Notes: a model not told the origin generated them from the letters alone. DNA of 33,103 bases from an uncultured Caryophanales bacterium (GCA_947306705.1 CAMZHD010000009.1:1-33103), one strand, 5' to 3'; numbered from the stretch's first letter, positions 1-33,103 are shown. A program made the numbers and translations.

Positions 1-555
1 AATCCATATAAAATCATTTCTAGTTAAAACCATAATTCCGGAGATAAATCCTAATATAATATACTGAAATAATCTAGGGTTTTCTTCTTCTAGAATTCTA
101 ATGATGATTCCAAAGAAGAATAATATTTCTGGAATTACAATAGTATTATCATATAGTCTTTGGAAACATTCCATGGAGACTGTTATGGGGTTAAATAATA
201 TGACTGTATAGATTAATATTATATAATATTTATTTTTAATCATTTTTTGGAGACTACTGATAAAGTAGGCACTGGAAAGAATATAAAGAATGGAAAAAAA
301 TGAACTATAAGATAAATGAAATGTTTTAGCATAAAACAATATTATCGGGAATACGATTCCTTTTATTAATGTCATTTCATTATATTTCCCTAAGTACATT
401 CCTTTTACTAGATAATGCATATGACTGACCATCAATGCATCATCATATGATAAATTCATAAAATAAAAAGATGGTAAATCAAAACTTATAATAAAACGAA
501 TGAGACTAATACATATTATTGTCAGTAATAACCAATGTTTCTTTATCCATTTCAT
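1..555 (-). CDS. Partial polytopic membrane protein (C-terminus beyond window edge); GT-C glycosyltransferase/EpsG-like hydrophobic protein
   Basis: Manual minus-strand translation from ATG at 555 stays open to position 1: MKWIKKHWLLLTIICISLIRFIISFDLPSFYFMNLSYDDALMVSHMHYLVKGMYLGKYNEMTLIKG...NDFIWI. Multiple hydrophobic segments and an early luminal 'DDAL' acidic motif as in GT-C enzymes. Missing from the ORF track because it runs off the edge. Confidence 0.7.
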   Translation of the reverse strand, partial: MKWIKKHWLLLTIICISLIRFIISFDLPSFYFMNLSYDDALMVSHMHYLVKGMYLGKYNEMTLIKGIVFPIILFYAKTFHLSYSSFFSILYILSSAYFISSLQKMIKNKYYIILIYTVILFNPITVSMECFQRLYDNTIVIPEILFFFGIIIRILEEENPRLFQYIILGFISGIMVLTRNDFIWI

Positions 556-744
556 AAGCGTTCTCCGTTCCAAATCTTATTATAAGAAAAAGAATTTCTC
601 TTGTAAAGGAATATAGAACTATGCATATAATATTCAATTACATAACTAACATCACAAGAACAATAATAATGATTAGGATATAAAGTATATTTGGTGGTTG
701 GTGAATTATTTCATTCAATCTCTTTAAATAATAAAGCCAGTAAA

Positions 745-770
745 AAACCTATGAATTATATCATAGGTTT
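745..770 (-). terminator. Intrinsic terminator for the 488-aa gene, overlapping its stop codon
   Basis: AAACCTATGA-attata-TCATAGGTTT perfect 10-bp stem; U-tract on minus strand (plus strand taaaaaa). Confidence 0.65.
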
Positions 771-2235
771 AATTACAAAAGAATATGTTATCTCGAGTCT
801 GATATATACAGGTGTTCGAAGCACTTGTCAAGATTAAGAATGCTTCTCCCGCATCATAATCAAGACGATCTGGGTCTGCTATTCTTAGAGTAATGTTTTC
901 TCCAGGAATTGTACACTCAAACGTGTATGAATTGATATTTGTACAATTTGAAGGGAAATTTGTGAAGTACTCTGTATAAAGCACACTATAACCTTTTGAT
1001 AAATCTATAGGGTATACTGTGTTGTTTGAATAATATACTAAGTTTGTATCTAGAACTACAAAATTATTGTCATGGGATAAAGTATGTTGCATAAATACTT
1101 TTTTACCATATCTGGAATAGAAAGCAGCTGGATCATATTCATAATTACCATTCAACTGATTCAAGTGACTAGGTGTAAATGAAGAAAAACTATAAGCATA
1201 ATCATATTCTTGACTAGACGTTTCTTCATAGGGATTATTGTCACAAACACAAGAATATGGATTAGATTTACACCGACAATGATATGGGTCAGCGGATTCA
1301 CATGATACCAATACATTATATTCATTTTCGTAGGCCCCATTTCTTGGGTTGTATAAATTAACTGTTGTTTTTCCGGAAAATACAATTGGACAACTAACTA
1401 CTCCATTCACTGTAGTGTCACAAGTTTGTGCTAAAGAGTTCATTATATTATTTATTATTTTATTATAATCGTTCTCTTTTTTTAACCTAAAACAGTTGTC
1501 TCTATATAATATACACATATCTACTATTTTATTATGGGAATTCACTAAGTAACGCATCGATACTGTAGAACTATATGTGTTATTATAATAATCATCCCAA
1601 GAATAATAAACATTACTTAAATTAGAAATATCATCTCCAATATGAACGGGGCTTAAAGGAAAGTGATACGCATAGAGGATATCACCTGGATCTCCCTGTT
1701 CATAGGTAATTATAAAATCAAAACTAAATGTTTGAGAAGAATTTGGTAAATCTTCTGGATTGATATCTGTTCTATACTCTATTCTTACTTTATAAGTTTC
1801 ACTGTCACCATCTGCTAATACATGATTGACTATGACTGGATCTCCATTTTCCATTGTTACTTGATAGTTTAAATAAACTGGCAAAGACGAAATAGGAGTA
1901 TTGTTCATCTTACTTGTAACAGCTGTAATGGTAGCAGGAATGGATCCATCATTTACAGCGTCTATCGTAAATTCATAAAAATCTCCTGGTTGATGAAGTG
2001 TAATTTCATAAGAAACGGATGTTTTTGTAGTTGGATTAATTTGTGGTGTTTCTGCACTCACAGATCCTGTTGTTACTTGAACATTATCCCAATAGATATT
2101 CCAAGTAGCATTATTAATATGAGAATATCCAGTAATATTTAAATCCTGCATTAAAATTGCATAGCCTATTCCTACACATAAAAGAAGTACAATTAATAGA
2201 TCATAAAGATATTTTCTCTTTTTTCTTTTTTTCAT
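769..2235 (-). CDS. SipW-dependent-type (TasA/camelysin-like signal) surface protein with Cys-rich C-terminal half
   Basis: N-terminus KKRKKRKYLYDLLIVLLLCVGIGYAILMQDLNITGYSHINNATWNIYWDNV; G[IV]GYA signal motif; N-terminal beta-rich domain paralogous to the 368-aa protein at 29872-30978; RBS GAGGAATAGGGT before ATG. Confidence 0.75.
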   Translation of the reverse strand: MKKRKKRKYLYDLLIVLLLCVGIGYAILMQDLNITGYSHINNATWNIYWDNVQVTTGSVSAETPQINPTTKTSVSYEITLHQPGDFYEFTIDAVNDGSIPATITAVTSKMNNTPISSLPVYLNYQVTMENGDPVIVNHVLADGDSETYKVRIEYRTDINPEDLPNSSQTFSFDFIITYEQGDPGDILYAYHFPLSPVHIGDDISNLSNVYYSWDDYYNNTYSSTVSMRYLVNSHNKIVDMCILYRDNCFRLKKENDYNKIINNIMNSLAQTCDTTVNGVVSCPIVFSGKTTVNLYNPRNGAYENEYNVLVSCESADPYHCRCKSNPYSCVCDNNPYEETSSQEYDYAYSFSSFTPSHLNQLNGNYEYDPAAFYSRYGKKVFMQHTLSHDNNFVVLDTNLVYYSNNTVYPIDLSKGYSVLYTEYFTNFPSNCTNINSYTFECTIPGENITLRIADPDRLDYDAGEAFLILTSASNTCIYQTRDNIFFCN

Positions 2236-2289
2236 ACCCTATTCCTCTATAGTAATTTTATCATTGTTCCTAAATCATGTAAAGATAAT

Positions 2290-2317
2290 AAAAAAGAATA
2301 CTTTCGTATTCTTTTTT
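2290..2317 (-). terminator. Intrinsic terminator of the 154-aa gene
   Basis: AAAAAAGAATAC-tttc-GTATTCTTTTTT perfect stem with A/T tracts on both sides. Confidence 0.8.
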
Positions 2318-2780
2318 ATCGATATGGATTATTTCCATCATTTGTTAATGTATAAGGTTTTGGATATCCTGCATTTACTTCTCTTAATCTAGCTTCTGGA
2401 ATTTCTCCCGGTTGTAATTGTTGATGGCTTTCTTCCATCATAGCTGCTAATTCCTCAGGAGTTCGCTTTAATCCTGCTCTTACATTTTCTAATTCTCCTT
2501 CTGGAATTTCCCCTGGTTGTAATTGTTGGTTGTCTTTGTCAGTCATTGACAATTCCATTGGACTACGAACGCATCCATGTGATCCATTTTCATATCTCAT
2601 ATCAGAAGGTGTTCTATTCTCAAATTGTTGATCTGGTCCTTGAATTGCTTTTTCTTCTTCTGCGTAAATGTGAAATTTATTTTTAGAAACAGCTAGTGCT
2701 TGTCTTGCTAAAGCTGCCATTTTTTCACCATATTCTATGATTTGAAGAAGTCTTTCCTCATCTATTTCTATTTTTCCCAT
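2316..2780 (-). CDS. Uncharacterised 154-aa protein with internal repeats
   Basis: ORF with AGGAGGATATATATG start region; contains QQLQPGEIPEGELENVRAG and QQLQPGEIPEARLREVNAG. Confidence 0.7.
   Translation of the reverse strand: MGKIEIDEERLLQIIEYGEKMAALARQALAVSKNKFHIYAEEEKAIQGPDQQFENRTPSDMRYENGSHGCVRSPMELSMTDKDNQQLQPGEIPEGELENVRAGLKRTPEELAAMMEESHQQLQPGEIPEARLREVNAGYPKPYTLTNDGNNPYR
2368..2528 (-). repeat. Two in-gene direct repeat copies (2368-2423 and 2473-2528), 105-bp period, encoding QQLQPGEIPE-x-x-L-x-x-V-x-AG
   Basis: Near-identical DNA segments cctgc(a/t)...ggaatttc(t/c)cc(c/t)ggttgtaattgttg, 105 bp (35 aa) apart. Confidence 0.8.
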
Positions 2781-2858
2781 ATATATCCTCCTATTATTTT
2801 AATTGTACCACTCTTTTTCTGTATTTGTATATTAAAGTTGATTGGTTGACACAAAAAA

Positions 2859-2879
2859 AAGAACTTGATATAAGTTCTT
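2859..2879 (-). terminator. Intrinsic terminator downstream of tRNA-Arg
   Basis: AAGAACTT-gatat-AAGTTCTT, with a long U-tract on the minus strand. Confidence 0.7.
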
Positions 2880-2888
2880 ATTTTTAAA

Positions 2889-2965
2889 TGGTGTACCCGA
2901 TGAGAATCGAACTCATGACCTACCGCTTAGGAGGCGATTGCTCTATCCTACTGAGCTACGGATAC
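2889..2965 (-). tRNA. tRNA-Arg (anticodon CCT), CCA encoded
   Basis: Reverse complement GTATCCGTAGCTCAGTAGGATAGAGCAATCGCCTCCTAAGCGGTAGGTCATGAGTTCGAATCTCATCGGGTACACCA; cloverleaf folds with acceptor GTATCCG/CGGGTAC, anticodon loop CTCCTAA, T-loop GTTCGAATC. Confidence 0.96.
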
Positions 2966-2982
2966 AGATAAGAAGTATATTT

Positions 2983-4635
2983 CTATACTTCTTGAACCAC
3001 TGTAATAATCATTGGTTTAGATTCCGTTTCTTGATAGAAGAATTTTCCTAAAACATCTCTTACATCATTTTTTATTTTTGCATAGTCTACTCGTTTCATA
3101 TTTTCTTCAATACTTTGTTCAATGACTTCTTTTGAGATTTTCTTTGTTTCTTCTAATAAATCTTGGGACTCTTTTACATAGATAAATCCACGAGTTAAGA
3201 TTTCTGGCCCTCCTACAATATTCTTTGTTGTTTTATCTAGTGTACAACTGATAATGACAATTCCATTCGATCCTAACATTTCTCTATCTTTTAATACTAA
3301 GTCTCCTACATCTCCTCCATTGTTTCCACTGATTAGGATTTGATCGGTTTCAATGTGTTCAAAAGATTCAATGTTTTCTCCATCATCAAATTCTACTACA
3401 TCTCCATTTAATTTTAATAGTATATTTTCTTTTGGAATTCCTAATTGTTCTGCGATTTCTGCATTTGCATATTGATTTCTATATTCTCCTTTTACTGGGA
3501 AGAAATATTTTGGTTGCATCAAATCAATCATTAACATTAAGTCTTCTTGAGAGGCATGGTGAAGTAAATGCTTTTTACTCGATAAGCTAATGGCATCGGC
3601 TCCTAACATAGCAATCTCATCCATGATAGTCGCAAGACGTTTTTCAATTCCTGCATAAGATGGTTCTGTAATAAAAATGGTGTCTGTTTCTCGTATGGTG
3701 ATATATTTATCAAATCCATGAATAATTCTTTCTAGATTTGCGAATGGTTTTTCTTTTTCATCGGATATTAATACGACTGAATTCTTGTTTTCTAAGTCTG
3801 CAAGAGTTCCAATCTTATCTCGATCAATCTTTAAGTATCCATCATCAATTGCTTTATGAATTAGCTCTTGTAGGGGTTTCCCCATAATAACAATTTTTCT
3901 TTTTGTTTTGGATACTTCATCAAATACTTCTTGAATACGATGGAAGTGTGCAGGGAATATCGTAGCGATGATTCTTTCTTTTGATTTATTTAAAACATCT
4001 CGAATAAATTCTCCTACTCTATTTTGAGGAGAAGTATGTCCTGGTTTATCTGCATAGAAAGATTCACATAATAAGCATAATACTCCTTGTTTTCCAACAT
4101 ACGCTAATTTTCCAATATCCGTTTTATATCCACCCATCATGGTAGAATCAAACGTAAAGTCTCCTGTGTATACGATTGCTCCATCTGGTGTATATAGTAC
4201 ATAACATACTGCATCTGGGATGGAATGTGTTACACTAATTGGAAAAATTGCATTCTTTCCAAAATCTATTTTTACGTGTGGTTTAATTTCTATTAAGTTT
4301 GGTTTTTCTACGATTGTTTTATCAATATCATGGTTCACAATCGCTAACGTTAATTTTGTTCCATAAATAGGAATATTAGGAAGTTTCTCAATAATATCAG
4401 GAGCAGCTCCCATATTTCCTTCATGTCCATGTGTTAAGAATATTCCTTTAATATTCTTTTCATTTTGTATTAAATAATCAAAATTTGGAATAATATAATC
4501 TATTCCTAAATTGATATCATTGTCATACTTTAGACCGGCATCAAATATAAATATGTCTTCATCTACTTTGACTACATACATATTTTTTCCGTTTTCATTT
4601 AAACCGCCTAAAGCAAATATTTTAATTTTACTCAT
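2983..4635 (-). CDS. rnjB: Ribonuclease J, J2-like with degenerate catalytic motifs
   Basis: MSKIKIFALGGLNENGKNMYVVKVDEDIFIFDAGL...LTHGHEGNMGA...VTHSIPDAV...TGDFTFDS...FFPVKGEYRNQ...GGPEILTRGFIYVKES. ATG at 4635 with AAAGGAGATACA RBS preferred over the upstream track start at 4683. Confidence 0.85.
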   Translation of the reverse strand: MSKIKIFALGGLNENGKNMYVVKVDEDIFIFDAGLKYDNDINLGIDYIIPNFDYLIQNEKNIKGIFLTHGHEGNMGAAPDIIEKLPNIPIYGTKLTLAIVNHDIDKTIVEKPNLIEIKPHVKIDFGKNAIFPISVTHSIPDAVCYVLYTPDGAIVYTGDFTFDSTMMGGYKTDIGKLAYVGKQGVLCLLCESFYADKPGHTSPQNRVGEFIRDVLNKSKERIIATIFPAHFHRIQEVFDEVSKTKRKIVIMGKPLQELIHKAIDDGYLKIDRDKIGTLADLENKNSVVLISDEKEKPFANLERIIHGFDKYITIRETDTIFITEPSYAGIEKRLATIMDEIAMLGADAISLSSKKHLLHHASQEDLMLMIDLMQPKYFFPVKGEYRNQYANAEIAEQLGIPKENILLKLNGDVVEFDDGENIESFEHIETDQILISGNNGGDVGDLVLKDREMLGSNGIVIISCTLDKTTKNIVGGPEILTRGFIYVKESQDLLEETKKISKEVIEQSIEENMKRVDYAKIKNDVRDVLGKFFYQETESKPMIITVVQEV

Positions 4636-4700
4636 TGTATCTCCTTTCTTTTCTTTTTCCAAACGAATAAACAGCAATCTCATTATAGCACTTTTTCATA

Positions 4701-4728
4701 AAAAAAGAAAAGAATTCTTTTCTTTTTT
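4701..4728. terminator. 28-bp perfect palindrome; intrinsic terminator for the 498-aa gene
   Basis: AAAAAAGAAAAGAATTCTTTTCTTTTTT, adjacent to the stop of the gene starting at 6223. Confidence 0.7.
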
Positions 4729-6223
4729 AACTAAATGATACAGAGCCATCCTCTTCTACTCTATAGCTTACTTGATTCATGTCTAGTACTAACATTGGTC
4801 TAACTTTTGCAGATTCTGTTCCACCTTCTATGGCTCCTGCTTCTGTTCCAGTAGCAATTTTAACTCCGTTTAGTCCGGTTCCAGCTTTTATCATTCCATA
4901 ACTGATATTTCCATTTGATACATCCGTTACACGAGTCGCAAGGAAATAATCGGTTCCTCCAAAGATTAGATTGTATGTTTCTGTTGGAAGAAGATTTTGT
5001 AAATTCTCAGCTGAAATGGAATAATTGGTTTGATAAGTATTAATGCTATCCTTTCGAGAAATCCTCATATCTGTATAGGCAATTGGAGCCGATATATAAA
5101 CGGATTCATTGTTGATAGCCGTTAGGTCTACATCATTCTCTGAAGAGAAGGTGTCTGATAGATAAACACTTCCTACCCTTTGAACGCTTCCATATGGGTT
5201 AGAAGTTGTATAGTAATCACCTATAATCGATTCTACGTTTTGATAACTCCAAATAGGATTTCCATAAACATCGACATATCCAACGCCTCCATGGGCTTGA
5301 ATAATTTTTTCTTCAATATCACTTAGACGCATACTTCTACCAGTTGCTCCGACTCCTCCTCCATATTGCATTTCGCAAATATCATCTAGAAGGAATACAA
5401 AGTTTGTCCATCCTGTATGTCCTCCAAAGGATACATTCTGAGAGGTTGTTGCCGTTGCGATTAGTGTTACTGTATTATTATCTGGATCTTTTGACCATAC
5501 TTTCCATGACAATGCATTTTGCGTTAGTGTAGTTGCTGAACTACTACCAGAGTATGTTTCCTTTGCAAGTTTATACGTTCTATTGTTGGCTCTAAATCCA
5601 TTTTGATTGGCATTTGGCGACCAAGTAGAGTTTTCTGTATGAGAAGAAGCTGTATAATTTGCTGTTGCATTGATTGGAATATCTGCTAATACTGTTTGAG
5701 GTGGTTCAACCCAATCAATATTAACATATGAATTTACATATGTATTTGTGATAGTTGTTAGACTTGGATCATATTTATAGGTAATATGGAACGTTAAAGT
5801 ATCTCCTGCAGCAAGTAAATCTCCTGGATTTAAATCAGATACACAAATGATTTCTGGATTGTTATAAAACTCTGGAATATATTGTAATCCATTATATAAA
5901 TAATTCATTCCAGAAGTATTCATTACAGATACTTCATACGTAATATAAGAAGCTAAATCATTTGACAAAATAATTCTATGAGAGAACATACTTTGATAAT
6001 ACGTTACTACTCTAGAATTTGCAGTATCTGCTAGATAACTATCAGAGATTGCCATATTAGAAATAAAGATACCGGTTTGCCCTACTGCTGTGGCATCTCC
6101 TGTTATATTAAAAGTTTTCCCACTCATTTGAGCATATCCAACACCTAAAAAGAGAACTGCGAATACAATTAGGCATAAATAGATGTTCTTTGTGATAAAT
6201 TGTAAAAATTGTCTATGCTTCAT
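4727..6223 (-). CDS. Large SipW-dependent-type (G[IV]GYA signal) secreted/surface protein
   Basis: MKHRQFLQFITKNIYLCLIVFAVLFLGVGYAQMSGKTFNITGDATAVGQTGIFISNMAISDSY...; beta-rich, Gly/Ser/Thr-rich body. Confidence 0.75.
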   Translation of the reverse strand: MKHRQFLQFITKNIYLCLIVFAVLFLGVGYAQMSGKTFNITGDATAVGQTGIFISNMAISDSYLADTANSRVVTYYQSMFSHRIILSNDLASYITYEVSVMNTSGMNYLYNGLQYIPEFYNNPEIICVSDLNPGDLLAAGDTLTFHITYKYDPSLTTITNTYVNSYVNIDWVEPPQTVLADIPINATANYTASSHTENSTWSPNANQNGFRANNRTYKLAKETYSGSSSATTLTQNALSWKVWSKDPDNNTVTLIATATTSQNVSFGGHTGWTNFVFLLDDICEMQYGGGVGATGRSMRLSDIEEKIIQAHGGVGYVDVYGNPIWSYQNVESIIGDYYTTSNPYGSVQRVGSVYLSDTFSSENDVDLTAINNESVYISAPIAYTDMRISRKDSINTYQTNYSISAENLQNLLPTETYNLIFGGTDYFLATRVTDVSNGNISYGMIKAGTGLNGVKIATGTEAGAIEGGTESAKVRPMLVLDMNQVSYRVEEDGSVSFS

Positions 6224-6296
6224 AGTTCTCCTCCTAAAAAAGATACGTTTCTTTCTGCAAACTGCTTATAGAATACCGTATCTTTTATTTGCTTAT

Positions 6297-7658
6297 TTAT
6301 TTCTTATTTTTCTTAGCAGTGTCTTTTTTAGTTTTCTTTTCTTTTTTCTTTAATTCTTTTTCTGCTTTACGAATTTCATTGATATCAAAACTACTTGTTT
6401 TTTCTAGTTGATCATATAAGTCTTTTCCACTTTCTTTTACGTTTTGTACAATATTCTTTTCATCAATTTTTGGCATTGAAGTTGTCATTGTAATTTGTTC
6501 TTTAATATACTTATCTGTATATTTCTTATTCTTTAAGAACTCTTTATGTGGAATTTCTGTAATATCATACGTTGGTACTTCATTTCCATCCATTTTTGCT
6601 TTAATATCACATACTCTTAATGCATATGTATATATCAAACTATTGGTTGCTGGAATAATGAAGAATGTTCCATCTTTTTGATCATTCTCAAGCATTAAGA
6701 TTGGTTGTTTCAATGTATCTCTTATCTCTAACATATCATTGAAGGATTCAATCTTTAATACTTGTGAGGTACCAATATCATAAGTACCATTGATTCTTTG
6801 AATATAAGAATCATAATTGTTCATAATACTCTTAATTTCTTTATCATAAATCATTTGAGCAGTCTTTGTTCTTTGACTATAAATGATTAGATAGAATGCA
6901 TAAACAAATGCAATTAATAAGTAGAATAAACTGATTACTAAAATCCATGTAGGATCTTCAGCTTTTGTAATTTCAATACGATTATTTGTATTCCTAATAA
7001 CATTATTGGCAATATCGATAGATACTGTTTTTTCTGTTAATGGAATGGTTAGACTAGATACTTTCTTTTCTGCTAAAGCAGCAGTATTACTCTTGTCTAT
7101 ATCTTGTACATTTACATATAAGTAAACATTTAATACAGCATTTGTATTCGTTAAATCATAAATATCTTTAAATCTACTAGCTATATTATTATATTGTTCA
7201 TAATTGATACTTAATACTTCATCAATATTCATATCCCCTGAACCAACAGCTAGTTGTTTTGTAATTAGATCTTCGCTAAAGTGATAAATATTATTATCAT
7301 TTCTTGAATCTTCTACGTCTGCTTCTACCGTAATACGATAAGAATATTTATAGTTTACATCTTCTGAAAATTTTAATTGATATTTAAAATTAGCAGATAT
7401 AGATTCAATTAGACTGGCTACGAATCCTTTTCCTTCATCATCCGATTTATCTAGGTATTCTTCTTTATAGAATTCATTTTCTTTTAGATATACCTTATAA
7501 TCTATATTACTATTTTCACTATAAGTAATATATTTTGCTTTATCTCTTGTAAGGTAAAAAGTCAAAGCAGCTAATCCAATCATGGAAGACACAATTACCA
7601 TTAAAAGTAAATTTTTAATTTCTGTCTTTCTAATACTATCTTTCTTATCCATTTTCAA
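6297..7658 (-). CDS. DUF5305-like bitopic membrane protein
   Basis: N-terminal TM helix, extracellular domain (YKVYLKENEFY...YKYSYRITVEADV), second TM (ILVISLFYLLIAFVYAFYLIIYS), then YDSYIQRINGTYDI..QVLKIESFNDMLEIRDTLKQPILM pattern typical of DUF5305; Lys-rich tail. Confidence 0.7.
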   Translation of the reverse strand: MKMDKKDSIRKTEIKNLLLMVIVSSMIGLAALTFYLTRDKAKYITYSENSNIDYKVYLKENEFYKEEYLDKSDDEGKGFVASLIESISANFKYQLKFSEDVNYKYSYRITVEADVEDSRNDNNIYHFSEDLITKQLAVGSGDMNIDEVLSINYEQYNNIASRFKDIYDLTNTNAVLNVYLYVNVQDIDKSNTAALAEKKVSSLTIPLTEKTVSIDIANNVIRNTNNRIEITKAEDPTWILVISLFYLLIAFVYAFYLIIYSQRTKTAQMIYDKEIKSIMNNYDSYIQRINGTYDIGTSQVLKIESFNDMLEIRDTLKQPILMLENDQKDGTFFIIPATNSLIYTYALRVCDIKAKMDGNEVPTYDITEIPHKEFLKNKKYTDKYIKEQITMTTSMPKIDEKNIVQNVKESGKDLYDQLEKTSSFDINEIRKAEKELKKKEKKTKKDTAKKNKK

Positions 7659-7665
7659 TCCCTCT

Positions 7666-8793
7666 TTATTTAAACAAATTTCTTAACCATAAGGATGGCC
7701 ATCCAATATAACGAATTTTTAAAATGACTTTTCCCATTAAGGATTCTTCTGTAACATACAAATCATCTGCTACAGCATTGGCATCTCCTTTGGTATAATA
7801 GCGAAATTCGTCATTAATATTTTTTACGGCGGTAACACGGTGTACAACACGAATGTTATCTCGACGGAAGACTATGACATCTCCTTCTTCAATGACTTTT
7901 TCTTTACTATTGAATAAGACTACGTCTCCTCTTTCAATTGTTCCTGTCATTGAATCTGATCCAATTACTAGTATTCCATACGTAAATCTACAAGATACTA
8001 GTCCGATTATAAATACTACGAATAAAACTCCTACTACTAAAGTAATAATTTCTTTTCGTAGTTCTTTTGGTCTTTCTCTGTAATAGTCATGGTTGTAGTA
8101 TTTTTCTAAGTATGAATATATCAACAATGGATATATTAATCTTAGGAATGTTCTAAAGTATACGTATACATCTGGAATGATTGGAAAGATATAACTATAT
8201 AGCATAGTAATTAATTTATATGCTATAACGGGATCTTTTCCATATCTTGCACTAATATAGGTATACAACATATTATTTGCAATTGATGCAAAAGAAATTA
8301 AACCTAATAAAGCCATAAAGCTTTCTAGATTCTTAAAATTATAAGTACTTAAATATAAAGATATATCAACTAATGTACCTACAATGGTAATTAATACCTT
8401 TGATACTGTTGAATCATCTATTAATACCTTCGTACGAATATATTCCATTGATATAATCGTTAAAGATATTGGAATAATATAAGTAAATAGTGATTTTACT
8501 CCAAATCTTACGTTCGCATTAAAAAATCCTGTAGATAGTCCTAATACATAGAATGCTGCTACATAGAATATTCCAAATACGATCATCATCGTTAAGATTT
8601 TTCTTTTACTTGATGGTAAATTTCTGTCTCTTTTTAGCAGTAAAGAGATTAGAAAGGCAGATCCTGTTATTAGGACTGCGGTAAAGATTTTATTACTAGT
8701 AAGATGAACAAGGGTACATAATACTAGGAATAGTAATAATACTAATTCAACAATAACACTTTTCGTGAATATTCTTTTCATGTACCCTTTCAC
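7666..8793 (-). CDS. sipW: SipW-type (ER/archaeal-type) signal peptidase I with N-terminal polytopic membrane domain (ATG at 8781 is an alternative start)
   Basis: C-terminal VIGSDSMTGTIERGDVVLF (catalytic Ser box), VIVFRRDNIRVVHRVTAV (His in place of Lys, ER-type), YYTKGDANAVADD box; preceded by about 6 hydrophobic segments. Confidence 0.85.
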   Translation of the reverse strand: MKGYMKRIFTKSVIVELVLLLFLVLCTLVHLTSNKIFTAVLITGSAFLISLLLKRDRNLPSSKRKILTMMIVFGIFYVAAFYVLGLSTGFFNANVRFGVKSLFTYIIPISLTIISMEYIRTKVLIDDSTVSKVLITIVGTLVDISLYLSTYNFKNLESFMALLGLISFASIANNMLYTYISARYGKDPVIAYKLITMLYSYIFPIIPDVYVYFRTFLRLIYPLLIYSYLEKYYNHDYYRERPKELRKEIITLVVGVLFVVFIIGLVSCRFTYGILVIGSDSMTGTIERGDVVLFNSKEKVIEEGDVIVFRRDNIRVVHRVTAVKNINDEFRYYTKGDANAVADDLYVTEESLMGKVILKIRYIGWPSLWLRNLFK

Positions 8794-8823
8794 CTACTTT
8801 TTATTCTTGAACTTTATTCTTTA

Positions 8824-9312
8824 TTAAGCAACTGGATTTGCTTCTACTGATAAAGCTATAAATGTAGTTACATCAGCAGTTACTGGAGTTTTTAAAGCTT
8901 CTACTTCAACAACGACTGTAGTGCTTCCCCCTGGTGCAATTGTATTGCTTCCTAATGTTGCATTTACTTGGAAGTTTGTATCATCAGCATTATCAACAGC
9001 TAAGTTTTCTAATTTAGCAGCGATTTCATCAGATTCGTTAACAATTGTATAAGTAATTGTTGTTTTGTCTCCTCTTTTTGTGAAACCTTCAATTGTGAAC
9101 TCAGCGTTTAATAAATCTGTTACTGTAGCAGTTACTGTTCCATCTCCAGCTACGGTTGCTGGTTCTTGGAAATGTACTACAAAGTTTGAATCATCAACTG
9201 AAATAGTTCCTGCTCCTTCTATATTTAGTGTTACTCCACTCATGGCAGCGTAACCAATTCCTAAAGCTAATACTGCGATTAGGATTACAATAATTCCTGT
9301 TCTTCTTTTCAT
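8824..9312 (-). CDS. TasA/camelysin-like SipW-dependent secreted protein
   Basis: MKRRTGIIVILIAVLALGIGYAAMSGVTLNIEGAGTISVDDSNFVVHFQEPATV...; size, signal type and adjacency to sipW. Confidence 0.8.
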   Translation of the reverse strand: MKRRTGIIVILIAVLALGIGYAAMSGVTLNIEGAGTISVDDSNFVVHFQEPATVAGDGTVTATVTDLLNAEFTIEGFTKRGDKTTITYTIVNESDEIAAKLENLAVDNADDTNFQVNATLGSNTIAPGGSTTVVVEVEALKTPVTADVTTFIALSVEANPVA

Positions 9313-9384
9313 TTTTTACTCTACCTCTTTCCTTGTCCCAAAATAAAAGCACTATGCTACCTTGTACCATATTTTGATATATTC

Positions 9385-9413
9385 ATTATATCGATTATTT
9401 TTCTTAAAATCAA
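9385..9413 (-). promoter_or_regulatory. Sigma-A-type promoter of the TasA-like/sipW operon
   Basis: Minus strand TTGATT-17 nt-TATAAT (AATCAA at 9408-9413; ATTATA at 9385-9390), about 70 nt upstream of the start codon. Confidence 0.7.
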
Positions 9414-9446
9414 TATTATTTCAAAAAAAAAGAGAATAATTTTCTC

Positions 9447-10124
9447 TTAAAAAACCATCTTATCTAATGCTTCTTTTGCGGCCTCTTGTTCTGCCTCTTT
9501 TTTACTCGTTCCAGAGCCTACTCCATACACGATTTCATCGATTTTTACTTCTACCGTGAAACGTTTATCATGAGCTGGTCCTTCTTCATTTACTAAGACA
9601 TATTCTAGAGACTTTTGCTCTGTTTGAACATATTCTTGTAGAGCACTCTTATAATCACTAAAGAAAGATGTATTTGGATCTTCTATATAAGGAACAATAA
9701 TATCTAATACAACTCTTCTTACCGTTGCATATCCTAAATCTACGTAGATTGCTCCCATTAAGGCTTCAAAGATATCCGCAACAATTGCTTTCTTTAATCC
9801 TTCTTTTTGTTCCCCATTTCCTAATAATATGTAGTTTTGTAGACCAAGGGCTGTTGCATAACAATAGTTTGCATTCTCACAGACGTAACTTGCTCTTACC
9901 TTTGTCATTTCTCCTTCTGATTCTTTATGATTTCGAAATAGATAATCTGCTACTACTAAATCTAGGACAGCATCTCCTAAAAACTCTAATCTTTCATAGT
10001 TTGCTTTTGCTTTATGTTCATTTGTATAAGAACTATGAGAGAAGGCTGCCTTATATAAGGATAGATTCTTAGGAGTAATCTTTAAGGTTTGAAATAGTTC
10101 TTCCATCTTCATCACCGTATTCAT
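9447..10124 (-). CDS. rnc: Ribonuclease III (true start probably 10112 or 10106)
   Basis: YERLEFLGDAVLDLVVADYLF signature, IVADIFEALMGAIYVDLGY, C-terminal dsRBD KRFTVEVKIDEIVYGVGSGTSKKEAEQEAAKEAL. Confidence 0.95.
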   Translation of the reverse strand: MNTVMKMEELFQTLKITPKNLSLYKAAFSHSSYTNEHKAKANYERLEFLGDAVLDLVVADYLFRNHKESEGEMTKVRASYVCENANYCYATALGLQNYILLGNGEQKEGLKKAIVADIFEALMGAIYVDLGYATVRRVVLDIIVPYIEDPNTSFFSDYKSALQEYVQTEQKSLEYVLVNEEGPAHDKRFTVEVKIDEIVYGVGSGTSKKEAEQEAAKEALDKMVF

Positions 10125-10164
10125 TATATCATGATTTTTCCTCTTTCAATAGAGTTTTTTTAGG

Positions 10165-10193
10165 TTGAAAAAAGAGTGAAACCATTGTAAAAT
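10165..10193 (+). promoter_or_regulatory. Sigma-A-type promoter for yidD/lipoprotein operon
   Basis: TTGAAA-17 nt-TAAAAT immediately upstream of ATG at 10209. Confidence 0.65.
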
Positions 10194-10208
10194 GAATATG
10201 GTGATTCT

Positions 10209-10433
10209 ATGAAGAGGTTCCTTATCAAACTGATTCATTTATATCAAAAAATACCCTTCTCTAGTCATAATAAATGTAGGTATACTCCTACATGTAGTCA
10301 TTATGCTATAGAAGCAATTGAAACACACGGGACGATGAAAGGACTATTCCTAGCATTTAAAAGGATTCTTCGTTGTAATCCTTGGGGAGGCTTTGGATAT
10401 GATCCTGTTCCACCTAAGAAGGAGAAATTATGA
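10209..10433 (+). CDS. yidD: Membrane protein insertion efficiency factor YidD
   Basis: [46 protein letters not shown], classic YidD signature. Confidence 0.95.
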
Positions 10434-11293
10434 AAAAGAAACTATTAAGCTTACTACTATTACTCATTCCATTTCTATTATCTGGTTGTACCAATGACAG
10501 TATGGATAACATTGAAATTATTGTAACGAATTATCCAAACGAGTATATTGTGAAAAACTTATATGGAGAACATGCAACGATCTCTTCTATTTATCCAGAT
10601 GGAGTTGATATTGATAATTACAAGATCAGTACGAAACAAAAAAATGAATATTCTAAAAAGGATTTATTTGTTTACAACGGATTACTAGAAAAAGAAAGAA
10701 ACCTTGCCGTGGATTTACTTGCTATTAATCCTGATTTAAAGATTATTGATACTGCTTATGTATTAGAGACAGATTATTCTCCGGAAGAATTATGGTTAAA
10801 TCCATCCTCTCTTCTTATGATGAGTCAAAACGTACGATTAAGTTTAGATGAATATGTTTCTAGTAACTTTTTAAAGAAGGAAATAGATACTGCTTATGAT
10901 GAATTAAAGATTCAATTAAGTGAGTTAGATGCAGAATATCGATTAGCGGTTGATAGTACGAATAATAAAGTATTGATTGTATCTGATAGTGCTTTAAAGT
11001 ATTTAGAGAAATTTGGATTAACGGTTGTATGTATTGATAGTGATGCTACTCAAAAAACATTATCCGATGCAGAAAACTATATGAAAGCAGGAACTGTTAA
11101 TTATGTATTCCAATTCAAAGGACAACCTATTAATGATAATGCGAAAAAGTTATTAGAAGAGAATCCTACGATTCAAACAATTGAATTACATCGATTAGAT
11201 AATATATCTGATGAGGAAAGAACCAATAAAGAAGATTATGCTTCTTTACTAAGAAATAACTTAGAATTAATCAAGAAAGAATTATATCAATAA
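10430..11293 (+). CDS. ZnuA/AdcA-like metal ABC transporter substrate-binding lipoprotein, ligand-degenerate
   Basis: Lipobox [24 protein letters not shown]..., [38 protein letters not shown] overlap with yidD. Confidence 0.75.
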
Positions 11294-11324
11294 AAAAGAA
11301 TAGTTAAACTATTCTTTTTTTATT
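11289..11324. terminator. Bidirectional intrinsic terminator between convergent genes
   Basis: aataaaaaaGAATAG-ttaaa-CTATTCtttttttatt between the + gene ending 11293 and the - gene ending 11320. Confidence 0.75.
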
Positions 11325-12657
11325 GGTCTCTATACTGTTTAATCAATTGAGTTGCTTTTTCTTGTTTTTCTTCTGGTACTTTTTCGTCTATAATTTTTCT
11401 AGCTCTTTCTCTCCATGTAGATGAGTGAATCATTCTTTGTACCTGTGGATGTTTTTGTAGAGCTTGTTTATCTAATTGACTTAACTCTTCAAAATTCTCT
11501 AAATCCATAATATAAATGGCATTTTTTTCAGCAGAACGAGGATGAGCATCATCATACTCTCTATCTAGAAGAACTTTTCCATTTGGATAGATATATCCTA
11601 CATATCCTTTATTATATTGCGTTTTTCCTTCTGCGAATAATACATAACCAGAATTTTCATAGAATTCTTGTTTTGCTTGTCCTTTGGCTCTTAGACGTTG
11701 TGTTTCTTCTAGAGAATAGATTTCTGGTCTTGGATTTTCACTTAAAGGTTGAATGACTTTTCTTGGTACTTTTCCTTTTGGAACAATCTCCCAAGGTAAA
11801 GCAATTCTATCTCCTTTTAGTTTTTCTTTCATTTCATTATACTTCACTAATACTGTGTAATAAGAAACTTCTTGTCCTCTTACATTGATTCTTACTGATT
11901 TGTCATAAGAAGATTTGAAATACTTCTCAACTAACGCAAGATACTTTTTAATGGTATTGGTATCTCTTGTTCCTTCACATACCATTAAGTATTCCCAAAC
12001 AACATATAATGTCATTTTATTCACATCAATCTTCTCACGAATATAAGAGTTGTATGATTTAGATTCAATTAGCTCTTTATATTCCTGTCTTTGATGAACT
12101 AATCTTCTATAGAATTCACTTTGTGTTTCTAGGAATCGATCTAATCTATGTTTTAGGGCACATCCAAAATAGTAATGCTCTTCTTCTTCATAAGTATCAG
12201 CATTAACTGGATCTAATCGTTTTAATGCTTTTATTTCTTCAATATATCTTCTACTATCTACTAAGTCTTGGTAAATGACCGGGAATTCTCCTAGTAATTC
12301 TCCTTCACTTGTGATTTGTCTTAGACGAGCAATTCTTTTTTCACATTCAAATGTTAGTTCTTCATTATCTTTATGATGACCTTCTACTCCTAATATAATC
12401 ATTAGTTTTTCTAGGAATTCATCATAACTTGCACGAACATACCCTACTACACTACTTCCATCATTATAACAGGTTAAAAAATCAGTGAAATCATCATTAA
12501 ATTTTTTATATTTAAATACTTGATGAACATGTTCTCTACTCATTAATCTAAAATCAAAAAACATATCCTCTTGTAAGTCTTTATTCTTAGCGCATTCTTG
12601 TAGTAATGTTTTCAATGAAATGTTCACTGTTGGATAACTAGTACTCATAAATGCCAT
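11320..12657 (-). CDS. Uncharacterised 445-aa cytoplasmic protein
   Basis: Long ORF, no signal peptide, last gene of a minus-strand cluster with the 642-, 611- and 95-aa ORFs. Confidence 0.7.
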   Translation of the reverse strand: MAFMSTSYPTVNISLKTLLQECAKNKDLQEDMFFDFRLMSREHVHQVFKYKKFNDDFTDFLTCYNDGSSVVGYVRASYDEFLEKLMIILGVEGHHKDNEELTFECEKRIARLRQITSEGELLGEFPVIYQDLVDSRRYIEEIKALKRLDPVNADTYEEEEHYYFGCALKHRLDRFLETQSEFYRRLVHQRQEYKELIESKSYNSYIREKIDVNKMTLYVVWEYLMVCEGTRDTNTIKKYLALVEKYFKSSYDKSVRINVRGQEVSYYTVLVKYNEMKEKLKGDRIALPWEIVPKGKVPRKVIQPLSENPRPEIYSLEETQRLRAKGQAKQEFYENSGYVLFAEGKTQYNKGYVGYIYPNGKVLLDREYDDAHPRSAEKNAIYIMDLENFEELSQLDKQALQKHPQVQRMIHSSTWRERARKIIDEKVPEEKQEKATQLIKQYRDQ

Positions 12658-12696
12658 CCCCCTTTAAAATTGGCAATATTATACCACAAAAACAAA

Positions 12697-12724
12697 AAAA
12701 AGTACAGTGTTTCCTGTACTTTTT
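12697..12724 (-). terminator. Intrinsic terminator after the 95-aa ORF
   Basis: AAAAAGTACAG-tgtttc-CTGTACTTTTT stem with U-tract on the minus strand. Confidence 0.7.
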
Positions 12725-13010
12725 ATATTTTATCAATATTTAGAATATCTTCATTAATCTCTTGAACCATCTCATGTACATGTTCATCATCAAAGATTTC
12801 TTTCACTTCCTCTACATCTTTTGTGAATAGTTCTATTCGAAATAACATGAGTTCCTCTATGTTTTCAATTCCAATTTGTCGGAAGAAATCAATCACATCA
12901 CTGACATTTCTTTTTTCAATTTGAAAGACATCTAAGATACCTTCATCGTACTTTAAGGTAAGTTTATCGATTAATTCTTGGGTAAATCCTTTTTCTAGTA
13001 AGAACTGCAT
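12723..13010 (-). CDS. Uncharacterised 95-aa acidic protein, translationally coupled to the upstream 611-aa ORF
   Basis: MQFLLEKGFTQELIDKLTLKYDEGILDVFQIEKRNVSDVIDFFRQIGIENIEELMLF...; 16-bp overlap with the preceding ORF. Confidence 0.7.
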   Translation of the reverse strand: MQFLLEKGFTQELIDKLTLKYDEGILDVFQIEKRNVSDVIDFFRQIGIENIEELMLFRIELFTKDVEEVKEIFDDEHVHEMVQEINEDILNIDKI

Positions 13011-14830
13011 AAATCTAACCTACCTTTCAGAATTCCTTTTATCTTATCAAAATCTTCTTGATTCATAATAGAGTTATAAGTGACTGCATATAATAAACTA
13101 TCTTCTAAAGACTCTAATCCATATGTTTTTAAGATATTATAAATTCTTTTTACTTTTGGTTTTGATATAAGTCTTCCATTGAAATTATAACGATTTGGAT
13201 CATTTGGATCGGTATATGGTTCTAGCTCATCTAAATCCTTTCCAACTATATCAATAATTTCTGTTTCTTCTGTATTGGATTTTTCAACAGCAGCATCCAT
13301 TCTCTCTTTCTCTTGAATTGGAATTTCAATGGATCCTGTTATTTCTTCTTTATTTGCTTGTTCGATTCCTTTGTATGGAATACTTTCATATCCACTACCA
13401 ATATATCTTGTGATTTCTCCTCTTAGTAATGGTTTTGAAGAATTACTATTTACAAATGGACCTGTTGCTTCTTGATAATCTCCATTCTCATCTACTGGTA
13501 GATAAGAAGCAATGATATTGTAGAATACTAAATCTTTTGGAGACACAATATTATAAATACGACTCATATTTTGTTTAATATAAGAATGTCCTAATGGACA
13601 AATTTCAATAAATTGATCCACGATTTCTGCAAAGTTTCTGGACATTAAGCATCCTAATGCTGGATGAACCAAAGTTCCATTATCTCTAAAGAATGGGAAT
13701 CCATATTCTTGATAAGCTTCCATATTCTTGACAAGTCTTTGATGATTCATGGCTAATACTTCTTTGCATTTTCCATAGATATAACTTGTTTCAAAACCTA
13801 TTTCTTCTAAGTATTCCACATTTTTTACATAATCATCGGATCTTCCACTAATCGCTGGTAATACAGAATCTCCTTCTAGTATTTTTCTAGAAGAAAAACC
13901 TTGTGGAATTAATACTGGAAGAATTCCTGTTAGTTCTCTTGGAGTAATTCCTCTCTTCTTACTAAATAACACAATATTTTCAAGGACATCTTTATTTCCT
14001 CTTAGTAGGAGTAATACTAGTTTATTTCCTTTTTTCTCTAAAGAAAATCTTGGGAAATGGTATTGTGTTAATACTTCTAGAATATCCTCTATATTTTTTA
14101 TATTTCCTTGTTTTAGGAGTTCTTTTCGTAAATCTTCACTTAATTCACTGAAATCATAATGATATCTCTTAAAGATTTCAGATACTTGTTTTTCATCTAA
14201 TTCGGAAGATCTTTCTTCTCCTTTTTGATCTCCTAATCGATTTTGAAATACATGTTTATTATATTTCATGATACTAAGAATGATTCCTCTTTTGGTAGAT
14301 TCTGTTAGAGAACATTCTCTCATTAATAATTCGATTAATTCTTGATCATTCATAAATGTAGTACTATTCTTATCTTCTAATGCTCTTAATAATTCTTTAT
14401 ATTTTTCACATAGATTGGAAAGTCTTCCAATCATATTCATACTTTCTATATCTTGTGCTTTCTTTTCTTTTGATAAAGCATCTAATCGTTCAAAGAAATC
14501 TCTTACATATTGTAGTTGAGATTCTTGAATAATATAGGTTGTTTTCTTATCTCTGTTAAATCTTAAAAGAATTTGAATGGTTCTTAAATAATTCGCAATT
14601 TGTTTTTTATCTTCTTCTGGAACGGATAATTCCGCTAAAATATCATCAATGGATCTTAAATCAACATCCATAATATTTAAAACATCAGAACGTACTTTTT
14701 CAATCTCTTCCTTATAATTCTCTAGTGGAGAGACGTTCATTCTTTTTAATTCTTCCAGTTTATGTTCATACCCTAATATGACTTCTTTTAGAATCATGAC
14801 TAATGTGAATTGTTCTTCTGCCATAAACAT
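12995..14830 (-). CDS. Uncharacterised 611-aa alpha-helical protein
   Basis: Long ORF, helical repeat-like segments; starts 9 bp after the 642-aa ORF stop. Confidence 0.75.
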   Translation of the reverse strand: MFMAEEQFTLVMILKEVILGYEHKLEELKRMNVSPLENYKEEIEKVRSDVLNIMDVDLRSIDDILAELSVPEEDKKQIANYLRTIQILLRFNRDKKTTYIIQESQLQYVRDFFERLDALSKEKKAQDIESMNMIGRLSNLCEKYKELLRALEDKNSTTFMNDQELIELLMRECSLTESTKRGIILSIMKYNKHVFQNRLGDQKGEERSSELDEKQVSEIFKRYHYDFSELSEDLRKELLKQGNIKNIEDILEVLTQYHFPRFSLEKKGNKLVLLLLRGNKDVLENIVLFSKKRGITPRELTGILPVLIPQGFSSRKILEGDSVLPAISGRSDDYVKNVEYLEEIGFETSYIYGKCKEVLAMNHQRLVKNMEAYQEYGFPFFRDNGTLVHPALGCLMSRNFAEIVDQFIEICPLGHSYIKQNMSRIYNIVSPKDLVFYNIIASYLPVDENGDYQEATGPFVNSNSSKPLLRGEITRYIGSGYESIPYKGIEQANKEEITGSIEIPIQEKERMDAAVEKSNTEETEIIDIVGKDLDELEPYTDPNDPNRYNFNGRLISKPKVKRIYNILKTYGLESLEDSLLYAVTYNSIMNQEDFDKIKGILKGRLDLCSSY

Positions 14831-14839
14831 CTTTCCTTT

Positions 14840-16768
14840 CTATTTTTGCGCAGCGACCATTTTAGAGATTTCCTGTGATTCGATATCTCGCATCATTTGT
14901 TCTAACTCTTCTTCTCCTTTTTTACCACTGGCTTCTTGTAGTTCATTTTTGATGGATACTGATTTTTCTTCATAAGCTAGACGTTTTTCTTCTACTTGTA
15001 AGTCATCCATCATTTGTCGAATTTTATCTTCATTCATTTTTACTCTCATATCTGCTTCTCTAAAGTTGTCTTCTCTACCATAAATGAAGCTAATTCCTAG
15101 AATAATCATATCTTGTTTTCCTGTTTGTACATAGAAAATACCAATACGATTTCCTTCTTTATATTTGACTCCTAGACTTCTTAAATATTTCCAACTATCT
15201 CTTGCGCAATTGGTTTTTCCAGGACCTTGTTCTTCTAATTGATTTAAAGTATTTAAAATACCATCATAGTAAGCTTTACTTATTCCTTTACTATCTTTTC
15301 CTAATTGAATATCATCTTCAAAGAAAGAGCGTTCCTCATTCTTCATTAAGAAGAATAGATTTCCTTTTTCTTCTTCTGATGTTTCCGTAGGATGAATAAA
15401 ATCTTTTTTCGTATCTTTTGCGACCACTTCATAACTATCCATGATTTCTTGTAATCTTGTACAAGCGCGAGAAGCAAATTCATAATCTTCTTCTGTATCA
15501 ATATCTAAAGATTGAATTAGATTTAAGAAATAATTTGCTTCATAAGCAGCATCTCTTAAAATGGTATCTGCTTCTTTATTTAAAGATTTGGTTCTATACA
15601 TCGTTACACGTGCTGCTTTATGACGATATAGACCACTAATATAATTATCTAATAATTGTCTTTCTGAGAAATTCATTCTAGAAATTTGTTTTTTTTCTTT
15701 TTCTACAAGAGCTTTTGCTTTATCCATGACTAATTGTTGTTCTTCTCTTGTTAATAATTCTTTTCTAGATGAATCTAATATATTGGATAAAATCTCTTTT
15801 GCACGATCTTCTCTTTGATCATTTTGTTCAAAGAAACGAGCTAATGCTTGTTCTGGAGAAATTCCTTCATCATAGATAATGGTTTCTATTTCATCTTCTG
15901 CAAGGAATTGAATTTCTTCTATAGAAGCAGGATCCATATACGTATAATCAATTTCTTTTAAAGATTTTGGATCCATAATATGAACTAATTTTTGAAGAGT
16001 TACTGGGTCACTTAATAATTCTTTGATTCTCTTTTTATCTTCTTCTGATAATTCTTTTTCTTTTCTTTTAACTCTTTCATCGATTTCTTCTTTTGCTTCT
16101 ACTTGTTCTCCTTCTATTTCAATCTCAATTGTTTTATTACTATTTAAGATTTCTTGATAAATAGAAACATTTTCTAACCAGATTTTTGTTAGAAGTTCAC
16201 TTTTTTCTTCATCTGATAGAGAACAATCATTTAAGAATGCTTCTAAGAAATCAATATCTTCTACTGGACGATCTAACTCTCCCTCTGTGAAGGCATCTCC
16301 AATTAATACTAATTTCTCCATATAAGATTCTATATTTTGTTTTTTCTTGGAAATATCTGATAGATGAATTTGTTGTTGGTAAGAAGATAAATCATTTTGT
16401 AATCCTCTTAATACATCTTCTGCTTGTTTTCTTTGAGGAGCAATAAACTCTTCTTCTAATAGACCAGATTCTTTTAAATAATAATAATTCATAATCTGTT
16501 CTACAATTGCTTGTACTCTTTCTTTTGAAGATTCTATTCTTTCTAATAATTCTAAGATTCTTGCTTTTTCTTCTTCTCTCTTCGTTGCAAAATCTTCTAC
16601 AAAGGCCATTTGAGACGCACTTAAAACATCAAGCAAGTCTTTGATTGCTTGATAGTCATTTTCTTGACTTTCTATCGTGTTTAATTCTTCCTCTTTCTTG
16701 GAAAAGAGTTGTTCTAGTTCAATTAAGAATTTATCTACGATTGTTTGTTCTCCCATACTGCACCTCAA
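14840..16768 (-). CDS. Uncharacterised 642-aa coiled-coil protein with a globular C-terminal domain
   Basis: Glu/Lys-rich helical N-terminal two-thirds; C-terminal KYLRSLGVKYKEGNRIGIFYVQTGKQDMIILGISFIYGREDNFREADMRV segment. Confidence 0.75.
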   Translation of the reverse strand: MRCSMGEQTIVDKFLIELEQLFSKKEEELNTIESQENDYQAIKDLLDVLSASQMAFVEDFATKREEEKARILELLERIESSKERVQAIVEQIMNYYYLKESGLLEEEFIAPQRKQAEDVLRGLQNDLSSYQQQIHLSDISKKKQNIESYMEKLVLIGDAFTEGELDRPVEDIDFLEAFLNDCSLSDEEKSELLTKIWLENVSIYQEILNSNKTIEIEIEGEQVEAKEEIDERVKRKEKELSEEDKKRIKELLSDPVTLQKLVHIMDPKSLKEIDYTYMDPASIEEIQFLAEDEIETIIYDEGISPEQALARFFEQNDQREDRAKEILSNILDSSRKELLTREEQQLVMDKAKALVEKEKKQISRMNFSERQLLDNYISGLYRHKAARVTMYRTKSLNKEADTILRDAAYEANYFLNLIQSLDIDTEEDYEFASRACTRLQEIMDSYEVVAKDTKKDFIHPTETSEEEKGNLFFLMKNEERSFFEDDIQLGKDSKGISKAYYDGILNTLNQLEEQGPGKTNCARDSWKYLRSLGVKYKEGNRIGIFYVQTGKQDMIILGISFIYGREDNFREADMRVKMNEDKIRQMMDDLQVEEKRLAYEEKSVSIKNELQEASGKKGEEELEQMMRDIESQEISKMVAAQK

Positions 16769-16852
16769 TATCCTATTCTATTAAAATTATACAATATCTT
16801 TTTCTAAAATAAAAGGGTATTTTCTTTTATTTTAAAAAAGTTCGATTTTAAT

Positions 16853-16880
16853 TGATTTTTTTGATTTTATTTGGTAAAAT
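16853..16880 (+). promoter_or_regulatory. Sigma-A-type promoter of rpsT
   Basis: TTGATT (16853-16858)-about 16-17 nt-TAAAAT (16875-16880), about 30 nt upstream of the start codon. Confidence 0.65.
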
Positions 16881-16909
16881 TAACTTGTTTACAAAAGTGA
16901 GGTGAGATT

Positions 16910-17173
16910 ATGCCAAATATTAAAAGTGCTAAAAAACGTATGCGTTCAAACGCAAAGAAAGCAGAAGTAAATGCTGTTATTACTACAAGTATGAGAACTG
17001 CTATTAAGAAATTCGAAAAAGAAGTTAAAGCTGGAAACAAGGAAGCTGCAAGTAACAATTTGAATATTGCGATTCAAAGAGTTGATAAAGCTATGTCTAG
17101 TGGAAAGGTTCATAAAAATAAAGCTGCTCGTTTAAAATCTAGATTAACAAAGATGATGAACACTATGGAGTAA
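16910..17173 (+). CDS. rpsT: 30S ribosomal protein S20
   Basis: MPNIKSAKKRMRSNAKKAEVNAVITTSMRTAIKKFEKEV...DKAMSSGKVHKNKAARLKSRLTKMMN. Confidence 0.97.
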   Translation: MPNIKSAKKRMRSNAKKAEVNAVITTSMRTAIKKFEKEVKAGNKEAASNNLNIAIQRVDKAMSSGKVHKNKAARLKSRLTKMMNTME

Positions 17174-17198
17174 ACCAATTAGAAATAATTGGTTTTTT
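17173..17198 (+). terminator. rpsT intrinsic terminator
   Basis: AACCAATTA-gaaa-TAATTGGTT followed by TTTTT. Confidence 0.85.
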
Positions 17199-17200
17199 TA

Positions 17201-17229
17201 TTTACTTTGATTTTTATTGTTGATAAAAT
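17201..17229 (+). promoter_or_regulatory. Putative sigma-A promoter for the transglutaminase-like gene
   Basis: TTTACT-17 nt-TAAAAT upstream of GGGAGG RBS and ATG at 17253. Confidence 0.5.
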
Positions 17230-17252
17230 GGATTTGATGATGGGAGGCATAT

Positions 17253-18173
17253 ATGAAAAAAGTATTTGCTGTTGCGAAAGTCATTTTATTAGCGGGATTA
17301 GTATGTGTATTTATAGGAGTTTATTTAGTCCGTAAAACAGATATTCATTCCTTCATAGAATCTCTTATTAATTCTCATAAAGAGGTAGAATTAGGAGATG
17401 TAAATGATTACTATCGAGATTATGGATTTTTATATGCTACTAATACCGATAATTTTGAACCAGAGAATTATCAAGATATTATTAATATCTTTTATACGAT
17501 TTTAAATGCTGGAAAGGAAGAGTTTACTTTTTATTGTCCAAAGCATTATGAAGGATGTATTGAAGATATTCAAAAGTTTGCGAATGATCAAAGTCTTCTT
17601 TCTGATATCAATAATTTTGTTCATCCTTACAATGGATTTTCTCATATTGAAACAGAATATGATACTTTAGGACAAGTTACCATTCATGTCACTCATAGTT
17701 ATACAGAAGATGAAATGGAACAAATTAATGCGAAGATTAATGAATTAGCTCCCCAATTAATTAATCCTTCAAGAGCTGCGAGAGATAATATCCAAGCAGT
17801 TCATGATTATATTATTAATACGACTCGATATGATTCTCTAAAGAGTGAACAAAATATTGATCGTTATCAATCCGATATTGCGTATGGACCTTTATTTGAA
17901 GGATATGGAGTTTGTGGAGGATATACAGATTTAATGGCATTATTCTTAGAAAAGATGGGATTAATTAATTATAAAGTATCTTCTTCTAAACATATTTGGA
18001 ATGCCGTATTAATTGAAGGAAACTGGTATCATTTAGATTTGACTTGGGATGATCCTGTTGCGGATGATGGAGGAGATTACTTAGAATATAATTATTTCTT
18101 AGTACCAACCTATTTATTAACTCCTGATGAACAACATGATTATGATCCAAATGTTTATTTAGAATTAAAATAA
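17253..18173 (+). CDS. Membrane-anchored/secreted transglutaminase-like (cysteine peptidase fold) protein
   Basis: N-terminal TM; VHDYIINTTRYDS, GYGVCGGYTDLMALFLEKMGL (Cys), SSKHIWNAVLIEGNWYHLDLTWDDP (His/Asp). Confidence 0.85.
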   Translation: MKKVFAVAKVILLAGLVCVFIGVYLVRKTDIHSFIESLINSHKEVELGDVNDYYRDYGFLYATNTDNFEPENYQDIINIFYTILNAGKEEFTFYCPKHYEGCIEDIQKFANDQSLLSDINNFVHPYNGFSHIETEYDTLGQVTIHVTHSYTEDEMEQINAKINELAPQLINPSRAARDNIQAVHDYIINTTRYDSLKSEQNIDRYQSDIAYGPLFEGYGVCGGYTDLMALFLEKMGLINYKVSSSKHIWNAVLIEGNWYHLDLTWDDPVADDGGDYLEYNYFLVPTYLLTPDEQHDYDPNVYLELK

Positions 18174-18196
18174 AAGAGAACTATTCGTTCTCTTTT
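18172..18196. terminator. Bidirectional intrinsic terminator between convergent genes
   Basis: AAAAGAGAAC-tattc-GTTCTCTTTT. Confidence 0.8.
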
Positions 18197-19062
18197 TTTT
18201 GGATGTCTTCCATGACTTCATCAATTGTATTTTGAAAATTATTTAAATCTACTTCTACCCAGTGTGTATCAAATTGATGATTAAAGAATGTATATTGTCT
18301 TTTCGCAAATCTTCTAGAATTTTGTTTTATCTCCTCTACTACTTCTTCTAATGGTTTATCCTTGTATAAATAGTCATAAAACTCTTTATACCCTATTCCA
18401 CTATTGAGAATCCTAGAAGTTGGATATTTTTCTTTGAAAGATTTGATTTCATCTAGTAATCCATTTTGAAGCATAACATCTACTCTTTTATTAATTCTTT
18501 CGTATAAAGTCTCTCTATCGGTTGTGAGACCAATAACATAAATTGGATAAAGACATTCATCTTTAAAATTAGTCATTGGTTCTTCATTTTCTAATTTGTT
18601 TAATGTTCTTACTAATCGTTTTCTATTGTTTAGTTCTGGAGGATTTATCCCATAACTCTTAATTGCTTCATACAATTCTTCATTTGTTTTGTCTTCATAT
18701 TCTTTGTAGGTAGTTCCTTCTGTGAACTGATAATTATAGAGAGCTGCTTTTATATAAAGACCTGTTCCTCCTACAATGATAATTCTTTTTCCGCGAGAAG
18801 ATATTTCTTTTATTTTCTCTCTTACGTCTTTTTGGTAATCAAATACAGAGTAATCTTCTTCTACCTCTCTAATATCAATTAAATGATGAGGGATTCCTTC
18901 TCGCTCTTCTATCGTTGGTTTAGCGCTTCCAATATCAAGTCCTTTATAGATTGCAACACTATCTCCATTGATGATTTCTGCATCTAATCTTTTCGCAAGT
19001 TCAATACTGAGTTTTGTTTTTCCAACTCCAGTTGGTCCTACTATTACAATAATCTCTTTCAT
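18181..19062 (-). CDS. miaA: tRNA dimethylallyltransferase
   Basis: MKEIIVIVGPTGVGKTKLSIELAKRLDAEIINGDSVAIYKGLDIGSAKPT...IPHHLIDI...VGGTGLYIKAALY. Confidence 0.95.
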   Translation of the reverse strand: MKEIIVIVGPTGVGKTKLSIELAKRLDAEIINGDSVAIYKGLDIGSAKPTIEEREGIPHHLIDIREVEEDYSVFDYQKDVREKIKEISSRGKRIIIVGGTGLYIKAALYNYQFTEGTTYKEYEDKTNEELYEAIKSYGINPPELNNRKRLVRTLNKLENEEPMTNFKDECLYPIYVIGLTTDRETLYERINKRVDVMLQNGLLDEIKSFKEKYPTSRILNSGIGYKEFYDYLYKDKPLEEVVEEIKQNSRRFAKRQYTFFNHQFDTHWVEVDLNNFQNTIDEVMEDIQKKENE

Positions 19063-19070
19063 ATGTCCCC

Positions 19071-20840
19071 CTAATCTAATTGTCTCTTGAATAGTTTTTC
19101 TAATTCATATTTTGTATAGGTAATAATCGTAGGTCTTCCATGAGGACAAGTAAATGGATTTTCACAATATCTTATATTTTCTAAGATCCATTCTTGATCT
19201 TCTTTTGAAATATAATCTCCAGCCATCACTGACATACGACAAGCTGTTGTTGCGGCAATTCTCCAGATGAATTTATCAAAATCAAATTCTCCCTTTTCAA
19301 TCATAATATCTACGATATGATGAATAATATCTTCTGCTCTTTCTGTTGGAATCCAAGATGGATGAGAACGAATAATAATCGTGTTTTTACCAAATTCTTC
19401 TGCAGAGAATCCATATTCTTCTAATAAATCAAATCTTTCTTTTACAAGAATGAATTCATCTTTTCTTAGTTCTATTTTAATTGGTACTAATAAATCAATT
19501 GGAAGAGGTTTTTCTTTCATCTCTTTTAGTACTTTTTCATAATTAATTCTTTCTGCTGCGGCATGTTGATCTATTAAATACATTCCATCTTCATTTTCCG
19601 CAACAATATAGGTAAGAAGAACGACTCCTCTTGGAATCATTTTTTTGATACGAGAAGTTTTTTCTTCTTTTTCTACTTCAAATGGAAGAGACTCCTCTAT
19701 TTCTTTTTCTTCTTTTTTCTTCTCTTCTTGTACATCAAAATCTAATTTGATTTCTTCATACTTAGTATCATCTACTTTTTCTTCTTTTTTCTCATTGATT
19801 TGTCTAGATACTTCACTTACTGAATAACTATCTCTTACAGATACTTCTGGTATTAATGTTATCTTTTCTAGGCGTTCTGTAATAGATGAAATAATCAAAT
19901 CTTTTAGAGAATCCATTTTAGAGAATTTAATATCCATTTTCGTTGGATGAATATTGATATCAATTAAAATAGGATCTACATCAATATTTAAAACTATCAC
20001 TGGATATCGATCTTTATGCATATATGTGTGATAGCAATCTACGATACACTTATTTAATTCATTATTTTTAATAACTCTTCCATTGACAAGTGTCGTGATG
20101 GAATTTCTATTACCTTTGGTTACTTCTGGATAAGAGATATATCCATGGATATAGTAATCATCATTTTCTCCTTCTATGGGAATCATTTTCTTTGTGATGT
20201 CTGCTCCATAGATTTCATAGATTACTTTTAATAAATCTCCTGAACCATCTGTTTGAAGTAAGACTTTATCATTGTTGATTAACGTAAACTTAATACTTGG
20301 ATAGGATAAAGCCATCTTATTCACGTATTCTACAATACTCGCAAGTTCTACATATAAGTTCTTTAAATACTTTAATCTTACTGGAGTATTATAAAATAAA
20401 TCCGATACTGTAATGGTTGTTCCTTTTTGAAGATCAGATCTTTCTACTTGCAGATCTTCTCCTCCTTTTAACGTTAATAAAGTACCAATTTCTCCATCAC
20501 TTGTTTTTAAGCGAATATTTGATACACTGGCGATAGAAGGAAGAGCTTCTCCCCGGAATCCTAATGATTCAATATAGAATAAATCATCTAAACTTTTCAA
20601 TTTAGAAGTAGCATGTCTTTCAAATGCCATCGTAGCATCTTTTTCATCCATACCAATACCATTATCTTTTACTTCTATTTCTTTTACACCAGAATCAATT
20701 AATTTAATTGTGATTTCTGTACTAGAGGCATCAATTGCATTCTCCACTAATTCTTTTACAACATTCATTGTTTTTTCAACAACTTCTCCTGCCGCAATCT
20801 TATTCGCAAGAATTTCATCCATGACTTGAATCTTACCCAT
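19071..20840 (-). CDS. mutL: DNA mismatch repair protein MutL with C-terminal endonuclease motif
   Basis: IAAGEVVEKTMNVVKELVENAIDA, GFRGEALPSIASV; DQHAAAERINYE (DQHA(X)2E(X)4E) and CPHGRP. Confidence 0.96.
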   Translation of the reverse strand: MGKIQVMDEILANKIAAGEVVEKTMNVVKELVENAIDASSTEITIKLIDSGVKEIEVKDNGIGMDEKDATMAFERHATSKLKSLDDLFYIESLGFRGEALPSIASVSNIRLKTSDGEIGTLLTLKGGEDLQVERSDLQKGTTITVSDLFYNTPVRLKYLKNLYVELASIVEYVNKMALSYPSIKFTLINNDKVLLQTDGSGDLLKVIYEIYGADITKKMIPIEGENDDYYIHGYISYPEVTKGNRNSITTLVNGRVIKNNELNKCIVDCYHTYMHKDRYPVIVLNIDVDPILIDINIHPTKMDIKFSKMDSLKDLIISSITERLEKITLIPEVSVRDSYSVSEVSRQINEKKEEKVDDTKYEEIKLDFDVQEEKKKEEKEIEESLPFEVEKEEKTSRIKKMIPRGVVLLTYIVAENEDGMYLIDQHAAAERINYEKVLKEMKEKPLPIDLLVPIKIELRKDEFILVKERFDLLEEYGFSAEEFGKNTIIIRSHPSWIPTERAEDIIHHIVDIMIEKGEFDFDKFIWRIAATTACRMSVMAGDYISKEDQEWILENIRYCENPFTCPHGRPTIITYTKYELEKLFKRQLD

Positions 20841-20880
20841 ACCTTCACCTCATTCTCTTATATTATACTAAAAACATAAA

Positions 20881-20906
20881 AAAAATACATCCTAAGATGT
20901 ATTTTT
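20881..20906 (-). terminator. Intrinsic terminator of the pilin-like gene
   Basis: AAAAATACATC-ctaa-GATGTATTTTT, overlapping the stop of the 137-aa ORF. Confidence 0.7.
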
Positions 20907-21318
20907 ATGCTTCACAATGATCGTTTTTAACTCTATGTCCACCTGGGAACGTATACGTATAATTTACATTAGAACAACACATAATGACTTCATAAGAGTT
21001 CACATCAATTCCTGTTGTATTATCAACCGTAATGTTTACTTTTCCTGAGCATTGTTCACTCTTGGTTGCGGGATCAATCGTTGGTTCTAGATATTGATCT
21101 TCTACTAATTGTTGAAATGTTACCGTTCTAACCGTTGGATAATCCATATAATAATTTTCTGCTGCTTGGGAAGCTGATTGTGCCATAAAGTTGTAACTCT
21201 TATTCTTACTAGATTCAATGTATCTTGTATATCCAATGATTGCGAGAGACATCATAATTCCTAAGATGGTTACAACTCCTAATATTTCTACTAATGTAAA
21301 TCCTTTATTGTTTTTCAT
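20905..21318 (-). CDS. Type IV pilin/pseudopilin-like protein with N-terminal prepilin motif
   Basis: MKNNKGFTLVEILGVVTILGIMMSLAIIGYTRYIESSKNKSYN; class III signal G/FTLVE; four Cys in the globular domain. Confidence 0.85.
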   Translation of the reverse strand: MKNNKGFTLVEILGVVTILGIMMSLAIIGYTRYIESSKNKSYNFMAQSASQAAENYYMDYPTVRTVTFQQLVEDQYLEPTIDPATKSEQCSGKVNITVDNTTGIDVNSYEVIMCCSNVNYTYTFPGGHRVKNDHCEA

Positions 21319-21363
21319 ATTATCACCACTATTATTATATCAAATAAACCATCTTTTGGATGT

Positions 21364-23136
21364 TTAATCTTTTGATTCAGTGTCAAGTAAATACTCTTGT
21401 AATTTTCCTGCCACTTCTTTTCCAACAATGGTTTCTAATTCTTCTAGAGAAGCTTCTCTCATCTTTTTTAGAGATCCAAATTTCTTTAATAATTCTTTCT
21501 TTCTTACTTCTCCAATTCCTGGAACAGCATCTAATATACTGGATAAGGCTCCTTTTGCTTTTATGGTTCTATGATACGTAATCGCATATCGATGGACTTC
21601 TTCTTGAATACGAGATAAGAATAAGAATAGTTTTGAATCTTTTTCTACTGGTAATAGTTCATATTTATCATTCATAATATGACTCGTTCTATGGGTTTTA
21701 TCTTTGACTAAACCTATGATTGGGATTTCTAGATTTAAAGATTCTAATACTTCTTTACAAGCTCCTATTTGAGTTCTTCCACCATCCATTACAATTAAAT
21801 CTGGTTTATAAGATTCATTCATAATTGTTTTAAAATATCTTCGATAGATAACTTCTCTCATCGCTCCTAAATCATCTTTTACTTCCGTAGAAATCTTATA
21901 TTTTCGATAATAATCTTTGTTTGGTAGAAAATCATCAAATACAACCATTCCTCCTACATAGAAAGTACCAAATAAATGAGAGTTATCAAAAGATTCCATA
22001 CGATGTAATTCTTTTAATCCTAAAAGATTCTTTAACTCTTCTAAAGCCTTGATTCTTTCTTCATCATCTTTCTTTAATGTCTCTTCTTTTAGAGATAATT
22101 GTTCTCTTGCATTTTCTCTACATAAATCTAAAACACTCTTTAATCTTCCTTTTTGAGGAGTAAATACTTTTACTTTAAAATATTCTTCTAATAAAGATTT
22201 ATTCATCTCTTCTGGAATATAAAATTCATGAGGAGTCATTCCATTCTCATAGAATTTAATCATATACTCCTCTACTTCATTAGGAGCATCTCCCATCGTT
22301 GGGATAATCTCATTATGTCTTCCTACTAATAATCCATCTCTAATAAAAAATATTTCAATACTTAAATAATTATGATTTGTATCATAGTTAATACAATCAA
22401 AATTATAGTTTTTATTTAAATCAATTTTTTGTTTCTTTAGAGTGGTATCTATATCTTCTAACATACTCTTTAATTCTAAAGCTTTTTCATAATTCATCGA
22501 TTCAGATGCTTTATTCATCTCTTCCTGAATTTTCTTTTTAATATCTCCTGGATCTCCTTTTAAGAAAGAAATAATTTCTTTTTTCATGGCTTCTATTTCT
22601 TCTTTTGGAATTTCTTTCTTACAATATCCTAAACATTCATGAATATGATAATACAAACATAAATCTTTTTTTAATTTATCACATTTTCTTAAGGGATAAA
22701 TTCGATTAATCATATTCACTGTTTTTCTTGCGGCTTGAACATTTGGATAAGGTCCATACAAATGATTTTTATTCTTTTTTCTTTTTACATTTCGAATAAT
22801 CTTTAAGGTAGGATATTTTTCATTCGTTAATTCAATATACGGATATGACTTATCATCTCTTAATAAGATATTATATTTTGGATCATACTTCTTAATTAAA
22901 TTAATTTCTAATAATAAACTTTCTAATTCTGAAGAAGTAACAATATATTCAAAATCATCAATATCTTCTACTAACATCTTTGTTTTTCCTGTTAGTGTTC
23001 TTGTGAAATAACTTCTTAATCTTCTTTGTAAGTTTTTAGCTTTTCCAACATAAATGACAATCCCATCTTTATTTTTCATTTGATAACTACCTGGTTTTGT
23101 TGGAACTAAAGCTAGTTTTTCTTTAAAGTCTTTCAT
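21364..23136 (-). CDS. uvrC: Excinuclease ABC subunit C
   Basis: KPGSYQMKNKDGIVIYVGKAKNLQRRLRSYF (GIY-YIG), FDNSHLFGTFYVGGMVVF, VMDGGRTQI, C-terminal HhH PGIGEVRKKELLKKFGS. Confidence 0.96.
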   Translation of the reverse strand: MKDFKEKLALVPTKPGSYQMKNKDGIVIYVGKAKNLQRRLRSYFTRTLTGKTKMLVEDIDDFEYIVTSSELESLLLEINLIKKYDPKYNILLRDDKSYPYIELTNEKYPTLKIIRNVKRKKNKNHLYGPYPNVQAARKTVNMINRIYPLRKCDKLKKDLCLYYHIHECLGYCKKEIPKEEIEAMKKEIISFLKGDPGDIKKKIQEEMNKASESMNYEKALELKSMLEDIDTTLKKQKIDLNKNYNFDCINYDTNHNYLSIEIFFIRDGLLVGRHNEIIPTMGDAPNEVEEYMIKFYENGMTPHEFYIPEEMNKSLLEEYFKVKVFTPQKGRLKSVLDLCRENAREQLSLKEETLKKDDEERIKALEELKNLLGLKELHRMESFDNSHLFGTFYVGGMVVFDDFLPNKDYYRKYKISTEVKDDLGAMREVIYRRYFKTIMNESYKPDLIVMDGGRTQIGACKEVLESLNLEIPIIGLVKDKTHRTSHIMNDKYELLPVEKDSKLFLFLSRIQEEVHRYAITYHRTIKAKGALSSILDAVPGIGEVRKKELLKKFGSLKKMREASLEELETIVGKEVAGKLQEYLLDTESKD

Positions 23137-23180
23137 AGTATCCCTCCTTCGTTCCTATTATATCATAAAAAAGAAATATC

Positions 23181-23390
23181 TTATTGATATTTCTCCATTG
23201 CTTTCATCATTTGATTAATTTGTTTTTGATTTGGTTTTCTTCCCATTTGCATCATTAATGCTTTGATCATATCTTCATTAATTGGTGGATTTTGTTTTAA
23301 ATATTTTTTCATAAAGAATCTTGAAGCAAAGAATCCAATGACTGCTCCAATTAGAAGACCTACTACTAATAATAAAATGTCATGTAACAT
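23181..23390 (-). CDS. YneF/UPF0154 family membrane protein
   Basis: [59 protein letters not shown]. Confidence 0.92.
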
Positions 23391-23446
23391 AATTTCATCT
23401 CCTTGTTCTTATTGTACATAATAATCTTTTAATTAGCAAGAATATA

Positions 23447-25426
23447 TTATTTCAATAAAGTTTCTATTTTTTCTTCTAGAGAATCTACATCAAATCCATA
23501 TTTCTTATAAACATCATCTTTCTTAGCACTGGTTCCAAATTCATCTAGTGTAATTAAATATTTACTATTATAGATTAGTTTATTCCATGAATAACTAGAA
23601 GATGCTTCTACTACAATTTTTCTTATTTCTACAGGTAATAATTCTTCGATGTATTCTGGAGATTGTTTTAAGAATCTTCCTAAGTTTGGCATAGAGATAA
23701 CTCTAATTTCAATTCCTTTTTCTTGTAGTCTTTTTGCAACTTCTAACACTTGATGTAATTCTTCTCCACAAGAGATTACAATTCCTGTTGGTTTGTGCAT
23801 TGGTTCAAAAGCAATATATCCACCTTTTTCTACTTCATTGGCTTTTGTTTCTTCAAGAATTGGAACCGCATTACGTGCTAAAGCAATGGCACTTGGTCCA
23901 CTATTCTTTTCAAAAATTGCTTTATAAGAACCAATTACTTCATTCGCATCTGCTGGACGGAATACATCTAAGTTTGGTAGGGAACGAAGCATTAATAATT
24001 GTTCAATTGGTTGATGAGTTGGTCCATCTTCTCCTACACTAATAGAATCATGTGAGAAAATATAAATATTTGATAAATTCATCATAGCTGTCATTCTTAA
24101 TGCTGGTTTTAAATAATCTGCAAACGATAAGAATGTTGAAGCATATGGTCTAAATCCACATAAAGCAAGTCCATTACAAATAGCTCCCATTGCATGTTCT
24201 CTTACTCCAAAATAAATATTTTTTCCTAAATAATTCTCATGAGAGAAATTGCCACCTTCCTTGATATAAGTTTTATTAGCGGCGAATAAATCTGCAGACC
24301 CTCCTATTAGATAAGGGTTATTCAACACAACAGAGTTTAATACTTTTGATGAAGTATCTCTCGTGGATTCAATCTTAGATTCTGGGGCATCATAGAATAG
24401 ATCTTTGAAATCGATTCTTTTATCATTTCCCATGAAATAACTTATTTCTTTTTGAATAGATTCATCCATCGTAGATAGTTTCTCTAAGAATGTTTCATTT
24501 AAGTTTTTACATCTATCTTCAATAATATATTGGAATTCTTCCATTGTATTTTGACTTACCATAAATGGAATATCTCGAATTCCTACTTTTGTTTTAATTC
24601 CTGTAATATCTTCTTCTGATAGAGGAGAACCATGTACTTTATTGGTTCCTTCTAATACAGAATCTTTTCCAATCACCGTTTTAATTTCAATTAAAGTAGG
24701 TTTATCGGTACTTGTTTTGGCTTCTTCAATGGCTTTTGAAATCAGTTCAAAACTACTACCCTCTTCTACTTTAATAACATTCCATCCTTGAGATACAAAA
24801 CGAGTTGTGATATCGTCATTGAATGTTAGAGAAGTTTCTCCATCTAGGCAAATATTATTCGAATCATATAAAACAATTAATTTATTTAATTTAAGAGTAC
24901 CCGCAAGAGAAGATGCTTCATAGGAAATACCTTCCATTAAGTCTCCATCTCCACATAGTACATAGGTATAAAAATCAATTAAGTTTGGATATCTTGTTCT
25001 TAAATTTGCTTCTGCCATTGCCATTCCAACAGCCGTAGCAATTCCTTGCCCTAGAGGTCCTGTTGAACAGTCTACTCCTGGTGTTACTCCTACTTCAGGA
25101 TGTCCTGGAGTAATAGATCCAATTTGACGGAATTGTTTTAAATCCTCTAAAGTAATTGGATATCCAGCCATATGAAGGGTTGCATAATAAAGAGCAGACC
25201 CATGTCCTGCAGACATTACAAAACGGTCTCTATTAAAATATTCTGGATTTTTTGGATCAATTTTTAGATGATGTGCATATAAAGCATAAATAATTGGAGC
25301 GGCTCCTAATACAATTCCTGGATGTCCACTCTTTGCTTGGTGAATCATATCGATTCCTAAACATCTAATTTGATCGACTATTTTTTGTTCGTTGATTTCA
25401 CTGATATCATTAATTTGATTCATCAT
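23447..25426 (-). CDS. tkt: Transketolase
   Basis: DMIHQAKSGHPGIVLGAAPIIYALYAHHL, GDGDLMEGISYEAS, VGEDGPTHQPIEQLLMLRSLPNLDVFRPAD. Confidence 0.96.
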   Translation of the reverse strand: MMNQINDISEINEQKIVDQIRCLGIDMIHQAKSGHPGIVLGAAPIIYALYAHHLKIDPKNPEYFNRDRFVMSAGHGSALYYATLHMAGYPITLEDLKQFRQIGSITPGHPEVGVTPGVDCSTGPLGQGIATAVGMAMAEANLRTRYPNLIDFYTYVLCGDGDLMEGISYEASSLAGTLKLNKLIVLYDSNNICLDGETSLTFNDDITTRFVSQGWNVIKVEEGSSFELISKAIEEAKTSTDKPTLIEIKTVIGKDSVLEGTNKVHGSPLSEEDITGIKTKVGIRDIPFMVSQNTMEEFQYIIEDRCKNLNETFLEKLSTMDESIQKEISYFMGNDKRIDFKDLFYDAPESKIESTRDTSSKVLNSVVLNNPYLIGGSADLFAANKTYIKEGGNFSHENYLGKNIYFGVREHAMGAICNGLALCGFRPYASTFLSFADYLKPALRMTAMMNLSNIYIFSHDSISVGEDGPTHQPIEQLLMLRSLPNLDVFRPADANEVIGSYKAIFEKNSGPSAIALARNAVPILEETKANEVEKGGYIAFEPMHKPTGIVISCGEELHQVLEVAKRLQEKGIEIRVISMPNLGRFLKQSPEYIEELLPVEIRKIVVEASSSYSWNKLIYNSKYLITLDEFGTSAKKDDVYKKYGFDVDSLEEKIETLLK

Positions 25427-25462
25427 GAATGATCACTCCCATCTCTTTTATTATATCATATT

Positions 25463-28093
25463 CTATTTTCTTTTCCTGTATTTAATCTTTTTATAGATTT
25501 CCATAAGAATTAATATACTAAAGGAAATCATTAATAATACAAGTAAATGATTTAGTGGTACATGGTTCGTTTTTAAGAACATTGATAAGAAGTTTACTTC
25601 TAATACAGCTACTCCTAAGATTATGGAACCAATGACTCCTAAAGCAAATACCCAGTTACTAGATAATGGAATATCAAAGGTACTTTTCTTTTCACTACGA
25701 CAGTTAAATGCATGAATATTTTGAATCATAATCATTAATGCCATGACGTATCCTCTTGCGATAGAAGCATCTAAGTTCATAACTTTTAATAGATAGAACC
25801 AAGTTAAGAATACAACCATTCCTATTCCAAAACCAGATACTAATATTTCAGAGAATAATTCTTTATCAAATAATCCTTCTTTTGGATCTCTAGGTGGTTC
25901 TTTCATAATATCTTTTTCTGCTTTTTCAAACGATAAAGCAATATCTTGAATTCCATCGGTTACAACATTTAACCAAAGTAATTGAATCGCAACTAATGGC
26001 ATAGGCAAATCTAGTAGAATAGATAACGTAAAGAATAATACTTCTGCAAGACCACAAGAGATTAAGAAATATGTAATCTTTCGAATATTAGAGTAAGCCA
26101 CTCTTCCTTCTAAAACACCATTGACAATCGATTTAAAATTATCATCCATGACTATCATTTTAGAAGTTTCTCTTGCGATATCTGTTCCACTTCCCATCGC
26201 AATCCCAATATTGGCTGAACGTAAGGCAGGAGCATCATTGACTCCATCTCCTGTTACCGCAACATATTCTCCTTGTCTTTTTAGAGATTCTACAATTTTT
26301 AATTTTTCGATTGGTGTTACCCTAGCAAATACTTTTTTACTTTTTACAAATTTATCAAATTCTTCTGTTGTTTTTTGAAGATATTCTTCTACTTCTTGAC
26401 CGTTTGTTACTTCTTTTTCCTCTTTTGTTAATTCTAGATCCTTTGCGATTTTAAAGGCTGTTAGAGGATGATCTCCTGTAATCATAATCACTTTAATTCC
26501 TGCGGCAGTACATTTTTTAATGGCACCAATGGCTTCTTTACGAATTGGATCAATAAATCCAACTAATCCCATGAATTTTAAATCTTTAATATCTTCTTCT
26601 GTATACTCTTCTTTTGCTTCTATTTTTCCATTTGCAATTGCGATGACACGATATCCATCTTTGGATAATTCTTCATTCTGTTCTTCTAAAATAGAAGTAT
26701 TAAATGATGTTTTAAAATTAATACTATTACAGAAAGAGATTACTTTTTCTAAGGATCCTTTAATGGTACAATACGTATCTTTTCCTTTTTTATAGAATAC
26801 AGCTGAATATTTATTGGCTGATTCATAAGGAATCGTTTCTAGGATTTCGATGTCATTTGTTTTTGTTTTCATCTTTTCTCCTAGTACTAAGAATGCAATA
26901 TCAACAGAATCTCCAATCATTTCTTCTTTTGTAAATTTTGCTTCATTATTAATGACACCTAGTTTTGCGATTTCTCTTGCATACTCTATTTTTTCACCAG
27001 TTACTTCTCCATCAACATTATAACCAGAACCTGTTACTAAATACTCAAGTCCGTTTGGTAATAGAATCTTTTTAGCAGTTTGTTCGTTAACGGTTAGGGT
27101 TCCTGTTTTATCACTTGCGATGACCGTACAGCTTCCTAGAGACTCTACTGAATGAAGTTGTTTCGCAACGACTTTATGTTTTGCCATTTTATTAGATGCA
27201 ATTGTCAAAGCCATCGTTAATGCAAGGGGAAGTCCTTCTGGCATAGCGGATACTGCTAAAGCAATAACAGAAACCAATACTTCTTCCGGTGGAAGTCCTT
27301 TTACAAATAAAAGAACCGCTAACATAATTGCTAATATCGATATCATTAAACTAACATGTTTTGAAAACTCCTCTACCCTGATGGTTAAAGGTGATTTTTC
27401 TTCTTTTGTATTATGAATCGTTGTTGCTATTTTTCCAATTTCTGTATCCAATCCAATACTCGTAACTAATGCTTTTGCTCTTCCTGTTACAACACTTGTT
27501 CCTGCAAATAACATATTTGTTTGAACAGAATTAGGAACATTCTTTCCTGTGATTGTTTTATGATTTTTTTCTACAGGAAGAGATTCTCCTGTTAGAATAG
27601 ATTCATCGACTGTAAAATTATGAGATTCTATAATTCTTAAATCTCCTGATATTTTATCTCCTGATTCTAGAAAAACTAAATCTCCAATGGTTATCTCTTT
27701 TGAATCTAATAAAACTTCTTTTCCATCTCTTAATACTTTTACTTTTTCTGGTACTAATTTTTCTAATGCTTCAATCGTTGTATTTGCTTTTTTTTCTTGA
27801 TAGGTTCCAAGTATTAAATCAATTAATACAATAAAAAGGATCGCAATTGCATCTACAAATTCTCCTACTACTAGAGAAGCAATTATCGCAACCACTAATA
27901 ATAAAATAATAGGATCTTTACATTCATTAAAAAAGATTGTTAAAATACTATCTTTTTCTTTTTTAGGAATTTCATTTCTACCATATGTTTCGATTCTTCT
28001 TAATGCATCTCTTGTGATTAATCCTTGTGGAGAAGATTGTAACTTTCGAAAAGTCTCTTCTATACTAATCGTTCTATAATCATCTTTTTTCAT
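25463..28093 (-). CDS. Calcium/cation-translocating P-type ATPase (PMCA/SERCA-like, P2)
   Basis: ASDKTGTLTVNEQ, TGESLPVEK, MITGDHPLTAFKIAKDL, VAVTGDGVNDAPALRSANIGIAMGSGTDIARE. Confidence 0.95.
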   Translation of the reverse strand: MKKDDYRTISIEETFRKLQSSPQGLITRDALRRIETYGRNEIPKKEKDSILTIFFNECKDPIILLLVVAIIASLVVGEFVDAIAILFIVLIDLILGTYQEKKANTTIEALEKLVPEKVKVLRDGKEVLLDSKEITIGDLVFLESGDKISGDLRIIESHNFTVDESILTGESLPVEKNHKTITGKNVPNSVQTNMLFAGTSVVTGRAKALVTSIGLDTEIGKIATTIHNTKEEKSPLTIRVEEFSKHVSLMISILAIMLAVLLFVKGLPPEEVLVSVIALAVSAMPEGLPLALTMALTIASNKMAKHKVVAKQLHSVESLGSCTVIASDKTGTLTVNEQTAKKILLPNGLEYLVTGSGYNVDGEVTGEKIEYAREIAKLGVINNEAKFTKEEMIGDSVDIAFLVLGEKMKTKTNDIEILETIPYESANKYSAVFYKKGKDTYCTIKGSLEKVISFCNSINFKTSFNTSILEEQNEELSKDGYRVIAIANGKIEAKEEYTEEDIKDLKFMGLVGFIDPIRKEAIGAIKKCTAAGIKVIMITGDHPLTAFKIAKDLELTKEEKEVTNGQEVEEYLQKTTEEFDKFVKSKKVFARVTPIEKLKIVESLKRQGEYVAVTGDGVNDAPALRSANIGIAMGSGTDIARETSKMIVMDDNFKSIVNGVLEGRVAYSNIRKITYFLISCGLAEVLFFTLSILLDLPMPLVAIQLLWLNVVTDGIQDIALSFEKAEKDIMKEPPRDPKEGLFDKELFSEILVSGFGIGMVVFLTWFYLLKVMNLDASIARGYVMALMIMIQNIHAFNCRSEKKSTFDIPLSSNWVFALGVIGSIILGVAVLEVNFLSMFLKTNHVPLNHLLVLLMISFSILILMEIYKKIKYRKRK

Positions 28094-28143
28094 AACTCTC
28101 CTCCTACTTTCCTATTCTCTATCATTATATCATAGTCAAACAA

Positions 28144-28172
28144 AAAGAAGTAGAGAGAATCTACTTCTTTAC
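28144..28172 (-). terminator. Intrinsic terminator of the AAA+ gene
   Basis: AAAGAAGTAG-agagaat-CTACTTCTTT. Confidence 0.65.
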
Positions 28173-28175
28173 ATC

Positions 28176-29774
28176 TTAATACAAATCAAATTTTCTTGGA
28201 TCTTCTACAGTATCTCTTGTTAAAACTAAAGTTTTTGGTTTAGAAGATTCTTCATCACAAATCGTTCTTTCTGCGTATGTTAATAATTCTTCTATTTCAT
28301 TATTTACATTACGCATTCCTGTTTTTTTCTTCCCACTTTTTGGATGCTCTAAAAGATCTAATAAAGCATCAATAAAAGAATCCTCTGGTACTAAAGAAAC
28401 ATTAAATTGTCTTTTATAGCGATTGATTCTATTTGCTAATTCATTGGATTTAGAATGTAGTAAAATATCTTTTTTTGCTTCTCTTGTTAGTTCTTCATAT
28501 CCTAAAATAACTCTAATTCTCGATAATTCTTCTTCTGTATAGTATCCTTCATCCAAAATCTTTTGTCGAATTTCTTCTGAAGTTCCAAGAGGAATTTTTT
28601 TACCAATTTGGCTTCCAAATCCCATTGTGGATTTCTCATTCTGGATTCTTTCAAATACACCCGCATACATCTTATTTAACATAGCTGTTTCAAAAGTAAA
28701 ATGATAATGCTCTGTCGCAACTGGGAATACTCCTCCTTGCATATAAGTTAATAGAATATGTCGAACTGGTTCTTTAATATCTAATTTCAAATCATTTAAC
28801 TTATCAAATTCATCTAAGAAAAAGATTCCTCTTTGAGCTAATGCAACATCTTTATTTGCTCTTTCTAATAAACTACAAAAAGCTTCCTCCATACAAACTC
28901 CTCGAATTCCTTGAGGAACTAGATTTGCCGTATTTACACTTACGTAGGGTAATCCTAAGTAATTAGCTGCACATTCTACGGTTTCTGTTTTTCCTGTACC
29001 TGTTGGACCTACTAAAAGAATCGATTTCATCGAGTCCCCTTTTTCAGCCGTATAGTTCATATATAGTGCTAGTACTACTCTTTCAATTTCTTCATCGTGA
29101 CTAAAGATTCTTTCCAACATATACTTTCTAAATCCTTGATAAGAAACATCTTTTCTACTCGCAATTTTTGCTTCTTCAATTTTTACTTTATCGTAAGCAA
29201 TCATTGTTCTTCTATCTGTTTCAATGGATCTTGGTTTTCCATCTACAAAAGTTACTTTTGAAACACCTTTTTTACTAAAATTAGAGAATGAATTTAAATC
29301 TTTCTTATAACGTTCTATCAAAAGTTTTAATTCTTTTTGATCTTTTACTTCTAGTAATTCATTCAATGCTTTCTCATTTAATAAAGCAGAAGGAATTGCC
29401 TCATCCATTACATAGGTTGCTACTTTTCCTTGTTTTTTAAGAACTCCTAGATTAATTTCACTACTAGTTCTATTTCCTTTTCCTCCACTTAAATCTACAA
29501 AAGTAATAGTGTCTTTATTATCTTCATAGAACTTTTCATCTCCATCCATTTCATAAATCATTTCAAGTTCATCTAAAGCACGAACATTCATGACAATGTA
29601 TGGATTTCTATAGTCATCATCATTCACTGGAATTGGATAAGCTTCTCCTTGTGAACGGAATACAATCATATCACTATATCCTTTTACTAGGGAATCTGGA
29701 ATTAAAACAAATTTATCTTTATCATATTCTACTACTTTATATTTAATACCATAGTATGGAATATTATCTGCCAT
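28176..29774 (-). CDS. AAA+ ATPase of the ClpX/HCLR type with a non-ClpX N-terminal region
   Basis: SILLVGPTGTGKTETVECAANYLGLPYVSVNTANLVPQGIRG (Walker A), GIFFLDEFDKLND (Walker B), KKTGMRNVNNEIEELL (sensor-2-like). ATG at 29774 with an AGGTGA RBS preferred over the upstream start at 29783. Confidence 0.85.
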   Translation of the reverse strand: MADNIPYYGIKYKVVEYDKDKFVLIPDSLVKGYSDMIVFRSQGEAYPIPVNDDDYRNPYIVMNVRALDELEMIYEMDGDEKFYEDNKDTITFVDLSGGKGNRTSSEINLGVLKKQGKVATYVMDEAIPSALLNEKALNELLEVKDQKELKLLIERYKKDLNSFSNFSKKGVSKVTFVDGKPRSIETDRRTMIAYDKVKIEEAKIASRKDVSYQGFRKYMLERIFSHDEEIERVVLALYMNYTAEKGDSMKSILLVGPTGTGKTETVECAANYLGLPYVSVNTANLVPQGIRGVCMEEAFCSLLERANKDVALAQRGIFFLDEFDKLNDLKLDIKEPVRHILLTYMQGGVFPVATEHYHFTFETAMLNKMYAGVFERIQNEKSTMGFGSQIGKKIPLGTSEEIRQKILDEGYYTEEELSRIRVILGYEELTREAKKDILLHSKSNELANRINRYKRQFNVSLVPEDSFIDALLDLLEHPKSGKKKTGMRNVNNEIEELLTYAERTICDEESSKPKTLVLTRDTVEDPRKFDLY

Positions 29775-29833
29775 AGTAATCACCTGGTTCTTTATTATAA
29801 CGGATAATGTTCCTTTTTACAAATAAAAAAAGG

Positions 29834-29856
29834 AGAAAACTCTCCTGTTTTTTAAA
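29834..29856 (-). terminator. Intrinsic terminator of the 368-aa gene
   Basis: AGGAGA-aaac-TCTCCT with flanking A-tract (minus-strand U-tract). Confidence 0.6.
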
Positions 29857-29871
29857 TAGTTATTTTATTTT

Positions 29872-30978
29872 TTAATGTTCGATGAAATTAGTACACCCTA
29901 TTGAGAAATGAAACTCACACTTATATTCATTATCTAAACTATACTCATTTTGGAATTTTGCCTGTCCATTTTTACTTATTTCTGCAACGATACTTCCATA
30001 TGTTGGATCCTCAGAAATATAACATGTGTAATATTCCTGTTCTAATCCGGAATAATCACAATTGCTAGAAGGAAAGAATGAATCCATTACGGCTTTATTC
30101 TCTTCATAATAAATACTATCGTTATTATACTTGCCAGTTGCTTCATTATAAGTAGCTCCACCACCCTTAAGTACATATACGTGATTGTTGTATTTAAACA
30201 TTACTTCTGGGTCCATGATTATTCCATTTTTTACTTTTATACGAGCAAAAGGATTATGGTGCGCAAAGGCTTCTTCCTCTGAGTAATAATACTCATGTTC
30301 CTTTTCCCAAGCAGTATCCCAATAATATTGATTTAGCCGTTCACTAAATAGTTTTCCATCTGTTTCTTTATATGCACCGTTTGTATAAAAACTATACTCT
30401 CTTGGGATGGCAATTGATTTATCAGCTTGAATATAGGTCATTCCAAATTGCAAGGAATTAACAACATTTGGTCCTGGTAAATCTTCTGGATTTAGATCTT
30501 TTTTATAAGACAACATAACAAGGATAGTTTCTGTTTCTCCTACAGCTAGTAAATGGTTTGGTTCTAATTCTCTTCCATCTAAGTAAGTTACAGAATATTC
30601 TAGATACGGAGGTAATGTTGTGATAACAGAACCATTTAGTTTGGATTCAACCGATTCAAGCATAGCGTCGATGGTTCCTTCATTAACCACATCTACCGTA
30701 AAAAAGTAAACATCTCCTGGTAAAGAAAATGTTATTGTGTATGCAATTGAAGTAGCAGATGTAATAGTTGGCTCTTGATCTCCTACCACAGGATTATCAT
30801 AAGATTCTAAAATATCCAAATTATCAAAATGAACATCCCAACTTCCTGCAAGCATAGTAGATGTTCCATCAATTGATAAATTGGTTAGAAGGGCTGCATA
30901 GCCTATTCCTAATCCTAATATCAAAACAACTAATAAAGTAAACATCATTTTTCTTTTTTCTCGTCTCAAGGTTCTCAC
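29872..30978 (-). CDS. SipW-dependent-type (G[IV]GYA signal) surface protein, paralogue of the 488-aa protein
   Basis: RREKRKMMFTLLVVLILGLGIGYAALLTNLSIDGTSTMLAGSWDVHFDNLDI; shared PGD-x-Y-x-FT-x-D-x-VN-x-G and LNPEDLP motifs. Confidence 0.75.
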   Translation of the reverse strand: MRTLRREKRKMMFTLLVVLILGLGIGYAALLTNLSIDGTSTMLAGSWDVHFDNLDILESYDNPVVGDQEPTITSATSIAYTITFSLPGDVYFFTVDVVNEGTIDAMLESVESKLNGSVITTLPPYLEYSVTYLDGRELEPNHLLAVGETETILVMLSYKKDLNPEDLPGPNVVNSLQFGMTYIQADKSIAIPREYSFYTNGAYKETDGKLFSERLNQYYWDTAWEKEHEYYYSEEEAFAHHNPFARIKVKNGIIMDPEVMFKYNNHVYVLKGGGATYNEATGKYNNDSIYYEENKAVMDSFFPSSNCDYSGLEQEYYTCYISEDPTYGSIVAEISKNGQAKFQNEYSLDNEYKCEFHFSIGCTNFIEH

Positions 30979-31016
30979 CTCACTATTTTAAACATATCAT
31001 ACTATATTCTTTTTTA

Positions 31017-32309
31017 CTACTCTATTTCTGTAATTTGTCCTTCTGGAGTGATAAAAGTTTTATAACTCCAAGAATTTAAGTCGTTAATGACTCTTTGTTT
31101 TCCTTCATCAATTAATAAATCTGTAAAGCAATTTTTTTGAATTGCTGGATAAATATAATAGGAATCAATTCCCTCTTGATTCATTTTTACTTGGAATATT
31201 GCAGTATCATCTACTTCTGCATTAAAGATGAAATTTCCCAAATTATATATGATTGGTTTATGATTATAGAATTCAATTCCTTGTAGGGTATGGGCATGAT
31301 GTCCTACTACCATATCAGCTCCTGCATCAATATATTGTTTTGAACTAGATACTTGCTCTTCTTCTAATTCGTGATATCCTTCTTTTCCATAATGAATTAT
31401 CGCAATGACATAATCACTTTCTTGTTTTGCTTTTGTGATTTGATTGATCATATTCGTCGGGTCATAACAACGAAATACTCCATTCGTCTCTTCTGTTGCT
31501 CCCGGTGTTAAAATATATTTTTCTGCTCTTGTAGCATTTAAGAAAGCAACTTTATATCCACCTATAATGACATAATATGGTTTTGATGCTTCTTGAAGAT
31601 TTCTTCCAGCTCCAATATAGGGCATTTGTTTTGCTTGAAAAGCATCTAGCATATCTAAGAAGGCTTCTTCTCCATAATCATATACATGGTTATTTGCTAA
31701 GGTTACCATGTCGACTCCCATTTCATCATAAATGGATAATCTTTCTGGACTTGCACGGAATGTATATTGCTTTCCTGCCATTTTAGTTCCTCGATTACTA
31801 ACTGTAAATTCAGAGTTTGCAATCATCCAATCGGTACCTCTCATGATTGTTAAAATGTCTTCTGAAAGAATTCCTAGGACACCTTTTCCTCTTTCATCAT
31901 ATTTCGGCATAATATCCCAATTATCCGCAAGAGAAACATCTCCTACAATACTAAATGTATTTTCTTCTTTTAGAGGAAGAACGGTTCTATCTTCTGTTTT
32001 ATTTTGATAAAAATCTAATAAAGAAAAATAAGAATAACCAGTAGCTTTATGCCACATCTTTGGATTATATTCTTCTTTTTCTAATTCTTGATTTAATTTT
32101 TTTAAAGCAGAAGGATACTCTTTATGAACCCAAAGAATAAACTCTTTTTCTACAAGATTCTCTAGTTTATTGGATACGACGTCTTCTATCTTTTCTTCTT
32201 GTTTTTTCTCTTCTTTTGGTTTCTTATAGGAAAAAACTTCATAACAAAGAAAAATACTTAGAATGCATAATATTCCAATGATGATTGCAACAAGAACTCT
32301 TTTTTTCAT
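31017..32309 (-). CDS. CapA/PgsA-like metallophosphatase-fold secreted protein
   Basis: N-terminal TM/signal; FSIVGDVSLAD, DWMIANSEFTVS, VDMVTLANNHVYDYGEEAFLDML, VIAIIHYGKEGYHELEEEQ, DMVVGHHAHTLQGIEFYNHKPIIYNLGNFIF. Confidence 0.93.
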   Translation of the reverse strand: MKKRVLVAIIIGILCILSIFLCYEVFSYKKPKEEKKQEEKIEDVVSNKLENLVEKEFILWVHKEYPSALKKLNQELEKEEYNPKMWHKATGYSYFSLLDFYQNKTEDRTVLPLKEENTFSIVGDVSLADNWDIMPKYDERGKGVLGILSEDILTIMRGTDWMIANSEFTVSNRGTKMAGKQYTFRASPERLSIYDEMGVDMVTLANNHVYDYGEEAFLDMLDAFQAKQMPYIGAGRNLQEASKPYYVIIGGYKVAFLNATRAEKYILTPGATEETNGVFRCYDPTNMINQITKAKQESDYVIAIIHYGKEGYHELEEEQVSSSKQYIDAGADMVVGHHAHTLQGIEFYNHKPIIYNLGNFIFNAEVDDTAIFQVKMNQEGIDSYYIYPAIQKNCFTDLLIDEGKQRVINDLNSWSYKTFITPEGQITEIE

Positions 32310-32319
32310 ATGTCACCTT

Positions 32320-32550
32320 CTAATTCTCTTTTACTAAATCACAAGTGGAATAGCTACCTTCTACAAAGTAAGCTACTAACATAATTTTATTCTTCTTTTT
32401 TAAATAGGATACTCCTTTAAAATGCTCATAGTCATATTCCCTTGTTCCATTTTTTCCTTCTTCCGCAGACGCATTCATATTCACAGCCATCGCGGTAGGT
32501 ATCGAAGACAGCATCACGATCAGTATTTTTTGAAGCAGAGTCTTTTTCAT
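32320..32550 (-). CDS. Small ORF of apparently composite origin: N-terminal signal peptide, C-terminus of different base composition; possibly artefactual fusion
   Basis: MKKTLLQKILIVMLSSIPTAMAVNMNASAEEGK|NGTREYDYEHFKGVSYLKKKNKIMLVAYFVEGSYSTCDLVKEN; composition changes mid-ORF. Confidence 0.4.
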   Translation of the reverse strand: MKKTLLQKILIVMLSSIPTAMAVNMNASAEEGKNGTREYDYEHFKGVSYLKKKNKIMLVAYFVEGSYSTCDLVKEN

Positions 32551-32574
32551 TTATTGCCCCCGTATTCATTACCT

Positions 32575-32597
32575 AAAAAGGAGGCGTCTGCCTCCTT
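32575..32597 (-). terminator. GC-rich intrinsic terminator hairpin
   Basis: AAGGAGGC-gtct-GCCTCCTT, perfect 8-bp stem with TTTTT tail on the minus strand. Confidence 0.65.
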
Positions 32598-32707
32598 CCG
32601 TATAGTCAATAGTATAAGCTATTCCTTTTGCATTTCAACGCAATTATGTTTGCAAGCTGATAGAAAAAGCATTAAGGTGAAATTTCCTGTCAAGGAGGCG
32701 CTTAGAT

Positions 32708-32736
32708 TTGGTAAAATGTAGAAAAACCAATAAAAT
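32708..32736 (+). promoter_or_regulatory. Putative sigma-A promoter for the 65-aa ORF
   Basis: TTGGTA-17 nt-TAAAAT, about 70 nt upstream of ATG at 32806. Confidence 0.4.
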
Positions 32737-32805
32737 TGTAAATGTGCTCCGGGGTGTTCTTATCAAACGACCTCTGGGGCAGATTTTCCGGGAAGGAGGA
32801 AAATC

Positions 32806-33003
32806 ATGGCAACAGTAGATGAACTGGTAAAGCAGTATGAAACAGACGAAGAACTTCAGAAAGAAGTGGCCCAGATTGTAGCGGACGGCAAGATCACTAT
32901 CATGGAGTTCACGCATTTCGCAAAAAAGAATAATGTAAAAGTCTCATTGGAGGATCTTCCCAAGTACACCGAGCAGGCCAGAAAGCTTGGGTTCATCAAG
33001 TGA
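32806..33003 (+). CDS. Small 65-aa protein, weakly Nif11-leader-like
   Basis: Strong RBS GGAAGGAGGAAAATC-ATG; MATVDELVKQYETDEELQKEVAQIVADGKITIMEFTHFAKKNNVKVSLEDLPKYTEQARKLGFIK. Confidence 0.75.
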   Translation: MATVDELVKQYETDEELQKEVAQIVADGKITIMEFTHFAKKNNVKVSLEDLPKYTEQARKLGFIK

Positions 33004-33020
33004 CGGGGAGCTGCCAGGCA

Positions 33021-33103
33021 ATGGAAAGTATTGAAAAAGACACGGCATTTTATCCCGGTTTTGACCTGAAGGCCACAAAGGAACCTTTCGGCTTCCAATA
33101 CGG
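33021..33103 (+). CDS. Partial ORF, start only (runs off the window)
   Basis: ATG at 33021, 17 nt after the preceding stop: MESIEKDTAFYPGFDLKATKEPFGFQY...; open to the edge. Confidence 0.5.
   Translation, partial: MESIEKDTAFYPGFDLKATKEPFGFQY

Follow-up and report, generated by a model that had tools for sequence, protein, structure and literature searches.

The analysed window, a stretch of 33,103 nucleotides, corresponds to contig C9 of a draft genome that totals 1.29 Mb in 80 contigs. The minus strand of the window carries a four-gene operon that is probably one of four paralogous modules, each combining Sec-dependent export, processing by a SipW-type signal peptidase, and the assembly of a thin surface fibre by donor strands. 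The preliminary description of the locus had proposed such a SipW-dependent surface-fibre module with a DUF5305 protein; this is well supported by the co-conservation of the genes, the paralogy of the operons, the donor-strand-like segment shared by their products, and a link to archaeal fimbriae. A role of DUF5305 as an assembly or anchoring factor is plausible.

Organization of the operon

An ORF search between positions 9312 and 4727 of the minus strand yielded, in this order, a small protein with a GIGYA signal, SipW, the DUF5305 protein and a large protein with a GVGYA signal (Table 1), at the place and in the order initially described. The likeliest starts are the predicted ATG codons at 9312 (162 aa), 8781 (SipW), 7652 (DUF5305) and 6223 (498 aa). 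The ORF finder proposed different starts for SipW (GTG at 8793) and DUF5305 (TTG at 7658); for SipW, the ATG at 8781 is likelier than the codon at 8793, as it is invariant among paralogues. The intergenic gaps are short, as announced, with 30, 13 and 73 bp when SipW is counted from 8793 and DUF5305 from the ATG at 7652. The operon is flanked by an RNase J-like gene (2983–4683) and an RNase III-like gene (9447–10124), both judged from their translations. The sigma-A-like promoter that had been assigned to the operon does exist as a string, but the region holds no excess of such strings over shuffled sequences, with 27 found and 30.8 expected.

Table 1 Location of the operon features and of two further surface proteins in the window
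Feature	Position	Strand	Basis
Sigma-A-like promoter, TTGATT-17-TATAAT	9385..9413	-	Best minus-strand match of the region, 10/12
162-aa small fibre subunit (TasA/AbpX-like) with a predicted β-sandwich; GIGYA at the end of the signal peptide	8824..9312	-	
Donor-strand-like segment MSGVTLNIEGAGTI, residues 24–37, immediately following the signal peptide	9202..9243	-	Sequence, AF2
SipW/archaeal-type signal peptidase, 371 aa from ATG	7666..8781	-	TIGR02228 above cut-off
Multi-TM N-terminal peptidase domain, about 8 TM in the family	8056..8781	-	
S26 catalytic domain; SDSM, VHRV and KGDAN motifs (ER/archaeal Ser-His type)	7696..8055	-	
DUF5305 protein, 451 aa from ATG	6297..7652	-	PF17231, AF2
DUF5305 extracellular β-rich domain, residues 40–228	6969..7535	-	
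DUF5305 cytosolic domain, residues 265–355	6588..6860	-	
498-aa large protein with a GVGYA signal; putative minor, initiating or tip subunit	4727..6223	-	
Donor-strand-like segment MSGKTFNITGDATAV of the 498-aa protein	6083..6127	-	
Orphan surface protein of 488 aa with a TasA-like N-terminal domain that most resembles the subunit of the C4 operon	769..2235	-	E 1.4e-40
Orphan TasA-like-domain surface protein, 368 aa	29872..30978	-	E 3.4e-36

The small subunit

The AF2 model of the 162-aa protein is a confident β-sandwich with a mean pLDDT of 85.4. The signal and strand region is poorly ordered, notably residues 21–40, and the low pLDDT of the segment MSGVTLNIEGAGTI is as expected of a free strand.

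The protein had been described as TasA/camelysin-like. It matches neither the camelysin model (PF12389) nor the TasA model (NF046066) in Pfam and NCBIfam, and TasA is absent from the best 50 matches obtained when the model was compared with the PDB using Foldseek, the best of which are generic Ig-like folds with E ≥ 3e-3. A profile built from 25 small subunits matched AbpX (archaeal bundling protein X) across the globular domain with E-values of 6.5e-6 and 6.2e-5, a homology that holds for the family profile. With this profile, TasA structures reached E-values of 1.4–1.9 at best. Among the 25 subunits, seven weakly matched the camelysin model (best 5.2e-4) and one the TasA model (6.3e-4). From the profile and Foldseek results, the subunit is therefore called TasA/AbpX-like at the superfamily level and is not considered a member of the TasA family. 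The initial designation is retained at that level through the family profile, but is not borne out by the window protein against the two family models.

The large protein and matching strand segments

Searches of Pfam and NCBIfam with the 498-aa protein and with the two orphan large proteins of the window returned nothing of note. The 498-aa protein is 57% identical to the 162-aa protein over 30 residues of the signal and donor region, which includes the segment MSGKTFNITGDATAV. The donor strand of TasA consists of residues 28–38, directly after the signal peptide (PMC9674648), and the N-terminus of TapA resembles it (PMC10151520). In the window operon, the corresponding stretches are MSGVTLNIEGAGTI in the 162-aa protein and MSGKTFNITGDATAV in the 498-aa protein. 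In 20 operons, small and large proteins of the same operon matched with a mean of 24.65, compared with 18.9 ± 1.16 for shuffled pairs, a value reached by none of 5000 shuffles; a few pairs were mis-anchored, which should weaken the effect rather than create it. In the C9, C6 and C1 operons, the best match of the large protein is in each case its own small subunit.

Large minor-subunit candidates of two loci (L006 7429–9306 and L111 300–6989) contain glycine-rich ALK_LTK_GRD, phage head-fibre, Gp10 C-terminal and Listeria-Bacteroides repeat domains, which would be compatible with tip adhesins.

Paralogous operons and TasA-like domains in the genome

The genome contains five DUF5305 genes. Four of them belong to operons on contigs C9, C6, C1 and C4 that share one gene order: a small GYA protein, long SipW, DUF5305, and one or more large GYA proteins. 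Within the genome, identity among the paralogues of the subunit, of SipW and of DUF5305 is only about 21–33%, so the module is old and maintained. The existence of paralogues within one genome could also mean that the similarity following the signal peptides and the shared neighbourhood merely reflect recent duplication, with no common machine. This is most improbable given the low identity of the paralogues, the conservation of the gene order across many genera, and the fact that no decay was seen.

At least 22 TasA-like domains were found in the genome with the small-subunit profile, which also matches the N-termini of many larger surface proteins. Eleven proteins with a TasA domain outside the small-subunit slot, including the two orphans of the window (769–2235 and 29872–30978), are all closest to the small subunit of C4, with 31–42% identity and a match over the full domain for most of them. 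Many large surface proteins thus carry the TasA-like domain at their N-terminus, which suggests a fibre-display system. The initial picture of a single locus was thus an understatement, in view of the four operons, the fifth DUF5305 gene, and the TasA-like domains, two of which are in the window at the orphan proteins. The claim that the module is self-contained fails, since there are four such operons and many orphan subunits.

The fifth DUF5305 gene (L007, G000:C28, 279–8251) is not accompanied by SipW. It precedes a gene for a protein of 1421 aa that contains an ADP-ribosyltransferase exoenzyme-type domain (PF03496). An ADP-ribosylglycohydrolase gene (PF03747) comes next, and the arrangement resembles those of polymorphic toxin/immunity systems.

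A type IV pilus was considered and rejected for the operon, as the signals end with GYA before the strand and not at a prepilin site. The window does encode a type IV pilin-like protein with a prepilin methylation motif (PF07963) at 20905–21318, separate from the GYA system.

Conservation across the order

DUF5305 is carried by 61 of 146 genomes of the order. Both DUF5305 and a long SipW are present in 55 genomes, both are absent from 85, and only one of the two is found in 3 + 3. The gene association had been chosen beforehand as the refuting test of the preliminary description; co-conservation was found, the presence or absence of DUF5305 and long SipW agreeing in 140 of the 146 genomes (Fisher p of about 1e-32, uncorrected for kinship). 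The subunit, long SipW and DUF5305 occur together in 54 of the 146 genomes, and subunits are present without DUF5305 in several.

A peptidase is encoded directly upstream on the same strand for at least 70 of 88 DUF5305 genes. These peptidases are nearly always long, with a median open frame of 384 aa versus 234 aa for the remaining archaeal-type peptidases of these genomes, most of which are short. In 44 of the 49 loci that were parsed, SipW is preceded by the gene of a 160–250-aa protein whose hydrophobic N-terminus ends with GYA or similar, mostly succeeded by a pattern like L-x-I-x-G. A large GYA protein is found 3' of DUF5305 in about half of the loci, many with a '..VR..DIRIT..' stretch. 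In three loci (L086, L090 and L091), DUF5305 has no neighbouring SipW, yet lies 3' of a small GYA-type subunit. Recurring in paralogous operons and across the order, the arrangement is well beyond chance.

That DUF5305 tracks long SipW most tightly, and that many substrates are orphans with long and diverse C-termini, would also fit SipW-dependent secretion without polymerization. The GYA proteins would then be separate surface proteins, the segment following the signal would be a recognition element for the peptidase, and DUF5305 a peptidase cofactor, which could account for the survival of its cytosolic domain when the outer domain is lost (see below). This explanation is nonetheless unlikely: the relatives or neighbours AbpX, TasA and TafA are fibre proteins, the conserved segment lies where the donor strand of TasA does and has its counterpart within each operon's products, and a stand-alone protein of 160–250 aa heads nearly every operon, as fits a repeating subunit. 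Assembly into a fibre is preferred.

Two other kinds of loci were observed. In one (L109, G043:C16, 4828–12586), two full DUF5305/SipW modules are in tandem, DUF5305 preceding SipW in the first. In four others (L028 10076–12039, L029 7953–17313, L026 3385–4672 and L027 6288–9089), archaeal-type signal peptidases lie beside membrane or surface proteins, one of which has 2707 aa; these loci lack DUF5305 and form a second SipW-type class.

The signal peptidase

The assignment of the second gene to a SipW-type peptidase was confirmed by a score of 79.3 bits with TIGR02228 (cut-off 51.85). The enzyme is not the Bacillus equivalog, its score with NF046067 being 46.3 bits, below the cut-off of 190. 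Its catalytic domain, residues 247–366, comes after about 250 TM-rich residues; the short peptidases of the same genomes have no such multi-TM N-terminal domain. A phage-borne origin was rejected, as the two phage matches are fragmentary and cover only the catalytic domain of the peptidase.

The DUF5305 protein

The DUF5305-like membrane protein was recognized as such by PF17231 with 44.9 bits, the gathering cut-off being 29. In the AF2 model (pLDDT 85.8), a first transmembrane segment (about residues 17–35) is followed by an outer β domain, a second transmembrane segment (about 241–259), a cytosolic α/β domain and a charged tail. The outer domain contains 24 well-conserved columns and the cytosolic domain 13. 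The tail is lineage-specific, being found in some members only. Comparison of the DUF5305 profile with PDB sequences gave no match, and Foldseek returned only generic partial matches to β-sandwiches (best 3but, E 2e-4) that are uninformative on function.

DUF5305 proteins of the C4 type (L009, and L066 and L077 in two congeners) lack the outer domain and retain the transmembrane and cytosolic domains. This loss is probably a single event in one lineage. With such proteins, a regulatory or peptidase-partner role competes with that of an assembly or anchoring factor. The cytosolic domain is also retained in haloarchaea.

DUF5305 beyond the order

In a sample of the phylum, DUF5305 scored above the cut-off in only two genomes outside the family. 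A locus from another family of the same class (L135) has the order subunit, SipW, subunit, DUF5305. Its DUF5305 protein (G380:C6, 7837–9774) has 645 aa, with a C-terminal, cytosolic MshEN domain. In other proteins, MshEN is of the c-di-GMP-binding type, and the fusion hints at control by c-di-GMP. In L134 (G357:C49), a haloarchaeal-looking contig with 60% GC that is apparently mis-binned in a bacterial genome, DUF5305 adjoins an archaeal-type peptidase and TafE/TafC-like genes.

On haloarchaeal plasmids, the direct neighbour of DUF5305 is a signal peptidase in Natrialba, Halocatena and Halostagnicola, and in Halobaculum one small gene lies between the two. In Haloferax mediterranei and H. larsenii, DUF5305 is near TafA (257 bits, cut-off 190); a signal peptidase and TafC (557 bits, cut-off 410) are also encoded at the H. 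larsenii locus. In their arrangement of two TM segments and in their cytosolic motif, the haloarchaeal DUF5305 proteins agree with the bacterial ones. According to the passage of PMC12687288 that cites Galeva et al. 2025, tafi are Tat-exported fimbriae with TafA as core protein. The window proteins matched no Taf model, and TafA matched the bacterial small-subunit profile with a probability of 12%, in the signal region only. As TafA is not detectably related to the bacterial subunits, the shared element is the pair of DUF5305 and peptidase, and not the subunit.

Response regulators or STAS/anti-sigma genes lie near some of the haloarchaeal DUF5305 genes. Together with the MshEN domain of the L135 homologue and the conservation of the cytosolic domain from bacteria to haloarchaea, including variants without the outer domain, this could mean that DUF5305 is primarily a membrane-spanning regulator, through which a cytosolic signal would gate the production of fibres, rather than an assembly or anchoring protein. 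Such a role appears somewhat unlikely as the chief one, since the outer β domain of 190 residues is kept in nearly all members with its conserved columns. As it is compatible with the assembly of a fibre, the confidences granted to the two overlap.

Discussion

In the proposed model, the fibre consists mainly of the 162-aa protein, which long SipW would cut after the observed GIGYA motif, freeing TLNIEGAGTI as an N-terminal β-strand. The freed strand would insert into the β-sandwich of the next subunit, as in TasA. The 498-aa protein, in which a matching strand is observed, may be a minor subunit that starts, tips or functionalizes the fibre. DUF5305, a regular membrane partner of long SipW on genomic grounds, could use its outer β domain to take over new subunits at the membrane or to anchor them there, and its cytosolic domain might couple subunit handling to SipW/Sec or to a cytosolic signal.

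To our knowledge, no integral-membrane assembly or anchoring factor is established for Gram-positive TasA-like fibres or archaeal donor-strand fibres. DUF5305, which accompanies a dedicated peptidase across an order of bacteria with small genomes and also occurs in fimbrial clusters of haloarchaea, is an obvious candidate for such a factor, and its association with SipW and the archaeal clusters gives this uncharacterized family a directly testable role. More tentatively, DUF5305 may be the membrane assembly and coupling factor of signal-peptidase-I-processed fibres common to Bacteria and Archaea, functioning with a dedicated archaeal-type peptidase, its outer domain acting on new subunits and its inner domain receiving cytosolic input, in a pathway separate from those of chaperone-usher, sortase and type IV pili. 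The combination had been presented as undescribed. This holds for the bacterial combination within the literature searched, where DUF5305 is not mentioned, but DUF5305 is already present in haloarchaeal Tat-fimbriae clusters.

Among known systems, the Bacillus loci tapA-sipW-tasA and sipW-calY-tasA also comprise a SipW-type peptidase, a small β-sandwich subunit with a strand after the signal peptide, and a second substrate with a similar strand (a TapA/CapP-like role). They differ in that no DUF5305 match was found in the B. subtilis control genome and that the Bacillus SipW is short, without the domain of about 8 TM found in the window SipW. The large proteins of the window type are adhesin-sized and not TapA homologues, and the small subunits are below the TasA and camelysin cut-offs.

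The Sulfolobus threads, for which the searches made gave no sequence match, are donor-strand fibres processed by signal peptidase I, as is proposed for the fibre of the operon. Among solved structures, the one that the small-subunit profile matches best is AbpX of the archaeal bundling pili (AbpA/AbpX), although these organisms are archaea. The haloarchaeal tafi resemble the window operon by a two-TM DUF5305 within or next to clusters with an archaeal-type signal peptidase, but are exported by Tat, whereas the signals of the operon are Sec-like; the haloarchaeal peptidase has its catalytic domain at the N-terminus and an extension at the C-terminus, opposite to the layout of the window SipW. 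The module is real, old and repeated, and is a variant of the TasA/Abp/tafi-like fibre systems, in which DUF5305 is the component that most deserves study.
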